Made by a program: the position numbers and the translations under genes. Positions 1 through 64,000 of a DNA stretch of 64,000 nt are shown piece after piece (within the stretch, counting starts at the first letter, position 1; every line of letters begins with the position of its first letter). Under the pieces are notes generated by a model. It was not told the origin of the DNA. It did no database searches and was given only the letters and a program-made list of their open reading frames with translations. The stretch covers positions 744,001 to 808,000 of the forward strand of contig NZ_CWKH01000001.1 of NCBI RefSeq assembly GCF_001245615.1, written 5' to 3'. This DNA comes from Mycolicibacterium neworleansense (GTDB taxonomy: Bacteria; Actinomycetota; Actinomycetes; Mycobacteriales; Mycobacteriaceae).

Positions 1-17
1 GCCGAGGCGATGAGCGC

Positions 18-494
18 CTAGCGCGGCTCCGGCGGGGGTTCGTAGTCGTCGCGATACGGGGCCGCGCCGATGCTGCGGGCGATGTCGACGGCTGCCTCGA
101 CCAGTTTCTCCGGCTCGATGTCCCGGTGGGCCAGATAGACCTCACAGTGCCCCACGACCACCCACACGCTGGACAGTTGCACCTGTACAAGGGCGAACTC
201 GCCGGGTTGGGAGCGGTTGAGCTCGTAGGTTCCCCGCGTGAGGTCGGCGCCGTAGCGCAGCTCCTCGACCTCGGCGGCGAAGTCGTCGACCGGGTGGATC
301 GACACGGTGAGGGTCGGGGACGAGGCCGCGTCGGCGCCCCACGACGCGGACAGGCAATCGAGCGGACGGATCGGGTTGGCCACGCGGTTGTTCTGGACCA
401 GGCCGTCCATGGTCAGGTGTCGGGACAGGATCGCGCGGATCGCCGTGACCCGGGCAGTGTAGGTCCGCAGCTCGTCGCCGACAGGTTCGCTCAC
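18..494 (-). CDS. Hypothetical protein, divergent from hisE
   Basis: A 158-residue acidic soluble protein with no signal peptide or membrane segment and no domain I recognise. The frame stays open far upstream into hisE, but the GTG at 494 is the sensible start because anything longer would run antisense through hisE. An AGGAGG lies directly against this GTG, which is unusually close, so a start a few codons downstream is possible. The C-terminus is Pro/Glu rich ([10 protein letters not shown]). It is transcribed divergently from hisE across about 37 bp, so the promoters must overlap. No function is assigned. Confidence 0.7.
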
Positions 495-531
495 CCTCCT
501 ATTGCACCCCACATTTGGCCCTCCACCGAGC

Positions 532-813
532 ATGAAACAATTCATGCCTGTGAAGACCTTCGAGGCCCTGTTCGCCGAACTCAGCGACAAAGCGCGCACC
601 AGACCTGCCGGTAGCGGCACGGTCGCCGCCCTTGACGCCGGCATCCATGGGCTCGGCAAGAAGATCCTTGAGGAAGCCGGCGAGGTGTGGCTGGCGGCCG
701 AGCACGAAAGCGACGAGTCGCTGGCCGAGGAGGTCAGCCAGTTGCTGTACTGGACCCAGGTGCTGTTGATCTCCCGGGGACTCACCCTCGATGACGTCTA
801 CCGGAAGTTGTGA
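532..813 (+). CDS. hisE: Phosphoribosyl-ATP pyrophosphatase HisE
   Basis: HisE hydrolyses phosphoribosyl-ATP to phosphoribosyl-AMP, the second step of histidine synthesis, in the cytoplasm. The 93-residue product matches the usual mycobacterial length and shows the MazG-like metal-binding helices: [15 protein letters not shown] followed by [11 protein letters not shown], whose acidic residues bind Mg2+. The ATG at 532 ([10 protein letters not shown]) is chosen over the upstream in-frame TTG at 502 because it gives the family length. hisG follows after 3 bp, so the two are cotranscribed and probably translationally coupled. Confidence 0.96.
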
Positions 814-816
814 GCC

Positions 817-1683
817 GTGGCTGATCAGATGTTGCGCGTCGCGGTGCCCAACAAGGGCTCGCTCAGCGAATCGGCCGCCGAGATCCTGGCCGAGGCCGGC
901 TACCGGCGTCGGCGCGACCCCAAGGACCTGACCGTCGTCGATCCGGTCAACAACGTCGAATTCTTCTTCCTGCGGCCCAAGGACATCGCGATCTACGTGG
1001 GTTCGGGTCAGCTCGACCTCGGTATCACCGGACGTGATCTGGCCGCCGATTCCGACGCCCCGGTGCGGGAGCGCCTGTCGCTGGGCTTCGGCAACTCCAC
1101 CTTCCGTTACGCCGGTCCGGCCGGCCGGGACTGGAGCCCGCAGGACCTGGCCGGCAAGCGCATCGCCACCTCGTTCCCCAACCTGGTTCGCAAGGACCTT
1201 GCGGCACAGGGCATCGAGGCTTCGGTGATCCGGCTCGACGGCGCCGTCGAGATCTCCATTCAGCTCGGGGTTGCCGACGTGATCGCCGACGTGGTCGGCT
1301 CGGGCCGCACCCTGGGACTGCACGGCCTGGTGGCATTCGGTGCGCCGCTGTGCGACTCGGAGGCGGTGCTGATCGAACGTGACGGAGCCGAGGGCGACGG
1401 CAATGCCTCCGCGCGTGATCAGCTCACGGCGCGCGTGCAGGGCGTGGTGTTCGGCCAGCAGTACCTGATGCTGGATTACGATTGCCCGCGTGCGGTTTTG
1501 GATCAGGCCACCGCGGTGACTCCGGGCCTGGAGTCGCCGACCATCGCACCGCTGGCGGATCCGGACTGGGTCGCGGTACGGGCCTTGGTGCCGCGCCGCG
1601 ACGTCAACGCCATCATGGATGAGATCGCCGCGATCGGCGCGAAAGCGATACTCGCATCGGATATTCGGTTCTGCCGTTTCTGA
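817..1683 (+). CDS. hisG: ATP phosphoribosyltransferase HisG
   Basis: HisG joins ATP and PRPP to give phosphoribosyl-ATP, the committed and histidine-inhibited first step of histidine synthesis. This is the long (HisG-L) form: periplasmic-binding-protein-like catalytic domains, then a C-terminal ACT-like regulatory domain (roughly residues 215-288, with [20 protein letters not shown]). The PRPP-binding segment is DVVGSGRTL. The GTG at 817 gives 288 residues and has GGAAG 8 nt upstream; the ATG at 829 would give 284 residues, the length I recall for the M. tuberculosis protein, so the exact start is open. The ending [11 protein letters not shown] is typical of mycobacterial HisG. Confidence 0.96.
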
Positions 1684-1716
1684 TCAGCGGGTGCCGCGGC
1701 ATCTTGCGTGTTAGCG

Positions 1717-1743
1717 TCCGGGGGACAATTCCAGGCCCCCGGA
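1717..1743 (+). promoter_or_regulatory. Stem-loop overlapping the ribosome binding site of the DUF4126 gene
   Basis: TCCGGGGG (1717-1724) pairs with CCCCCGGA (1736-1743), an 8-bp GC stem with an 11-nt loop. The right arm includes the start of the GGAGG (1741-1745) that serves the GTG at 1751. No T-run follows, so it is not a classical terminator. It may end hisEG transcription or mask the ribosome binding site. Confidence 0.4.
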
Positions 1744-1750
1744 GGTTGCC

Positions 1751-2233
1751 GTGACGCATTTTCTGGTTCTGTTGTTGGCTCTGCTCATCGGCGTGGTCGC
1801 CGGACTGCGAGCGTTCACCGCTCCGGCCGCGGTGGCCTGGGCCGCCGCACTGAACTGGATCAACCTCGACGGCACCTGGGTGCAGTGGTTGGCGCATCCG
1901 GTCACGGTCACCGTGCTGACCATTCTCGCTGTGGTGGAGTTGGTTACCGACCAGCTGCCGAAGACCCCCAGCCGCAAGACGCCGGTGCAGTTCATCGCCC
2001 GCCTGATCACCGGAGCCTTCGCCGGTGCGGTGATCGGCACCGCATGGGGCTTCACCTTCACCGCGCTCGGTGCCGGTCTCGTCGGTGCGGTGCTCGGAAC
2101 GCTCGGCGGTTACGAGGCGCGCAAGCGTCTGGTCAGCCGCAACGACGGTCATGACCTCCCGGTCGCATTGTTCGAGGACGCGGTCGCCGTACTCGGCGGT
2201 TTCGCTGTCGCTGCCCTGACCGCCGTTCTGTAG
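1751..2233 (+). CDS. DUF4126-family integral membrane protein
   Basis: A 160-residue membrane protein with about four hydrophobic segments (residues 3-35, 45-65, 85-120, 140-160) and Gly/Ala-rich helices (ALLIGVVAGLRAFTAP, GAGLVGAVLGTLGG). This resembles the DUF4126 family, whose function is unknown. The conserved polar stretch TDQLPKTPSRKTP lies between helices. The GTG start follows GGAGG at good distance. It sits 67 bp after hisG and 3 bp before the disulfide oxidoreductase gene. The same order beside hisG is, from memory, found in M. tuberculosis (Rv2120c). Confidence 0.85.
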   Translation: MTHFLVLLLALLIGVVAGLRAFTAPAAVAWAAALNWINLDGTWVQWLAHPVTVTVLTILAVVELVTDQLPKTPSRKTPVQFIARLITGAFAGAVIGTAWGFTFTALGAGLVGAVLGTLGGYEARKRLVSRNDGHDLPVALFEDAVAVLGGFAVAALTAVL

Positions 2234-2236
2234 CCC

Positions 2237-3613
2237 ATGGCGCCCGCGCAGAGTTTCGACGCAATCGTCATCGGCGCGGGACAGGCCGGGCCGCCGCTGG
2301 CGGGCCGGTTGACCGCGGCGGGGCAGACCGTCGCGGTGATCGAACGCAAGCTGGTCGGCGGCACGTGCGTCAACTACGGCTGCATCCCGACGAAAACCCT
2401 TGTGGCCAGTGCGCATGCCGCCCATCTCGCGCGGCGCGGCGCCGATTTCGGCATCGGCACAGGCGACATCGACATCGACATGGCCAAGGTCAAGGCCCGC
2501 AAGGACTCGATCATGCTGGCCGACCGCCGCGGCGTGGAGGATTGGCTTGAGGCGATGAACGGCGCGGTGCTCATCCGTGGCCACGCCCGGTTCATCGATC
2601 CGCACACGGTCGACGTCGACGGCCAACTGCTGCGGGCCGAGCGGATCTTCCTCAATGTCGGTGGGCGGGCCGTGGTTCCGGATTTTCCCGGACTGGACGG
2701 GATCGACTATCTGACCAACGTCGGCATCCTCGACCTCGACCGGCTACCCGAACACCTGGTGATCGTGGGCGGTAGCTACATCGCGCTGGAGTTCGCGCAG
2801 ATGTACCGGCGCTTCGGTGCCCGTGTCACGGTGATCGAGAAGGGACCCCGCCTGACTTCCCGTGAGGACGAGGACGTCTCGGCGACCATCAAGGACATCC
2901 TGGAGGCAGAGGGCATCGACGTGGTGCTCAATGCCACCGCTATCCGGTTTTCCAAGCGGGACAGTGGTTTCGAGGTGACACCCCGCGACGGCGCGGATCC
3001 AATCGAGGGTACGCACCTGCTGCTCGCGGTGGGGCGCGCCCCCAACACCGACGATCTCGGCCTGGAGCAGGCCGGCGTGCAGACCGACAAGCGCGGCTAC
3101 ATCGTCGTCGACGATCAGCTGCGCACCACCGTCGACCACATCTGGGCGATGGGGGACTGCAACGGCAAGGGCGCGTTCACCCACACGTCCTACAACGACT
3201 TCGAGATCGTCGCCGCCAATCTGCTCGACGACGACCCCCGCCGGGTGAGTGACCGGGTCACGTCCTACGCGCTCTACATCGATCCGCCGCTGGGCCGCGC
3301 CGGGATGACCGTCGATCAGGTACGGGCATCCGGCCGAAAAGCGTTGGTGGGCAAGCGTCCGATGACCCGGGTCGGCCGCGCGGTCGAGAAGGGTGAGACC
3401 CAGGGTTTCATGAAGGTGGTGGTGGATGCCGAGACCGAGGAGATTCTCGGGGTGGCGATCCTGGGAGTCGGCGGCGACGAGGTGGTGCACGCCGTCATCG
3501 ACGTGATGACGGCCAAGCTGCCCTACACCGCGATCTCGCGCACCATGCACATCCACCCCACCGTCAGTGAGTTGGTGCCTACGATGCTGCAGGAGCTGAA
3601 ACCGCTGGACTGA
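2237..3613 (+). CDS. FAD-dependent pyridine nucleotide-disulfide oxidoreductase (mercuric reductase/Lpd-like)
   Basis: A 458-residue class I flavoprotein disulfide reductase. Order: FAD-binding GxGxxG (VIGAGQAGPPLAG, about residues 11-23), redox-active disulfide GGTCVNYGCIPTK (about 42-54), NAD(P)-binding motif (VIVGGSYIALEFAQMYRRFG, about 175), second FAD motif (IWAMGDCNGKG, about 308), and a C-terminal dimerisation domain with the catalytic HPTVSE His-Glu pair. It lacks the N-terminal heavy-metal domain and C-terminal Cys pair of true MerA, so mercury reduction is not supported. The substrate is unknown. It is 3 bp after the DUF4126 gene and its 3' end overlaps the convergent flavodoxin gene by 35 bp. 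Confidence 0.9.
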   Translation: MAPAQSFDAIVIGAGQAGPPLAGRLTAAGQTVAVIERKLVGGTCVNYGCIPTKTLVASAHAAHLARRGADFGIGTGDIDIDMAKVKARKDSIMLADRRGVEDWLEAMNGAVLIRGHARFIDPHTVDVDGQLLRAERIFLNVGGRAVVPDFPGLDGIDYLTNVGILDLDRLPEHLVIVGGSYIALEFAQMYRRFGARVTVIEKGPRLTSREDEDVSATIKDILEAEGIDVVLNATAIRFSKRDSGFEVTPRDGADPIEGTHLLLAVGRAPNTDDLGLEQAGVQTDKRGYIVVDDQLRTTVDHIWAMGDCNGKGAFTHTSYNDFEIVAANLLDDDPRRVSDRVTSYALYIDPPLGRAGMTVDQVRASGRKALVGKRPMTRVGRAVEKGETQGFMKVVVDAETEEILGVAILGVGGDEVVHAVIDVMTAKLPYTAISRTMHIHPTVSELVPTMLQELKPLD

Positions 3614-4211
3614 CGGTGCGGCCGATGTTGAGCTGACGTGTCACCAGCGCGACGCGATGCCCGAGGTGGCGGCACGTGCTCACATCGGCAGGGTGCACCT
3701 GGTCGGGGTTGGCGTCCACGTTGGTCTGGGCGCCGGCCCCCAGGAAGAAGCCGAGCCGGTTGAGGTCGTCCTCGCTGCTGAACGAGCTGTTCCAGCCGGT
3801 GCTCAAACCCAGGTTCACCCAATGCATATGGTGCTGGGCGGCGAAGACCGCCAATGAACTCAGCGTGTTGAGCTTGTCGCCGCTCTTCCCGCCGGAGTTC
3901 GTGAACCCGGCCGCCACCTTGTCGCGCCAGGTGCCTTCCATACACCGTCGGCCGGTCTTCTCGGCGAAGGCCTGAAATCCCGCCGACACGTTGCCCATGT
4001 AGGTGGGACTGCCGAAGATCATGGCGTCGACGTGGTCCAGCAGGTTCCAGTCGTCATCGGTCATGGTCTCGACGTGCATCACGGTGACATCGGCGCCGGC
4101 GTCACCGGCTCCGGCCGCGACCGCCTCGGCCAGGGATGCCGTGTGGCCGAACCCGGAGTGGTAAACCACCGCGACGGTGGGGGCGGCGACGTCAATTCCG
4201 TTGTGGGACAT
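3579..4211 (-). CDS. Flavodoxin / NAD(P)H-dependent FMN reductase (WrbA-like)
   Basis: A 210-residue flavodoxin-fold protein. The phosphate-binding loop is VVYHSGFGHTASLAEAV (residues 15-31), and FGSPTYMGNVSAGFQAF with the later HHMHWVNLG segment resembles WrbA-like NAD(P)H:quinone oxidoreductases. The C-terminal 35 residues are extra and encoded where the gene overlaps the convergent oxidoreductase. GGAGGAAG precedes the ATG. It is the third gene of an ArsR-SRPBCC-flavodoxin operon (9-bp gap from the SRPBCC gene), so it is probably under ArsR control. The electron acceptor is not known. Confidence 0.85.
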   Translation of the reverse strand: MSHNGIDVAAPTVAVVYHSGFGHTASLAEAVAAGAGDAGADVTVMHVETMTDDDWNLLDHVDAMIFGSPTYMGNVSAGFQAFAEKTGRRCMEGTWRDKVAAGFTNSGGKSGDKLNTLSSLAVFAAQHHMHWVNLGLSTGWNSSFSSEDDLNRLGFFLGAGAQTNVDANPDQVHPADVSTCRHLGHRVALVTRQLNIGRTVSPAVSAPAAS

Positions 4212-4220
4212 GTCTTCCTC

Positions 4221-4736
4221 CTAGGGGGTCCACTGGGTGCCGAGGGTTTGGGCGACTTCCTTGTAACGCTGGGCCCAGTCGGGCAGGGGCTGTCCGCCGA
4301 GATGTGCTTCCAGCCGGTCCAGGTAGGCGTGGGTGCCGGGTTGGAAGCCCTGGCCGTCGGAGACCGTCAGGCCGCGGTGGGTGAACCGGAGCAGGGTGCC
4401 GTCACCGTCTGGGATGAGTTCGTAACGTACGACGCCGGCTTCGGGCGCGGACAGGACCGCCTGGTTCCACTCGTGCTCGAATACCCGCGGCGGGTCCCAC
4501 ACCCGGATCCGTCCGGTCATCTTCTTCTGTTGCGCCGGGATCGGCGGAGAGTGCGGGATCATCTCGATCGTTCCGCCTTCGCGGGCCTCGATCGTCGTTT
4601 CGCCCATCCACTGATTGCGCTGTGCGGGGTCGGTGATGGCGACCCACACGGCGTCGACGGGATAGGGAAGGCGCCGCTCGAAGTTCAGCGCGGCCCGGTC
4701 ACCCTCGACCGTGAGTTTTCCTTCGCGGCTGGTCAT
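4221..4736 (-). CDS. SRPBCC (AHSA1-like) domain protein
   Basis: A 171-residue START/Bet v1-like protein: FERRLPYPVDAVWVAITDPAQRNQW is the AHSA1-type N-terminal strand-helix, and the C-terminal helix (THAYLDRLEAHLGG) closes the ligand cavity. The ATG at 4736 overlaps the arsR stop codon as ATGA, so translation is coupled. ArsR-AHSA1 pairs are common in actinobacteria, but the ligand is usually unknown. The upstream in-frame extension is antisense to nothing useful and overlaps arsR, so it is rejected. Confidence 0.88.
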   Translation of the reverse strand: MTSREGKLTVEGDRAALNFERRLPYPVDAVWVAITDPAQRNQWMGETTIEAREGGTIEMIPHSPPIPAQQKKMTGRIRVWDPPRVFEHEWNQAVLSAPEAGVVRYELIPDGDGTLLRFTHRGLTVSDGQGFQPGTHAYLDRLEAHLGGQPLPDWAQRYKEVAQTLGTQWTP

Positions 4737-5050
4737 TTCGTCTCCTTGTGGGTCGCTTTGAGATGGCGTTCCAGGGCGTCGAGGTGATCTGTCCAGTAGC
4801 GGCGGTACCGCTCGATCCACTCGTCGATCTGCATCAGGCCGTCGGCGCGCAACGCGTAGATGCGGCGCTGCGCGTCGGGCCGTACCTCGACCAGGCCGAC
4901 CTCTCGCAGTACCCGCAGGTGCCGTGACACCGTGGGCTGGGTGAGTCCCGGCAAGGTGGCGACCAGTTCGCCTGCGGTGCGCTCACCGTCGACGAGGGCA
5001 TCGAGCAATGCGCGGCGACTGGGTTCGGCGACTGCCTCGAACACGTCCAT
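4733..5050 (-). CDS. ArsR-family transcriptional regulator
   Basis: A 105-residue winged-helix repressor: FEAVAEPSRRALLDALVDGERTAGELVATLPGLTQPTVSRHLRVLREVGLV gives the ArsR helix-turn-helix (about residues 25-55), and the wing is EVRPDAQRRIYALR. There is no CxC metal site of the arsenic/cadmium sensors; the C-terminal YRRYWTDHLDALERHL helix is typical of the subfamily paired with AHSA1 proteins. It heads the operon and a perfect 14-bp palindrome lies about 19 bp upstream of its start, pointing to autoregulation. Confidence 0.92.
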   Translation of the reverse strand: MDVFEAVAEPSRRALLDALVDGERTAGELVATLPGLTQPTVSRHLRVLREVGLVEVRPDAQRRIYALRADGLMQIDEWIERYRRYWTDHLDALERHLKATHKETK

Positions 5051-5068
5051 GCCTTGAGTATTGCACCA

Positions 5069-5082
5069 CGTCTATATAGACG
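5069..5082. promoter_or_regulatory. Candidate ArsR operator (perfect palindrome)
   Basis: CGTCTATATAGACG is a perfect 14-bp inverted repeat in the short gap upstream of arsR. It is AT-rich at its centre within GC-rich DNA and lies where a repressor would cover the arsR promoter. The link to this ArsR is inferred from position. Confidence 0.65.
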
Positions 5083-5139
5083 CAAGTGCATATACGAGCG
5101 CTGGCGGACGGGGCCATCGGAAGATGCCGGGCGAAGAGA

Positions 5140-5646
5140 TCAGCGTGCAGCGCGCAGCAGGCGCAATTGCCCGATCTCGGCGGCGTTCTTCGTCAGTTCG
5201 ACGTTGAGCCACAACACCATGTCGGCCAGTGACCGGCCGGAGTCCGGCCCCCACGGAAACGTCGCGGGGGCAACAAGATCGGTGTCGGTCAACGACTGCA
5301 GCAACCCACTCCAGCGGGCGCCGAGGATCCTGATCCGCTGCACCGCGCCGGCGGGACCGGGCCAGTCGACATCGGTCGGTTCCGGTGGCGTCTGACCGTC
5401 GACGTGCGCCAGGGCGCTCGACCACCAGAAGATCATGTGCCAGGTGAGCCAGCCGATGGTCGGAACCGGAATCGGGTCGGGTTCGGTGTCAGCCCAGTCC
5501 GGCCGCCATCGACCCGTTGCGTCCTGGCGCACCGTCCAGACCAACGGTCCGGGCTCCCACAGGTGATCCTCGTCCGACAGCGCTGACAGATGCAGATCGG
5601 TCAGCGTCCAGGCCAGCTCGAATTGGCGGCGTAGCTCGGCGATCAC
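5140..5646 (-). CDS. DinB-family protein (DUF664-like)
   Basis: A 168-residue four-helix-bundle protein of the DinB type. The sequence starts RRQFELAWTLTDLHLSALSDEDHLWEP, has the central metal-site helix TIGWLTWHMIFWWSSALAH and ends with a helix EIGQLRLLR. DinB proteins include thiol-dependent transferases and proteins of unknown role, and nothing here fixes a substrate. The GTG start overlaps the stop of the upstream thioesterase-like gene as GTGA, so it is the last gene of a three-gene operon. Confidence 0.85.
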   Translation of the reverse strand: MIAELRRQFELAWTLTDLHLSALSDEDHLWEPGPLVWTVRQDATGRWRPDWADTEPDPIPVPTIGWLTWHMIFWWSSALAHVDGQTPPEPTDVDWPGPAGAVQRIRILGARWSGLLQSLTDTDLVAPATFPWGPDSGRSLADMVLWLNVELTKNAAEIGQLRLLRAAR

Positions 5647-6440
5647 GGCACCCGCATCACCAGCAGCGTCTGGGCAGAGGTGCCGATAAACCCTTTGCGG
5701 TCAAAGATTTCCGCGGTCGTCGCACCCACGCCGTCAGGTCCGATGGAGCCGCGGGCCCGCACCGCGAAGTCCGAGCCTTCCGGCAACCGGTGCAGATGCA
5801 CGGCGGTGTCGGTGTTCATGAAGATGAACTTCTCGGGATCCAGCGCCGCACCGATACCGTTGGCCGAATCCACCACGAGCGCCAGGCGCTGCAGCGCCGT
5901 CGTCTCCTCGTCATCGACCACCGGCGTCAACGGACTCATCCACGCTACGGCGGCCTCACCCTCGGCGGTACGTTGCCGGCGCCAGGACACGCTTTCCAGA
6001 TAGCCCGGTGCGCCCTCCCAGTTGTGTGCCACGTCGGCGGCCTCACCCTCCACCAAGGGGGCGAAGCGGTCGGTGGCCACATCGCTGGTGTCGCTGGGGG
6101 CCAGCAGCCAGGCCGTCACCCGCGCCACCGCACGCCAGGAACCGTCGGGGCGCGCGGCCTCCATTTCGGAGGCGACCATCGAGATGCGTGACCCGGGCCG
6201 GTCCACCCAGGCCCGAACTCGCACCGGGGCAACGGGAATCGCGCCCAGGATGTCGAGCGTCAGCCGGCCGACCCGCAGGCCGGAGTCGGCGGTCAAGTCC
6301 TCGATCGCCTTGGTCAGCAGCGCCAGCGGCGGCGAACCGTGCTGAATCGCCGGATCCCAGTTGCTCCGGGTATCGGCAGTGGATTCGAACAGCTGGTACT
6401 CACCATCGGAACCGAGCCGATGGTAGTGACACCCGATCAT
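5643..6440 (-). CDS. Double-hotdog thioesterase-like protein
   Basis: A 265-residue protein resembling the tandem-hotdog acyl-CoA thioesterase-like family. The N-terminal half has FESTADTRSNWDPAIQHGSPPLALLTKAIED, whose HGSPPLAL is the hotdog helix, and the second half has DTAVHLHRLPEGSDFAVRARGS. The ATG at 6440 overlaps the stop of the RecB-like gene as ATGA. Acyl substrate and catalytic activity are not shown by the sequence. The longer frame to 6527 is rejected because it overlaps the upstream gene. Confidence 0.82.
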   Translation of the reverse strand: MIGCHYHRLGSDGEYQLFESTADTRSNWDPAIQHGSPPLALLTKAIEDLTADSGLRVGRLTLDILGAIPVAPVRVRAWVDRPGSRISMVASEMEAARPDGSWRAVARVTAWLLAPSDTSDVATDRFAPLVEGEAADVAHNWEGAPGYLESVSWRRQRTAEGEAAVAWMSPLTPVVDDEETTALQRLALVVDSANGIGAALDPEKFIFMNTDTAVHLHRLPEGSDFAVRARGSIGPDGVGATTAEIFDRKGFIGTSAQTLLVMRVP

Positions 6441-7264
6441 GCAGCTCCTGTTTCTGGCCACCCGGGATACGGCGGCGGGGTGCCACCGAACGCCGGACAC
6501 AAACTCTGATGTGCGCACCACGAGCACAATTTCGACGGATTGGGACGGAAGTCTCCTGTCGCCCCGGCCACCTGGATGGCCTTCCAGATCGCCATCAGGG
6601 TGCGCTCGAACCGCAGCAACTCGTCATGGGTGGGGGAGTAGTCGAGCACCTGCCCGTCGGCCAGGTACAACAGCCGAAGCCGCGACGGCATCACCTCACG
6701 CGAGCGCAGCAGCGCCACGGCATAGAACTTCATCTGGAACATCGCCTTGAACTCGGCCTGTGCCCGCGCCTCGGGCGGGGCCTTGCCGGTCTTGTAGTCG
6801 ACGACGCGCAGTTCGCCCGTCGGGGCGACGTCGATCCGGTCGACGAAGCCACGCAGCAGCGTGCCGTCGGCCAGCTCGACCTCGAGGCGGTGCTCGCAGC
6901 ACTCCGGATCGAACCGCGTCGGATCTTCCAGGCGGTAGTACCCCGACAACAGTGCGCGGGCCTCGGCGAGCAACCTGGCCGGGAATTCGGTCTCGGCCAG
7001 CTCCGGCTCGGCGGCCACCACCTGCTCCCACGCCGGCTCGACGAGCGTCAGCGCGGTGTCATGCACCCGTTCGGCCGCGGGCAGGCCGTAGAGCTGCTCC
7101 AACGCGGCGTGCACCAGAGAACCACGCAGCTGGGCAGTGGACCGCGGTTCGGGGAGCCGGTCGATGGCGCGGAACCGGTAGAGCAGCGGGCATTGCTTGA
7201 AATCACCGGCTCGCGACGGCGACAGCGCCGGGCGGCGCGGCGTCGGGGCCGGTTCTTCGCTCAC
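6437..7264 (-). CDS. RecB-family PD-(D/E)XK exonuclease-like protein
   Basis: A 275-residue stand-alone nuclease domain. The PD-(D/E)XK core is LRGFVDRIDV followed by LRVVDYKTGK (Asp and Lys catalytic), with a later QMKFYAVAL helix equivalent to the QxxxY motif. Cys25 plus Cys247, Cys250 and Cys256 form the spacing expected for the iron-sulfur cluster of AddB/Cas4-type nucleases. It corresponds to Rv2119 of M. tuberculosis (from memory). The GTG at 7264 gives the family length. It is first in a coupled operon with the thioesterase-like and DinB genes, divergent from trmI. Confidence 0.88.
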   Translation of the reverse strand: MSEEPAPTPRRPALSPSRAGDFKQCPLLYRFRAIDRLPEPRSTAQLRGSLVHAALEQLYGLPAAERVHDTALTLVEPAWEQVVAAEPELAETEFPARLLAEARALLSGYYRLEDPTRFDPECCEHRLEVELADGTLLRGFVDRIDVAPTGELRVVDYKTGKAPPEARAQAEFKAMFQMKFYAVALLRSREVMPSRLRLLYLADGQVLDYSPTHDELLRFERTLMAIWKAIQVAGATGDFRPNPSKLCSWCAHQSLCPAFGGTPPPYPGWPETGAA

Positions 7265-7278
7265 ACCCGTAAGCCTAG

Positions 7279-8229
<951 letters not shown>

Positions 8230-8233
8230 GGTC

Positions 8234-8527
8234 CTAATCGTCGCTGCGGTGTAGGCCCCTTCGGGCCGAGAGCAGTTCGATTTCGGGGCGGTTCGCGACC
8301 AACCGTTCGGCGGCGTCGAGCACCTGGACGACGTGGGCCCGGTCGGCGCCCACCAGAGCCACGCCGAGGCCGGCGCGGCGGTGCAGATCCTGGGTGCCGG
8401 TCTCGGCCGCCGACACCGCGAGCCTGCGGTGCAGCTCGGCGATGACCGGGCGGATCACGGAGCGCTTCTGCTTGAGCGAGTGCACATCACCGAGCAGCAC
8501 GTCGAACTCCAGCCAGCCGATCCACAT
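8234..8527 (-). CDS. DUF503-family small protein
   Basis: A 97-residue protein: MWIGWLEFDVLLGDVHSLKQKRSVIRPVIAELHRR is the conserved DUF503 N-terminus, followed by VALVGADRAHVVQVLDAAERLVANRPEIELLSA. Members are small ferredoxin-like-fold proteins of unknown function. It is 6 bp downstream of lppK and ends 4 bp before the convergent trmI stop. Confidence 0.88.
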   Translation of the reverse strand: MWIGWLEFDVLLGDVHSLKQKRSVIRPVIAELHRRLAVSAAETGTQDLHRRAGLGVALVGADRAHVVQVLDAAERLVANRPEIELLSARRGLHRSDD

Positions 8528-8533
8528 GGCGGC

Positions 8534-9073
8534 TCAGCGGGGTGGCGTCGGGGCATTCGATGAACCCGCCGCCGATCCCATGACGAGCAGCAGATCGGCG
8601 GTGTGCCGGGTCAGCTGCCAGCCGTCGCCCTGCGGGGTGAATTCCATCGGGAAGCTGAAGTTGCGGGCCGACTCCTCGCCGCCAGCGGTGACCTTGATGG
8701 TCGCCACGACGTTGGTCGGCTCGTTCTGGGCCCAAGCCAGATCGGTGGCCTCGAAGGCCAGCGGGGTGAATCCGTTGTCGACCAGGGCGCGGCCGAACTT
8801 GTCCAGCGCGGCCGCGTCATCGGCGGTGCCCTGTTCGACCAGGCCCACCTTGTCCGCACCGGGAACGTTGACGTCGGCCAGGCGGTCCAGCACGCCGGTC
8901 AGCGCTTCGGGGGCGGGCAGCGGCGCGGCCGGTGGTGTCTCCGGCGCCGTGGTCAGCGCGCTCGTGGTCGGGTGCGCGGTCTTCGCCGGGTGATCCGCGC
9001 TGCTACACCCACAGAGCCCAAGTGCCGCCACGATCGTGGCGGCACCCAGGACTGCGATACGGCTGCGGTTCAA
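8534..9073 (-). CDS. lppK: LppK-like lipoprotein
   Basis: A 179-residue lipoprotein: a short basic N-terminus, a hydrophobic stretch and the lipobox LCGC with the lipidated Cys at residue 23, then a Thr/Pro/Ala-rich linker (about 25-55). The folded domain (LTGVLDRLADVNVPGADKVGLVEQGTADDAAALDKF) aligns by eye with the domain of the neighbouring MTB12-like protein, suggesting an old tandem duplication. The start is TTG, 8 bp after that gene. Expected on the outer face of the cytoplasmic membrane; function unknown. Confidence 0.87.
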   Translation of the reverse strand: MNRSRIAVLGAATIVAALGLCGCSSADHPAKTAHPTTSALTTAPETPPAAPLPAPEALTGVLDRLADVNVPGADKVGLVEQGTADDAAALDKFGRALVDNGFTPLAFEATDLAWAQNEPTNVVATIKVTAGGEESARNFSFPMEFTPQGDGWQLTRHTADLLLVMGSAAGSSNAPTPPR

Positions 9074-9081
9074 TTACCTAC

Positions 9082-9585
9082 TCAGCCGACAGAGGACAGC
9101 AAGGCCATGGCCGATCCCTTGGAGATCTGCCAGCCGGTCGGGCTCGGGCCCGCCACGAACTGGATGTTCTGGGTGGCGGTGCCGCCGGTGGCCGAGGTGG
9201 CGGTGACATCGGCATACGCCACGCCGCCCTGGTCGTCGATGTTGGCGATGTTGAAGGTGAGCGGGAACTTCCCTTCAGCCGCGGCCCGGTTGTAGGCGCG
9301 GTCCGCCGCGATGCTCTCGATGCGACCGATACCGCCCTGGATGTAGGGGGCCTTGCCGCTGAACGAGCCACCACTGGCGAGTGCCTGCAGCGTCTGCACC
9401 AGCGGCGTCGCCAGGTCCGGTGCAGGCGTGGCCGGCATCGGCGCGCCGAACACAACCGGCTGGATGGCCGGGGTGGCCGACATGCCGCTGGATGCAATAG
9501 AAGTCACACCCGCCGCTGCTCCGCCCACCACGGCGGCGGCTGCAGCTGCGGTGATAAAGCCGGTAACGAGGGTTTTCGGGGTCAC
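9082..9585 (-). CDS. Secreted MTB12 (CFP-2)-like protein
   Basis: A 167-residue exported protein with a hydrophobic Ala/Val-rich signal peptide (residues 5-35). After it, IQPVVFGAPMPATPAPDLATPLVQTLQAL and GKFPLTFNIANIDDQGGVAYADVTATS follow the pattern of the low-molecular-weight antigen MTB12 (Rv2376c), including the ending WQISKGSAMALLSS. It starts with GTG preceded by AAAGGACA. It heads a minus-strand operon with lppK and the DUF503 gene, divergent from mpa. Confidence 0.85.
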   Translation of the reverse strand: MTPKTLVTGFITAAAAAAVVGGAAAGVTSIASSGMSATPAIQPVVFGAPMPATPAPDLATPLVQTLQALASGGSFSGKAPYIQGGIGRIESIAADRAYNRAAAEGKFPLTFNIANIDDQGGVAYADVTATSATGGTATQNIQFVAGPSPTGWQISKGSAMALLSSVG

Positions 9586-9687
9586 GACTGTCCTTTCGAT
9601 CGGACCAACTGAACTTAGAGGCTAACAGTGGTGCTGGTGTGTCTAGTTCCTAGAGCGCACACAATGGCTGAATCGCCGGTAGCGTTG

Positions 9688-9708
9688 AAGTTGTTACTGC
9701 ACCAACTT
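9688..9708. promoter_or_regulatory. Inverted repeat in the MTB12-like/mpa divergent region
   Basis: AAGTTG (9688-9693) and CAACTT (9703-9708) are inverted arms around a 9-nt spacer, about 22 bp upstream of the mpa start. The spacing suits a dimeric regulator, but no binder is evident. The rest of the 145-bp gap (9586-9730) contains the mpa ribosome binding site GGGAGGGAG and nothing else I can assign. Confidence 0.35.
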
Positions 9709-9730
9709 GCGGTGCGGGAGGGAGCGCAAT

Positions 9731-11572
9731 ATGAGTGAGTCAGAGCGTTCGGAGGGCCATGCCGAGAGTTTCTCGGCGGGGTTCTCGCAGCCCATGTCCA
9801 GCGATGATGCCGCCGAGCTGGAATCGCTGCGCCGGGAGGCTGCGGTTCTGCGTGAGCAACTGGAAAACGCGGTAGGGCCCCAGAGCGGACTGCGCAGTGC
9901 GCGCGACGTCCACCAGCTCGAAGCGCGGATCGACTCGCTCGCGTCGCGCAATGCCAAGCTCATGGACACCCTCAAAGAAGCCCGTCAGCAGCTGCTCGCC
10001 CTGCGCGAGGAGGTCGACCGGCTGGGCCAGCCGCCCAGCGGCTACGGCGTCCTGCTGGGCACCCACGAGGACGACACCGTCGACGTGTTCACCTCGGGCC
10101 GCAAGATGCGACTCACCTGCTCGCCCAACATCGAGACCGCCACGCTCAAGCAGGGCCAGACGGTCCGCCTCAACGAGGCGCTCACCGTGGTCGAGGCAGG
10201 CAACTTCGAATCGGTCGGCGAGATCAGCACGTTGCGTGAAATCCTGGCCGACGGTCACCGGGCCCTGGTGGTCGGGCATGCCGACGAGGAGCGCATCGTC
10301 TGGCTGGCCGAGCCGCTGATCGCGGCCGCCGACCTGCCCGAGGGCTACGAGGGCGCGCTCGACGACAACCGGCCGCGCAAGCTGCGCCCCGGCGATTCGC
10401 TGCTGGTCGACACCAAGGCCGGCTACGCCTTCGAGCGCATCCCCAAGGCCGAGGTCGAGGACCTGGTGCTCGAAGAGGTGCCCGATGTCAGCTACAACGA
10501 CATCGGTGGCCTAGGCCGCCAGATCGAGCAGATCCGCGATGCCGTTGAGCTGCCCTTCCTGCACAAGGAGCTCTACCGCGAGTACTCGCTGCGTCCGCCC
10601 AAGGGCGTGCTGCTCTACGGTCCGCCCGGTTGCGGTAAGACGCTGATCGCCAAGGCGGTGGCGAACTCGCTGGCCAAGAAGATGGCCGAGGTTCGTGGCG
10701 ACGACGCCCGCGAGGCGAAGAGCTACTTCCTCAACATCAAGGGCCCCGAGCTGCTCAACAAATTCGTCGGTGAGACCGAGCGTCACATCCGGCTGATCTT
10801 CCAGCGCGCCCGTGAGAAGGCGTCCGAGGGCACCCCGGTGATCGTGTTCTTCGACGAGATGGACTCGATCTTCCGCACCCGCGGCACCGGCGTCAGCTCC
10901 GACGTCGAGACAACCGTTGTGCCGCAGTTGCTTTCGGAGATCGACGGTGTGGAAGGGCTCGAGAACGTCATCGTCATCGGCGCCTCCAACCGCGAGGACA
11001 TGATCGACCCGGCGATCCTGCGGCCCGGCCGCCTGGACGTCAAGATCAAGATCGAGCGGCCAGACGCCGAGTCGGCACAGGACATCTTCAGCAAGTACCT
11101 GACCGAGGACCTGCCGGTCCACGCCGACGATCTCGCCGAGTTCGGCGACGACCGCGCCTTGACGATCAAGACGATGATCGAGAAGGTCGTGGACCGCATG
11201 TACGCCGAGATCGACGACAACCGGTTCCTGGAAGTCACCTACGCCAACGGTGACAAAGAAGTCATGTACTTCAAGGACTTCAACTCCGGCGCCATGATCC
11301 AGAACGTCGTCGACCGGGCGAAGAAGAACGCCATCAAGAGCGTGCTGGAGACCGGTCAGCCCGGTCTGCGCATCCAGCACCTGTTGGATTCGATCGTCGA
11401 CGAGTTCGCCGAGAACGAGGACCTGCCCAACACCACCAATCCCGATGACTGGGCCCGTATCTCGGGCAAGAAGGGCGAACGGATCGTCTACATCCGCACG
11501 CTCGTCACCGGCAAGAGTTCGTCGGCCAGCCGTGCGATCGACACCGAGTCGAACCTGGGCCAGTACCTCTAG
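9731..11572 (+). CDS. mpa: Proteasome-associated AAA+ ATPase Mpa (ARC)
   Basis: Mpa forms a hexameric ring that binds Pup, unfolds pupylated proteins and feeds them to the 20S proteasome. Order in the 613-residue product: N-terminal coiled coil that captures Pup (about residues 25-105), tandem OB folds (about 105-240), AAA+ domain with Walker A GPPGCGKT (297-304), Walker [10 protein letters not shown] (about 372) and the C-terminal proteasome-docking tail GQYL. The ATG at 9731 follows GGGAGGGAG; the upstream TTG at 9707 is rejected. In contrast to the compact arrangement of many actinobacteria, dop lies 9 kb downstream behind inserted genes. Confidence 0.97.
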
Positions 11573-11625
11573 GCGCGTAGCCGAATCGGCACCCGCCCAG
11601 GCGGCGTCGGTGGCAGCATGGAGCT

Positions 11626-12123
11626 GTGACCACACCGGCGCTGTCCTGGGACGTGGTGTCCGTCGACAAGCCCGACGACCTCAACGTCGTCATCGGGCAG
11701 GCGCACTTCATCAAGACGGTGGAGGACCTGCACGAGGCCATGGTCGGCGTCAGCCCATCGTTGCGGTTCGGGCTGGCCTTCTGCGAGGCGTCCGGTCCGC
11801 GCCTGGTGCGCCGCAGCGGCAACGACCCCGAGCTGGTCGAGTTGGCCGTCGGCAATGCGCTGGCGATCGGTGCCGGGCACGTCTTCGTGATCTTCCTGCG
11901 TGACGGGTTCCCGGTGAACGTCCTCAACCCGGTCAAGGGCGTGCCCGAGGTCTGCTCGATCTACTGCGCGACCGCCAATCCGGTCGACGTCGTCGTCGCC
12001 GTCACGCCACTGGGCCGCGGCATCGCCGGTGTGATCGACGGGGAGTCGCCGCTGGGTGTCGAATCCGAGGATGACGTCACGGCACGACGGGATCTGTTGC
12101 GCGCGATCGGTTACAAACTCTGA
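11626..12123 (+). CDS. Adenosine-specific kinase family protein
   Basis: A 165-residue protein with the signature of the adenosine-specific kinase family known mainly from archaea: NVVIGQAHFIKTVEDLHEAM, RFGLAFCEASGPRLVRRSGND, AIGAGHVFVIFLRDGFPVNVLNPVKGVPEVC, CATANPVDVVVA and GRGIAGVIDG. The family name comes from a structural annotation, and kinase activity here is untested. The GTG at 11626 is the start. The last 13 bp overlap the convergent DUF418 gene. It is likely the second gene of the mpa transcription unit (53-bp gap). Confidence 0.85.
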   Translation: MTTPALSWDVVSVDKPDDLNVVIGQAHFIKTVEDLHEAMVGVSPSLRFGLAFCEASGPRLVRRSGNDPELVELAVGNALAIGAGHVFVIFLRDGFPVNVLNPVKGVPEVCSIYCATANPVDVVVAVTPLGRGIAGVIDGESPLGVESEDDVTARRDLLRAIGYKL

Positions 12124-13295
12124 CGCGTCAGGCCTCGGCCGTGTGGCGCCGGATGCGGGCCACGGGTGCGGTCGGCCAACGCCCGGTAGCTGGAGTTCCA
12201 CAGCCACTCAACCGGGCCCCGGCGGAACCGGCGTAGCCACAGGTGCGCGAAACACATCACGACCGCGACCACGACCAGGTAGACCGCCACCGTGACCGGT
12301 ACGCGTTCTGCCGTCGGCGTGGCGGCTGCCAGCCCGAAACCCCAGCCGTAGCAGATCGCCGATGCCAGCACGTTCTGTAACACGTAGCTGGACAACGCCA
12401 TCCGGCCGACCTCGGCCAACCGGCGTCCAGTCCATCCGGGTGTTGGGCGCTGAGCATAGAACTCGGCCACCACTGCCAGGATGCCCATCGAGACGAACGG
12501 CGCCACGCCGTAGCGGGCCAGGATCAATCCCGGGCCGCCGCCTGCGACCTCCAGCGCGATGTCGAGGGGTGCGGCCACCGCGAACCCCACCCACATCAGC
12601 CGTCGCCGCAACACGGCGCCATGTGCCTCCAGTACACCGGCGTGAAACAGTCTGGCTCCCAGCAGGAACAAGGCGATCGACATCGGGAAGATGAGTAGTG
12701 TCTCCAGCCGGAACAACAACACGTGGTCGAGCCGGAACGCCACCAGGTCCCAGAACGAGCCATCCGCATAGGGATTGGGGTCGAGTGGCCGGGACGAACC
12801 GGTGTCACCGGCCGCGCTGAGCAGGATGACGGTGATAGCGCTCAGCATCGCGATGTGCACGACCGCGGCGCACGCGATGATCCGGCGCTGTGCGCGCGGG
12901 CTGGTCACCAGCAGGTAGGACACAATCCAGCCGGTGATGGCATAGCCCGTCAGAACGTCGAACTCGGTGAACAACACGAAATGCACGATGCCGTCGACGA
13001 GCAGCAACATCGCCCGCCACGGGTAGCTGCCGGGCCACCGCAGGCCGGCGCGTAGCGCTGAACGTTGTTGCAGGGCAAGGCCGATCCCGAACATCACGGT
13101 GAGCAGGCCGAGGAACTTGCCCTGGGCGAGGACCTGCAGCGCGATCTCGACGGGTCGCCACGGTGAGTCCGGCGGGCCGTTGACGTAGCCGATCAGGCCC
13201 TCGGGATTGGTGAAGATCCAGATGTTGGTGCCGAGCGTGCCGAGGATCGCGATACCGCGCAGGACGTCCAGAGACTGCAGCCGGGTCGAGGACAT
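12111..13295 (-). CDS. DUF418 (YeiB-like) integral membrane protein
   Basis: A 394-residue polytopic protein with about nine or ten hydrophobic segments. It begins LQSLDVLRGIAILGTLGTNIWIF, the usual start of the YeiB/DUF418 family, and its C-terminal DUF418 part contains EVGRMALSSYVLQNVLASAICYGWGFGL. The acyltransferase-like DVLRG motif suggests kinship with membrane acyltransferases, but the activity is unknown. The ATG at 13295 is chosen; the frame open to 13985 runs antisense across the TetR gene. It is divergent from that TetR gene with an inverted repeat in between. Confidence 0.87.
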   Translation of the reverse strand: MSSTRLQSLDVLRGIAILGTLGTNIWIFTNPEGLIGYVNGPPDSPWRPVEIALQVLAQGKFLGLLTVMFGIGLALQQRSALRAGLRWPGSYPWRAMLLLVDGIVHFVLFTEFDVLTGYAITGWIVSYLLVTSPRAQRRIIACAAVVHIAMLSAITVILLSAAGDTGSSRPLDPNPYADGSFWDLVAFRLDHVLLFRLETLLIFPMSIALFLLGARLFHAGVLEAHGAVLRRRLMWVGFAVAAPLDIALEVAGGGPGLILARYGVAPFVSMGILAVVAEFYAQRPTPGWTGRRLAEVGRMALSSYVLQNVLASAICYGWGFGLAAATPTAERVPVTVAVYLVVVAVVMCFAHLWLRRFRRGPVEWLWNSSYRALADRTRGPHPAPHGRGLTRQSL

Positions 13296-13311
13296 GCTCG
13301 CGGACGCTACC

Positions 13312-13323
13312 ATACGAACGTAT
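13312..13323. promoter_or_regulatory. Candidate TetR operator between DUF418 and TetR genes
   Basis: ATACG-AA-CGTAT (13312-13323) is an inverted repeat within the 48-bp divergent gap, flanked by ACC on the left and TGGT on the right, which nearly extends the symmetry. Position suggests the adjacent TetR regulator controls both itself and the DUF418 gene. Confidence 0.6.
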
Positions 13324-13343
13324 TGGTCGCCTATGCTGAAGCC

Positions 13344-13901
13344 GTGAGCACGCCCTACGAGCGGATGGCCGATGCGGTGCTGCGTGTCCTGGTGGCCGAA
13401 GGCTTCGAAGGTGTCTCGGTCCGAAAAGTCGCCGCCCTGGCCGAGGTTTCGATTGGTGCGGTGCAACACCACTTTCCGACCAAGGACGCGATGCTGGCCG
13501 GTGCGATGGATCGCGCCTCGGCCCGGTTCCTGGCCCGGTTGGCGGAGTGCCTGACCGCGGAGATGACCGCGGCGCAGCGGCTCGAGACAATGGCCGTGGC
13601 CCTGGTGTGCCCGGACCCCGGTGATCGCGACATCAGTGTGGCCTGGCTCCTGCGGCTGGCCCGCGCCGCGGTCGACGAGCAGACCGCGATCCGGCACCGG
13701 CAGGACTGGATCCGGATGTCGCAATGGCTGGCCGAACTGATCGCTGCCGCCGCCCCTGGAGTAGATGCGCGGCAGGCCGCCGTCGAACTGCTGGCGCTGC
13801 TGGACGGGCTGGCCTGTTCGGTGGCCGTCGAGCCGGACCGGGTCAGTCCCGCGCTGGCCGAGCGGATCGCCCGGGAACATGTCAGGCGGTTGCTGAACTG
13901 A
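13344..13901 (+). CDS. TetR-family transcriptional regulator
   Basis: A 185-residue regulator. The N-terminal helix-turn-helix is ADAVLRVLVAEGFEGVSVRKVAALAEVSIGAVQHHFPTKDAMLAGAM (about residues 8-55); QHHFPTK is a TetR recognition-helix end of the BetI-like type. The ligand-binding domain ends LALLDGLACSVAVEPDRVSP, a frequent C-terminus of this group. The GTG at 13344 (VSTPYERM) is preferred to the TTG at 13323, which overlaps the operator. The 3' end overlaps the convergent LysR gene by 20 bp. Confidence 0.9.
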   Translation: MSTPYERMADAVLRVLVAEGFEGVSVRKVAALAEVSIGAVQHHFPTKDAMLAGAMDRASARFLARLAECLTAEMTAAQRLETMAVALVCPDPGDRDISVAWLLRLARAAVDEQTAIRHRQDWIRMSQWLAELIAAAAPGVDARQAAVELLALLDGLACSVAVEPDRVSPALAERIAREHVRRLLN

Positions 13902-14784
13902 TGTCCGCCGCGATCGTGCGCAACTCCTCCAGAACGGCAGCAACCGCGGGCCGGGTGGCTGCACCGGTGCGGGTGACGGCCTCAACCCGCCGTGCCACCG
14001 TGATGTCGGTGATCGGCAACCGCGCCAGATCGCGGGCCGGCCTCACGTAGCGGGGCATCAGGGCGATGCCGGCGCCGGCATGGACCAGCTCCTCCACCAC
14101 GCGGAAGTCGTTGATCCGCTGGGTGATTCGCGGATGGACACCGGACAGGATCGCAAGCGAGCTCAGCACGTCGTCGACCATCAACCCGCCTTCGACGCCA
14201 ATCCAGGGTTCGTCGGCCAGATCGGCCAGACGCACGTGATCGCGGCGCGCGAGTCGGTGCCCGGGCGGCAGGACGACGTCCAGTGGCTCCCTCAGCAGTT
14301 CGGTGGATTCGAACCGCGGGCCCCAGGAGGATGTGTCGCGCTCGTCGCGATGCACCACCACCACGTCGAAGTCCGCGAGTTGTGCCGGTGCCTGAGCGGC
14401 CGGAACGTCGATGTCGCGCCCGAGCACCTGAACCCCGTGCTCAGCCGCCCGGAGAAGCAACGGGGCCAGCAACATTGCCGCCCCGGACGGAAAGAATGAC
14501 ACGCTGACGGTGCCCCGTGGTGTGCTGCGGTAGGCGTCCATCTCGGCGCGGGCGCGGTCCAGGGCAGCCAACACGGCGTCGGCGTGGCCGACCAGCACCT
14601 GCCCGGCGTCGGTCAGGCGCACTCGTCTGCCGTCGGGTTCGATCAGTGTGACGCCGGCCTCGCGTTGCAGGATCTTCAGCTGCTGGGAAACGGCGGAGGG
14701 GGTCATGGACAGCACCTGGGCCACCGCGGCGACCGTGCCGTGGTCGGCCAGTTCACGCAGCATCCGCAAGCGACCGGCATCCAT
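13882..14784 (-). CDS. LysR-family transcriptional regulator
   Basis: A 300-residue regulator: MDAGRLRMLRELADHGTVAAVAQVLSMTPSAVSQQLKILQREAGVTLIEPDGRRVRLTDAG in sequence order is the LysR DNA-binding domain (1-60), followed by the effector domain. It is divergent from an EamA exporter, the usual arrangement for a regulator of an export gene, with a 15-bp palindrome in the 72-bp gap. The inducer is unknown. Confidence 0.92.
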   Translation of the reverse strand: MDAGRLRMLRELADHGTVAAVAQVLSMTPSAVSQQLKILQREAGVTLIEPDGRRVRLTDAGQVLVGHADAVLAALDRARAEMDAYRSTPRGTVSVSFFPSGAAMLLAPLLLRAAEHGVQVLGRDIDVPAAQAPAQLADFDVVVVHRDERDTSSWGPRFESTELLREPLDVVLPPGHRLARRDHVRLADLADEPWIGVEGGLMVDDVLSSLAILSGVHPRITQRINDFRVVEELVHAGAGIALMPRYVRPARDLARLPITDITVARRVEAVTRTGAATRPAVAAVLEELRTIAADISSATA

Positions 14785-14794
14785 GAAGTAATCC

Positions 14795-14809
14795 TACATA
14801 TAATATGTA
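14795..14809. promoter_or_regulatory. Palindrome in the LysR/EamA divergent promoter
   Basis: TACATATAATATGTA is a 15-bp perfect inverted repeat around a central A (14802), strikingly AT-rich for this genome. It begins 11 bp upstream of the LysR start and fits a LysR-type T-N-A operator or a promoter region shared by both genes. Confidence 0.6.
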
Positions 14810-14856
14810 AAAACATTAGCTTGACTGAAAGATCGGAGGACAACAACGCTGGTCGT

Positions 14857-16107
14857 ATGACCCCACGCTCCACGGACCTGTGCCTACTCGCGGTTGCCGT
14901 GATGTGGGGCTCGAGCTATCTGGCCACCAAGGAGATCGCCACGCCCGAAACGGTTTTCGGGCTTCTGGTGGTGCGGTTTGCCCTTGCCGCTGTGGTGCTG
15001 GTCGCTATGCTGTGCCGGCGGTTGACGGGATTGACCCGCGCCGAGGTGGCCTCGGGGGTGGTCGGCGGCATATTGCTGGCGGCCGTCTGTGTCTCGGAAA
15101 CCTATGGCGTGACAATGACATCGGCGTCCAACGCCGGTCTGATCATGGCGCTCACGATCGTGGTCACGCCCATGATCCAACGCCACCGGGTCGGTGGTCG
15201 TTTCTATCTTGCGGCGATGCTCGCGGTGATCGGTTGTGCGTTGCTGACCCAGTCCGGCGGGCTGAGTGCTCCGCGGATGGGCGACATGGTGATCATGGTC
15301 GCCGCGCTGCTGCGCGCGGTGCATGTCACGGTCATGGCGCGGTTGTCGGCAGGGCATGAGAACGACTCGGCGCGAACCACTTTGGTGCAGCTGGCCACTG
15401 TGGCTGCGGTGGCGCTCGTCCTGTGTGCGATGACGGGTCAATCGGTACCTGCGATGACGGCAACCTACGACACGTCCGACTGGATCGTCATCGGGTATCT
15501 GGCGTTGGCCTGCACGGTGTTCGCGTTCCTGGTCCAGTTGCGGGCACTGACCACGACCAGCCCGGCCCGGGTCAGTCTGCTGGTGGGCACCGAACCGTTG
15601 TGGGCGGCCATCATCGGTGTCACCGTGGCCGGCGATCCCGTCACCGCCGCCGGAATCACCGGGGCCGCTCTGGTGATCGCCGGCACGACCTGGGGACGGG
15701 CGGTGCTGACGCCACCGGCTTCAGCGTCGCTCCAACTCCAGGTATGCGTCCCGCCCGGCCAGGCTGACCGCGACGTCGGCGACAAGTGGGTCGAAGAACC
15801 GTTCGCGGTACAGCGGATCGACGCTCGTGCTCACGGTGAAGTACAGCCCGGAGAGCACCGCCACGAACAACGACATGTGCACCATGGTCTGGGGAACGGG
15901 AATCGAGATGCCGAACCAGGTTCCGGCGCAGGGCGGTTCGCCGGTTTGACACCCGGTCTCGGCCGCCCACAGCACGATGACGTCGTCCGGGATGGCGATG
16001 ATGCCCAGCGCCAGGAAGAACGCGAACAGTCCGGTGGTGAACAACACCACCTGAATAGCCTGGGACACCACCATCACCGCCACCACGTTGAACTGTTCGG
16101 CGCGTGA
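14857..16107 (+). CDS. EamA-family (DMT) exporter with an unusual read-through tail
   Basis: Residues 1-290 form a ten-helix drug/metabolite transporter with two EamA repeats: LLAVAVMWGSSYLATKEIATPETVFGLLVVRF opens repeat one and the ending LVGTEPLWAAIIGVTVAGDPVTAAGITGAALVIAGTTWG closes repeat two. The family normally stops here, but no stop occurs until 16107, adding about 126 hydrophilic, His/Gln-rich residues encoded antisense to the convergent membrane gene. A lost stop or a 1-base indel near 15,700 is likely; a TGA lies in another frame at 15706-15708. The ATG at 14857 is chosen by homology; a GGAGGA lies rather far (16 nt) upstream. The substrate is unknown. Confidence 0.75.
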   Translation: MTPRSTDLCLLAVAVMWGSSYLATKEIATPETVFGLLVVRFALAAVVLVAMLCRRLTGLTRAEVASGVVGGILLAAVCVSETYGVTMTSASNAGLIMALTIVVTPMIQRHRVGGRFYLAAMLAVIGCALLTQSGGLSAPRMGDMVIMVAALLRAVHVTVMARLSAGHENDSARTTLVQLATVAAVALVLCAMTGQSVPAMTATYDTSDWIVIGYLALACTVFAFLVQLRALTTTSPARVSLLVGTEPLWAAIIGVTVAGDPVTAAGITGAALVIAGTTWGRAVLTPPASASLQLQVCVPPGQADRDVGDKWVEEPFAVQRIDARAHGEVQPGEHRHEQRHVHHGLGNGNRDAEPGSGAGRFAGLTPGLGRPQHDDVVRDGDDAQRQEEREQSGGEQHHLNSLGHHHHRHHVELFGA

Positions 16108-16941
16108 CAGCGGGGTGCGGTGCGGACGGTGGCCGGCGTGCACCGACAGCGGCGTGCCGGCCAGCAACACGGCCGGCTCGCTGGGCCCGGCACGATCCTC
16201 GCGCAAGGCCCGCACCTCGTCTCGGATCGTGGCCACCATGAAGGCGATCGCGATCACGGCCAGGAAGCCGATCGTCTGCCACAGCCGTTGCCGGGGCATC
16301 CGCGCCGAGAGCTGCCACAGCTCTCCGGTGAAATACACCACCACCGTCAGCATCAGCAGGGGCAGCGCGCGACTCATCAAGGTGCCCAGCGCTCCCAACT
16401 GCAGCCAGGCGAACCGGAACGCCCACAACGCGATCGAGCCGAAACCGACGTAGGTCAACCACACCACGAGCAACGCGACGAGAGCGAACGCAGCGGCCTC
16501 GGCGGCGGCGATACCCGAGAAGCCACTGTCGGCGAATGGCAGGCCGAAGACGAACACGGCCATCACCAAGAGTGCTGCCGAGCGCCGGCCGGCCTCACCG
16601 CGCGTCGTGTCCGCCCGGTGCAGCAATTCGAGCACGAACGGGGCGACGAACAACAACAGCGCCAACACCCCGAGTTTGATTGCTGTTCCGATGCGTACGG
16701 CCGGCCCGGTGAGTTCGGCCAACAGCATGATCGATGCGATGAGCCCGCCCGCGGCGGCGACCATCGGCGCCGAGCGCTCAACTAGCGCGCGTGAGCGCAC
16801 CCTGCGCGTGAGCACCAGCGGAAGCCCGCGCTGAAGGAACCAGTCGTGCACACGGCGCATGTCGGCCACGGCGGTCATTGTGCTCGATCCCGAGGCGTGT
16901 GCGGTGATTTCCGGCGGAGTCGACTCGTCGCTGCGGATCAC
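15721..16941 (-). CDS. Multi-pass integral membrane protein, unknown family
   Basis: A 406-residue protein with about eight hydrophobic segments (for example AAAGGLIASIMLLAELTG, LGVLALLLFVAPFVLELL, LLMVAVFVFGLPF, LPLLMLTVVVYFTGELW, TIGFLAVIAIAFMVATI, VVLFTTGLFAFFLALGIIAI). I recognise no domain. The GTG at 16941 is the longest start; the ATG at 16878 (MTAVADMRRVHDWF) has a better ribosome binding site and may be the true one. Its 3' half is overlapped by the read-through tail of the EamA gene. Confidence 0.75.
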   Translation of the reverse strand: MIRSDESTPPEITAHASGSSTMTAVADMRRVHDWFLQRGLPLVLTRRVRSRALVERSAPMVAAAGGLIASIMLLAELTGPAVRIGTAIKLGVLALLLFVAPFVLELLHRADTTRGEAGRRSAALLVMAVFVFGLPFADSGFSGIAAAEAAAFALVALLVVWLTYVGFGSIALWAFRFAWLQLGALGTLMSRALPLLMLTVVVYFTGELWQLSARMPRQRLWQTIGFLAVIAIAFMVATIRDEVRALREDRAGPSEPAVLLAGTPLSVHAGHRPHRTPLSRAEQFNVVAVMVVSQAIQVVLFTTGLFAFFLALGIIAIPDDVIVLWAAETGCQTGEPPCAGTWFGISIPVPQTMVHMSLFVAVLSGLYFTVSTSVDPLYRERFFDPLVADVAVSLAGRDAYLELERR

Positions 16942-17391
16942 GTGGCGTTGCCCAGACTGCGGTGGCCGTGACCGCCCGAGGGGAGGAGTCGGGTGAAAAA
17001 TCTACGACCGTATTCGACGCCCTATTGAAATGCGGCTGCCAGCGATTATTAGACTTTTATTGGAATTTCGGGGCCCGGAGTGGCCGGCGAAATCTCGGCG
17101 GCGTGCGTTCGGTTTTGCTGTCGCCAGGCGCGTGGTGATGGGACGGGACGGCAGCCCTGAGGGTGGTACCGCCGCACCAATGTAACGTTTAGATAACGAC
17201 GCTAACACTTTTCTGAGATTGACGATTGGCGCGGTTATCGCAGGTAGAACGCAGTGCACGTTGACGGATTGCCACTCCTGGGGCGGTGTCGGAGCTTGAT
17301 CCGGGCTTGGCGGTGTGCTTACGTCGAGGGCGCCGATGGCTTGAAACTGACGATGATCGCTGAGAAGTTCGGTGGTGACTTTTAACTCGAT
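16942..17391. other. 450-bp AT-richer intergenic region before ectA
   Basis: No credible gene. The middle part (about 17,000-17,240) is clearly richer in A+T than its surroundings and probably holds the ectABCD promoter. It contains the GlnR-like box at 17182-17197 and half-sites GATAAC (17192) and GTTATC (17234) that match the palindrome between ectA and ectB. The minus-strand frames here have biased, arginine/serine-rich compositions without family resemblance. Confidence 0.6.
17182..17197 (+). promoter_or_regulatory. GlnR-like box upstream of ectA
   Basis: GTAAC-N6-ATAAC (17182-17197) nearly matches the actinobacterial GlnR consensus gTnAC-N6-GaAAC. GlnR is reported to repress ectABCD in Streptomyces coelicolor, so a nitrogen link is plausible. 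It lies 195 bp upstream of the ectA start; the assignment is by motif only. Confidence 0.4.
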
Positions 17392-17937
17392 ATGCGTGTT
17401 TTAGAAAGCGTCCCGGGACGCCATTCCCGGGAAGAATTCCTGCGCCCACCACGAGGTACCGATGCGATTGGTATCCGTGACCTCGCGGAAGCGACCGGGG
17501 TGCTCGATCTGAATTCCACCTATGCCTATCTGTTGCTGGCAACAGATTTTGCTGCCACGTCAATAGTGGCCGAGCGTGACGGTGACCTGCACGGATTCAT
17601 CACGGGTTACCACCCACCGCCGCGGCCGGACGTGCTGTTCGTGTGGCAGGTGGCCGTGGCGCCGTCGGCACAGGGCGGGGGGCTGGCCAGCACCATGCTC
17701 GACGCGCTCGTGCACCGGGTGCGGACGCGGCGCGACGGACGCCCAGTCACCGTGGAGGCCACGGTCTCGCCCGGCAACGCCGCCTCCCGCGCATTCTTCG
17801 GCGCCTTCGCGCGCCGCCACGGCGTCCCGCTCGTCGAGGATCCGCACTTCGGGTGCGAGCTGCTCGACGCCGACGGGGCGCACGAGGATGAGCCGATTCT
17901 GCGGATGGGCCCCATCGCCACACCGCTTTCTCGCTGA
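17392..17937 (+). CDS. ectA: Diaminobutyrate acetyltransferase EctA
   Basis: EctA acetylates L-2,4-diaminobutyrate to N-gamma-acetyl-diaminobutyrate. The 181-residue protein is a GNAT enzyme: an ectoine-specific N-terminus (RPPRGTDAIGIRDLAEATGVLDLNSTYAYLLLATDF), the acetyl-CoA loop (VWQVAVAPSAQGGGLASTMLDAL) and VTVEATVSPGNAASRAFFGAFARRHGVP. It is the first of four ect genes in standard order. The ATG at 17392 has no clear ribosome binding site. Osmotic or nitrogen control would act through the AT-richer region upstream. Confidence 0.95.
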   Translation: MRVLESVPGRHSREEFLRPPRGTDAIGIRDLAEATGVLDLNSTYAYLLLATDFAATSIVAERDGDLHGFITGYHPPPRPDVLFVWQVAVAPSAQGGGLASTMLDALVHRVRTRRDGRPVTVEATVSPGNAASRAFFGAFARRHGVPLVEDPHFGCELLDADGAHEDEPILRMGPIATPLSR

Positions 17938-17942
17938 AATCA

Positions 17943-17955
17943 GTTATCTGATAAC
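17943..17955. promoter_or_regulatory. Palindrome between ectA and ectB
   Basis: GTTATC-T-GATAAC (17943-17955) is a perfect inverted repeat in the 47-bp gap between ectA and ectB; the same hexamers occur upstream of ectA. It could be a second operator or a small RNA hairpin affecting ectB translation, whose TTG start follows at 17985. Confidence 0.4.
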
Positions 17956-17984
17956 CAGTTTGATTTATCTGGAAGGATTGTCCC

Positions 17985-19271
17985 TTGCTGCTCGCAACGA
18001 CAGCGCCGTTGTCCGAATCTGACCTCCCCGACGTGTTCAGCTCGGTCGAGTCCGAGGTCCGCAGCTATTGCCGCGGCTGGCCCACCGTCATGAACCGCGC
18101 CGCGGGCTCCTGGGTGACCGACACCGCGGGACGCACCTACATCGACTTCTTCGCCGGCGCGGGCGCGCTGAACTACGGCCACAACAACGCCGCGCTGAAG
18201 GAGCCGTTGCTGGAATACCTTGTCTCCGACGGGATCGTGCACTCGCTGGACATGGCCACCGCGGCCAAGCAGCGTTTCCTGGAGAGCTTCGAGCGGCTCA
18301 TCCTGCGGCCGCGTGGTCTGGACTACAAGGTGCAGTTCCCCGGGCCGACCGGTGCCAACTCGGTCGAATCCGCGCTCAAGCTGGCCAGGAAAGTGACTGG
18401 ACGCGAGTCGGTTATCAGCTTTACCAACGCATTTCACGGCATGACACTGGGGGCGCTGTCGGTCACCGGCAACTCGATGAAGCGGGCCGGTGCGGGTATC
18501 CCGCTGGTGCACGCCACCCCGATGCCGTACGACAACTACTTCGGCGGGGTCACCGAGGACTTCCAGTGGTTCGAGCGCGTGCTCGACGATTCGGGCAGCG
18601 GGCTCAACCGCCCGGCCGCGGTGATCGTCGAAACCGTCCAGGGGGAGGGCGGTCTCAACGTCGCGCGCATCGAATGGCTGCGGGCGCTGGCCGAGTTGTG
18701 CCGCAAGCGCGACATCCTCCTGATCGTCGACGACGTCCAGATGGGGTGTGGCCGGACCGGGCCGTTCTTCAGCTTCGAGGCCGCCGGCATCGTGCCCGAT
18801 ATCGTCACGATATCCAAGTCGGTCAGTGGCTACGGCCTGCCGATGGCGCTCACTCTCTTCCGCCGCGACCTCGACATGTGGACGCCGGGGGAGCACAACG
18901 GCACGTTCCGTGGTCACAACCCAGCGTTCATCACCGCCACCGCGGCTATCGAGACCTATTGGGAGAACGGCCAATTCAGTGCCGAGACGGTCACCAAGGG
19001 GGAACTGCTCCGTGAGCGGCTGGAGGAGATCGCCGCGGCCCACGACGGCGTGAGTGCCCGTGGCCGCGGAATGGCGCAGGGCCTCAAGTTCGACGAGGCC
19101 GATCTGGCGGGACAGGTCTGCCGGGCCGCCTTCGACCGCGGTGCGCTGATGGAGACCAGCGGTCCGTCCGACGAGGTGGTCAAACTGCTGCCGCCGCTGA
19201 CCATTCTCTCCACTGAATTGTCCGAGGGCCTCGACATTCTCGCCGAGTCCGTTGCCGTCACCCTGGCCTGA
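17985..19271 (+). CDS. ectB: Diaminobutyrate-2-oxoglutarate transaminase EctB
   Basis: EctB makes L-2,4-diaminobutyrate from aspartate semialdehyde using glutamate. The 428-residue protein is a class III PLP aminotransferase: GPTGANSVESALKLARKVTG (phosphate site), AFHGMTLGALSVTGN, LLIVDDVQMGCGRTGPFFSFE and the PLP lysine in TISKSVSGYGLPMALTLF. The EctB-specific GEHNGTFRGHNPAF segment is present. The TTG start at 17985 is supported by GGAAGGA 7 nt upstream. Confidence 0.96.
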   Translation: MLLATTAPLSESDLPDVFSSVESEVRSYCRGWPTVMNRAAGSWVTDTAGRTYIDFFAGAGALNYGHNNAALKEPLLEYLVSDGIVHSLDMATAAKQRFLESFERLILRPRGLDYKVQFPGPTGANSVESALKLARKVTGRESVISFTNAFHGMTLGALSVTGNSMKRAGAGIPLVHATPMPYDNYFGGVTEDFQWFERVLDDSGSGLNRPAAVIVETVQGEGGLNVARIEWLRALAELCRKRDILLIVDDVQMGCGRTGPFFSFEAAGIVPDIVTISKSVSGYGLPMALTLFRRDLDMWTPGEHNGTFRGHNPAFITATAAIETYWENGQFSAETVTKGELLRERLEEIAAAHDGVSARGRGMAQGLKFDEADLAGQVCRAAFDRGALMETSGPSDEVVKLLPPLTILSTELSEGLDILAESVAVTLA

Positions 19272-19284
19272 GGGAGCTTGAAAC

Positions 19285-19677
19285 ATGATTGTCCGCACCA
19301 CAGCTGAGATCACCGGAACCGACCGCGACGTCGCCGACGGCACCTGGCGCTCCAAGCGCATCATCCTGGCCGGCGACGGGGTGGGCTTCTCGTTCCACGA
19401 GACCACCATCGAGGCCGGATCGGTCAACGAATTCCATTACCAGCACCACGTCGAGGCCGTCTGGGTGATCGAGGGCACCGGCACTCTGACGGATCTGGAG
19501 ACCGGGCAGCAGTACCCACTGGCCGACGGAACGATGTACCTGCTCAACGACAATGACCACCATCGGGTCACCTGCGACGAGCAGTTGCGCATGCTGTGTG
19601 TGTTCAACCCGCCCGTGACCGGCCGGGAAGTGCACGACGAGAACGGTGTCTACCCGGCGCCACAGTCGGTCGCATGA
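19285..19677 (+). CDS. ectC: L-ectoine synthase EctC
   Basis: EctC cyclises N-gamma-acetyl-diaminobutyrate to ectoine with loss of water. The 130-residue cupin has the family length, and the metal-site region EFHYQHHVEAVWVIEGTG and GTMYLLNDNDHHRV carries the expected Glu, Tyr and His ligands. GGGAGCTTG precedes the ATG. Its stop overlaps the ectD start as ATGA. Confidence 0.97.
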   Translation: MIVRTTAEITGTDRDVADGTWRSKRIILAGDGVGFSFHETTIEAGSVNEFHYQHHVEAVWVIEGTGTLTDLETGQQYPLADGTMYLLNDNDHHRVTCDEQLRMLCVFNPPVTGREVHDENGVYPAPQSVA

Positions 19678-20603
19678 GCGAAGTCGTCCAGCACGGAATC
19701 GGCGGCGGATCGCGCCCGGACTCGGCTGCGGTCGAGGACCGGTACCCGACACGGCTCGACCATGCGATCGAGCCGATACCCCGTCACGAGCCCGTGGTGT
19801 GGGGCACCGTGGCCGACGGGCCGCTGAGCCAGCACCATCTGGACGGCTTCTCGGAGTACGGCTATCTGGTCGCGCCCGAGACGGTGTCCGATGACTGGCT
19901 TCCGCTGCTTCGGCACGAAATCGACCGGCTGGCAGCGGATCTGGACGATGACGACCCGCGGCTGATCCGCGAGCCGGGCGGCACGATCCGGTCGATCTTC
20001 GAACCGCATCTGTTGAGCGACCTGGTGGCCCAGCTGGTCCGGCTGGACACGGTGTTGCCGGTCGCGCGGCAGTTGCTCGGCGGCGATGTCTACATCCACC
20101 AGGCGCGGATCAACCTCATGCCCGGGTTCACCGGGACTGGGTTCTACTGGCATTCGGACTTCGAGACGTGGCATGCCGAGGACGGCATGCCGGCCATCCG
20201 CGCCGTCTCGTGCTCGATCGCCCTGACCGAGAACTATCCCTACAACGGGTCGCTCATGGTCATCCCCGGGTCGCACCAGACGTTCTATCCGTGCGTCGGC
20301 GCCACACCCGAGGACAACCACGACACCTCACTGGTGGCGCAGAACGTCGGGGTGCCCGATCAGACGACGCTGACCAAGGCCGTCGACGCCCATGACATCC
20401 ACCAGTTCACCGGCCCGCCGGGGACCGCGCTGTGGTTCGACGCGAACCTGCTGCACGGTTCTGGGTCCAACATCACACCGCTGCCGCGGTCGAATGTCTT
20501 CCTGGTGTTCAACTCGGTCGACAACGCGCTGACCGACCCGTTCGCCGCGCCGCGGCCGCGACCCGAATACCTGGCGGCCCGGGGTGCACAGGCCGTCACC
20601 TAG
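19674..20603 (+). CDS. ectD: Ectoine hydroxylase EctD
   Basis: EctD converts ectoine to 5-hydroxyectoine using Fe(II), O2 and 2-oxoglutarate. The 309-residue protein carries the EctD signature FYWHSDFETWHAEDGMPAIR, with His and Asp of the iron triad in HSD; the distal His is in LLHGSGSN, and QARINLMPGFTGTGF resembles the co-substrate region. The ATG at 19674 overlaps ectC, so translation is coupled; the frame open to 19596 is not used. Its presence means the strain can likely make hydroxyectoine. Confidence 0.96.
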   Translation: MSEVVQHGIGGGSRPDSAAVEDRYPTRLDHAIEPIPRHEPVVWGTVADGPLSQHHLDGFSEYGYLVAPETVSDDWLPLLRHEIDRLAADLDDDDPRLIREPGGTIRSIFEPHLLSDLVAQLVRLDTVLPVARQLLGGDVYIHQARINLMPGFTGTGFYWHSDFETWHAEDGMPAIRAVSCSIALTENYPYNGSLMVIPGSHQTFYPCVGATPEDNHDTSLVAQNVGVPDQTTLTKAVDAHDIHQFTGPPGTALWFDANLLHGSGSNITPLPRSNVFLVFNSVDNALTDPFAAPRPRPEYLAARGAQAVT

Positions 20604-20606
20604 GCT
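20601..20606 (+). promoter_or_regulatory. -10 element for a leaderless dop transcript
   Basis: TAGGCT lies 6 nt before the dop ATG (20613), the spacing at which transcription would begin at the start codon. No ribosome binding site precedes that ATG. dop therefore probably has its own promoter inside the end of ectD. Confidence 0.5.
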
Positions 20607-20612
20607 GGCCAC

Positions 20613-22121
20613 ATGCAACGGATTATCGGAACAGAGGTCGAATACGGCATTTCCTCGCCCTCCGATCCGACCGCCAATCCGATCCTGACCTCGACTCAGG
20701 CGGTGCTGGCGTATGCGGCTGCCGCCGGCATCCAGCGTGGGAAGCGCACCCGGTGGGACTACGAGGTCGAGAGCCCGCTGCGCGACGCTCGCGGCTTCGA
20801 CCTGTCCCGGGCCTCCGGACCGGCCCCGATCGTGGATGCCGACGAGGTCGGCGCGGCCAACATGATCCTCACCAACGGTGCCCGGCTGTACGTGGACCAC
20901 GCTCATCCCGAGTACTCGGCCCCCGAGTGCACCGATCCGATGGACGCGGTGATCTGGGACAAGGCCGGCGAGCGCGTGATGGAGGCCGCCGCCCGCCACG
21001 TGGCCAGCGTGCCCGGGGCCGCCAAGCTGCAGCTCTACAAGAACAACGTGGACGGCAAGGGCGCCTCCTACGGGTCGCACGAGAACTACCTGATGAGTCG
21101 CCAGACCCCGTTCTCGGCGGTGATCGCCGGGTTCACACCGTTCCTGGTGTCCCGGCAGGTGGTGACCGGTTCCGGCCGGGTCGGCATCGGGCCCTCGGGG
21201 GACGATCCCGGCTTCCAGCTCTCCCAGCGGGCGGACTACATCGAGGTCGAGGTCGGCCTGGAGACCACGCTCAAGCGCGGCATCATCAACACCCGCGACG
21301 AGCCGCACGCCGACGCCGACAAGTACCGGCGCCTGCACGTCATCATCGGCGACGCCAACCTGGCCGAGACGTCGACCTACCTCAAGCTCGGAACCAGCTC
21401 CCTGGTGCTCGATCTGATCGAGGAGGGGCCGCAGTTCGGCCTGGATCTGTCCGATCTGGCATTGGCCCGGCCGGTGCACGCGGTCCACGTGATCAGCCGC
21501 GATCCCTCGCTGCGGGCCACGGTCGCGCTGGCCGACGGTCGTGAGATGACCGCCCTGGCGCTGCAGCGGGTGTATCTGGACCGGGTGGCCAAACTGGTCG
21601 ACATCCGGGACCACGACCCCCGGGCCGCCCACGTCGTCGAGACCTGGGCCCATGTCCTGGACCTGCTCGAGCGCGACCCCATGGAATGCGCCGAGATCCT
21701 CGACTGGCCGGCCAAGCTGCGGTTGCTGGAGGGTTTCCGCCAGCGTGAGAACCTCGGCTGGCAGGCGCCGCGGCTGCACCTCGTCGATCTGCAGTACTCC
21801 GACGTCCGGCTGGACAAGGGCCTGTACAACCGGCTGGTCGCCCGCGGGTCGATGAAGCGCCTGGTCACCGAACAGCAGGTGATCGACGCCGTCGACAACC
21901 CGCCGACCGACACCCGCGCCTATTTCCGTGGTGAATGCCTGCGCCGCTTCGGTTCGGACATCGCCGCGGCCAGCTGGGACTCGGTGATCTTCGACCTCGG
22001 CGGCGATTCGCTCGTCCGGATTCCGACGCTGGAGCCGCTGCGCGGCAGCAAGGCCCATGTCGGCGCCCTGCTGGACTCGGTGGACAGCGCCGCCGAACTC
22101 GTCGAACAACTCACGAACTGA
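20613..22121 (+). CDS. dop: Deamidase and depupylase of Pup, Dop
   Basis: Dop deamidates the C-terminal Gln of Pup to Glu and removes Pup from conjugates. The 502-residue protein is a carboxylate-amine ligase fold like PafA. The metal/ATP glutamates are in [10 protein letters not shown] (residues 3-12), the Dop-loop region in [31 protein letters not shown] carries the catalytic Asp near residue 94, and [22 protein letters not shown] is shared with PafA. Dop is distinguished by the inserted loop before NGARLY. It is followed by pup after 104 bp. Confidence 0.97.
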
Positions 22122-22140
22122 CCATTTCCGGCGGTGAGCT

Positions 22141-22157
22141 ACCCGGGCAATCCGGGT
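22141..22157 (+). promoter_or_regulatory. Small hairpin between dop and pup
   Basis: ACCCGG (22141-22146) and CCGGGT (22152-22157) pair around a 5-nt loop, with no T-run after it. The -10-like TACTGT at 22167-22172 could start a separate pup-prcBA transcript. Both are weak predictions in the 104-bp dop-pup gap. Confidence 0.3.
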
Positions 22158-22225
22158 GCCGACCGGTACTGTGGAAGGACCGGTTGGGCGGTTAGCCCGA
22201 CCGATGACAATTGCAGGAGGCAGCG

Positions 22226-22420
22226 ATGGCTCAAGAGCAGACCAAGCGTGGCGGTGGCGGCGGCGAGGATGACGACCTCCCGGGCGCATCTGCCGCCGGC
22301 CAGGAGCGTCGCGAGAAGCTGGCCGAGGAGACCGACGATCTGCTCGATGAGATCGACGACGTGCTGGAAGAAAACGCGGAAGACTTCGTGCGCGCATACG
22401 TCCAAAAGGGCGGCCAGTGA
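22226..22420 (+). CDS. pup: Prokaryotic ubiquitin-like protein Pup
   Basis: Pup is the intrinsically disordered modifier attached to substrate lysines. The 64-residue product has a Gly/Asp-rich N-terminus ([13 protein letters not shown]), the helix that binds the Mpa coiled coil ([29 protein letters not shown] region) and the ending YVQKGGQ; the terminal Gln must be deamidated by Dop before ligation. GCAGGAGGCAGCG precedes the ATG at 22226. prcB starts within its stop codon (GTGA). Confidence 0.97.
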
Positions 22421-23274
22421 CCTGGCGCGAGAACTCTTCTTTGCCCCAGCCCCTCTCCACCAACCCCTCTGTAGCCATGGATCTGTCGTCGTTCTCTGAA
22501 CTGCTGCGTCGACAGGCCCCCGAACTGCTCCCGGTCAACCGCGTCACCGACGGCACGATCAACCCGACCAACGCGGTGCCGCACGGGACGACCATCGTCG
22601 CGATCAAGTACCCGGGCGGCGTGCTGATCGCCGGTGACCGCCGCTCCACCCAGGGCAACATGATCGCCGGCCGCGACGTGCAGAAGGTGTACATCACCGA
22701 CGACTACACCGCGACCGGCATCGCGGGCACCGCGGCCATCGCCGTCGAGTTCGCCCGGCTGTACGCCGTGGAGCTGGAGCACTACGAGAAGCTCGAAGGC
22801 GTCGCCCTGACCTTCCGCGGAAAGGTCAACCGGCTGGCCATCATGGTGCGCGGCAACCTCGGTGCGGCATTGCAGGGTTTCGTGGCGCTCCCGCTGTTGG
22901 TCGGCTTCGACGTCGATGCCGCCGATGCCGAGAACGCCGGCCGGATAGTGTCGTTCGACGCCGCAGGTGGCTGGAACATCGAGGAAGAGGGCTACCAGTC
23001 GGTGGGGTCCGGCTCGATCTTCGCCAAATCTTCGATCAAGAAGCTCTATCCGAACGTGGTCGACGCGGAATCGGCGCTGCAGGTGGCCATCGAGTCGCTC
23101 TACGACGCCGCCGACGACGACTCCGCAACCGGAGGACCCGATCTGGTGCGCGGCATCTATCCGACCGCGGTGACCATCGGTGCCGAGGGCGCCGTGGAGA
23201 TCTCTGAGGAACGCATCGCTGAGCTGGCCCGCGAGGTCATCGCGCGCCGGACCCGGTTGGGCGGTGAGGGGTAA
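22417..23274 (+). CDS. prcB: 20S proteasome beta subunit PrcB
   Basis: PrcB forms the inner catalytic rings of the proteasome. The 285-residue precursor has a propeptide of 57 residues; cleavage at [21 protein letters not shown] exposes Thr58, the nucleophile. Asp and Lys of the active site are in [20 protein letters not shown]. The GTG at 22417 overlaps the pup stop codon, so pup and prcB are coupled. Confidence 0.97.
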
Positions 23275-24000
23275 ATGAGTTTCCCGTACTTCATCTCGCC
23301 TGAACAGGCGATGCGTGAGCGTTCCGAGCTGGCGCGCAAGGGCATCGCCCGCGGGCGCAGCGTGGTGGCGCTGGCGTATGACAGCGGTGTGCTGTTCGTG
23401 GCGGAGAATCCGTCGCGGTCGCTGCAGAAGGTCAGCGAGCTCTACGACCGGGTCGGTTTCGCCGCCGTCGGTCGCTTCAACGAGTTCGACAACCTGCGGC
23501 GCGGTGGCATCCAGTTCGCCGACACCCGTGGCTACGCCTACGACCGCCGCGACGTGACGGGCCGTCAGCTGGCCAACGTCTACGCCCAGACCCTCGGCAC
23601 GATCTTCACCGAGCAGGCCAAGCCGTACGAGGTGGAGCTGTGCGTGGCCGAAGTGGCGCACTACGGGGAGACGAAGGCGCCGGAGCTGTACCGCATCACC
23701 TATGACGGGTCGATCGCCGACGAGCCGCACTTTGTCGTGATGGGCGGCACCACCGAGCCGATCATCGCCGCGCTCAACGACTCGTACGCCGAGAACGCAG
23801 ATCTGGCCGCCGCGGTCAAGATCGCGGTGAAGGCACTGAGCGCGAGCGGCAACGGTTCCGAGCCGCGCACACTCGGGCCGGCGACCTTGGAGGTGGCAGT
23901 GCTCGACGCCACCCGACCGCGTCGCTGCTTCCGCCGGATCACCGGCACCGCGCTGGAAGCCCTTCTGCCCGAACCGGAGCCACCGGCCTCGTCCGAGTAG
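23275..24000 (+). CDS. prcA: 20S proteasome alpha subunit PrcA
   Basis: PrcA makes the outer rings that gate the chamber and bind the Mpa tail. The 241-residue protein starts [33 protein letters not shown], the gating N-terminus plus H0 helix, and shows [29 protein letters not shown]. The ATG abuts the prcB stop codon with no gap. The C-terminus ([12 protein letters not shown]) is Pro/Glu rich and variable. Confidence 0.97.
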
Positions 24001-24005
24001 CCGCA

Positions 24006-24743
24006 GTGGTCGAGCCGGTCAGTCCCGAAGCGCCAATGCTGACCGGTGCCCGGATCCTTCATCAGAACTGGGTCGACGTCGCTTTTCTGCACTGGTCGGT
24101 CGATCCCCGGCGCATCGCCCACCTATATCCGGAGGGCACCGAGCCGGATACATTCGACGGTCTCGGCTACATCGGCCTGGTGGCCTTCCGGATGACCGGC
24201 ACCGGATTCGGTTACGGCCCGGGCGTGCTGGGCAGTTTTCTCGAGACCAACGTGAGGTTGTATTCGGCCGACCGCACCGGGCGTCGCGGCGTCGTGTTCC
24301 TGAGCCTGGACACCCCCAGGCTCGACGTCGTGCTCGGCGCCCGCGCGGCGCTGGGGGTCCGTTACCGCTGGGCCGGCATGTCGTATCGCCGCGCCGGAGA
24401 CCGTCATACCTATACCTCTGAGGTGCGCTGGCCGCGCACCCGGGCTTCCAGCCACCTCGAGATCGAAGCCGGAGCTGTCCTGATACCCGGACCGTTCGAT
24501 CATTTCCTCACCGCGAGGTGGGGGTTGCATGTCGCCCACGGCGGGCGCACCTGGTATGTGCCCAACGAGCATCCGGCGTGGTCGTTGCGCTCCGCGGAGG
24601 TGCTCGGGTTCGAGCAGTCGGGGCTGTTCGCCTCGGTCGGCCTCGGTGCACTGTGCGATGGGCCGCCGGTGCACGTCGCGTTCAGCGACGGGGTGCCCGC
24701 CCGGTTCGGGATGCCGGTGCGGGCCCGCACTCCTAGGCGGTGA
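24006..24743 (+). CDS. DUF2071 (YqjF-like) protein
   Basis: A 245-residue soluble protein with the DUF2071 pattern: NWVDVAFLHWSVDPRRIAHLYPEGTEPDTFDGLGYIGLVAFRM at the start and GSFLETNVRLYSADRTGRRGVVFLSLDTPRLDVVLGAR in the middle. The fold resembles acetoacetate decarboxylase, but the family's function is unknown. The GTG at 24006 follows prcA by 5 bp, so it may be cotranscribed with the proteasome genes. The last 11 bp overlap the convergent SDR gene. Confidence 0.85.
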   Translation: MVEPVSPEAPMLTGARILHQNWVDVAFLHWSVDPRRIAHLYPEGTEPDTFDGLGYIGLVAFRMTGTGFGYGPGVLGSFLETNVRLYSADRTGRRGVVFLSLDTPRLDVVLGARAALGVRYRWAGMSYRRAGDRHTYTSEVRWPRTRASSHLEIEAGAVLIPGPFDHFLTARWGLHVAHGGRTWYVPNEHPAWSLRSAEVLGFEQSGLFASVGLGALCDGPPVHVAFSDGVPARFGMPVRARTPRR

Positions 24744-25452
24744 CCACGGCTTCGGCGTCGCTGCGGTTGGTGTACAGCTGCCAGATCTGCCCGGCCAGAT
24801 CGTCGGGGTTGAGCGTGTGGATGGCGACGCCGGCGAACTCGTCGGAACCGGACATCGCCCGGTGGATGTCGCCGCGATCGATCAGACCGCCGATGGTGAG
24901 GGTCCCGGCGTAGATTCCGGCGGGCGCCAGTGCGGCGTGCAGGGTGACTGCGTAGTTGCGCAGCGCTGCCGCGGCCAATGCCAGCCCGCCGAGCTGGGGC
25001 ATCGGCATGACGCTGCTGAGGCCGCCGGCGAACAGCAACCCTCCGCTGCCGCGTTTGCGCAGTTCCGGAAGCAACAGGCCGGCGAAGTCGACCGCGGGTA
25101 TGACGCTGTCGAGCGCCGCCCTCGCCCCTGGGACGTCCAGTTCGGTGATGTCGTCGGAGGGTGCCGTTTCGAAAGCGGCCGGACCGTAGTAGCCGACATC
25201 GATCCGGCCGAACCGGGCGCGGGCCGCGTCGACCGCGGCACGCAGCTGATCGGGTTCGGAGGCGTCGGCGGCATAAGCGGCCGCCTCGATGCCGTTGGCG
25301 GCCAGCGCGGCCAGATAGGCCGGATGCCGTTGTGATGAACGCGAGATCAGAGCCACGCGGTACCCCTCGGCGCCGAACCGTTGGGCGACGGACATGCCGA
25401 GGCCGGGGCCCGCGCCCAGAACGACGACGGCGGGAGAAGAAGTTGAGGTCAT
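24733..25452 (-). CDS. Short-chain dehydrogenase/reductase
   Basis: A 239-residue SDR-like protein: VVVLGAGPGLGMSVAQRFGAEGYRVALISR is the NAD(P)-binding region (residues 8-37). The usual YxxxK is not obvious; the corresponding stretch reads GLLFAGGLSSVMPMPQLGGLALAAAALRNYAVTLHAAL, so it may be an atypical or inactive member. It is divergent from a TetR gene across a 54-bp region rich in CTCAACTT repeats, suggesting repression by that TetR. The ATG at 25452 is used because the longer frame crosses the operator and the TetR start. Confidence 0.82.
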   Translation of the reverse strand: MTSTSSPAVVVLGAGPGLGMSVAQRFGAEGYRVALISRSSQRHPAYLAALAANGIEAAAYAADASEPDQLRAAVDAARARFGRIDVGYYGPAAFETAPSDDITELDVPGARAALDSVIPAVDFAGLLLPELRKRGSGGLLFAGGLSSVMPMPQLGGLALAAAALRNYAVTLHAALAPAGIYAGTLTIGGLIDRGDIHRAMSGSDEFAGVAIHTLNPDDLAGQIWQLYTNRSDAEAVVTA

Positions 25453-25453
25453 G

Positions 25454-25491
25454 CTCAACTTAGTAGCATAAGTTGAGTGTTCCCTCAACTT
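25454..25491. promoter_or_regulatory. Operator between SDR and TetR genes
   Basis: CTCAACTTA (25454-25462) and TAAGTTGAG (25469-25477) are perfect 9-bp inverted arms around a 6-nt spacer; a third copy CTCAACTT follows at 25484-25491. The repeats overlap the predicted -35 of the TetR promoter and the region just upstream of the SDR start. This is a strong candidate site for the adjacent TetR. Confidence 0.75.
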
Positions 25492-25494
25492 CGC

Positions 25495-25500
25495 TATGCT
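25495..25500 (+). promoter_or_regulatory. -10 element for a leaderless TetR transcript
   Basis: TATGCT lies 6 nt before the GTG at 25507, with TTGAGT (25473-25478) 16 nt upstream as -35. The transcript would begin at the start codon, which supports the GTG at 25507 over longer or shorter starts. Confidence 0.55.
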
Positions 25501-25506
25501 GGCCAG

Positions 25507-26106
25507 GTGTCGGCAATGAGGGCGGATGCGGTCCGGAATCGAGACCGCCTGGTGGCTGCCGCCGCCGAACTTTTCTGCGAGCACGGCGTCGACGTTCCAC
25601 TCGACGAGATTGCGCGTCGGGCCGGCGTGAGCATCGGGACGCTCTACAACCACTTCCCGAACCGCGGGGCACTCCTGGATGTGGTGCTGTCCGATCGGTT
25701 GGCGGTGATCGACCGCTTGGCCCAGCAGGCGCTCGGCGATGCCGACTCGTGGCGGGGGTTCACCGGATTTCTCAACAGCCTGTTCGCGATGCAGGCATCC
25801 GATCGCGGCATCAACGACGCGGTGGCGCGCAATCCGGTCGGTGCCGTCGATGTCGCGGGGGAATGTGGCCGCGCCGGGGGACTGCTGGAGGCTGTCGTGG
25901 GGCGGGCCAGGGATGCCGGAGTGTTACGCGCCGACTTCGGCGCCGATGACCTGGCGACGTTGATGTGGGCGATGTCGAAGGTGATCGCGATGGCCGACGG
26001 CGACGATGACGTGTGGCGGCGTCACCTGGGCTTCGTGCTGGACGGACTGAAGAGTCCGGACGGCGGCGCGAACCAGACCCGACGGTCAGGCCAGGGCGAA
26101 CCGTAG
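25507..26106 (+). CDS. TetR-family transcriptional regulator
   Basis: A 199-residue regulator with helix-turn-helix NRDRLVAAAAELFCEHGVDVPLDEIARRAGVSIGTLYNHFPNRGALLDVVL (about residues 10-60). Start chosen at GTG 25507 because a -10 element sits 6 nt upstream; the GTG at 25477 lies inside the operator and the ATG at 25516 is also possible. It is divergent from the SDR gene it probably represses. The 3' end overlaps the convergent baeRF-like gene by 21 bp. Confidence 0.88.
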   Translation: MSAMRADAVRNRDRLVAAAAELFCEHGVDVPLDEIARRAGVSIGTLYNHFPNRGALLDVVLSDRLAVIDRLAQQALGDADSWRGFTGFLNSLFAMQASDRGINDAVARNPVGAVDVAGECGRAGGLLEAVVGRARDAGVLRADFGADDLATLMWAMSKVIAMADGDDDVWRRHLGFVLDGLKSPDGGANQTRRSGQGEP

Positions 26107-27210
26107 TTTCGCGGCTGCTGTCTGGTTCCAGATGTCGGCGGTGATCTCATCGGGGCGCACGGCGTATGTGCTGCCGCCGCGGTCGAGGACCATCACCGCG
26201 ATGCGGGACAGCAGATCGTAGCCGGAGTCGTCGTAGTGCAGCGCTCCGGTGTCGGCCTCGATGCGGCCGAGAACGTCGACGGTGAAGTTGTACACCAGCG
26301 TGTCGACCGCCCCGGCTGCCGCCGCCCGCGCGATGTCGCCCAGGTCGGTGGCCACCAGTCCCTTGCTGACTTCGTCGCCCAATTCGTCGACCCACGCGCT
26401 GGCCTGCTCGGAGTTCAGGGCAGGCAGCGACTCGCGGATGGCGCCGTCGATCTGATCGGGCCGCAGTTGGTCGGCCGCACCGGGCACCGGCACGATCCGG
26501 CGCTTGTGATCGAGTCCGCGGTACATATCGAGAAGCGGGTTGGTCGCGAACAGATACAGCGGCCGTTCCGCGGCGGGGTCCAACCGGCCCAGTTCGGCGT
26601 CGACCGCGTCGGCGACCCGCTTGGCGTACTGATCCAGCAGCACTTTCTTGCCCTCGTCGCCTACCAGGCGGCGTACGTGGCCGCGGTCGCGCACAGTGGC
26701 GCGATTGGTCGCGTCGGCCACGTCGACGGCATACTCGCCGGTGAGCTCCAGTTCCTCGACTCGCGTGCTTGCGGTGGCCCGCCACAGGTTCCAGCCATCG
26801 GCCGAGAGGGTAAGGGCGTAGGCCTCCTGCGGTGTGGTGACCGCGCGGACCAACTGGCCGATGTCGAAGTACCTGCCCACCTGTAGCTGTTTCTCGAGCG
26901 CGTTGGGCAGTACGTAGACCTCGTGGAAGTCGTCGCTGATGAAGATGGCCACCGAACGGGAAAGGCTCAGCCACAGGTCTGATGCGGCGATCTCTGTCCA
27001 GCGGGACCGCAATTGTTGCTCGACGGCATGCCGCGCCCCGGACTCGCGGATCGTGCGCAGGGCCTGGTCCACCGCGCTCTTCGCGGTCAACAGACTCTTT
27101 TCCCGCTCGTCCGGCCCTGGTGCGGTTTCCGCGTACACGGTGATGGCGTGCTCGTGGGGCTCGCCAAGGCGGATCAGGTCGGAAACATCAGGCAACTCGT
27201 AGCGGGTCAT
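26086..27210 (-). CDS. baeRF (bacterial eRF1-like) family protein
   Basis: A 374-residue protein resembling the bacterial relatives of archaeo-eukaryotic release factor 1. The N-terminus MTRYELPDVSDLIRLGEPHEHAITVYAETAPGPDEREKS and middle ERPLYLFATNPLLDMYRGLDHKRRIVPVPGAADQLRPDQIDGAIRESLPAL show the pattern; AAAGAVDTLVYNFTVDVLGRI lies in the C-terminal L7Ae-like part. Roles in ribosome rescue or hibernation have been proposed for the family but are unproven for this type. GGAGGGGCG precedes the ATG. The assignment is by fold pattern. Confidence 0.7.
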   Translation of the reverse strand: MTRYELPDVSDLIRLGEPHEHAITVYAETAPGPDEREKSLLTAKSAVDQALRTIRESGARHAVEQQLRSRWTEIAASDLWLSLSRSVAIFISDDFHEVYVLPNALEKQLQVGRYFDIGQLVRAVTTPQEAYALTLSADGWNLWRATASTRVEELELTGEYAVDVADATNRATVRDRGHVRRLVGDEGKKVLLDQYAKRVADAVDAELGRLDPAAERPLYLFATNPLLDMYRGLDHKRRIVPVPGAADQLRPDQIDGAIRESLPALNSEQASAWVDELGDEVSKGLVATDLGDIARAAAAGAVDTLVYNFTVDVLGRIEADTGALHYDDSGYDLLSRIAVMVLDRGGSTYAVRPDEITADIWNQTAAAKLRFALA

Positions 27211-27320
27211 CGCCCCTCCTTCGTGCGGACTGTTTTCCAACCATATGCCTGTGATGGCCGCTGACCAGGGCAAAAAGACGCAGAAAATGGCATGGTGAAC
27301 GAATCGGGTTGACCGACACC

Positions 27321-27530
27321 TCAATTCCGGTCGGCGCCGGCCGGCCAGGGTTCGTCGGGCGCCGCGACGTCGAGGGCCGAGCCCGGCACGAACGAATCGA
27401 CCAGGGTGATCCTGCGAAGAGTGCCGGCCGGGTCGAACCCGACGATGAATCCGCCGGTTGTGGTCACCAAACCCATTGCCGCACTTGCTATGCGGTCGGT
27501 CGGCAGCAGAGGTACCGGCGGTCGTCCCAT
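27321..27530 (-). CDS. Small hypothetical protein, 69 residues
   Basis: A short protein (MGRPPVPLLPTDRIASAAMG...PWPAGADRN), no membrane segment or known domain. GGAAAGG at good distance before the ATG supports translation. It points away from aguB and shares the region holding the large aguB operator, so it may be regulated with it. Function unknown. Confidence 0.55.
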   Translation of the reverse strand: MGRPPVPLLPTDRIASAAMGLVTTTGGFIVGFDPAGTLRRITLVDSFVPGSALDVAAPDEPWPAGADRN

Positions 27531-27577
27531 TGCACCTTTCCGCTACCCCTTTACAACGAGTGTTGACCAGGTCACAA

Positions 27578-27600
27578 TAAAACGAATCAGATTCGTTTTA
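27578..27600. promoter_or_regulatory. 23-bp palindromic operator before aguB
   Basis: TAAAACGAATC (27578-27588) and GATTCGTTTTA (27590-27600) are perfect 11-bp inverted arms around a single central A. The site ends just before GGAGACG, the ribosome binding site of aguB (start 27612). A -35-like TTGACC lies at 27563-27568, so a bound repressor would cover the -10/+1 region. The cognate regulator is not obvious nearby. Confidence 0.8.
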
Positions 27601-27611
27601 GGAGACGACCG

Positions 27612-28604
27612 ATGATCACCCTCACCGCCGCCGCACCCGAGTCGCTGTCGCGCAGTACCGAGTCGACGCGCCCGCCGCTGCGGGTCGGGCTGGTGCAGCA
27701 CCGGTGGCGACCCGATGCGACCGAACTGCTCAGGGTGCTGCGCGACGGTATCGACCGCGCGGCCGGTGCCGGTGCGGCGCTGGTCTGCCTTCCAGAGATC
27801 ACCCTCCTGCGCTATCCCGCGGACACCCCGGCCGGACCCAACCCGGGCGGGTCCGCCGAGGATCTCACCGGTGGCCCCACCTATGCCCTCGCGGCCGAGG
27901 CGGCCCGGGCCAATGACGTCTTCGTGCACGCCTCGCTGTACGAAAAGGCGCCGGCAGCTGATGGATTGGGTTTCAACACAGCAATCCTGGTGGCCCCGTC
28001 GGGGGAGTTGGCCGGCTACACCCGCAAGCTGCACATCCCGATTTCGGCGGGTTACTACGAAGACACCTACTTCCGTCCGGGTCCGGGACCGACCGCCGAG
28101 GGCAACCCGTACCCCGTGTACCACCCGGACGGGCTGGGAGCCCGCGTCGGATTGCCGACCTGCTGGGACGAGTGGTTCCCCGAGGTGGCGCGCAGCTACT
28201 CACTCGGCGGGGCCGAGATCGTGGTCTACCCGACGGCGATCGGTTCGGAACCGGTATTCCCGGCTTTCGACACCCAACCACTGTGGCAGCAGGTCATCGT
28301 CGCCAACGGCATCAACAGCGGACTGTTCATGGTGGTGCCCAACCGAATCGGAGACGAGGGCAAGGTCAGTTTCTACGGCTCGTCGTTCATCTCCGATCCA
28401 TTCGGCCGGGTGCTGGTGCAGGCGCCTCGTGACGAAGAAGCCGTGCTGGTCGCCGACCTGGATCTGGACCAGCGTCGGGACTGGCTCGAGCTCTTCCCGT
28501 TCCTGCTGACCCGTCGGCCGGACACCTACGCCGCGCTCACCGCGCCGGTCGATGAAGCGCATCCCTACGGCGTCGGCCACGAAGCCACGGCAGTGGTGAA
28601 ATGA
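27612..28604 (+). CDS. aguB: N-carbamoylputrescine amidase AguB
   Basis: Hydrolyses N-carbamoylputrescine to putrescine, CO2 and ammonia. The 330-residue nitrilase-fold protein has the Glu-Lys-Cys triad: Glu62 (LPEIT), Lys139 (YTRKLHIP) and Cys184 (PTCWDEWFPE); the CWDEWFPE block is typical of plant- and Pseudomonas-type AguB. An N-terminal extension of about 20 residues precedes the domain. The aguA start overlaps its stop as ATGA. The large palindrome upstream suggests substrate-induced control. Confidence 0.93.
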   Translation: MITLTAAAPESLSRSTESTRPPLRVGLVQHRWRPDATELLRVLRDGIDRAAGAGAALVCLPEITLLRYPADTPAGPNPGGSAEDLTGGPTYALAAEAARANDVFVHASLYEKAPAADGLGFNTAILVAPSGELAGYTRKLHIPISAGYYEDTYFRPGPGPTAEGNPYPVYHPDGLGARVGLPTCWDEWFPEVARSYSLGGAEIVVYPTAIGSEPVFPAFDTQPLWQQVIVANGINSGLFMVVPNRIGDEGKVSFYGSSFISDPFGRVLVQAPRDEEAVLVADLDLDQRRDWLELFPFLLTRRPDTYAALTAPVDEAHPYGVGHEATAVVK

Positions 28605-29632
28605 CCACGTACCGCATGCCCGCCGAAGGGGCGCCGCAGGACCGCGTGTGGATGGCCTTCCCATCCGCCGGCTATTCGCTGGGTGACACCGAAGCCGAAC
28701 ACCACGAAGCGCGCAGCACCTGGGCGGCGGTGGCGCACGCGGTGCTGGAGTTCGAGCCGGTGACGATGGTGGTCGACTCCGCCGAAATGCCCGCGGCCCG
28801 GCGCTATCTGTCCGCCGCCGTCGACATCGTCGAAGCACCGTTGAACGACGCCTGGATGCGGGACATCGGCCCCACCTTCGTGCACGCCGAGGACGGCTCG
28901 GTGGCCGCGGTGGACTGGGTGTTCAACGGCTGGGGTGCCCAGGATTGGGCGGTCTGGGATCGCGACTCGAAGATCGGTGCGGCCGTCGCTGATTGGTCGG
29001 ATGTGCCGGTCGTCCACTCGGGCCTGGTGAACGAGGGCGGCGGCATTCAGGTCGACGGGCTGGGCACCGTTCTGGTCACCGAGACCGTGCAGCTGGATCC
29101 CAGCCGTAACCCCGGCGCCACCAAGGCCGACGTAGAAGCCGAGTTGGCCCGCACCATCGGTGCCGATCACACGATCTGGCTGCCGCGCGGCCTGACCCGT
29201 GACTCGCAACGGTTCGGCACCCGCGGGCACGTCGACATCGTGGCGGCGATACCGTCGCCCGGCCGGCTGCTGCTGCATTCGCAGCCCGCCGACGCTCATC
29301 CGGATCACTTGGTGTGCAAAGAAATCCGGGCATCGCTGGAAAAGACCCACGATGTCACCGGACGGCCCTGGGAGGTCGTGGAGCTACCCGCGCCCGATCA
29401 GTTGACCGACGCCGACGGCTTCGTCGACTACAGCTACATCAATCACCTGGTCGTCAACGGCGGCGTGATCGCCTGTGCTTTCGGCGATCCGAAGGATGCG
29501 GACGCGGCGGCGATCCTGGCCGAACAGTATCCAGGCCGCCGTGTCCTGAGAGTCGATGCCCGCCCGCTGTTCGAGCGTGGCGGCGGCATCCACTGCATCA
29601 CCCAGCAGCAGCCCGCGGCCCGCCGGCGGTGA
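28601..29632 (+). CDS. aguA: Agmatine deiminase AguA
   Basis: Converts agmatine to N-carbamoylputrescine and ammonia. The 343-residue pentein-fold protein shows NDAWMRDIGPTFV, DWVFNGWGAQDWAVWDRDSKIG, the HVDIVAAI His region and the catalytic Cys332 in GGGIHCITQQQP. It overlaps aguB by 4 bp. Its stop codon (29630-29632) lies in a tandem repeat shared with the end of the convergent gdh gene. Confidence 0.94.
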   Translation: MTTYRMPAEGAPQDRVWMAFPSAGYSLGDTEAEHHEARSTWAAVAHAVLEFEPVTMVVDSAEMPAARRYLSAAVDIVEAPLNDAWMRDIGPTFVHAEDGSVAAVDWVFNGWGAQDWAVWDRDSKIGAAVADWSDVPVVHSGLVNEGGGIQVDGLGTVLVTETVQLDPSRNPGATKADVEAELARTIGADHTIWLPRGLTRDSQRFGTRGHVDIVAAIPSPGRLLLHSQPADAHPDHLVCKEIRASLEKTHDVTGRPWEVVELPAPDQLTDADGFVDYSYINHLVVNGGVIACAFGDPKDADAAAILAEQYPGRRVLRVDARPLFERGGGIHCITQQQPAARRR

Positions 29633-29686
29633 TCAGATTGCCGGCCCGCCGGCGGTGATCAGATTGCCGGCCCGCCGGCGGTGATC
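29617..29686. repeat. 26-bp tandem repeat across the aguA/gdh convergent ends
   Basis: A 26-bp unit beginning GGCCCGCCGGCGGTGATCAG occurs at 29617-29642 and 29643-29668 and partly (18 bp) at 29669-29686. It includes the last aguA codons and stop, and on the other strand the last gdh codons and stop. The unit contains the self-complementary core CCGCCGGCGG, so transcripts from either side could form hairpins. Recent slippage or unequal exchange is likely. Confidence 0.9.
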
Positions 29687-32253
29687 ATCCGGCCGATCGC
29701 CGCGCTCACCTGGGCACGGTTTCCGGTCCCGTTGCGCAGCACCCAGGATGTCAGGTGCTCGACGAGCTCGCGAACCTGTAGCAACGCCTGGATGCGCTGA
29801 CTCTCATCGCTGTTGCCTTCCAGCTCTGCCGCCCACAACGCATCCAGATCGAGAATCTCGCGCACCGTGGCATAGGCCAGGGCCACCTCGGCGGTGCTCA
29901 CGGCCAGCCGCTCCTGCATCCGGTAGATGGTGCCGGGGCCGACGCGGTTGATCAGCTCGCCGGCGACCGAGGTCGCGACGATCTCACGGCGCAACGGATG
30001 ACCGCCGATCTCGGCGCGGGCATGCTCGGCGACAGCGCCGGGGAAGTAGTCAACGAGGCGGTGCGCGAACGCTTCCCGGTCCGGAACGTCGGAGGCAAGC
30101 AACTCCTGTGCCACCAGATTCTTGGATTGTGCCAGCAGGACCGCGATCTCGGGACGGGTGAGTCCGAGTCCCATGGCACGACGGCGCGCCAGCTCCGGCC
30201 CGGCCGGCAACCCCTCCACCTGAGGGTCGACACCCGCCTTGTCACGCAGGTTACCGATCAGCCGGATGTGGCGGTCCAGGAGCGAATCGGCCTCGGCGGC
30301 AGCCATGCTGATCGCCAGGATCGCCTCGGCGTTGTCGGCCAGCACCCGAGCGGCCACATCGTCGGTGGCATCGGCGAGCAGGGCATTGCGTTGTGCGGTA
30401 CCGATGTTGCCGGCATCCAGGGCGATCTTGATGTTGACCTCGAGGTCTGAGGTCGCGACACCGGCCGCGTTGTCGATGAAATCGGCGTTGATCCGGCCAC
30501 CGTTGAGCGCGAACCCGATACGTGCCTGTTGGGTCAGCCCGAGGTTGCCGCCTTCGCCGATCACCTTGCAGCGCAACTGCGATGCCGTCACCCGCACCCG
30601 GTCGTTGGCCTTGTCCCGGGCATCGGAGTCGGCTTCGGTGTCGGCCCGGACGTAGGTGCCGATACCGCCGTTCCACAGCAGGTCGACGGGCGCGCGCAGC
30701 ACCGCGGCGACCAATTCGTCCGGGGTGCACTCAGCTGCCTCAATGCCCAGCGCGGCCTGGGCCTGCGATGACAGCGGTATCGACTTGGCGGTGCGGGGCC
30801 ACACCCCGCCACCGGCCGAGATCAGCGTCGGATCGTAATCCTGCCAGCTCGATGTGGGCAGATCGAACAGGCGGGCGCGCTCCTCGAAGGACGCCTGAGG
30901 GTTCGGGTCGGGATCGACGAAGATGTGCCGATGGTCGAATGCGGCGACCAGTTTGATGTTGTCGGACAGCAGCATTCCGTTACCGAACACATCACCGGAC
31001 ATGTCACCGATGCCGGCCACCGTGAACGGCTCGGCCTCGATGTCATGGCCGGCCTCGGCGAAATGGCGCTGCACCGAGAGCCACGCGCCGCGGGCGGTGA
31101 TGCCCATGGCCTTGTGGTCGTAACCGGCCGAGCCGCCGGAGGCAAAGGCATCCCCGAGCCAGAAGCCGTATTCGGCGGCAATGGAATTGGCCAGGTCGGA
31201 GAATCTCGCGGTGCCCTTGTCGGCGGCCACCACCAGATAGGCGTCGGCACCGTCAGGGCACACCGTCCGCTGCGGATGCCGGATGGTGCCGTCGACGATG
31301 TTGTCGGTGATGTCGAGCATTCCACGGATGAACGTGCGGTAACCGTCGGCCGGCGCGATGTCCGCATTGCGCAGCACGAACGCGCCTTTGGCGCCGGTCG
31401 GCACGATGGGCGCGTTCTTCACCGCCTGTGTCTTCATCAGGCCGAGCACCTCGGTGCGGAAGTCCTCGGGACGATTCGACCAGCGCAGTCCCCCTCGGGC
31501 GATGGCCCCGCTGCGCAGGTGGATGCCCTCGACAGTGTCGGAGCAGACGTAGATCTCGCGGTGCGGAACCACCGGGCCGGTCCCGGCCAGCCGGGCCGAG
31601 TCGAGCTTGAAAGACAGGTAGTCCTTGGGTTGGCCGTCCGGTCCGATCTGGAACCAGTTGGTACGCAAGGTCGCCCGGACGAAGCTGTGCAATGCGTGCC
31701 GAATGCGCTCGTCATCGAGCGAGGCTGCGGCGTCCACCAGGGCCGCCACGTCGCGATCGGCTTGGTCGGCGTCGACGCGGTCGGCGCCGTCGGGGTTGAA
31801 GCGGGCATCGAAGAGCGTCAGCAGCGCGTTGACGAAATCCGGTGCGGCGACCAGCGAATCGACGATGTAGTCGGCCGAGAATCCCAATCCGGTCTGCCAG
31901 ATGAATCGCCCGGCCGCGCGGATCAGAACTGCCCGGCGCCAGTCGATGCCGGCTGACGGGATCAGCGCGGCATAGCGGTCCACCTGCCAGTGCCCGGCGG
32001 TCGCGGCCTGGTATGCGCGGCCGATGAGATCGAGGGTGGCGGCCGGCAGGGTCAGGCGGCCGAATTCGTAGCAGTGGCCCGCGTCGGCGACCCGATAGGA
32101 GGCGACACGCAAGCCGAAGTGTTCGAACGTGGCGCAGACCTCGGCGAGCAGTGGCGGGCTTCCGGGCCACTGCACCTCGGCGCGTGTGCCGGCTTCTTCG
32201 ACGGCAAAAGACACTCGGGCAGAAGGGGTTTCCACAGCATGAGTCTCGGCCAT
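29659..32253 (-). CDS. gdh: NAD-specific glutamate dehydrogenase, short form
   Basis: Oxidative deamination of glutamate to 2-oxoglutarate. The catalytic domain has GGLRWSNRPEDFRTEVLGLMKTQAVKNAPIVPTGAKGAFVLR and the NAD-fold region FTVAGIGDMSGDVFGNGMLLSDNIKLVAAFDH, followed by the helical C-terminal domain of large NAD-GDHs. At about 864 residues it lacks most of the N-terminal ACT-containing half of the 180-kDa enzyme (1,624 residues in M. tuberculosis). The ATG at 32253 (MAETHAV) is chosen; in-frame ATGs at 32271 and 32277 are possible. Next to agu genes and a permease, it probably feeds catabolic nitrogen and carbon use. Confidence 0.88.
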   Translation of the reverse strand: MAETHAVETPSARVSFAVEEAGTRAEVQWPGSPPLLAEVCATFEHFGLRVASYRVADAGHCYEFGRLTLPAATLDLIGRAYQAATAGHWQVDRYAALIPSAGIDWRRAVLIRAAGRFIWQTGLGFSADYIVDSLVAAPDFVNALLTLFDARFNPDGADRVDADQADRDVAALVDAAASLDDERIRHALHSFVRATLRTNWFQIGPDGQPKDYLSFKLDSARLAGTGPVVPHREIYVCSDTVEGIHLRSGAIARGGLRWSNRPEDFRTEVLGLMKTQAVKNAPIVPTGAKGAFVLRNADIAPADGYRTFIRGMLDITDNIVDGTIRHPQRTVCPDGADAYLVVAADKGTARFSDLANSIAAEYGFWLGDAFASGGSAGYDHKAMGITARGAWLSVQRHFAEAGHDIEAEPFTVAGIGDMSGDVFGNGMLLSDNIKLVAAFDHRHIFVDPDPNPQASFEERARLFDLPTSSWQDYDPTLISAGGGVWPRTAKSIPLSSQAQAALGIEAAECTPDELVAAVLRAPVDLLWNGGIGTYVRADTEADSDARDKANDRVRVTASQLRCKVIGEGGNLGLTQQARIGFALNGGRINADFIDNAAGVATSDLEVNIKIALDAGNIGTAQRNALLADATDDVAARVLADNAEAILAISMAAAEADSLLDRHIRLIGNLRDKAGVDPQVEGLPAGPELARRRAMGLGLTRPEIAVLLAQSKNLVAQELLASDVPDREAFAHRLVDYFPGAVAEHARAEIGGHPLRREIVATSVAGELINRVGPGTIYRMQERLAVSTAEVALAYATVREILDLDALWAAELEGNSDESQRIQALLQVRELVEHLTSWVLRNGTGNRAQVSAAIGRMITAGGPAI

Positions 32254-32374
32254 GACCGGTCGAACAACCATCGACATTTTGGTGATCCGGGCGCGAGGAC
32301 AAGCGCCATTCTGTCGAAGGATCTGAATACCGTCCGTGCCACGGTATTCCGAGTTCGCGCTCGGGAAATGCAAA

Positions 32375-32406
32375 CGGGCGTCACCGGCTTGTGCCGATGA
32401 CGCCCG
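32375..32406 (-). terminator. Intrinsic terminator of the permease operon
   Basis: CGGGCGTCA (32375-32383) pairs with TGACGCCCG (32398-32406); the loop contains a further CGGC/GCCG stem. Read on the minus strand, the hairpin lies 16 bp after the permease stop and is followed by TTTGCATTT, a partial U-tract. This is the clearest terminator in the window and separates the permease from gdh. Confidence 0.7.
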
Positions 32407-32421
32407 GGACAGACAGGGAGG

Positions 32422-33963
32422 TCAGGGGAGCGGTGGCGTGTCCATCGCGAGGGTCTCGCCCCGGAAGAACGCCGGCTGGATGACGCGCAGCACCAGCATC
32501 ACGACGGCACCGAGCAGCAGGATGCCGAAGCCGAGGTAGAACACCAGGCCGATCCCGCCGATCGATGCGCCGCTGCCGCTGGCCTCCGGGTCCATGCTCA
32601 CCAGAACCGACTTGACGAACACCGACAGCAGCATGGCCCCGCCGAGCGTCGGGAAGACCAGCTTGTAGATGATGTTCCGCGGATTGAGGAACAGTTCCTT
32701 GCGGAAGAACCACACGCAGGCGAACGCGGTGATGCCGTAGTACCAGCAGATCATGATGCCAAGGGCGGCAATGGTATCCAGCAGTGTCCGCTCGGAAAGC
32801 AGTGTCACGATGGTGTAGAAGGCGGCGGTGACGACACCGGCGACCACGGTGCTGAACACCGGCGACAGCGATCGCGGGTGGACACTGGCGAACCGCTTGG
32901 GGAACGCACCGTAGGCACCCATCGCCAACATGGTGCGAGCCGCAGGCAGGACAGTGGTCTGCAAGCTGGCGATAGAGGAGGCGAACACCGCCAGGAGCAG
33001 CAGCGGCCCGCCCCAGTCGCCCAGCACCGGATAGGCCAGCGCCCCGAAGACGTTCTCGGCGATGTCCTCATTACCCAGGCCCAGTCCGGTGTCGCCCACT
33101 CCGGCGTACATCATCACCGCGACCGCCACCAGCAGGTAGGTCAGCAGGATCGACAGCACACACAACAATCCGGCACGGCCGGGCACCTTGGTGGGGTCCT
33201 TGCTCTCCTCGCCCAACGTCAGGCAGGTGTCCCAGCCCCAGAAGGCGAAGATGGAGCCGACGAGTCCGATGACGAAGGCGCTCATCGTGAGTCCGGTGAA
33301 CGGGTCGAACCATTGGATGTCGAATTTCAAATGCCCCTCGACGCTGCCGGACCGCGCGATGGCGACCACCGCGAACGTCAACAGGACGATCATCTGGAAT
33401 CCGACCAGCACATACTGCACCTTCTCGCTGGTCGTGATGCCGCGACAGGAGATGTAGGTGGCGATGGCAAGCAGTGCGACCGTGGAAACGATGTTGACGG
33501 TGACGTTCTCGGCCGGGAGCATGGCGAGCGTTTCGTTGTGCAGCACCTTGCCCAGGAACTCGTAGCCGAAAAGGACGCCGATCGAGGCCAGGTTGGACAG
33601 CACGATGATGGTGGCGACCACCATGCCCCATCCGCACATCCAGCCGACGTACGGTCCGAAGGCTTTGGTGGACCACGTGAACGACGCGCCGCAGTCGGGT
33701 GCCCGTGAGTTCAGCTCGCGGTAGGCGTAGGCGGTCAGGAACATCGGGATGAAGCCGGCGATCAAGATGGCGGGCATCTTCAGCCCGACCGCCGCGACGA
33801 TGAGCCCGATACTGGCGGTCAGGGTGTAGCCCGGCGCCACCGTCGAGATGCCGAGGACGGCACCGGTGAAGGTGCCGATGCGTCCCGCTGCCAGGCCTTT
33901 GGCGACCAAGCCCTCCTCGCGCTCGGCCTGCACCAGCTCACGGCCGGCAAGTTGGTCAGTCAC
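32422..33963 (-). CDS. APC-family amino acid/polyamine permease
   Basis: A 513-residue permease with about twelve to fourteen membrane segments. GAVLGISTVAPGYTLTASIGLIVAAVGLK is the first-helix region of APC transporters, and SFTWSTKAFGPYVGWMCGWGMVV and FAFWGWDTCLTLGEESKDP are typical of polyamine/amino-acid importers. The GTG at 33963 has AAGGGG 7 nt upstream, whereas the in-frame ATG at 33978 lacks a site. It overlaps the usp stop by 8 bp. Substrate unproven; context suggests an amine or amino acid. Confidence 0.87.
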   Translation of the reverse strand: MTDQLAGRELVQAEREEGLVAKGLAAGRIGTFTGAVLGISTVAPGYTLTASIGLIVAAVGLKMPAILIAGFIPMFLTAYAYRELNSRAPDCGASFTWSTKAFGPYVGWMCGWGMVVATIIVLSNLASIGVLFGYEFLGKVLHNETLAMLPAENVTVNIVSTVALLAIATYISCRGITTSEKVQYVLVGFQMIVLLTFAVVAIARSGSVEGHLKFDIQWFDPFTGLTMSAFVIGLVGSIFAFWGWDTCLTLGEESKDPTKVPGRAGLLCVLSILLTYLLVAVAVMMYAGVGDTGLGLGNEDIAENVFGALAYPVLGDWGGPLLLLAVFASSIASLQTTVLPAARTMLAMGAYGAFPKRFASVHPRSLSPVFSTVVAGVVTAAFYTIVTLLSERTLLDTIAALGIMICWYYGITAFACVWFFRKELFLNPRNIIYKLVFPTLGGAMLLSVFVKSVLVSMDPEASGSGASIGGIGLVFYLGFGILLLGAVVMLVLRVIQPAFFRGETLAMDTPPLP

Positions 33964-34807
33964 GTTCTGCCCCTTCATCGTTGGGTACAACAAACATCGG
34001 GACCTGCAGAACCCGCAGCATCTTCGCCGCAGTTGACCCGAGGAAAAGGCGGCGCGGCTGAGCCAGCCGGCTCGAACCGACCATGATCATGTCGCCGTCA
34101 TGCCAGCCCAGCTCGTTGACCGCCTCCTCGACGGTCGGCCCGGTGGCGACCCGCGAGGAGACCGGGACATCGTCCGGCAGAAAGTCTTTCGCTTGATCCA
34201 GGGCGTGTTGTGCGTGCTGTTGAGCGGCAGCCAGCCGGCGGGCGTCGTCGACGGCGACCAGCGACACCAGGCGAAGAGGTGTCTCGGTGGCCCGGCAGAA
34301 CCGCAATGCGGTGTTGAGCAACGGGGTGGCTCCGGGGCGCGTGCCGATTGCGCAGGTGACCTCACGGATTCGCGCACTGCGCTGCAGCCGGGCGGCGCGC
34401 GGTGCGATGACCACCGGTAGCGGGCAGGCGTGCACCAGACCGTTGACCACCGAGCCGAGAGACAACGGGCCGGCCATCCCGCCGCCGGCTCCACCGACCA
34501 CGAGCGCCTCGGCGCCCAGCTTCTCGGCTGCTGCGATGAGGCCCATGGTGCTCGACTCGTCGTAGCTCAGGTGGGTGGTCACGGCCACGTCGTCGCGCAC
34601 CGCCGCCGCGGCCGCGGCCAGCCAGCCGCCGGCTTCCCGGTGCAGCACATCGCCGGGAGTGGGGGCGAGCGCCGAGCGGTCGCTGGGCAGCACCATGCAC
34701 AGGTCGAGGTCGGCACCCAGCGTGCGGGCGATCTGTTCCCCGACCGCGACGGCGTCATCGCCTCCCGGTGTGGCGAGGTAGGCGACAGCGATTCGTGGAG
34801 TGTTCAT
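33956..34807 (-). CDS. Universal stress protein, tandem UspA domains
   Basis: A 283-residue protein with two Usp domains: residues 1-140 (RIAVAYLATPGGDDAVAVGEQIARTLGADLDLCMVLPSD ... AEALVVGGAGGGMAGPLSLGSVVNGLVHACPLPVVIAP) and residues 145-283 (VTCAIGTRPGATPLLNTALRFC ... GDMIMVGSSRLAQPRRLFLGSTAAKMLRVLQVPMFVVP). The ATP-binding G-2x-G-9x-G pattern is recognisable in both halves. It is first in an operon with the permease, divergent from the PucR regulator. Usp-permease pairs are common in actinobacteria. Confidence 0.88.
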   Translation of the reverse strand: MNTPRIAVAYLATPGGDDAVAVGEQIARTLGADLDLCMVLPSDRSALAPTPGDVLHREAGGWLAAAAAAVRDDVAVTTHLSYDESSTMGLIAAAEKLGAEALVVGGAGGGMAGPLSLGSVVNGLVHACPLPVVIAPRAARLQRSARIREVTCAIGTRPGATPLLNTALRFCRATETPLRLVSLVAVDDARRLAAAQQHAQHALDQAKDFLPDDVPVSSRVATGPTVEEAVNELGWHDGDMIMVGSSRLAQPRRLFLGSTAAKMLRVLQVPMFVVPNDEGAERD

Positions 34808-34911
34808 CGACGAGTTCTGCACCGTCCGTCTCTTGTTGGAAGCGATCAGGTTTCTGGCCGGCCAAGTGTGTCGCGGAGCACATCCTCGGTCACCCGACGA
34901 TCTGGAGATTC

Positions 34912-34941
34912 TTGGTGGAATTTTTCGACATTCTGTACATT
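34912..34941 (+). promoter_or_regulatory. Promoter of the PucR regulator gene
   Basis: TTGGTG (34912-34917) and TACATT (34936-34941) are separated by 18 nt and the GTG start at 34949 follows 7 nt after the -10, predicting a leaderless transcript. The same 141-bp gap must hold the usp-permease promoter. Confidence 0.45.
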
Positions 34942-34948
34942 TCTGTTC

Positions 34949-36475
34949 GTGGCGGTTCCGGTGCGGTGGGTGATCGAGCAGTCGGACCTGCATCTGCGTC
35001 TGTTGGCCGGCTCGTCCGGCGCCGGCCGTGAGGTGAGCCTGGTGCTGACCACCGAGCTGGCCAACCCGGCCGAATGGCTCTCCGGCGGCGAGCTGGTGCT
35101 GACCACCGGGATCAGCTTGCCGGCCAGTGATCGCGGCCGGCGTCGCTATCTACAACTGCTGGCCGAAAGTGGTGTCGCCGCAGTGGGATTCGGTACCGGT
35201 CTGACGTTCGATGCGGTTCCCGGCGAGTTGGTGGCGGCTGCCGAGGAACTCGGGTTGGCGCTGATCGAGGTGCCGCTTCGGACTCCGTTCGCGGCGGTGG
35301 TGCAGCGGGTCGGTGCACGCCTGGCCGAGCTGGAGTACGACGCTGTGCTGCGCGCTTCCCGGGCGCAGCCGCGGATCACCCGGGCGGTGGTGAGCGACGG
35401 CCCGCGTGGCGTCGCGGCCGAACTGGGCCGCGCGCTGAAGGCTGCCGTGGTGGTGCTGGATCCGAGCGGGACGGTGATCGCATCGCATCCGACCAACCTC
35501 GGCGTCACGACGGTGAACCTGGTGCGCGACTCGATCGAGCCGGGTGCCGCGTCGGGCGTGCGCGTGTTGTCCGATGGCACCACGGTGGCCCAGCAGGACA
35601 TCCGGGTCGGGGGCCGCTCGCACGGCGCGCTCGCGGTGGTCGGCCCGGTCGCGCTGAGTCCGGTCGACCAGGTGCTGTTGGGACATGCCACCTCTTTGCT
35701 GGCCTTGGACTTCGAGAAACCGGCCCGGTTGCAGGAGGTCCAGCGGGTGCTCAACCAACAGGCGTTGGGACTGCTGCTGACCGGTGAGCTCGACCTCGAA
35801 CCGGTGTATGCACAGCTGGCGCCGGTCGCTGATGCCCAGGGCCGGATTCGGGTACTGGTCGTCGAGTCCGACGCCGAGGCGAAGTCAGCGAGTCACCGGC
35901 AGCGGATGATCGCGGCGGTGGTCGGTGAGCTGGAGGCGGCCGGACATCCGGTGTTCGTGCACGGTGCCGATCGCCGGCTGACGGTGCTGCTGCCCGGCAC
36001 CGAGACGGTTGAGACCGCCGCCGGTCTGCTGGTCGGGCTGGACCCGGCGGCGCGCAAATCGAGCCGCAGTGGGCTCAGCGGAATTCAGCCGCTGCGGCGG
36101 TTGATGCAGGCCGTCGACGATGCCCGGCTGGCCGCATCGGTGGCCGAACGGGGCTGTCACCCATTGGAATTCGCGGCGCTGGCGGGCAGTGCATTGCTGT
36201 CCTCCGGGCCGAGCCGTGAGGTGCTGGTCGCGCTCGGGGCCGCAGTGCTGACGCCGGTGGCCGACCACGACGCGCAGCACGGATCCGGGCTGATGACGGC
36301 GCTGCGGGCTTTCCTGGAGGCCAACGGCCAGTGGGAGGCCGCCGCGGCGGCCATCGGTGTGCACCGGCACACGATGCGCAAGCGGATCGAAACCGCGGAG
36401 GCGCTGTTGGGCTGTGATCTCGGGGTGGCCCGAGTGCGGGCCGAACTGCTGCTGGCGATCTTGGCGCGCGGGTAA
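34949..36475 (+). CDS. PucR-family transcriptional regulator
   Basis: A 508-residue regulator: an N-terminal PucR-like domain (residues 20-120, with TTELANPAEWLSGGELVLTTGISLP), a central GGDEF-like region and a C-terminal helix-turn-helix (LRAFLEANGQWEAAAAAIGVHRHTMRKRIETAEALLG). PucR proteins often control purine, polyamine or amino-acid use. It is divergent from usp-permease, whose operon it probably controls. The GTG at 34949 is used; the frame open from 34430 is antisense to usp. Confidence 0.88.
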   Translation: MAVPVRWVIEQSDLHLRLLAGSSGAGREVSLVLTTELANPAEWLSGGELVLTTGISLPASDRGRRRYLQLLAESGVAAVGFGTGLTFDAVPGELVAAAEELGLALIEVPLRTPFAAVVQRVGARLAELEYDAVLRASRAQPRITRAVVSDGPRGVAAELGRALKAAVVVLDPSGTVIASHPTNLGVTTVNLVRDSIEPGAASGVRVLSDGTTVAQQDIRVGGRSHGALAVVGPVALSPVDQVLLGHATSLLALDFEKPARLQEVQRVLNQQALGLLLTGELDLEPVYAQLAPVADAQGRIRVLVVESDAEAKSASHRQRMIAAVVGELEAAGHPVFVHGADRRLTVLLPGTETVETAAGLLVGLDPAARKSSRSGLSGIQPLRRLMQAVDDARLAASVAERGCHPLEFAALAGSALLSSGPSREVLVALGAAVLTPVADHDAQHGSGLMTALRAFLEANGQWEAAAAAIGVHRHTMRKRIETAEALLGCDLGVARVRAELLLAILARG

Positions 36476-36486
36476 ACCGCTGCGGC

Positions 36487-36939
36487 TCAGACGGTGACCG
36501 CGCTGTCGTCCGGCGTGCGGTCCCGGCGCCAGCCGACGTAGGTCAGCCACAGCCCCATCGCGGTCAGCAGCAGAAAGAAGATCCGCGCCGCAAGCAGCGG
36601 GCCCGGGCTCGTCACCGTGGCGTTTGCGCCGGAGTCGATCGCCGAGGGGATGGCCATCATCGCCAGTCCGCGCAGCGCCACGAACCAGCCGAACAGAGAG
36701 ATGAGCACGGCCGTCACGCTGTACCAGTACTGGTGAAACGCGATCACGACCAGGCCCATCATCAGCATCGCCGCACCGAGGATCCAGGGCAGGACCGCAT
36801 TGTCGAACAGGCCGCCGAGCAGCCCGGTGAGGTCGGGAAGGCGAATCGCGATGATCACCGTCGCCGCGGCGACGAACGGGCCGAGCACGCGGGCGAACGC
36901 CCGGGTGCGACGGCGGGCTTCGGGGGTGGCCTGCGGCAT
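36487..36939 (-). CDS. Small integral membrane protein
   Basis: A 150-residue protein with four hydrophobic segments (LGPFVAAATVIIAIRLP, AVLPWILGAAMLMMGLVVIAF, SVTAVLISLFGWFVAL, LLAARIFFLLLTAMGLWLTYVGW). I recognise no family. The ATG at 36939 has GGAGC 6 nt upstream, better than the TTG at 36951. It is divergent from a TetR gene across 83 bp with a partial palindrome, so it may be its target. Confidence 0.78.
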   Translation of the reverse strand: MPQATPEARRRTRAFARVLGPFVAAATVIIAIRLPDLTGLLGGLFDNAVLPWILGAAMLMMGLVVIAFHQYWYSVTAVLISLFGWFVALRGLAMMAIPSAIDSGANATVTSPGPLLAARIFFLLLTAMGLWLTYVGWRRDRTPDDSAVTV

Positions 36940-36958
36940 CGCCTGCTCCAATCAATAA

Positions 36959-36971
36959 ACCGACTGACGGT
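36959..36971. promoter_or_regulatory. Candidate TetR operator
   Basis: ACCGACTGACGGT (36959-36971) has five of six matched pairs around a central T, in the 83-bp gap between the membrane-protein and TetR genes. TATTTTTAGCC just downstream is AT-rich and could be promoter sequence for either gene. Confidence 0.4.
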
Positions 36972-37022
36972 CTATTTTTAGCCTAAGCTCGGAAAGAAGT
37001 AGTCGTCAATGGGAGGTTGGCC

Positions 37023-37745
37023 ATGGCCCGTCGGGTCAAACCGGAGGAGTACGCCGCCCGGCGGCGCGAGATCCTCGTGGCCGCCCTGCAATTACTGCAC
37101 GACAAGGGCTACGCCGCGATGACCATCGAGGATCTGTTGGCCGCCGTGCAGATCTCCAAGGGCGCGCTGTATCACTATTTCCGGTCCAAGCAGGAGTTGC
37201 TCGAGGGCGTCGTGGAGCACCTGGGCGAGAGCCCCACCGTCGAACTGCAGCGCATCGTCGATGCTCCCGACCGCACCGCGCTGGACAAACTTCACGCCTA
37301 CTTTGCGGCGTCGCACACCTGGAAAACGGAGAATCCGATCGCGGTGGCCACCCTGGCCCGGCTGTGGCACGACGAGAACAACGCGCTGCTCCGCCAGAAG
37401 ATGACCCAGGGCTCGCTGCGCACCACCGCGCCACTGCTGGAAGCGATCATCCGCCAGGGCTGCGCCGAAGGCGTGTTCGACACCGGTTTTCCGCACGAGG
37501 CCGCCGGAATCATCACCGCGATGGGCATGCACCTGGCCGACGCGTTCATCGAGGCCCTGCAGGCCGACGGCGCCGACGGCGTCGACATCTCAGGCCCACA
37601 TGCCCGCCGGGCGGTGGCGGCGTATCAACAGGCGATCGAACGCATCCTCGGGTTGGCCGACGGCTCGCTGGCATCCGTTGCCGCGACAACACCCATTTCA
37701 GATTTTGCCGCACCGTCAGCGCGAGCTTGCCCACCGTTACCGTGA
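37023..37745 (+). CDS. TetR-family transcriptional regulator
   Basis: A 240-residue regulator: [54 protein letters not shown] is the TetR DNA-binding region (about residues 15-65). GGGAGG precedes the ATG at 37023. The C-terminal tail ([20 protein letters not shown]) runs up to 23 bp before pafA and covers its promoter. The nearest likely target is the divergent membrane-protein gene. Confidence 0.9.
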
Positions 37746-37754
37746 CCCACCCCG

Positions 37755-37760
37755 TAAGCT
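37755..37760 (+). promoter_or_regulatory. -10 element for a leaderless pafA transcript
   Basis: TAAGCT lies 7 nt before the GTG at 37768, which has no ribosome binding site. The same hexamer in the same place precedes pafB, so both genes appear to start transcription at the initiation codon. Confidence 0.5.
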
Positions 37761-37767
37761 CGATAGC

Positions 37768-39126
37768 GTGCAGCGACGAATCATGGGGATCGAGACGGAA
37801 TTCGGTGTGACCTGCACCTTCCACGGCCATCGCCGGCTCAGCCCCGACGAGGTTGCCCGCTATCTGTTCCGGCGGGTGGTGTCGTGGGGCCGCAGTTCCA
37901 ACGTCTTCCTTCGCAATGGCGCCCGGTTATACCTCGACGTGGGCAGCCACCCCGAGTACGCAACCGCCGAGTGTGACAACCTGACCCAGCTGGTCACCCA
38001 CGACCGCGCCGGCGAGCGCGTCCTTGAGGACCTGCTGATCGATGCCGAACAGCGGCTCGCCGACGAGGGCATCGGTGGTGACATCTACCTGTTCAAGAAC
38101 AACACCGACTCGGCGGGCAACTCCTACGGCTGCCACGAGAACTACCTGATCGTGCGGGCCGGTGAGTTCTCCCGGATCTCCGACGTGCTGCTGCCGTTCC
38201 TGGTCACGCGCCAGCTCATCTGCGGTGCGGGCAAGGTTTTGCAGACACCGAAGGCCGCCACCTACTGCCTGAGCCAGCGCGCCGAGCACATCTGGGAGGG
38301 CGTCTCCAGCGCGACCACGCGGTCGCGTCCGATCATCAACACCCGCGACGAGCCGCACGCCGACGCCGAGAAGTACCGCCGCCTGCACGTCATCGTCGGG
38401 GACTCCAACATGTGCGAGTCCACCACGATGCTCAAGGTTGGCACCGCATCGCTGGTGCTGGAGATGATCGAGGCCGGCGTCCCGTTCCGGGATTTCTCCC
38501 TCGACAACCCGATCCGTGCCATCCGCGAGGTGAGTCACGACCTGACCGGGCGGCGTCCGGTGCGGCTGGCCGGCGGCCGGCAGGCCAGCGCGCTGGACAT
38601 CCAGCGCGAGTACTACAGCCGCGCCGTGGAGTACCTGCAGACTCGTGAGCCCAGCACCCAGATCGAGCAGGTGGTCGATCTGTGGGGCCGCCAGCTCGAC
38701 GCGGTCGAGAGCCAGGACTTCGCGAAGGTCGACACCGAGATCGACTGGGTGATCAAGCGCAAGCTGTTCCAGCGCTACCAGGATCGCTACAACATGGAGC
38801 TGTCCGATCCGAAGATCAGCCAGCTCGACCTCGCCTACCACGACATCAAGCGTGGGCGTGGAGTGTTCGACCTGTTGCAGCGCAAGGGCCTGGCCGCCCG
38901 GATCACCACCGACGAGGAGATCGACGCCGCGGTCAACACCCCGCCGCAGACCACGCGGGCCAAGCTGCGTGGCGAGTTCATCAGCGCCGCACAGGAAGCC
39001 GGGCGCGACTTCACCGTCGATTGGGTGCATCTCAAGCTCAACGACCAGGCCCAGCGCACCGTGCTCTGCAAGGATCCGTTCCGGTCGGTGGATGAGCGAG
39101 TCAAGCGCCTGATCGCCAGCATGTGA
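37768..39126 (+). CDS. pafA: Pup-protein ligase PafA
   Basis: PafA phosphorylates the C-terminal Glu of Pup and joins it to substrate lysines. The 452-residue protein is the family length and very close to M. tuberculosis Paf[17 protein letters not shown] holds the Mg/ATP glutamates, [21 protein letters not shown] carries the catalytic Asp in LYLDVGSH, and [27 protein letters not shown] is the shared core with Dop. The GTG at 37768 gives this length; upstream frame is TetR territory. Confidence 0.97.
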
Positions 39127-39130
39127 GCTC

Positions 39131-39136
39131 TAAGCT
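39131..39136 (+). promoter_or_regulatory. -10 element for pafBC
   Basis: TAAGCT lies 8 nt before the pafB GTG at 39145, immediately after the pafA stop codon. It predicts a separate, leaderless pafB-pafC transcript. Confidence 0.45.
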
Positions 39137-39144
39137 TTCCTCTC

Positions 39145-40140
39145 GTGGCGGTATCCAAAGTCGAGCGGTTGATGAACCTTGTCATCGCCCTGCTGTCCAC
39201 CCGGTCGTTCCTGCCTGCCGACAAGATCCGCGCCAGCGTCGCCGGATACGCCGACAGTCCCAGTGACGAAGCGTTCTCCCGGATGTTCGAGCGTGACAAG
39301 AACGAGTTGCGTGACCTGGGCATCCCACTGGAGACGGGCCGGGTGTCCAAATTCGATCCAACCGAGGGCTACCGGATCAACCGGGATTCCTACGCGCTGC
39401 CGCCGGTGCAGCTGAATGCCGATGAGGCCGCGGCGGTGGCCGTGGCCACCCAGTTGTGGGAGTCCCCGGAGCTGGTCACCGCGACGCAGGGCGCGCTGTT
39501 GAAGCTGCGCGCGGCGGGTGTGGACGTCGACGCCGACGGGGCCGGTGTGGCCATCGCGTCGACCGCGACGCTGCCCGGATTGCGCGGTTCCGAAGAGGTG
39601 TTGCGAATCCTGCTGTCCGCGATCGATTCCGGGCATGCCGTGCAGTTCCGGCACCGCGCATCGCGCAATGCCGAGTTCACCAGCCGCACCGTGGAGCCCT
39701 GGGGCGTCGTCACCCATCGCGGCCGGTGGTACCTGGTCGGCCACGATCGCGACCGCGACGACACGCGTACCTTCCGGCTGTCGCGCATCGACCCCGACGT
39801 GAGCACGGTCGGGCCGGCCGCTGCGGTGGCCAAGCCCGAAGACGTGAATCTGCGTGAGATCGTCGCCCGTGCGGTGGCCGAACTACCCACGGGCGAACAG
39901 GCCCGGGTCTGGATCGCCGGCGGACGCGCCACCGCCCTGCGCCGCCAGGCCATCGAGACCGTTCCGCGCACGCTGGGCGGGCGCGCGGGGGAGGAGATCA
40001 CCGTCGACATCGGGATGTCGGACCGGCTGGCCCGTGAGATCGCCAGCCACGGCGCCGACGCCGTCGCGCTGGAACCGCAGTCGTTGCGCGAGGACGTGGT
40101 GAGCCGGCTGCGGGCACAGGCGGGGGCATCGCATGAGTAG
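39145..40140 (+). CDS. pafB: WYL-domain transcriptional regulator PafB
   Basis: PafB with PafC forms the activator of the LexA-independent DNA-damage response in mycobacteria. The 331-residue protein has a winged helix at the N-terminus (VERLMNLVIALLSTRSFLPADKIRASVAGY ... AFSRMFERDKNELRDLGIPLE) and a WYL domain with GRWYLVGHDRDRDDTRTFRLSRI. The GTG start is preferred as no earlier start fits. It overlaps pafC by 8 bp. Confidence 0.94.
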   Translation: MAVSKVERLMNLVIALLSTRSFLPADKIRASVAGYADSPSDEAFSRMFERDKNELRDLGIPLETGRVSKFDPTEGYRINRDSYALPPVQLNADEAAAVAVATQLWESPELVTATQGALLKLRAAGVDVDADGAGVAIASTATLPGLRGSEEVLRILLSAIDSGHAVQFRHRASRNAEFTSRTVEPWGVVTHRGRWYLVGHDRDRDDTRTFRLSRIDPDVSTVGPAAAVAKPEDVNLREIVARAVAELPTGEQARVWIAGGRATALRRQAIETVPRTLGGRAGEEITVDIGMSDRLAREIASHGADAVALEPQSLREDVVSRLRAQAGASHE

Positions 40141-41116
40141 CCAGGTGTCGACCCGGCTGGTCCGGATGCTGAACATGGTCCCGTATTTCCAGGCGAACCC
40201 GAAGGTGACCCGTGACGAGGCCGCGGCCGCGCTGGGGGTGTCGCGCAAGCAGCTCGACTCCGATCTCGAGCAACTCTGGATGTGCGGTCTTCCCGGCTAC
40301 AGTCCGGGAGATCTCATCGACTTCGACTTCGAAGGGGACACGGTCGAGGTCACGTTCAGCGCCGGTGTCGATCGCCCGTTGCGCCTGACGTCCACGGAAG
40401 CCACCGGCATCCTGGTGGCCCTGCGGTCCCTGGTCGACGTGCCGGGGATGGTCGACCCCAAGGCTGCCCGCAGTGCCATCGCCAAGATCGAGTCCGCGGC
40501 CGGCACCCAACGCGCTGCCCTCGAGGAACCTGGATCCGAGGAGGCCGTCCCGCAGGAGACCGGTGCGGCTGCGGCGGTACGTGCGGCCGTGCGCGACGCG
40601 CGGGCGCTCACCCTGGAGTACTACTCGGCCTCGCGCGACTCGCTCACCTCACGCACCGTCGACCCGATCCGCGTCGTGCTGATCGGGGACAACAGCTACC
40701 TGGAGGCGTGGTGCCGAAGCGCCGAGGCGGTGCGGATGTTCCGGTTCGACCGGATCGTCGCGGCGGAGCTCCTCGCCGATCCCTCGGCGCCGCCCTCACC
40801 GGCGGTGCAGGCCGGCACGGACACATCGCTGTTCGATCCCGACACCGCGGATCCGTCGTTGCCGGTGGCCACCCTGCTGATCGACCGTTCGGCGTCGTGG
40901 ATGTTCGACTATTACCCGCTGCGGGTCGTCAACGAGCTGCCCGACGGGGCCTGTGAAGCGGTCATGACCTATGCCTCACAGGAGTGGATGGCACGGTTCC
41001 TGCTCGGATTCGGCTCGGCGGTGCGGGTGTTGGCCCCACAGGCGCTGGCGCAGCGGGTACGGGAGTCGGCGACCGAGGCCCTGCACGCCTACGACGCCGA
41101 CGACACGCGCGGGTAG
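40133..41116 (+). CDS. pafC: WYL-domain transcriptional regulator PafC
   Basis: Partner of PafB. The 327-residue protein has a divergent N-terminal HTH (RLVRMLNMVPYFQANPKVTRDEAAAALGVSRKQLDSDLEQLWMCGLPGY) and a WYL domain in which the motif reads NSYLEAWCRSAEAVRMFRFDRI. The ATG is inside the end of pafB. tatA follows after 30 bp. Confidence 0.94.
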   Translation: MSSQVSTRLVRMLNMVPYFQANPKVTRDEAAAALGVSRKQLDSDLEQLWMCGLPGYSPGDLIDFDFEGDTVEVTFSAGVDRPLRLTSTEATGILVALRSLVDVPGMVDPKAARSAIAKIESAAGTQRAALEEPGSEEAVPQETGAAAAVRAAVRDARALTLEYYSASRDSLTSRTVDPIRVVLIGDNSYLEAWCRSAEAVRMFRFDRIVAAELLADPSAPPSPAVQAGTDTSLFDPDTADPSLPVATLLIDRSASWMFDYYPLRVVNELPDGACEAVMTYASQEWMARFLLGFGSAVRVLAPQALAQRVRESATEALHAYDADDTRG

Positions 41117-41119
41117 ACT
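41114..41119 (+). promoter_or_regulatory. -10-like element before tatA
   Basis: TAGACT overlaps the pafC stop codon, 28 nt before the tatA TTG start, which has GGAGGT just upstream. A separate tatA-tatC-helY transcript is possible; read-through from pafBC is equally likely. Confidence 0.35.
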
Positions 41120-41146
41120 CAGCACGGACGTCTGGAGGTAACCAAA

Positions 41147-41395
41147 TTGGGTGGTCTACAACCCTGGCACTGGGTCATTGTCATCGCGGTGTTCGTGCTG
41201 CTTTTCGGCGCCAAGAAGCTGCCGGATGCCGCGCGCTCACTCGGCAAGTCGATGCGGATCTTCAAGTCCGAGATCAAGGAGATGCAGTCGGATTCCGCGG
41301 CGTCCTCCGCGGAGGCCCCGCCGGCCAAGCCGATCGCCTCCGAGCGGGTCGAGGCTCCTGCTCCCGAGCAGTCCCCGGACCGCCACACGGCCTGA
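41147..41395 (+). CDS. tatA: Sec-independent translocase subunit TatA
   Basis: An 82-residue TatA: one membrane helix ([20 protein letters not shown], about residues 7-26), the FGAKKLPD hinge, an amphipathic helix ([19 protein letters not shown]) and an acidic, Pro-rich tail. It oligomerises to form the Tat translocation pore for folded proteins. TTG start preceded by GGAGGT. tatC follows after 76 bp. Confidence 0.95.
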
Positions 41396-41471
41396 CCCGT
41401 ACGGCGCCCCGATCGCGGTCATCGCCCGCGGTGACCGGTCGCGCCTACAGCCAGGCCGCTAGAACACGCCC

Positions 41472-42428
41472 GTGACCTCCGGATTCATCAAGAAGCTCGA
41501 CCCCCGCCGCCGCCGCTCGCGGGTCAACCCCGACGGCACGATGTCGTTGGTCGACCACCTGCACGAGCTCCGCAATCGTCTGCTGATTGCAGTGCTCGCC
41601 GTGCTGCTGACGACGATCTTCGGCTTCCTCTGGTACACCCACGGTTTCTTCGGCCTGCACAGCCTGGGGGAATGGCTGCGCGGGCCGTACTGCGCGCTGC
41701 CGGAGTCGGCACGCGCCACGATCGCCCCGGACGGCGAGTGCCGGCTGCTGGCCACCGGGCCGTTCGACCAGTTCATGCTGCGCCTGAAGGTGGCGCTGGC
41801 CGCCGGGCTGGTGATGGCCTGCCCGGTGTGGCTCTACCAGCTGTGGGCGTTCATCACGCCGGGTCTGTACAAGAAGGAACGCCGCTTCGCGATGGCGTTC
41901 GTCGGCGTGGGCGCTGTGCTGTTCATCGCCGGCGCGATCCTGGCCTACGTGGTGCTGGCCACCGCCCTGGGCTTCCTGCTCACCGTCGGCAGCGACGTGC
42001 AGGTCACCGCGCTGTCGGGTGAGCAGTACTTCGGCTTCCTGATCAACCTGCTGCTGGTGTTCGGCATCAGCTTCGAGTTCCCGCTGCTGATCATCATGCT
42101 CAACCTGGTCGGCATGCTCAGCTACGAGCGGCTCAAGGTCTGGCGCCGGGGGCTGATCTTCGGCCTGTTCGTGTTCGCGGCGTTCGCCACACCCGGCTCT
42201 GACCCGTTCACCATGCTGGCGCTGGCCTGCGCGCTCAGCCTGCTGCTGGAGTTCGCCATCCAGGTCGCGCGGTTCAACGACAAGCGCAAGGCCAAGCGTG
42301 AGGCGCTGGAGGTGCCCGACGATGAGGCCGCGCCGATCCCCACGGTGGAACCGGTGCCGACACCGGAACCGGTCACCGAGCCGGACGTGAGGGCGTCGCG
42401 AATCGACATCGATGACGATGCCACCTGA
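41472..42428 (+). CDS. tatC: Sec-independent translocase subunit TatC
   Basis: TatC recognises twin-arginine signal peptides. The 318-residue protein has six membrane segments and the family motifs: [20 protein letters not shown] at the N-terminus, [42 protein letters not shown], and [14 protein letters not shown]. The cytoplasmic tail (about 50 residues) is acidic and Pro rich. It overlaps helY by 17 bp. Confidence 0.96.
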
Positions 42429-45168
42429 TCCTGACGATCGATCCGGCGGCGAGCTGACCAGGTTCACCGCCGAATATCCCTTTGCGCTCGACGATTTCCA
42501 GCTCCGTGCCTGCCGCGCGCTCCAGAGCGGTCACGGCGTCCTGGTGTGTGCGCCGACCGGGGCGGGCAAGACCGTGGTCGGCGAGTTCGCCGTGCACCTG
42601 GCGCTGGCCGCGGGCGGCAAATGCTTCTACACCACCCCGATCAAGGCGCTGAGCAACCAGAAGCACAACGATCTCGTGGCGCGCTACGGCGCCGACAAGA
42701 TCGGGTTGCTCACCGGCGACCAGTCGATCAACGGCGACGCCGACATCGTGGTGATGACCACCGAAGTGCTGCGCAACATGCTCTATGCGAATTCGCCTGC
42801 ACTACAAGGTCTTTCGTACGTGGTAATGGACGAGGTGCACTTCCTGGCCGACCGCATGCGCGGTGCGGTGTGGGAGGAGGTGATCCTGCACCTGCCCGAG
42901 GACGTGCTGCTGGTCAGCCTGTCGGCCACGGTCAGCAATGCCGAGGAGTTCGGCGGCTGGATCCAGACCGTACGCGGCGACACCACCGTCGTGGTCGACG
43001 AACACCGGCCGGTTCCGCTGTCGCAGCACATGCTCGTCGGCAGGCGGCTCTTCGACCTGTTCGAGGGCACGAACAGCACCCTCGTCGACCCGGAACTGTT
43101 GCGCCACATCAGCCATCGGCGTGAGGCCGACCGACTGGCCGACTGGCAGCCGCGTGGGCGGGGCCGCGGCGGCGGCCGTCCCCAGCTGTACCGGCCGCCC
43201 AGCCGGCCCGACGTGATCGCCACCCTGGACGCCGCGGGGCTGCTACCCGCCATCACCTTCGTGTTCTCGCGGGCCGGCTGCGACGCCGCGGTGCAACAGT
43301 GCCTGCGCGCGCCCCTGCGGCTGACCACCGACGAGGAGCGGGCCCGGATCGCGGCCATCGTCGACCGGCGCTGCGCCGACCTGGCCGAATCCGACCTGAT
43401 CGTGCTCGATTACCACCAATGGCGCGAAGGCCTGCTGCGTGGGCTGGCCGCTCACCACGCCGGGATGCTGCCGGTGTTCCGGCACACGGTCGAGGAGCTG
43501 TTCACTGCGGGCCTGGTCAAGGCGGTGTTCGCCACCGAGACCCTGGCGCTCGGCATCAACATGCCCGCCCGCACCGTGGTGCTGGAGCGGCTGGTGAAGT
43601 TCAATGGAGAACAGCACGTGCCGTTGACCCCGGGGGAGTACACGCAGCTGACCGGACGGGCCGGGCGCCGCGGCATCGACGTCGAAGGCCATGCCGTGGT
43701 GCTGTGGCGGCCCGACGACAGCAACGCCGAACCCGCGGAGGTCGCCGGGCTGGCCTCGACCCGAACCTTCCCGCTGCGCAGCTCCTTCTCGCCGAGCTAC
43801 AACATGACCATCAACCTGGTGCAGCAGATGGGCCCCGAACAGGCCCACAAGCTGCTGGAGCGCTCCTTCGCCCAGTATCAGGCCGACCGGTCGGTGGTCG
43901 GACTGGTCCGCGGGGTCGCGCGCGGTGAGCGGATGATGGGCGAGCTGGCGGCCGAACTCGGCGGCAAGGACGCGCCGATCCTCGATTATGTCCGGTTGCG
44001 GACCAAGATCGGTGAGCGTGAGCGCGCGCAGTCGCGGGCGTCGCGGCTGCAACGCCGCAGGGCCGCCACCGATGCCCTGGCCGACTTGCGGCGCGGCGAC
44101 ATCATCACCATCACCCACGGCCGGCGCGGCGGGCTGGCGGTGGTGCTGGAACCCGCCGAACGCGGCAGCGACGACCCGAGGCCGCTGGTGCTCACCGAAC
44201 ACCGCTGGGCCGGCCGGATTTCGTCGGCCGACTATTCGGGTGCGTCGGCCCCGTTGGGGACGATGACGCTACCCAAGCGGGTCGAGCACCGGCAGCCACG
44301 GGTGCGCCGAGACCTGGCGTCGGCGTTGCGGTCGGCGGCAGCAGATCTGTCGGTGCCCTCCAAGCGCTCGAGTCGTGGCGCCGCAGCCCCCGAGCGGGAC
44401 GTCGATCCCGAACTGGCCGGGCTGCGTGAGGAACTGCGGCATCATCCGGCACATCAACTGCCCGGCCGCGAGGCCCAGGCCCGGATCGCCGAACGTTACC
44501 TGCGTATCGAACGGGACAACGCCCAGATCCAGCAGAAGGTGAATGCGGCGACGAACTCGCTGGCGCGCACGTTCGATCGGATCGTGGCGCTGCTCAGTGA
44601 ACGCGGCTTCATCGAAGCCGCTTCGGGACAGCCCAAGGTCACCGATGCCGGCCGTCTGCTCGCCCGCATCTACAGCGAGAGCGATCTGCTGGTGGCCGAA
44701 TGTCTACGGGCCGGGCTGTGGGACGGTTTGCAGCCCTCAGAACTTGCCGGCGTGCTCTCGGCCGTGCTGTTCGAATCGCGCGGGGACACCGCTGGGGGCA
44801 CGGTGGGCGTCGACATTCCCACCGCGGGCCTGCGTCGCGCGCTGGCCCAGACCCGGCGGGTGTCGGCGGATCTGCGTGGCGACGAACAGCGGCACCGACT
44901 CGCTCCGAGCCGCGAGCCCGACGAGGGGTTCGTCACCGCCGTCTACCGGTGGGCCACCACGGGGGATCTGGCCGCCGCGCTGGCGGCCTCCGATGTCAGC
45001 GGTTCGGGTTCGGCACTGTCGGCGGGTGATTTCGTGCGATGGTGCCGCCAGGTGCTCGATCTGCTCGACCAGGTGCGCAATGCCGCGCCCACTCCTGCCC
45101 TGCGCAATACCGCGAAACGCGCCGTGAACGACGTTCGACGCGGTGTTGTTGCTGTTGATGCGGGGTAG
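42412..45168 (+). CDS. helY: Ski2-like DEVH-box RNA helicase HelY
   Basis: A 918-residue superfamily II helicase of the Ski2/Mtr4 type. Walker A is APTGAGKT (47-54), Walker B DEVH (140-143), motif [13 protein letters not shown], motif [20 protein letters not shown] long C-terminal arch/DSHCT-type region follows (from about 600). Substrate RNA in mycobacteria is not defined. The ATG at 42412 is used, though the ATG at 42418 is equally good; both lie within the end of tatC. Confidence 0.93.
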
Positions 45169-45204
45169 TGTTGCAGGCGCTACCGAACAGGATCAAGGAG
45201 AACC

Positions 45205-46014
45205 ATGAGCGGACCGCAGGGATCTGACCAGGGACAGCAGTGGCCCGGTCAGCAGCCTGAGCCCGGGGGGGACCAGGCGCAGGGCGCCGAGGCATGGCAA
45301 CCGCCCACCCCCGCTTCCGAGGATGCTGCGTCGCAGACTCCGGCCTGGCAGCCCCCGGCGTACACGCCGCAGCAGTACCCGTCGTACCAGCCGCCTTCCC
45401 AGGGCACGCAGCAGCCGGATTACTCGCAGGCGCAACAGCCGCAGTACCCCGGGCCCGAGCAGTACGGCCAGCAGGCCTACCCGCCTCCCGGTCAGCCGCA
45501 GTACGGACAGGTGCCGGGCTATGGCCAGCAGCCCCAGTACGGGCAGCCGGGTCAGCCCCCGCAGTTCGGTCAGCCCGGGCAGTTCGGTCAGCCGGGGCAA
45601 TACGGCCAGCCGGGCCAGTACGGCGCACCCGGCCAGTTCGGGCAATACGGCGTTCCGGGTGCCTCTGGGGAATCCAAGCGTTCGCTGGCGATGATCGGCA
45701 GCATTGTCGGCGGGTTGGTGGCCCTGCTACTGGTCATCCTCGCCGTCACAGCGTTCTGGCTGCCGGGATGGGCCGTGACGACCAAGCTCGATATCAACAA
45801 GGCCCAGAGCGGCGTCGAGCAGATCCTGACCGACAAGACCAACGGCTACGGCGCCACCAAGGTGTCCGGCGTCAAATGCAACGACGGTGAGAACCCGACG
45901 GTCAAGAAGGATTCGACCTTCGATTGCGAGGTCACCATCGACGGCACCAAGCGCAAGGTGACGGTGACCTTCAAGGACGACAAGGGCACCTACGAGGTCG
46001 GTCGACCCAAGTAG
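45205..46014 (+). CDS. DUF4333 membrane protein with Pro/Gln/Tyr-rich repeats
   Basis: A 269-residue single-pass protein. Residues 1-150 are disordered and low-complexity, rich in Pro, Gln, Gly and Tyr, with repeats of the form QPGQFGQ and QPGQYG; one membrane helix ([25 protein letters not shown], about 165-190) follows; the outer domain ([15 protein letters not shown] ... [34 protein letters not shown]) has the DUF4333 pattern with a Cys pair. It corresponds to Rv2091c (from memory). CAAGGAGAACC precedes the ATG. Confidence 0.87.
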
Positions 46015-46024
46015 GCCCCGCTGA

Positions 46025-46984
46025 TCAGCCGGGCAGTCGGTCGAGGGCCGACTGCAACCGGCTGATCGAAGAGGTCACCCCGTACGCCGCGGCCAGCTCG
46101 GCGACCCGCGCGGGGTCGCCCGCGGCCAACGGCAGCTCGTCGGTAGTTGTGGACAGGTGCACAGGGGCGTCGACGGCCACCCGCACCACCGGTTCGGCCG
46201 CGGCCATGTAGTCGGCGGCGGCCAGCAGCTTGGCCCGATGTGCCTTGGACAGTGAGGATTTCGGGTCCTCGGCGGCCGCCTGAATGCCCTGCAGGGAGCC
46301 GTGCCGGGCCAGCAGCGTCGCGGCCGTCTTCTCGCCGATCCCCGCGACTCCGGGCAGCCCGTCCGACGGGTCCCCGCGCAACAGGGCCAGTTCGGCATAT
46401 GCCGGCCCGGCCCGGTCGATCGGAACTCCGTACAGCTCGGCGACTTCCGCCGGGCCGTACTTCGTCGCCTTCGCCAGTCCCCGGCCGATGTAGAGCACGC
46501 GCACGGTGGGGGCCGGCTCGTCGCGCACCAGTTGAAGCAGGTCGCGATCACCGCTGACCACCACCACCGGATCGTGCTGCTCACGCATCGCCAGCGTGCC
46601 GAGTACGTCGTCGGCTTCGAACCCGGGCGCCCCGGCCGTCGCGATGCCGAATGCGTCGAGCAACTCCATGATCATGTCGACCTGCGGGGTGAGGTCGTCG
46701 GGAACCTCCTCGACGTCGGGAATGCCGTCGGGCTGCGGCTGTTCCACGCGGTGCGCCTTGTATGACGGCACCAGATCGACTCGCCACTGCGGCCGCCAGT
46801 CGTCGTCACGACAGACCACCAGGCGGCGCGGTCGCTCCCGGGTGACCAGCGTGGCGATCGAGTCCAGGAACCCGCGCACGGCGTTCACCGGCCGGCCATC
46901 GGGCGCCTTGATCGACGAGGGCACACCGAAATACGACCGGAACCACATGCTGGCACCGTCGAGGAGCAGAACTGGGTCGCTCAC
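46025..46984 (-). CDS. 5'-3' exonuclease (FEN/Pol I N-terminal type)
   Basis: A 319-residue stand-alone nuclease like the N-terminal domain of DNA polymerase I. It has the acidic metal-binding residues in [26 protein letters not shown] and [12 protein letters not shown], and the helix-hairpin-helix [18 protein letters not shown]. It corresponds to Rv2090 (from memory). The GTG at 46984 overlaps the upstream thioesterase-like stop as GTGA. Probably acts on flaps or 5' ends in repair or replication. Confidence 0.92.
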
Positions 46985-47832
46985 TGGGTCCTCCCGAAGA
47001 CATATGAGGCGGCGGTGACGGCTTTGCCGCCGGCACCCTCGTCGTACAGGGTGGCTCTTACAGCGATCGTGCCGCCGGCACCGGACAGTACCTGGGTGTC
47101 GACCCGGAAGGGTCCGGCCTTGCCGCGTGCCAGGAACATCACATGCGACGAAAGTCCTTGCAGTGCATCGATTTTTGCCGTGGCAGCGGCTTGTTCCATG
47201 GCGGCGGTCTCCAGGATCACGAACTGCGGGCCGATGTGCAGGGCGGCATCCGGTGAGGCCACTTCGATCGCCAGTTCGCCGAGCGCCCAATGTCCGTCAG
47301 GTCGCTTGTGGCCGCCGAACACCTGCCACAGCGGCGGAAGATCCGGACCGTCGACGATGTCGATCGGATCGAGCGGCATCTTCTCCAGGCCCTCCGGCGG
47401 CGTGCCGATCGAGATGCCCTGTCCCTCGGTGAGCGCGATGACCCGATCCGGATCGTCGGCGTCGACGATCACCGACCGGCTGTAGGCCAGTTGCCCGCCT
47501 TGCTTGAGTACCTCGGTGTCCACCCGGATGCGCGCCACATCCACGGCCGGGTCCAGCATCTGACAGGAGTGGATGACCGGGTTGGGGACGGCTTCCAGAT
47601 CACTGACGCCACCACTGTCGGGCGAGGAGATGCCCAGCACGGCGAGCAGCAAGCCGCCTGCCGGGTTGCGCATGTCGCGTCGCAAGGTCACCGTGTCGTC
47701 GACCGGACCCAGGTCCATCGAGGAATACGAACGCCCGAGGTAGCGGTAACTGAGCAGGCCGCCCCAGCGCCGGCGCAGTTCAGCGGCATATGCCTCGGGA
47801 TCGTCGGTGAGATCACGGATGTCACGCAACAT
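46981..47832 (-). CDS. Double-hotdog thioesterase-like protein
   Basis: A 283-residue protein with tandem hotdog halves: [31 protein letters not shown] in the first and [56 protein letters not shown] in the second. The activity and substrate are not known. The ATG at 47832 is preferred to the longer frame, which is antisense to pepE. It overlaps the exonuclease gene by 4 bp, so they are cotranscribed. A similar thioesterase/nuclease pair lies at 5.6-7.3 kb. Confidence 0.78.
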
Positions 47833-47892
47833 TCCAGCGACAGTAGCCGGTGAGACGGTGTGGCTGGACGGACACCACGCTGACGCAGCGAT

Positions 47893-47898
47893 TAGCCT
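47893..47898 (+). promoter_or_regulatory. -10 element for a leaderless pepE transcript
   Basis: TAGCCT lies 7 nt before the pepE ATG at 47906. No ribosome binding site precedes that ATG, which is consistent with a leaderless transcript. Confidence 0.45.
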
Positions 47899-47905
47899 CG
47901 TTGCC

Positions 47906-49033
47906 ATGACCGTGAGCCGATTCAGCACCGACGTCTACGCCCACCGGCTCTCCGCGGCCGCGTCAGCAGCAGCAGACGCCGGGCTGGCCGGTCTGGTCAT
48001 CACCCCGGGCTATGACCTGCGGTACCTGGCGGGCTCACGCGCGCAGACCTTCGAGCGGCTGACGGCGCTGGTCTTGCCCGCCTCGGGGGCCCCGACGATC
48101 GTGGTGCCGCGCCTGGAGCTCGCTGCTCTCAAGGAGTCGGCGGTCACCGAACTCGGTGTGACGGTTCGTGATTGGGTGGACGGCCAGAACCCGTATCAAA
48201 TGGTCGCTGACGCGCTCGGCGGGCCGGGTAGTGCCGTGGCGGTCACCGACTCGATGCCTGCCCTGCATCTGCTGCCGCTCGCCGACCTGCTCGGGGTGGT
48301 TCCGGTCCTGGCCACCGATGTGCTGCGGAAACTGCGGATGATCAAGGACCCCGCCGAGATCGACGCCCTGCGCAAGGCCGGTGCGGCGATCGACCGGGTG
48401 CACGCCCGGGTTCCCGAATTCCTGGTGCCTGGCCGCACCGAAGCGGACGTGGCCGCGGACATCGCCGAAGCGATTGTTGCCGAAGGACATTCGGAGGTGG
48501 CATTCATCATCGTCGGATCCGGTCCCAACGGTGCCGACCCGCACCACGAATGCTCGGACCGTGAGCTCCGTGCCGGCGACGTCGTCGTCGTCGACATCGG
48601 TGGGCCGTATGAGCCTGGCTACAATTCCGACTCCACCCGCACCTACTCGATCGGTGAGCCGGATCCCGAGGTGGCGCGGCGCTACGCGGTGCTGCAGCGC
48701 GCCCAGCAGGCGGCCGTCGCGGCCGTACGGCCCGGGGTAACCGCCGAACAGATCGATGCGGCCGCCCGCGATGTCCTGGCGGCCGAGGGCCTGGCCGAGG
48801 CGTTCGTCCACCGCACCGGACACGGCATCGGACTCTCGGTGCACGAAGAGCCCTACATCGTGGAGGGGAACGACCTGAGGCTGGAAGCCGGGATGGCGTT
48901 CAGCGTTGAGCCCGGCGTGTATTTCCCCGGACAGTGGGGCGCCCGCATCGAGGACATCGTGGTGGTCACCGAGGACGGCGCGGAGTCGGTCAACAACCAG
49001 CCGCACGATCTTGTCGTGGTGCCGGTGAACTAG
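47906..49033 (+). CDS. pepE: M24-family Xaa-Pro dipeptidase PepE
   Basis: A 375-residue creatinase/aminopeptidase P-fold enzyme that cleaves dipeptides with Pro in second position. The metal ligands appear in order: VVVDIGGPYEPGYNSDSTRT (two Asp), FVHRTGHGIGL (His), FSVEPGVYFP (Glu) and ARIEDIVVVT (Glu). The length equals, as I recall, the M. tuberculosis PepE (Rv2089c). The start ATG at 47906 is chosen because the longer frame is antisense to the thioesterase-like gene. Confidence 0.94.
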   Translation: MTVSRFSTDVYAHRLSAAASAAADAGLAGLVITPGYDLRYLAGSRAQTFERLTALVLPASGAPTIVVPRLELAALKESAVTELGVTVRDWVDGQNPYQMVADALGGPGSAVAVTDSMPALHLLPLADLLGVVPVLATDVLRKLRMIKDPAEIDALRKAGAAIDRVHARVPEFLVPGRTEADVAADIAEAIVAEGHSEVAFIIVGSGPNGADPHHECSDRELRAGDVVVVDIGGPYEPGYNSDSTRTYSIGEPDPEVARRYAVLQRAQQAAVAAVRPGVTAEQIDAAARDVLAAEGLAEAFVHRTGHGIGLSVHEEPYIVEGNDLRLEAGMAFSVEPGVYFPGQWGARIEDIVVVTEDGAESVNNQPHDLVVVPVN

Positions 49034-49040
49034 CCGGAAA

Positions 49041-49466
49041 CTAGCCTTCGCTGCGGTCCAGCAGCTCCGAGGAGCCCAGGACGCGTTCGATCCGCACCTC
49101 GATCACCACGCGATTGGGGTTGATCCGCGGGGTGCGGTAGCGCTGGGCATACCGCAGCTCGGCGTCGCGCACCGCGTCGGCCTCGCTGCTCACCGTGGAC
49201 TTGCCTTCCAGCGACAACCAGCGGGCACCGTCGACCTGGCTGAGTACCGCGATGCCGCGCTCGTGCGCGTTCACCGCCTTCTGCGAGCCGCCGTTGGTGA
49301 TGACCCGGGCGATGTGGGTCTTGGGATCGAAGGTGAAACCCACCGCCACCACGTGCGGGGAGTTGTCCGAGCGCAGCGTGGTGAGCATCGCCAGGTGGCG
49401 TTCGGTCAGGAACGCCAGCGCCTCGCTGGTGAGCTTGGTGGTTGCCTTGCCACGAGATGTAGCCAT
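49041..49466 (-). CDS. F420-dependent biliverdin reductase-like protein
   Basis: A 141-residue split beta-barrel flavin/deazaflavin protein: [86 protein letters not shown]. It matches M. tuberculosis Rv2074 by pattern; that protein has been reported to reduce biliverdin using F420H2. It is divergent from an SDR gene over 35 bp. The ATG at 49466 is preceded by a -10-like TAGCGT, so it too may be leaderless. Confidence 0.85.
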
Positions 49467-49488
49467 CGGGGTCCACGCTAGCGCAGGA

Positions 49489-49494
49489 CATAAT
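49489..49494 (+). promoter_or_regulatory. -10 element for the SDR gene
   Basis: CATAAT lies 7 nt before the ATG at 49502, predicting a leaderless transcript for the SDR gene in the 35-bp divergent gap. Confidence 0.45.
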
Positions 49495-49501
49495 CGCTGC
49501 C

Positions 49502-50251
49502 ATGGATGACACGGCTGGCACGGATCCCCGTGTCGTGGTGATTTTCGGGGGCCGCAGCGAGATCGGTGTCGAACTCGCGGTCCGGCTGGCTCCGGGGGCG
49601 GTCGTCGTGCTTGCCGCGCGCCGCACCGATCAGCTGGTCGAGCAGGTCGCGGCGGTGCGCGCCGCCGCGGTCCATGTCGCCGAGTTCGATGCCGACGACA
49701 CCGCGGGCCACGCCGGTGTCGTCGACGCCATCGAAGCCGCACACGGACCGATCGACACCGCGGTGCTGGCCTTCGGTGTGCTGGGGGATCAGGATCGCGC
49801 CGAGGTCGACGCGGCCCATGCCGTGGCCGTCGTCCACACGGACTACGTGGCCCAGGTCGGCCTGCTCACGGTGCTCGCTCAACGCATGCGTACCAGGGAC
49901 CGGGGCCGGCTGGTGGTGTTCTCCTCGATCGCCGGAGCCCGGGCCCGCCGCGCCAACTACGTCTACGGTTCGGCCAAATCAGGCCTGGACGCGTTCGCCT
50001 CCGGGCTGACCGATGCCCTCCACGGAACCGGCGTGCAGCTGCTGATCGTTCGGCCGGGATTCGTCATCGGCCGGATGACCGAGGGCATGGAACCGGCGCC
50101 GTTCTCCAGCACGCCGGCGCAGGTGGCCGAGGCCACGGCCAAGGCGCTGGCTCGCGGCAAACGTGCGGTGTGGGTGCCGTGGGTGATCCGGCCGATGATC
50201 TTCGTGACGCGGTTCGTGCCGCGGCCGATCTGGCGCAGGTTGCCCCGATGA
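49502..50251 (+). CDS. Short-chain dehydrogenase/reductase
   Basis: A 249-residue SDR resembling Rv2073c. The N-terminal nucleotide-binding motif is degenerate ([22 protein letters not shown]), [12 protein letters not shown] replaces the usual NNAG, and the active site is [30 protein letters not shown] with Ser and YxxxK. The C-terminus ([26 protein letters not shown]) is hydrophobic and basic, as in DprE2-like reductases. Substrate unknown. cobL follows after 28 bp. Confidence 0.88.
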
Positions 50252-50279
50252 GCCGCTTGCGCGAAGAGAGAAGGGCCCG

Positions 50280-51452
50280 GTGATCACCGTGGTCGGCATC
50301 GGCGCCGACGGGATGACCGGTTTGTCGCAGACCTCCCGCGATGAGTTGGGAAGAGCGACCGTGGTGTACGGCTCGCCGAGGCAGCTCGAATTGCTCGACG
50401 GCAGTGTGACGCCGGACCGTCGCGAATGGCCGTCGCCGATGCTGCCGGCCCTGCCGACTCTTTTCGGCGATGCTGATGTGCACGTGGTGGCCAGCGGTGA
50501 TCCGATGCTGCACGGCATCGGTGCGACGTTGATCCGGTTGTTCGGCAAGCAGCGGGTGCGGGTGCTGCCGCACGTGTCGAGCGTGACGCTGGCCTGTGCG
50601 CGGATGGGCTGGACGGTGCCCGATACCGAGGTGATCAGCCTGGTCACCGCCGAACCGCACACTGCGGTGCGTCGCGGCGGCCGTGCGGTCGTGCTGTCCC
50701 GCGATGCGCAGACCCCCGTGACGCTGGCCCAGCTGTTGGACGAATCCGGCCGGGGCGACTCGGAATTGACCATCTTGGAGCAACTGGGCGGGCCGGGGGA
50801 GCGCCGTCACGACGGCACCGCCCGGGACTGGGCGTCGGCCGGGCCCATGGGTGTGGACGACCTCAACGTGGTGGCGGTGGTCTACCGTCCCGATGATCGT
50901 CGGGCCCATGCACTGCCCGACGAGGCGTTCGCCCACGACGGACAACTGACCAAGCAGTCCATCCGGGCGGTCACCCTGGCGGCACTGGGGCCGCGGCCCG
51001 GAGAACTGTTGTGGGATGTCGGCTCGGGCTCGGGAAGCATTGCGATCGAATGGTCGCGCAGCGCACCGGGATGCTCGGCGGTCGCCTTCGAACGTGACGA
51101 GCAGCGCCGCGACCGGCTCGTCGGCAACGTCACGGCCTTCGGGGTGCGCGTGGACGTGCGTGGCGGCGCCCCGGAGGCCCTCGACGGTGCGGTCGAGCCC
51201 GACGCGATCTTCATCGGCGGCGGGGTCACCCAGCCCGGATTGCTGCAGGCCTGTTTCGACCGGCTGCCCGCCGGCGGGCGGCTCGTGGTCAACGCGGTCA
51301 CGCTGGAGTCTGAAGCGGTTGTGGCGCAATGGTATTCAAAGGAAGGTGGCGAGGTGCGGCGATATCAGCACTACCAGGGTGGCGCGATCGGCGGATTCAC
51401 CGGCTGGCGCCCGGCACTGCCGGTCACCCAATGGGCGGTGGTGAAGCGATGA
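50280..51452 (+). CDS. cobL: Precorrin-6Y C5,15-methyltransferase (decarboxylating) CobL
   Basis: Bifunctional enzyme of aerobic cobalamin synthesis. The 390-residue protein has an N-terminal CbiE-like tetrapyrrole methylase (VVGIGADGMTGLSQTSRDELGRATVVYGSPRQLELL, about 1-195) and a C-terminal CbiT-like SAM-dependent domain (ALGPRPGELLWDVGSGSGSIAIEW, about 230-390). The GTG at 50280 gives the family length. Its stop overlaps the cobM start (ATGA). Confidence 0.95.
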   Translation: MITVVGIGADGMTGLSQTSRDELGRATVVYGSPRQLELLDGSVTPDRREWPSPMLPALPTLFGDADVHVVASGDPMLHGIGATLIRLFGKQRVRVLPHVSSVTLACARMGWTVPDTEVISLVTAEPHTAVRRGGRAVVLSRDAQTPVTLAQLLDESGRGDSELTILEQLGGPGERRHDGTARDWASAGPMGVDDLNVVAVVYRPDDRRAHALPDEAFAHDGQLTKQSIRAVTLAALGPRPGELLWDVGSGSGSIAIEWSRSAPGCSAVAFERDEQRRDRLVGNVTAFGVRVDVRGGAPEALDGAVEPDAIFIGGGVTQPGLLQACFDRLPAGGRLVVNAVTLESEAVVAQWYSKEGGEVRRYQHYQGGAIGGFTGWRPALPVTQWAVVKR

Positions 51453-52204
51453 CGGTGTACTTCATCGGCGCGGGTCCGGGCGCTGCTGATCTGATCACCG
51501 TGCGCGGTGCCCGGTTGCTCGGCAGTTGCCCGGTGTGCCTGTACGCCGGGTCGATCATGCCCGACGACCTGCTGGCGTTGTGCTCGGCCGATGCCAAGGT
51601 GGTGGACACCGGGCCGCTGAACCTCGACCAGATCATCGACGAGTTGGTGGCCGCGGACAAGGCGGGTGTGGATGTGGCACGGCTGCATTCGGGTGACCCG
51701 TCGATCTACAGCGCGCTGGCCGAGCAATGCCGCAGGCTCGACAAGCTGGGCATCGGCTATGAGATCGTGCCGGGCGTACCGGCGTTCGCCGCGGTGGCCG
51801 CCGCGCTGGGCCGGGAGCTCACCGTGCCCGGCGTCGCCCAGACCGTCACCCTTTCCCGGGTGGCCACTCTGTCCACGGCGATGCCCGAGGGCGAGGACCT
51901 GGGTACCCTGTCGGCGCCGGGGGCGACGCTGGTGCTGCACCTGGCCGCCGCGCAGATCGACAACATCGTCCCGCAGCTCATCGACGGCGGGTACCGCCCC
52001 GAAACCCCGTGCGCTGTGGTGGCATTCGCCAGCTGGCCGCAGGAGAGCGTGTTGCGCGGCACCCTGGCCGACATCGCCGAGAAGATGCATGCGGCCGCGG
52101 TGACCAAGACCGCGGTGATCGTCATCGGCGATGTCCTTGCCGCCGAGGGATTTTCCGACAGCTACCTGTACTCGTCAGGGCGGCGTCGTGGGGCCACCCA
52201 CTGA
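51449..52204 (+). CDS. cobM: Precorrin-4 C11-methyltransferase CobM
   Basis: Methylates C11 of precorrin-4. The 251-residue tetrapyrrole methylase starts MTVYFIGAGPGAADLITVRGARLLGSCPVCLYAGSIMP and has RLHSGDPSIYSALAEQ and YEIVPGVPAFAAVAAALG, the SAM and substrate motifs of CobM/CbiF. It is coupled to cobL, and cobK starts within its stop codon (TGATG). Confidence 0.95.
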   Translation: MTVYFIGAGPGAADLITVRGARLLGSCPVCLYAGSIMPDDLLALCSADAKVVDTGPLNLDQIIDELVAADKAGVDVARLHSGDPSIYSALAEQCRRLDKLGIGYEIVPGVPAFAAVAAALGRELTVPGVAQTVTLSRVATLSTAMPEGEDLGTLSAPGATLVLHLAAAQIDNIVPQLIDGGYRPETPCAVVAFASWPQESVLRGTLADIAEKMHAAAVTKTAVIVIGDVLAAEGFSDSYLYSSGRRRGATH

Positions 52205-52935
52205 TGAAAGTGCTCCTGCTCGGCGGTACCGGCGAGGCCCGTGCCCTGGCCGCGCGTCTGCACCCCGAGGTCGAGGTGATCAGCTCGCTGGCCGGCCGGG
52301 TTCCGGATCCGGCGTTGCCGGTCGGCCCGGTGCGTATCGGTGGGTTCGGCGGAGTGGACGGGATGCGCCAGTGGCTGGTCGACGAGCATGTCGACGCGGT
52401 GGTGGATGCCACCCATCCCTTCGCGGCCACCATCACCGCGCACGCCGCGCAGGTCTGCGCTCAGCTTGAGGTGCCTCATCTGGTGCTGGCCCGGCCCGCC
52501 TGGGGGCCGGGGTCGGCGATAGTGGTGGGGTCGGACACCGAAGCAGCCGACACCGTCGCCAACAACGGCTATTCGCGGGTCTTCTTGACCACCGGCCGGT
52601 CCGGAACCGGGGCGTTCAAAGGCGTCGACGCGTGGTTCCTGATCCGTGCGGTCACCCCACCGGACGCCGACACCCTGCCGGCGGATCATGAGCTGCTGCT
52701 CTCCCGCGGCCCGTACGACTACGAGGGTGAGCTGGCTCTGTTGCGCGAGCACCGTATCGAGGCGCTGGTGACCAAGAACAGTGGCGGCGCGATGACCGAG
52801 CCGAAACTGCGCGCGGCGGCGGCCGCCGGGGTACCGGTGGTGATGGTGGACCGTCCGCCGCTGCCGCCCGGGGTGCATACGGTGACGACGGTTGAAGAGG
52901 CGGCCGCTTGGGTTCGGGCCAAAATCGCAGGCTGA
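52204..52935 (+). CDS. cobK: Precorrin-6A reductase CobK
   Basis: NADPH-dependent reduction of precorrin-6A to precorrin-6B. The 243-residue protein shows VLLLGGTGEARALAARL at the N-terminus, DATHPFAATITAHAAQVCAQLEVPHLVLARPAW, and VTKNSGGAMTEPKLRAAAAAGVPVVMVDRP, all typical of CobK/CbiJ. The 1-bp overlap with cobM indicates coupled translation. Confidence 0.95.
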   Translation: MKVLLLGGTGEARALAARLHPEVEVISSLAGRVPDPALPVGPVRIGGFGGVDGMRQWLVDEHVDAVVDATHPFAATITAHAAQVCAQLEVPHLVLARPAWGPGSAIVVGSDTEAADTVANNGYSRVFLTTGRSGTGAFKGVDAWFLIRAVTPPDADTLPADHELLLSRGPYDYEGELALLREHRIEALVTKNSGGAMTEPKLRAAAAAGVPVVMVDRPPLPPGVHTVTTVEEAAAWVRAKIAG

Positions 52936-52950
52936 AGCGGCCGGCAGCAG

Positions 52951-52956
52951 TAGGCT
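52951..52956 (+). promoter_or_regulatory. -10 element for the cyclase gene
   Basis: TAGGCT lies 7 nt before the GTG at 52964, just after the cobK stop, predicting a leaderless transcript and separating this gene from cobLMK. Confidence 0.5.
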
Positions 52957-52963
52957 CCGAACC

Positions 52964-54508
52964 GTGGCGGAGACGTCATACGCACCGTGCGGCGGTCTGA
53001 GTCTCGCCTACCAGGTATTCGGAGACGGACCCGTCGAGCTCGTCTACGCCGGGTCTTTCGTCAGCCACCTCGAGCTGTTTTGGACGATGCCCGAGTTCGA
53101 GGCCTTCATGGACCGGCTCTCCAGCTTCTGCCGCGTCCTGCTGTTCGACAAGGCCGGCGTCGGGTTGTCGGACCCCGTGCCCCAGGTGCGCACGTTGGAG
53201 GATCGGGCTGCCGAGATCGAGGCGGTGATGGACGCCGCCGGTTTCGGACGGGCCGTCTTGTTCGGGGTGAGTGAAGGTGGCCCCGCCACCACCCTGTTCG
53301 CGGCGACCCGGCCCGAGCGGACCCGGGCCTTGATTCTCACCGGCACGTTCGCGTACTTCGGCATCGCCGGATGGGATGACTTCGACCGCGACCCGGCCGA
53401 CCTCCATGCGCGGATGCTGACCGAGGTGGGCGCGGGGTACGCGCCGTCGGCCGCGCAGTTCGCCCGATTCCAGGAGTTCGGCCGCGCGAGCGCCTCGGGC
53501 TGGGGTACCGGCGCAGCACTGAGATGCCTGCTCCCTACGTTCGGGTCGGTCCGCCAACTCGGGATGTTCGAGCGCATGAGCGCCAGCCCCGGGATGGCCC
53601 GGGCCACGCTGGAAGCCGCGTTCCGGATCGACGTCCGGCCGATCCTGCCCACCATCGCGGTGCCCACTCTGGTAATCCATGCCACCGGCGATCTCGTCCC
53701 GGTCCAAGGCGGGCGGTACCTCGCCGAGCACATCCCGGGTGCCCGGATGCTCGAGGTCGACGGCACCGATCACGTTCCCTGGATCACCAATCCCGACGAG
53801 ATCACGACCGAGATCGAGGAGTTCCTGACCGGCAGCCATGGCGCACCGTCGCAATCGCACCGGGCGCTGCGCACGGTGTTGTTCACCGACATGGTCGCCT
53901 CGACCGAGCATGCCGCGGCCACCGGCGACGAGCGGTGGCGCGCGGTGCTCCATCGCGTCGGCGACACCACCGCGGAACTGGCAACGCGATTCGGGGGCAC
54001 AGTGGTGAAGAGCACCGGTGACGGCCACCTGGTCACCTTCGACGGCCCGACACAGGCGATCCGCTGCGCCGAGGCCGTGCGCGATCAGACCAAGACGGCG
54101 GGCGTAGAGATTCGCGCCGGAATCCACACCGGCGAATGTGAACTGTTCGACGGCGACATCGGCGGAATCGCGGTCCATATCGCGGCGCGCATCCTGGCAC
54201 TGGCCGGTGCGGGAGAGATCCTGGTGTCCAGCACCGTCCGCGATCTGGTGGTGGGCTCGGGGACCGGCTTCGACGACCGTGGTGATGTCGAGTTGCGAGG
54301 TGTGCCCGGCACCTGGCGGCTCCTGGCGGTCGACCGCCACGGAGCACGGGCCGGATCGACCGAGGCCGTACTCGCTTCTGTGCCGACTCCTGGGCCCAGG
54401 CCGACGATGCGCCGATCGGATCACGCCATGGCGATGATGGCAAAACGGATGCCCAGCCTCATGCGCGGGATGGCTCGGGTCACCCCGAGTGCCCGCTTCA
54501 GCAGGTGA
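52964..54508 (+). CDS. Alpha/beta-hydrolase fused to a class III nucleotide cyclase
   Basis: A 514-residue fusion similar in design to Rv1900c (LipJ). Residues 1-290: alpha/beta hydrolase with nucleophile Ser103 (GVSEGG) and catalytic His270 (DGTDHVPW). Residues 300-460: class III cyclase with metal Asp309 (VLFTDMVAST) and Asp353 (STGDGHLVTF), and substrate Lys349. The motif GGIAVHIAAR has His where many cyclases have Asn. A C-terminal tail of about 50 residues is Pro/Arg/Met rich. The start GTG has a -10 element 7 nt upstream. Whether it makes cAMP is untested. Confidence 0.87.
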   Translation: MAETSYAPCGGLSLAYQVFGDGPVELVYAGSFVSHLELFWTMPEFEAFMDRLSSFCRVLLFDKAGVGLSDPVPQVRTLEDRAAEIEAVMDAAGFGRAVLFGVSEGGPATTLFAATRPERTRALILTGTFAYFGIAGWDDFDRDPADLHARMLTEVGAGYAPSAAQFARFQEFGRASASGWGTGAALRCLLPTFGSVRQLGMFERMSASPGMARATLEAAFRIDVRPILPTIAVPTLVIHATGDLVPVQGGRYLAEHIPGARMLEVDGTDHVPWITNPDEITTEIEEFLTGSHGAPSQSHRALRTVLFTDMVASTEHAAATGDERWRAVLHRVGDTTAELATRFGGTVVKSTGDGHLVTFDGPTQAIRCAEAVRDQTKTAGVEIRAGIHTGECELFDGDIGGIAVHIAARILALAGAGEILVSSTVRDLVVGSGTGFDDRGDVELRGVPGTWRLLAVDRHGARAGSTEAVLASVPTPGPRPTMRRSDHAMAMMAKRMPSLMRGMARVTPSARFSR

Positions 54509-54514
54509 CCCCGG

Positions 54515-55588
54515 TCAGGTGTTGATCAGCTCGAGCGTGCCGAGCTCCCGGATCGCCTGGCAACCGCGCTGAGCCATCACCACCATCATGTCGTCACCGC
54601 GCTCGGTGGAACTGGCGAAGGCTGTTCCGAGCACCGTGATCAGTGGTGCCTGCAGCATGCCCAAACGATAGTCCTGCCAACAGGTTTCACGGTCGTATCC
54701 GGTGACGCCGTGGGACAGCACCCGTTCGTGGTACGCCTCGACGAGGTCGGCTTCGGCCGCCGCCCGCACGGCCGGGTCCAGGCTGGTCGCGGTGAAGTAC
54801 GACAGGTCGCGGGACGGCAGGCCGGAACCGAGTGTCTGCCAGTCCACCACGGTGATCCGGGTGCGGTCGGGGTCGAACAGCATGTTGTCCAGGCGGTAGT
54901 CGCCGTGAAGGATGGCGAATCGTTCCGGTTCGGCCAGCAGCCACGGGGTGACCATCGACATGGCCGTGCGCATGGTGTCGTGATCTTCGGCGCTGAGCCG
55001 GTCGCCGAGTTTGTCCAGGGTGATGTCGGCCGCCATCTTGGCGACATCGCCGAATCCCTTGGCGGAGTCGGGTTCCGGCTTGGGCATCGCGATACCGGGG
55101 AAGTTCGCCCACCGCGGGTCCGCCCACGTCGGCCCGTGCAGATCCGCGAGCGCCAGGACGGCAAGGGTGGCCTCGGCCGGTGTGCAGCCGGCGATCTGAT
55201 CGCCTTGTTCGGCCGGTGCCATGTCAGCCAGGAGTAGGACGAAATCAGCTCCCTCGCCGGCGATTTCGCAGTGGTGACAGCGGGGGACGGGGATCTGCAC
55301 GTGGTCGGCCACGTTGGTGTAGAAGGCGTGTTCCGAGCGGTAGCCGATCGTGACGCGGTCACGCACCGTCTCGTCCTGCGACGGCAACTTGACCGCGAAC
55401 GTGGCAGGCAGGCCGGCGTCGTCACGGTAGGTGACCGACACCCGGTAGGTGGCACCCGTCTGACCCGTACCGATCGGCGCGGTCTGCACCGAAGCCACCT
55501 CGGCGCCGAGCACCTGCGACAACCATGCGGCGGTCACCTCGGCGGGCGTGCCGGGAATCGACTTGGGGATCGGCCCCGCCGTGGTCAC
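54515..55588 (-). CDS. Phosphotransferase family protein (APH/ecdysteroid-kinase-like)
   Basis: A 357-residue kinase-fold protein: ATFAVKLPSQDET (ATP lysine), catalytic loop AILHGDYRLDNMLFD with HGDxxxxN, and VVDWQTLGSGLPSRDLSYF with the metal Asp. Such proteins are common beside acyl-CoA and steroid-use genes in mycobacteria; the substrate is unknown. The GTG at 55588 overlaps the stop of the upstream TetR gene as GTGA. Confidence 0.85.
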   Translation of the reverse strand: MTTAGPIPKSIPGTPAEVTAAWLSQVLGAEVASVQTAPIGTGQTGATYRVSVTYRDDAGLPATFAVKLPSQDETVRDRVTIGYRSEHAFYTNVADHVQIPVPRCHHCEIAGEGADFVLLLADMAPAEQGDQIAGCTPAEATLAVLALADLHGPTWADPRWANFPGIAMPKPEPDSAKGFGDVAKMAADITLDKLGDRLSAEDHDTMRTAMSMVTPWLLAEPERFAILHGDYRLDNMLFDPDRTRITVVDWQTLGSGLPSRDLSYFTATSLDPAVRAAAEADLVEAYHERVLSHGVTGYDRETCWQDYRLGMLQAPLITVLGTAFASSTERGDDMMVVMAQRGCQAIRELGTLELINT

Positions 55589-56232
55589 TGCACTGCTCCG
55601 AAAATCGAGCCCATCCACATCGCCTCCGCACCTTCCAGCAGTTGTTGTCGAGACAATGGCCCACCGACGATGAACCGTTCCAGCAGTCGGTCGTTGAATT
55701 CCATGAGCAGGGTCGCCAGCACCACGGGATCGACACCGCCGGGGGCGCGTCCTGCGGTCCGCTCGGCGGTGATGACCGCTGCGACGGTGGGGACGAAGGA
55801 CTCGCGGGCGGCGTCCCACAGATCCCGGACTGCCCCGCTGGACCCGCGGGCCTCCAACATCGCCTGCACCAGGTATCGGTGATCCTCGGCGGTCCGCAGG
55901 ACGGCCTCGATGGTGTCGTGGACGCGGTCACGCGGCGGTCGGGTGGTGTCGGCCAGGATGTGGTTGGCGGCGAACAACGCCTCGTACATGGGCTCGACCA
56001 GGGCCGCGACTGCCGTGGCCTTGTTCTCGAAATAGAAATAGAAGGCCGAGCGGCCGACTCCGGCCTGCCGGGCGACCTCGGCGATGTTGAGCGCGTCGAA
56101 CCCGGTCTGCCTCAGATGGTCGTCGAGGGCGACAAGGATCGCGGTCCGCCGCTGGTCACTGCGTTGCGGTTGGCGCCGGTCGACCGGCGACCGTACACCT
56201 GCGCCCTGCTGTGCCACGCGTCTCCCATCCAC
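55585..56232 (-). CDS. TetR-family transcriptional regulator
   Basis: A 215-residue regulator with RRTAILVALDDHLRQTGFDALNIAEVARQAGVGRSAFYFYFENKATAVAALVEPM as the DNA-binding region (about residues 28-82). The ATG at 56232 and a GTG at 56217 are both possible. It is coupled to the phosphotransferase gene. An inverted repeat lies about 31 bp upstream. Confidence 0.87.
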   Translation of the reverse strand: MDGRRVAQQGAGVRSPVDRRQPQRSDQRRTAILVALDDHLRQTGFDALNIAEVARQAGVGRSAFYFYFENKATAVAALVEPMYEALFAANHILADTTRPPRDRVHDTIEAVLRTAEDHRYLVQAMLEARGSSGAVRDLWDAARESFVPTVAAVITAERTAGRAPGGVDPVVLATLLMEFNDRLLERFIVGGPLSRQQLLEGAEAMWMGSIFGAVQ

Positions 56233-56262
56233 ATGATGTGACGCCGGACACTAATAGCGATT

Positions 56263-56276
56263 TTGACAAACGTCAA
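56263..56276. promoter_or_regulatory. Candidate operator upstream of the TetR/phosphotransferase genes
   Basis: TTGAC (56263-56267) and GTCAA (56272-56276) are inverted arms around AAAC. The site overlaps the stop codon of the upstream DUF4139 gene (same strand) and sits where the TetR promoter should be. Confidence 0.5.
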
Positions 56277-58174
56277 TGTTCGTCGACAGAAGTCAGATCG
56301 TCGGCGATCAGCCGTCTCAGTTCCTCGGAGGCGGCCCGGCGGACCGTGTCGGCCTCCTCACGCAGACCACGGATCTGCGCCTCGATCGCGTTGACCCGAT
56401 CTTGCAGTTGCGCGAGCTGCTCGACCTGGCGACGACGGAGTTCACCCTCCGGACCGTCGGAGCCGAGCACCTTGAGCTGTTCGGCGATCTGGCTCTGCGC
56501 GGCGTAGTCCTCGGCGCGGCCGGCGTCCAGGCGCTCACGTTCGGTGTCGAGGCGGTCGGCCTGCTCCCACCGCCGGAGTACACCGGAGAGTTCGTCGATG
56601 GTGGATGCGTCCAGCGACCGTCCGGCCAGCCATTGCTCCAGCTGGCGCGGGGACAGGTCGTGGTAGGCGATCTCGGAGTAGATCGGCCAGGTTTCCAAGA
56701 CCGTGGCTTCGACGGTCTGGTGCCCAGGCACCGAAACCCGGACCCGGTGCCAGGTCCCGTCGTCCTCGGTATCGGCCACGCCGTCCAACGGGACAATCCG
56801 GTGGTCTGGAAGCCGGATCAATTCGAAGATGACGTCGACAGCCTCGTCATGGTCGTTCTGGGCCCGAAGCCGGTAGCGCTTCTCGACCCGCTGCTCCTCG
56901 ACCACTGCGTCGTGGGCCAGACGTACCCGGGCGGTCACCCTGCCGGCCTTGCTCGTGGAACGACAGCGCACCGCAAGATCTTTCGCGAACGCCAGCCGCA
57001 CCGTCGCGTCGCGCGCGGTGAACGGCATCATCGCCTCACCGGCGTAGCTGTCCTGCTCGTGTCCGTCGCGTTCATAGATGACGACGGGCCCTTCCTCCAG
57101 CACCACGCCGGTGTTGTTGGTGAAGGCCAGCACCACGTCGGGGGCCGGTGCACCGTCCCGCCAGACCAGCTCGCGGCGGACCCCGTCGACACGGGACACC
57201 GCCAACGGCACCATCGCGGCACCGCCACGCTTCAGTGACACCGGAGCCGTCAACCGGTACTCGAAATACTCGCCGCTGTCAGCGGTTTCGACCTCGGCCA
57301 CGGCCTCCTCGTAGGCGCCGAAGGCGCCGTCGGCATCCGGCATCGCGGCCGGCGCCGCCATTGCGCTCGCGACGCCCCGGGTCTTCCGGCCGATGGCGAC
57401 ACGTTCCTGTTCCTCGACGACGGCACGGCGCACCTTCCTACCGTGGTACAGATCGATGTCGAACGAGATCGGTTGCCCGGTGGTCAAAGTCAACGCAACG
57501 TCGGTGAGATCCTCGTCGATCGGGTTGTGCACGATGCCCATGGCGGCCACGACCAGCGCATCACCGTCACGTACCAATCGATACGAGACCCGCCACATGG
57601 GTGCCGGAACGATGTAGGAGAGCCGAGCCTGCTCGGCCCGCCCCCGAATCTGTACGGTCACCTGGCAATCCTGGCCCGCGGTCGCGGCACGCGAACGGTC
57701 GATCAGATAGGCCAGGTCGGCACGGGACGGATCTTCGATCAAATCGACCCGCTCGGCGTCGGCCAGATCGACCAGGCTCACGGCACCGGCTTCGGTGCGC
57801 AGCACCAGCAGGCGGCGGTGCTCTGCGGAGTCGTCGAGACCGATAACCTCGCCGCGGTGACGACTGTCGCCGCAGCGGATCTCCACCGCGCGGCCACGCA
57901 GTGCCTCGATGAGTCCGAGCAGTGCTCCGCCCGGCTCCAGCAGCAGGTTGCGGTCGGCCAGTTCGGTGCGTGGATCGGTCGGGCTGTCGAATGCGACGGT
58001 GCCCATCGACGCCTGCCCGCCGGTGATCTCGACCGACAGCGACTTCAGCACGTCCTTCATGTCGTCCCGGCGAAACGTCAGCTCGAAATCGCCGTCGACG
58101 GGTCCGGAGCGGCTGACGTAGGCCACACCGTGCTTGTACATGACGAGACGATCCACCGCCGGGCGTGAGCTCAT
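56273..58174 (-). CDS. DUF4139 protein with C-terminal coiled coil
   Basis: A 633-residue soluble protein. The N-terminal part (VDRLVMYKHGVAYVSRSGPVDGDFELTFRRDDMKDVLKSLSVEITGG) resembles the DUF4140/DUF4139 group, and the central beta-rich segment has WRVSYRLVRDGDALVVAAMGIVHNPIDEDLTDVALTLTTGQPISF, a signature of DUF4139. The last 100 residues (from about 530) are a charged coiled coil. No enzyme motif is seen; possible roles are structural or membrane associated. The ATG at 58174 is clear. Confidence 0.85.
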   Translation of the reverse strand: MSSRPAVDRLVMYKHGVAYVSRSGPVDGDFELTFRRDDMKDVLKSLSVEITGGQASMGTVAFDSPTDPRTELADRNLLLEPGGALLGLIEALRGRAVEIRCGDSRHRGEVIGLDDSAEHRRLLVLRTEAGAVSLVDLADAERVDLIEDPSRADLAYLIDRSRAATAGQDCQVTVQIRGRAEQARLSYIVPAPMWRVSYRLVRDGDALVVAAMGIVHNPIDEDLTDVALTLTTGQPISFDIDLYHGRKVRRAVVEEQERVAIGRKTRGVASAMAAPAAMPDADGAFGAYEEAVAEVETADSGEYFEYRLTAPVSLKRGGAAMVPLAVSRVDGVRRELVWRDGAPAPDVVLAFTNNTGVVLEEGPVVIYERDGHEQDSYAGEAMMPFTARDATVRLAFAKDLAVRCRSTSKAGRVTARVRLAHDAVVEEQRVEKRYRLRAQNDHDEAVDVIFELIRLPDHRIVPLDGVADTEDDGTWHRVRVSVPGHQTVEATVLETWPIYSEIAYHDLSPRQLEQWLAGRSLDASTIDELSGVLRRWEQADRLDTERERLDAGRAEDYAAQSQIAEQLKVLGSDGPEGELRRRQVEQLAQLQDRVNAIEAQIRGLREEADTVRRAASEELRRLIADDLTSVDEH

Positions 58175-58227
58175 CCCGCGACCCTAGTCCGCACCGCGAA
58201 ATTCGGTGGGGGAGGCGGGCGGACGGA

Positions 58228-59754
58228 TCAGCTCGGGTAATGCCGCGGGGTGAACACCCGGTCCTCGGTGGTGTCGCCGGCGGCCGAACCGGTGTACCAC
58301 TGCGTCTGCGACGAGCCGATGATCAGCATGGTGCGCATGTCCACCTGGGCCGGATCCAGATCGGCCAGCCGCACCACGGTCACCCGCTCACCCGGACCGG
58401 GCTGCGCACCGGAGACGGCCCGGGCGACGACCACCGGTGTGCTCGGATCCCGGTACTCCAGCAGCAGTTCGCGCATGGCGCCCACCTGCCAGGTGCGGGT
58501 CTTGGAGGCCGGGTTGTAGATCGCCAGCGCCAGATCGGCCTTGGCCGCGGCCCGCAGACGTTCGACGATCACGTCCCACGGCTTGAGCCGGTCGGACAGC
58601 GAGATCACCGCGTAGTCGTGGCCGAGCGGGGCGCCCACCCGGCTGGCGACCGCCTGCGCCGCCGTCATCGCCGGAATCACCCGGACCTCGACGCCGGGCC
58701 ACTGCTTGGCCTCTTCGAGCACCGCGGTGGCCATCGCGAACACGCCGGGATCGCCGGAGGACACCACGGCGACGGTCCGGCCTTCCTGGGCCAGCTTGCA
58801 GGCCAGTTGCGCGCGGGCCGGCTCGTCGGTGTTGTCGCTGGGGTGGTGATGCTGCCCGGCGCGGGCCCCGACGCGATCGAGATAGGGGCCGTAACCGATC
58901 AGGTCGGTGGCGGCGGCGAGCTCGCGGCGGCTCTGCGGCGTCATCCAGTCCGAGTCGCCGGGTCCGAGGCCGACGACCACCACGCTGCCTTGCGGTGCGG
59001 TGGAGCGGGATCGGCCGGGAACCATGGCCAGTGAGAAGTACGGCACCTTGATATCCGCGCTGCCTTCGCTGCCCACCTCGCGGGCCGGCGAGACCCGTTG
59101 CCGGTCGGTGCTGGCCCGCTCGACGTAGTAGGCCTCGTCCAGCCGCCCGGACGACTCCAGGGCGTCCCGTACCCGGGTGTAGGAGCGGCCCAGCTTGAGC
59201 ACGACCGCCGCATCGGTGTCGGCCAGGCGGCGCTCCAGTTCCGCGGTGGGCAGCGTGCCGGGCAGGATCGTCAGGACGTCATCACCCTGCACCAGCGGGG
59301 TTCCGGTGGCGGCCGAGGCCGCGCTCACCGAGGTGACGCCGGGAACGATGACGGCCTCGAACCGCTCGGTGAGCCGGGTGTGCATGTGCATGTAGGAGCT
59401 GTAGAACAGTGGATCGCCCTCGGCCAGCAGGGCCACGTCGCGGCCGGCCTCCAGGTGCGCGGCGATGCGCTCGGCCGCGGCGGCGTAGAAATCCTCCATC
59501 GCGCCGACATAGCCGCCGGGATGGTCGGTGGTTTCCGTGGTGACGGGATAGACCAGGTGTTCTTCGAGCTGACCGTCACGCAGGTAGGGCTGGGCGATGC
59601 CCCTGGCGATGCTGTGACCGTGCTTGGCGCTGTGGTAGGCCACCACGTCTGCCGCGCCGATAAGGCGGGCCGCCTTGACCGTCACGAGCTCGGGATCGCC
59701 CGGGCCCAGCCCGACGCCATACAGCGTTCCGCGTTTCGTCGTATCGGTGCTCAC
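58228..59754 (-). CDS. cobIJ: CobI-CobJ fusion methyltransferase
   Basis: A 508-residue bifunctional enzyme: residues 1-245 are precorrin-2 C20-methyltransferase ([44 protein letters not shown]) and residues 255-508 precorrin-3B C17-methyltransferase ([34 protein letters not shown] ... [11 protein letters not shown]). The domains are separate genes in many bacteria; the fused form is the mycobacterial arrangement. The GTG overlaps the cobH stop (GTGA). Confidence 0.95.
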
Positions 59755-60383
59755 TCGTGCTCACTCGCAATCGCATTGACGGCGGCCGCAGCCATCGCGC
59801 TGCCGCCACGCCGGCCGGTCACCACCAGGTAGGACATTCCCCTCGGACGTTCGATCAGTTCATCCTTGGACTGCGCCGAGCCGACGAACCCCACCGGTCC
59901 GCCCAGCACCGCGGCGGGTACCGGCGCGCCCTCGTCGAGCAGTTCCAGCAGCCGGAACAGTGCCGTCGGCGCGTTGCCGATCGCGACCACCGCTCCGCCG
60001 AGGCGGTCGGCCCACAGATCGACCGCGGCCGCCGAGCGGGTGAATCCCAACTTCGCCGCCAACTCCGGGGCACGCGCATCGGCCACCAGGGAGACCACCT
60101 CGTTGTCGGCGGGCAGCCGCGAGCGCGTGATCCCGGCGGCGACCATCGACGAGTCGCACAGCACCGGCGCTCCTTCGGCCAGGGCAGCGTGCGCCCTGGT
60201 CACGACATCGTCGCTGTACGACACGTGATCGGCGACGTCGACCTGGCCGCAGGTGTGGATCAGCCGGACGACTACCCGCGACACATCGTCGGGGAAGCGC
60301 GACAGGTTCGCCTCGGCGCGGATCGTCGCGAACGACTGCCGGTAGATCTCGGCGGCGTCACGGATGTAGTCGAGCACCCGCAT
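59751..60383 (-). CDS. cobH: Precorrin-8X methylmutase CobH
   Basis: Moves the C11 methyl to C12 to give hydrogenobyrinate. The 210-residue protein shows [25 protein letters not shown] with the catalytic His, [19 protein letters not shown] and ETP-like ending [41 protein letters not shown]. The ATG at 60383 is 3 bp after the cobG stop codon. Confidence 0.95.
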
Positions 60384-60386
60384 ACC

Positions 60387-61517
60387 CTACGGGGGCGCGA
60401 TACGCAGCCGGTATCCGTCCTCGGTGGCGATCAGGACCTCGCCGGTGGCCGGGCTGCCGCAGGCCCGCTCACAGCCCACGAAATGCCGGTGCGTCTGTGT
60501 GGGCGCGTCGACCGATTCGGCGGCGTCAGCCCGCACATCGGCGGCGGACTTGGCGCATCCGGGGCTCCCGGTGCACGCGCTGACCCGCAGCCACGGCGAA
60601 TTCTCGTCGAACACCAGCCCCAGCGGCGCCAGCACCCGAAGTGACGCGTCCGCGACCCCTTCGCCGACATCGCACACCAGCACCGAACGCCACGGGGTGA
60701 TCACCAGCGGGGCCTCGATCGCCGCGAGGAAATGGGCGACCCGGGCCTGCAGAACCCCCAGCGGCACCGCGGCGCCCAGCGCCACGCGCGAGTCGCGCTG
60801 CTCGATCCAGCCGACCGGCGGTGTCACCGTCGGCGGCCACGTGGCCCCGGCCGGAGCGCTGGGGGTGAAGCCGTCCAGCAGCGCCGCATGGTCGTCGAGT
60901 TCGGTTACCCGCCAAGCCTTTCCGCGGGTGGCGACGAATCTTCTGGCCATCTCGATCAATGTGGTCACGGCGTCGCCGGTGTCCAGTCGCACCCCGGTGT
61001 CGCGTCCGGCGAGCAGTAGCGCACAGCTGCCGTCGTCGCGGGCGTGCACCCCGGCATCGGCGTCGATCCCGGACACGTCGCCGCGGCCGTCGTCCAGGCT
61101 GAACCAGAACCTGCCCGGCAATCCGGCCAGCGCGGGGTCGGCCTGGATGGCGCGGTCGAGGTCCCGCACCATCGGGCGGACATCGATGATGCCGCCGGAG
61201 CGCCCGGACAATGGTGAGGCCACGATGTTGCGGGCCCGCTCGTGCGTCGCCGAGGGCAGCAGGCCGGCATCGGCCAGGGCGGTGGCGGCTGCGCCGGTAT
61301 CGGTCACCGCGCGGATCTGGATGTTGCCGCGCGAGGTCAGTTCCATTGCGGGAGAACCGAACTGCTCGGCAGTCTCGGCCAGTGCGGTCAGTTGGGCCGC
61401 GGTGATCATCCCGCCGGGTAGCCGAATTCGCACCAGGGCACCGTCGGCGGCCTGGTGCACCGTCAGTGCACCGGGGCAGGCGTCCTGGTCGCGGGTCCTG
61501 GTCATGGTGCCCGCCAT
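60387..61517 (-). CDS. cobG: Precorrin-3B synthase CobG
   Basis: An iron-sulfur monooxygenase of the nitrite/sulfite reductase fold that forms precorrin-3B. The 376-residue product shows the ferredoxin-like half MELTSRGNIQIRAV and the 4Fe-4S ligands in SACTGSPGCAKS and VGCERACGSP. The ATG at 61517 (GAAAGTAAG upstream) is preferred over the GTG at 61550, which lies inside a CRP-type site; an ATG at 61505 is also possible. It is first in a cobG-cobH-cobIJ operon. Confidence 0.92.
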   Translation of the reverse strand: MAGTMTRTRDQDACPGALTVHQAADGALVRIRLPGGMITAAQLTALAETAEQFGSPAMELTSRGNIQIRAVTDTGAAATALADAGLLPSATHERARNIVASPLSGRSGGIIDVRPMVRDLDRAIQADPALAGLPGRFWFSLDDGRGDVSGIDADAGVHARDDGSCALLLAGRDTGVRLDTGDAVTTLIEMARRFVATRGKAWRVTELDDHAALLDGFTPSAPAGATWPPTVTPPVGWIEQRDSRVALGAAVPLGVLQARVAHFLAAIEAPLVITPWRSVLVCDVGEGVADASLRVLAPLGLVFDENSPWLRVSACTGSPGCAKSAADVRADAAESVDAPTQTHRHFVGCERACGSPATGEVLIATEDGYRLRIAPP

Positions 61518-61535
61518 CTTACTTTCGGCAACATC

Positions 61536-61551
61536 TGTGACATCGGTCACA
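61536..61551. promoter_or_regulatory. Consensus CRP-type binding site between cobG and cobN
   Basis: TGTGAC-ATCG-GTCACA (61536-61551) is a perfect palindrome and exactly matches TGTGA-N6-TCACA, the consensus of mycobacterial CRP (Rv3676) and GlxR. It lies 18 bp upstream of the preferred cobG start and within the divergent region feeding cobN. Confidence 0.75.
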
Positions 61552-61591
61552 GGTTCGGAAACCTGTTCGGTCGCTTACAGATCGGCGATTT

Positions 61592-61620
61592 TTGCCCCTT
61601 CGGGACGTACCGTTTATGAG
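61592..61620 (+). promoter_or_regulatory. Candidate promoter for the cobN leader
   Basis: TTGCCC (61592-61597) and TATGAG (61615-61620) are separated by 17 nt. A transcript would begin near 61627 and run through a hairpin and a 35-codon ORF into cobN. Confidence 0.45.
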
Positions 61621-61622
61621 GG

Positions 61623-61647
61623 TTCCCGGGACCACCGGTACCGGGAA
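61623..61647 (+). promoter_or_regulatory. Hairpin at the 5' end of the cobN leader
   Basis: TTCCCGG (61623-61629) pairs with CCGGGAA (61641-61647) around an 11-nt loop. It would form at the very 5' end of the predicted transcript, either protecting it or acting in regulation. No cobalamin-riboswitch core is seen around it. Confidence 0.45.
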
Positions 61648-61689
61648 GTTGAAACGCAATACCCAAGGCTCTGACGAAAGGAGCGAACC

Positions 61690-61797
61690 ATGCTTGCATT
61701 TGGTGCATTCACCGCATTCGTCCTGGTGCTTGTCATGGCGGCGGGCTCGCCGTATCGGCAGTCGTGGCACGACCGCTTCGGCGAGACCCAGCCCTGA
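61690..61797 (+). CDS. 35-residue membrane-helix peptide in the cobN leader
   Basis: ATG at 61690 with GAAAGGAG 7 nt upstream, stop TGA at 61795. The peptide has a single hydrophobic helix (LAFGAFTAFVLVLVMAAG) and a short polar tail (SPYRQSWHDRFGETQP). It lies between the predicted promoter and cobN, so it could be a leader peptide or a small membrane partner of cobalt uptake or chelation. No family recognised. Confidence 0.5.
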   Translation: MLAFGAFTAFVLVLVMAAGSPYRQSWHDRFGETQP

Positions 61798-61809
61798 TCG
61801 TTGCCGGCC

Positions 61810-61850
61810 GTGCCGCACCGCCTGCCCTGACCGGGTAGCCGGTGCGGTAC
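61810..61850 (+). promoter_or_regulatory. Long hairpin immediately before cobN
   Basis: GTGCCGCACCG (61810-61820) pairs with CGGTGCGGTAC (61840-61850) over 11 bp with one G-U pair, leaving a 19-nt loop. The stem ends 10 nt before the cobN GTG and overlaps its -10-like TACGAA. It may attenuate transcription or translation of cobN. Confidence 0.5.
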
Positions 61851-61859
61851 GAATGGGGG

Positions 61860-64000
61860 GTGTTAGCTCCCACTGTCCTGCTGCTGTCGACCTCGGACAC
61901 CGATCTGATCACGGCCCGCGCGAGCGGGGCCCGGTATCGCTGGGCCAACCCGTCGCGGCTGGTCAGCGGTGAGCTCGAAGAACTTCTCGACGGCGCCGAC
62001 ATCGCGGTGATCCGCATTCTCGGCGGGTACCGGGCCTGGCAGGACGGCATCGACACCGTCGTGGCCAGCGGCCTGCCGACGGTCGTGGTCAGCGGCGAGC
62101 AGTCGCCCGACGCCGAACTGATGGGACATTCCACCGCCCCGCAGGGCGCGGCCCTGCAGACTCACATCTACCTAGCGCAGGGCGGTGTCGAGAATGTGGC
62201 AAATCTTCATTCCTTTTTGTCCGACACCCTGTTGATGACCGGGTTCGGCTTCTCGGCCCCGGTCACCACACCGAGCTGGGGTGTCCTGGAGCGTCCCGCC
62301 GCCGATGTCACCGAGGGCCCGACCGTTGCGGTGCTCTACTACCGCGCCCAGCAGCTGGCCGGGAACACAGCCTACGTCGAGGCGCTCTGTGACGCCGTCG
62401 AAGCGGCCGGCGGCCGCGCGTTGCCGGTGTTCTGCGCGTCCCTGCGCACCGCCGAACCGGAACTGCTCGAGTTGCTCGGCACCGCCGATGCGCTGATCAC
62501 CACCGTGCTCGCGGCCGGCGGTGCCACTCCGGCGGCGGTCGGCGCCGGGGGCAACGATGATTCATGGAACGTCGCTCACCTTGCCGCACTGGACATCCCG
62601 ATCCTTCAAGGCCTGTGCCTGACGAGTTCGAAGTCGGACTGGGCCGATAACGACGACGGGATGTCGCCGCTCGACGTCGCCACCCAGGTCGCGGTTCCCG
62701 AGTTCGACGGCCGCATCATCACCGTGCCGTTCTCGTTCAAGGAGATCGACGCCGAAGGGCTGATCTCCTATGTGGCCGATCCCGAGCGGTGCGCGCGGGT
62801 GGCCGGCCTGGCGGTGCGCCACGCCCGCTTGCGCGCCATCCCGGCCGCGGAAAAGCGGGTGGCCCTGGTGTTTTCGGCCTATCCCACGAAACACGCCCGG
62901 ATCGGCAATGCCGTCGGCCTGGATACCCCGGCCAGCGCGGTCGCGCTGCTGCGCACGATGCGCGATGCCGGCTACGACATCGGTGACATCCCGGGCATCG
63001 ACTCCGGCGATGGGGATGCCCTGATCCACTCCCTGATCGAACGCGGCGGACAGGACCCCGACTGGCTGACCGACGAGGCGCTGGCCGCCAATCCGATCCG
63101 GGTGCCGGCCAAGGACTACCGGACCTGGTTCGCGACGCTGCCCGCCGAGCTGGCCGATGCCGTGGTCGAGCACTGGGGCCCGCCACCGGGTGAGTTGTTC
63201 GTCGACCGCAGCCGCGACCCCGACGGCGAGATCGTCATCGCGGCCATCCAGGCCGGCAACGTGGTGCTGATCGTTCAGCCGCCCCGTGGCTTCGGCGAGA
63301 ACCCCGTCGCCATCTATCACGACCCCGATCTGCCGCCCAGCCACCACTACCTGGCCGCCTACCGTTGGCTGGACTCGTCGTTCCCGGGATCTTTCCGGGC
63401 CGATGCCGTGGTGCACCTGGGCAAGCACGGCAACCTGGAATGGCTGCCCGGCAAGACCCTCGGCATGAGCGCGGCCTGCGGCACCGACGCCGCGCTCGGC
63501 GATCTGCCGCTGATCTACCCGTTCCTGGTCAACGACCCGGGGGAGGGCACCCAGGCCAAACGCCGGGCCCATGCCACCCTGATCGACCACCTCATCCCGC
63601 CGATGGCACGCGCCGAAACCTACGGCGACATCGCCAAACTAGAGCAGCTGCTCGACGAGCACGCCACCGTCTCGGCGCTGGACCCCGGCAAGCTGCCGGC
63701 CATCCGTCAGCAGATCTGGACGCTGATGCGCGCGGCCAAGATGGACCATGATCTGGGTCTGGAAGACCGCCCCGACGAAGAGTCCTTCGACGACATGTTG
63801 CTGCACGTCGACGGCTGGCTCTGCGAGATCAAGGATGTGCAGATCCGTGACGGTCTGCATGTGCTGGGGCAGAAGCCCACCGGCGAAGGCGAACTTGACC
63901 TGGTGCTGGCGATCCTTCGGGCCCGGCAGCTGTTCGGCGGCGAGCAGACCGTGCCCGGGCTGCGGCAGGCCCTGGGGCTGGTGGAAGACGGCACCGACGA
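61860..64000 (+). CDS. cobN: Cobaltochelatase subunit CobN (5' part)
   Basis: CobN is the large subunit of the ATP-dependent cobalt chelatase acting on hydrogenobyrinic acid a,c-diamide. The visible 713 codons start VLAPTVLLLSTSDTDLITARASGARYRWANPSRL and contain the CobN/magnesium-chelatase-H motifs PILQGLCLTSSKSDWADNDDG, VALVFSAYPTKHARIGNAVGLDTPAS and VVHLGKHGNLEWLPGKTLGMSAACGTDAALGDLPLIYPFLVNDPGEGTQAKRR. The gene runs off the window; the full protein is about 1,200 residues. The GTG at 61860 follows a G-run; a -10-like TACGAA 6 nt upstream also suggests a leaderless form. Confidence 0.95.
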   Translation, partial: MLAPTVLLLSTSDTDLITARASGARYRWANPSRLVSGELEELLDGADIAVIRILGGYRAWQDGIDTVVASGLPTVVVSGEQSPDAELMGHSTAPQGAALQTHIYLAQGGVENVANLHSFLSDTLLMTGFGFSAPVTTPSWGVLERPAADVTEGPTVAVLYYRAQQLAGNTAYVEALCDAVEAAGGRALPVFCASLRTAEPELLELLGTADALITTVLAAGGATPAAVGAGGNDDSWNVAHLAALDIPILQGLCLTSSKSDWADNDDGMSPLDVATQVAVPEFDGRIITVPFSFKEIDAEGLISYVADPERCARVAGLAVRHARLRAIPAAEKRVALVFSAYPTKHARIGNAVGLDTPASAVALLRTMRDAGYDIGDIPGIDSGDGDALIHSLIERGGQDPDWLTDEALAANPIRVPAKDYRTWFATLPAELADAVVEHWGPPPGELFVDRSRDPDGEIVIAAIQAGNVVLIVQPPRGFGENPVAIYHDPDLPPSHHYLAAYRWLDSSFPGSFRADAVVHLGKHGNLEWLPGKTLGMSAACGTDAALGDLPLIYPFLVNDPGEGTQAKRRAHATLIDHLIPPMARAETYGDIAKLEQLLDEHATVSALDPGKLPAIRQQIWTLMRAAKMDHDLGLEDRPDEESFDDMLLHVDGWLCEIKDVQIRDGLHVLGQKPTGEGELDLVLAILRARQLFGGEQTVPGLRQALGLVEDGTD

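Follow-up and report, generated by a model that had tools for sequence, protein, structure and literature searches.

The agmatine gene pair and its promoter

The window, i.e., the whole 64-kb stretch of Mycolicibacterium neworleansense DNA analysed here, contains a gene of the N-carbamoylputrescine amidase family (aguB-like), which at E≤1e-60 has no second copy in the genome, overlapped by 4 bases by a gene of the agmatine deiminase family (aguA-like); the two probably form one operon (Table 1). The surrounding genes include an NAD-glutamate dehydrogenase gene (~900 residues), which may be truncated or a short variant, as GDH_C was matched only over 1–162 of 339. A PucR-type regulator, in which PucR and HTH_30 domains were matched, adjoins this dehydrogenase, a permease and a Usp protein, and a baeRF/ribosome hibernation factor-like protein adjoins the TetR remnant described below. 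Elsewhere in the window, what we take to be ectoine-type genes (aminotransferase, ectoine synthase-like, dioxygenase-like) lie beside genes that are presumably the dop/pup/prcBA proteasome genes.

Table 1. Features of the window around the aguB promoter, with other genes mentioned in the text
Feature	Position	Strand	Remarks
Presumed ectoine-type genes	17985..24000		
Intact TetR gene	25477..26106		
baeRF/ribosome hibernation factor-like gene	26086..27324	-	
TetR-A, remnant of the former cis TetR repressor	27321..27530	-	69 codons; in-frame deletions of 288 and 126 bp
Predicted -35 box, aguB promoter (probable)	27550..27555	+	TTTACA
Predicted -10 box, aguB promoter (probable)	27573..27578	+	CACAAT
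Operator A, putative	27578..27600	none	perfect 23-bp palindrome; conserved core AACGAAT-NNN-ATTCGTT at 27581–27597
Ribosome-binding site of aguB	27600..27605	+	AGGAGA; first base is the last base of operator A
aguB-like gene, N-carbamoylputrescine amidase family	27612..28604	+	TIGR03381 179 bits, below cut-off 410
aguA-like gene, agmatine deiminase family	28601..29632	+	TIGR03380 270 bits, below cut-off 382
NAD-glutamate dehydrogenase gene	29659..32373	-	
PucR-type regulator gene	34961..36475	+	
Intact TetR gene	37017..37745		

The palindrome before aguB, TAAAACGAATCAGATTCGTTTTA, had been called near-perfect in the preliminary description; it is in fact perfect, consisting of two 11-base arms around one central base (TAAAACGAATC-A-GATTCGTTTTA), and it occupies exactly 27578–27600. 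It is thus a two-fold symmetric site at a promoter, within the ~15–25 bp of a TetR-type operator. When the 81-nt intergenic stretch was shuffled, perfect arms of at least 11 bases (gap 0–4) arose in 2 of 20,000 shuffles, which agrees with the earlier judgement that such symmetry is unlikely by chance. The 6.29-Mb genome holds no second TAAAACGAATCAGATTCGTTTTA site at ≤3 mismatches. Perfect arms of at least 10 bases (gaps 0–4) occur in one other place only in the window, a perfect 24-bp palindrome at 9022–9045 (GTGCCGCCACGATCGTGGCGGCAC).

A sigma-70-like promoter, TTTACA-17-CACAAT (27550–27578; one found vs a shuffle mean of 0.0), touches the palindrome, so that the site indeed lies on the aguB promoter, directly before the ribosome-binding site, as had been described. 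Judged from the predicted -10 box, aguB transcription is expected to start at ~27585, within operator A. Read on the opposite strand, the -35 box gives TGTAAA, which would have served the lost divergent TetR promoter as its -10 box.

Conservation of the operator motif

A scan for aguB relatives yielded at least 80 named loci, and counts given for listed loci concern these 80. The motif AACGAATNNNATTCGTT (≤1 mismatch, ≤150 bp from the matched aguB start) is present in 53 of them, in mycobacteria, rhodococci and Antrihabitans, where it sits just downstream of the promoter -10 box. The site is thus conserved upstream of aguB in relatives, the point on which the preliminary description had made its operator depend. 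Among the 27 loci lacking the motif are aguB relatives that stand further off and have other genes beside them. In Paenarthrobacter, the aguB genes of two loci (L065 and L066) have a different palindrome, CGATTCCGCCGGAATCG, ~67 bp upstream, which in L066 adjoins a different TetR; this may represent another kind of operator for the agmatine pathway.

We aligned 65 sites, namely those of the 53 listed loci, the window and 11 loci from a further genome search, some of them possibly from the same species. The conserved unit is a 7-3-7 core, AACGAAT-NNN-ATTCGTT, plus an A/T flank, in which 13 arm positions are near-invariant. Because the core is variable at its three central positions and the final base of the left arm is altered in 20 of the 65 sites, the exact 11+1+11 symmetry in the window is partly luck. 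All 65 sites carry a -10-like hexamer (CACAAT, CAGAAT, CACACT, GATACT, CATACT or AATACT) at most ~10 nt upstream of the core, and the site therefore covers the expected transcription start.

A divergent TetR family accompanies the motif

Clustering of neighbouring genes, for which the gene calls came from a simple script and not from curated annotation, pointed to one gene that recurs divergently beside aguB in motif-positive loci and encodes a TetR of ~200 residues. By tblastn, 51 of the 80 listed loci have both the motif and the adjacent divergent TetR, 2 have the motif only (M. setense, L012, and M. senegalense, L015), none has the TetR only and 27 have neither. This gives a Fisher value of 2.6e-19, which is not corrected for shared ancestry and overstates independence, as the loci are related to one another. 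The dedicated regulator that had been predicted from the symmetry of the site thus has a counterpart in one TetR family. Its member in M. septicum, encoded in cis, matches TetR_C_1 with 53.4 bits and lacks TetR_N at E≤0.001, and no NCBIfam equivalog was matched at its cut-off by the TetR repressors.

The preliminary description had proposed scanning mycobacterial genomes for the motif and a co-occurring regulator, and such a scan led to the same TetR family. Within 148 same-genus genomes (drawn from a larger group and partly overlapping the species of the listed loci; up to 21 TetR and 14 aguB candidates scored per genome, a part of all), the motif lies within ~85 bp of the start of 26/26 TetR genes (25 genomes) and within ~35 bp of the start of 22/22 aguB genes, both paired by coordinates; a reversed-pattern control gave matches in 2 of the 148 genomes. 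Anywhere in the genome, the motif was found in 51 of the 148, i.e., in all 25 with a TetR match and in 26 of the 123 without; among these 26, only G162 has it at aguB.

A survey of 396 same-genus genomes, again with part of the candidates scored per genome (7 for TetR, 5 for aguB), showed the divergent TetR adjoining aguB in 70 of 89 aguB loci. Sixteen of the 89 have no adjacent TetR: M. neworleansense, G146 and G317, which carry a related repressor, TetR-B, elsewhere, and 13 for which no TetR match was obtained. Of the remaining three of the 89, G310 and G186 have a partial aguB match with a TetR close by, and in G390 a TetR is 3 kb away from aguB. In nine of the 396 genomes, the TetR was matched but aguB was not; in the three of these that were examined, the motif lies between the TetR gene and a divergent amidohydrolase-permease pair.

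The adjacent repressor is reduced to a remnant

No intact TetR gene adjoins aguBA in M. neworleansense, as it would in an AguR-like system, and to this extent the earlier statement that no TetR is adjacent holds; it fails in that a TetR remnant, TetR-A, does adjoin. This is the 69-residue protein that had been offered as a candidate regulator. Its frame aligns to parts of the divergent TetR with the middle missing: compared with the genes of M. sp. DL99 and M. septicum, it is short of 288 bp mid-gene and 126 bp near the end, and the helix-turn-helix falls inside the lost middle. A Pfam search of the 69-residue frame returned no domain. Decay by substitution was considered and set aside as weak evidence: compared with 39 adjacent TetRs (one cluster of the 51), the remnant departs at 1 of 23 residues in columns conserved to at least 95%, a leucine (invariant in 39/39) having become proline, vs 0 or 1 such departures when intact relatives were left out in turn. 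The case for a dead gene therefore rests on the deletions, and the 69-residue protein is what is left of the former TetR and most likely no regulator.

The frame is nevertheless open, and helix 1 is retained in it together with some of the ligand/dimer core. It could in principle encode a dominant-negative mini-repressor, which would be driven by a promoter face-to-face with that of aguB, pair with TetR-B and weaken it, and so tune the merged regulon proposed below; we hold this to be highly improbable.

The adjacent TetR was lost in other species as well, cleanly in M. senegalense and through a shared rearrangement in M. setense and G146. In M. setense, a rearrangement has also brought a homologue of the window's TetR gene at 37017 to a place immediately upstream of aguB.

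A sister repressor at a second locus

An intact sister of TetR-A, TetR-B, is encoded on another contig of M. neworleansense (G000:C2:593492-594094). It belongs to the TetR family by its domains, with 50.7 bits for TetR_C_1 (cut-off 21) and 21.9 bits for TetR_N, just under the cut-off of 24. TetR-B diverges from a gene pair for an Amidohydro_3 enzyme and an amino-acid permease, and between them lies operator B, AATAAACGAATTCCATTCGCTTTAG, which has one core mismatch, in an arm. Operators A and B are the only two motif sites in the M. neworleansense genome at ≤1 mismatch. The operator B stretch agrees in M. neworleansense and five related genomes, except for one flanking base in M. neworleansense. 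Between M. septicum TetR-A and M. neworleansense TetR-B, 53 of the first 65 residues are alike, including an identical PSSLYNHV stretch, which makes a common operator for TetR-A and TetR-B plausible.

In phylogenetic trees, TetR-B groups with repressors of the M. peregrinum group (100/98), TetRs that are still beside aguB, while the aguB of locus A forms its own group (100/100). At the same place as locus B, the M. peregrinum group has the TetR, the operator, aguB (with aguA called or not), the amidohydrolase and the permease in a row, and in M. neworleansense, as in the five related genomes, the stretch at operator B resembles the aguB promoter of the M. peregrinum group. A fossil of the aguB 5' end follows operator B; it is clear in L117 and L118 and brief in M. 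neworleansense and L116, and none was found downstream of operator B in L119 and L120. The M. neworleansense fossil is 78.5% identical over 135 nt to the aguB promoter and start of L022, reaching ~49 nt past the start codon (E 0.013 at the protein level). In all 14 genomes checked, aguB was present as a single gene (E≤1e-60). The two loci have thus decayed reciprocally, as locus A lost its repressor and kept the enzymes, and locus B lost aguB and kept the repressor; the branching in the trees agrees with this. A comparison of TetR-B with plasmids gave 7 records, all below 60% identity, and hence no close plasmid copy.

Fate of the operator after loss of the adjacent repressor

Loci at which aguB has no adjacent intact TetR differ according to whether a repressor persists elsewhere. 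With TetR-B elsewhere in the genome (M. neworleansense, M. setense, M. senegalense and G146), the operator has 0, 0, 0 and 0 mismatches; these four genomes represent only 2–3 loss events, as M. setense and G146 share one rearrangement and M. neworleansense and M. senegalense may go back to one loss or to two. Where no intact TetR was found, the mismatches are 1 (G162), 4 (L036), 6 (L034), 7 (L037) and 7 (G193), counted in the best-matching stretch near the start, some with small insertions or deletions. As for the absence of the TetR, L037 showed a match in none of all 41 candidates scored from its genome, and for G185 (the genome of L036, 90% complete), G193 and G162 the statement holds among the part of the candidates scored per genome. 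M. agri (L034) has a TetR-like frame, counted as non-intact, whose first ~55 residues, including the helix-turn-helix, are unmatched and hold a stop. Four of these five loci have kept the -10 hexamer as CACAAT or CACACT; L034 has CAAACT. Because the operator is intact in 4/4 cases with TetR-B and altered or gone in 5/5 for which no intact TetR was found, it tends, as far as these sequences tell, to last where some copy of the repressor lasts.

We therefore weighed whether operator A is still in use. It might be an orphan site that no protein binds now, left behind beside a constitutive aguBA and not yet decayed. In favour of this, the cis repressor is a remnant, and G162 retains a one-mismatch site without a TetR match at E≤1e-45, 20 C-terminal codons of its lost TetR remaining. 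As the losses are possibly recent as well, operator retention could partly be lag. Against this stand the 4/4 vs 5/5 split, the persistence of the -10 hexamer in four of the five loci with a changed operator and no intact TetR found, and the identical operators of M. setense and G146, even though their shared upstream DNA is only 89.9% identical (1,367 bp). On balance, we regard an abandoned site as unlikely.

A different regulator might instead bind the palindrome: the PucR-type protein, which the preliminary description had named as a candidate, or one of the two intact TetRs of the window, the three being the nearest intact regulator genes there. The PucR-type protein resembles PmfR by NCBIfam, albeit with 94 bits vs a cut-off of 800. 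Within the fetched flanks, however, it occurs in 11 of the 80 listed loci, of which 7 carry the motif and 4 lack it, and the TetRs at 25477 and 37017 occur in 3 and 4 of the 80, all motif-positive, vs 53 loci with the motif. None of the three tracks the motif in these flanks, so we rejected them as partners and consider binding by any of them very improbable. This warns against taking the intact regulator gene closest to a site for the one that acts there.

Still less credible is an RNA hairpin in the leader that hides the aguB ribosome-binding site. The palindrome can be folded as RNA (-7.8 kcal/mol, z -1.9) and lies directly 5' of that site, but 21 of the 65 aligned sites are changed in a single arm and not one has both arms changed, for which reason we rejected the hairpin. 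Furthermore, the predicted start falls inside the left arm, most of which would therefore be absent from the RNA, and no such hairpin forms in RNA from 27585 on; the site is also kept beside the TetR genes of the three examined genomes without an aguB match. Conservation merely as core promoter, to which the abutting conserved -10 hexamer would lend itself, deserves almost no credence, since four of the five loci without an intact TetR keep the hexamer with the operator altered or gone, the ground on which we rejected pure promoter constraint, and the downstream arm is not known to have a core-promoter role.

Repression in trans as the proposed mechanism

We thus favour the view that the palindrome is the operator of aguBA for a TetR repressor and that, TetR-A being gone, aguBA is repressed in trans by TetR-B, which would sit over the start site; from the sequence comparisons this appears likely. 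The sequences themselves show the site with its conservation and retention, its coupling to one TetR family, the TetR-A remnant, TetR-B and the short aguB fossil, whereas binding, repression, the inducer and action in trans are what we infer. In the ancestral layout, the repressor gene would have stood divergently beside aguB, with one site common to both. A repressor dimer would occupy the DNA between the -10 box and about +15, keeping RNA polymerase off the aguBA promoter, and a small molecule of the pathway, by analogy agmatine or N-carbamoylputrescine, would release it. From operator B, TetR-B would govern the amidohydrolase-permease pair and probably its own gene too, and the inducer would free both operators. 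As TetR-B would most likely hold both operators, two regulons would have merged under one repressor. With its one changed arm base, operator B could be the site that TetR-B prefers.

Control of aguBA by agmatine is plausible by analogy. The motif facing the amidohydrolase-permease pair in the three examined genomes without aguB suggests that the ligand may be common to both branches and need not be agmatine; as nine of the 396 surveyed genomes carry the TetR without an aguB match, the repressor may respond chiefly to a ligand of the amidohydrolase-permease pathway.

Comparison with known systems

Titles and abstract openings in the literature yielded no report of a regulator of agmatine genes, or of its binding site, in mycobacteria or rhodococci, in line with the earlier remark that the mycobacterial agu regulator is undescribed. 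A candidate regulator and binding site can now be named for the agmatine-deiminase operons of both groups. The two loci also offer a natural experiment in regulon rewiring, in which two repressor-operon copies lost opposite halves and both losses are still traceable.

The agmatine deiminase operon of Enterococcus faecalis uses a different second enzyme. Its named regulator, also called AguR, is described in excerpts of PMC3796520 as an activator, unlike the repressor proposed here. Classical TetR belongs to the same family (TetR_C_1), and comparison with solved TetR chains gave E-values as low as 5e-11. The classical TetR/TetO system likewise has a divergent repressor gene and a shared palindromic operator. 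It differs in its target, and the NCBIfam TetR score here is 50–57 bits, far below the cut-off of 265. By sequence, the closest solved relative of the cis TetR is Rha04620 (PDB 2g7g, E 1.5e-36), which is listed merely as a putative regulator, with no target or ligand given.

By analogy, the closest known system to the mycobacterial aguBA operator is that of Pseudomonas AguR. According to excerpts of PMC4287709, AguR of P. aeruginosa is a TetR-family repressor of aguBA, its disruption makes aguBA constitutive and agmatine releases it. The likeness, drawn from description, thus comprises a TetR-family repressor and an operon of the same two enzymes. AguR is said in the same excerpts to bind between -35 and -10, whereas the palindrome here starts where the predicted -10 box ends (27578), and the repressor gene is usually divergent here and, in M. 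neworleansense, unlinked.
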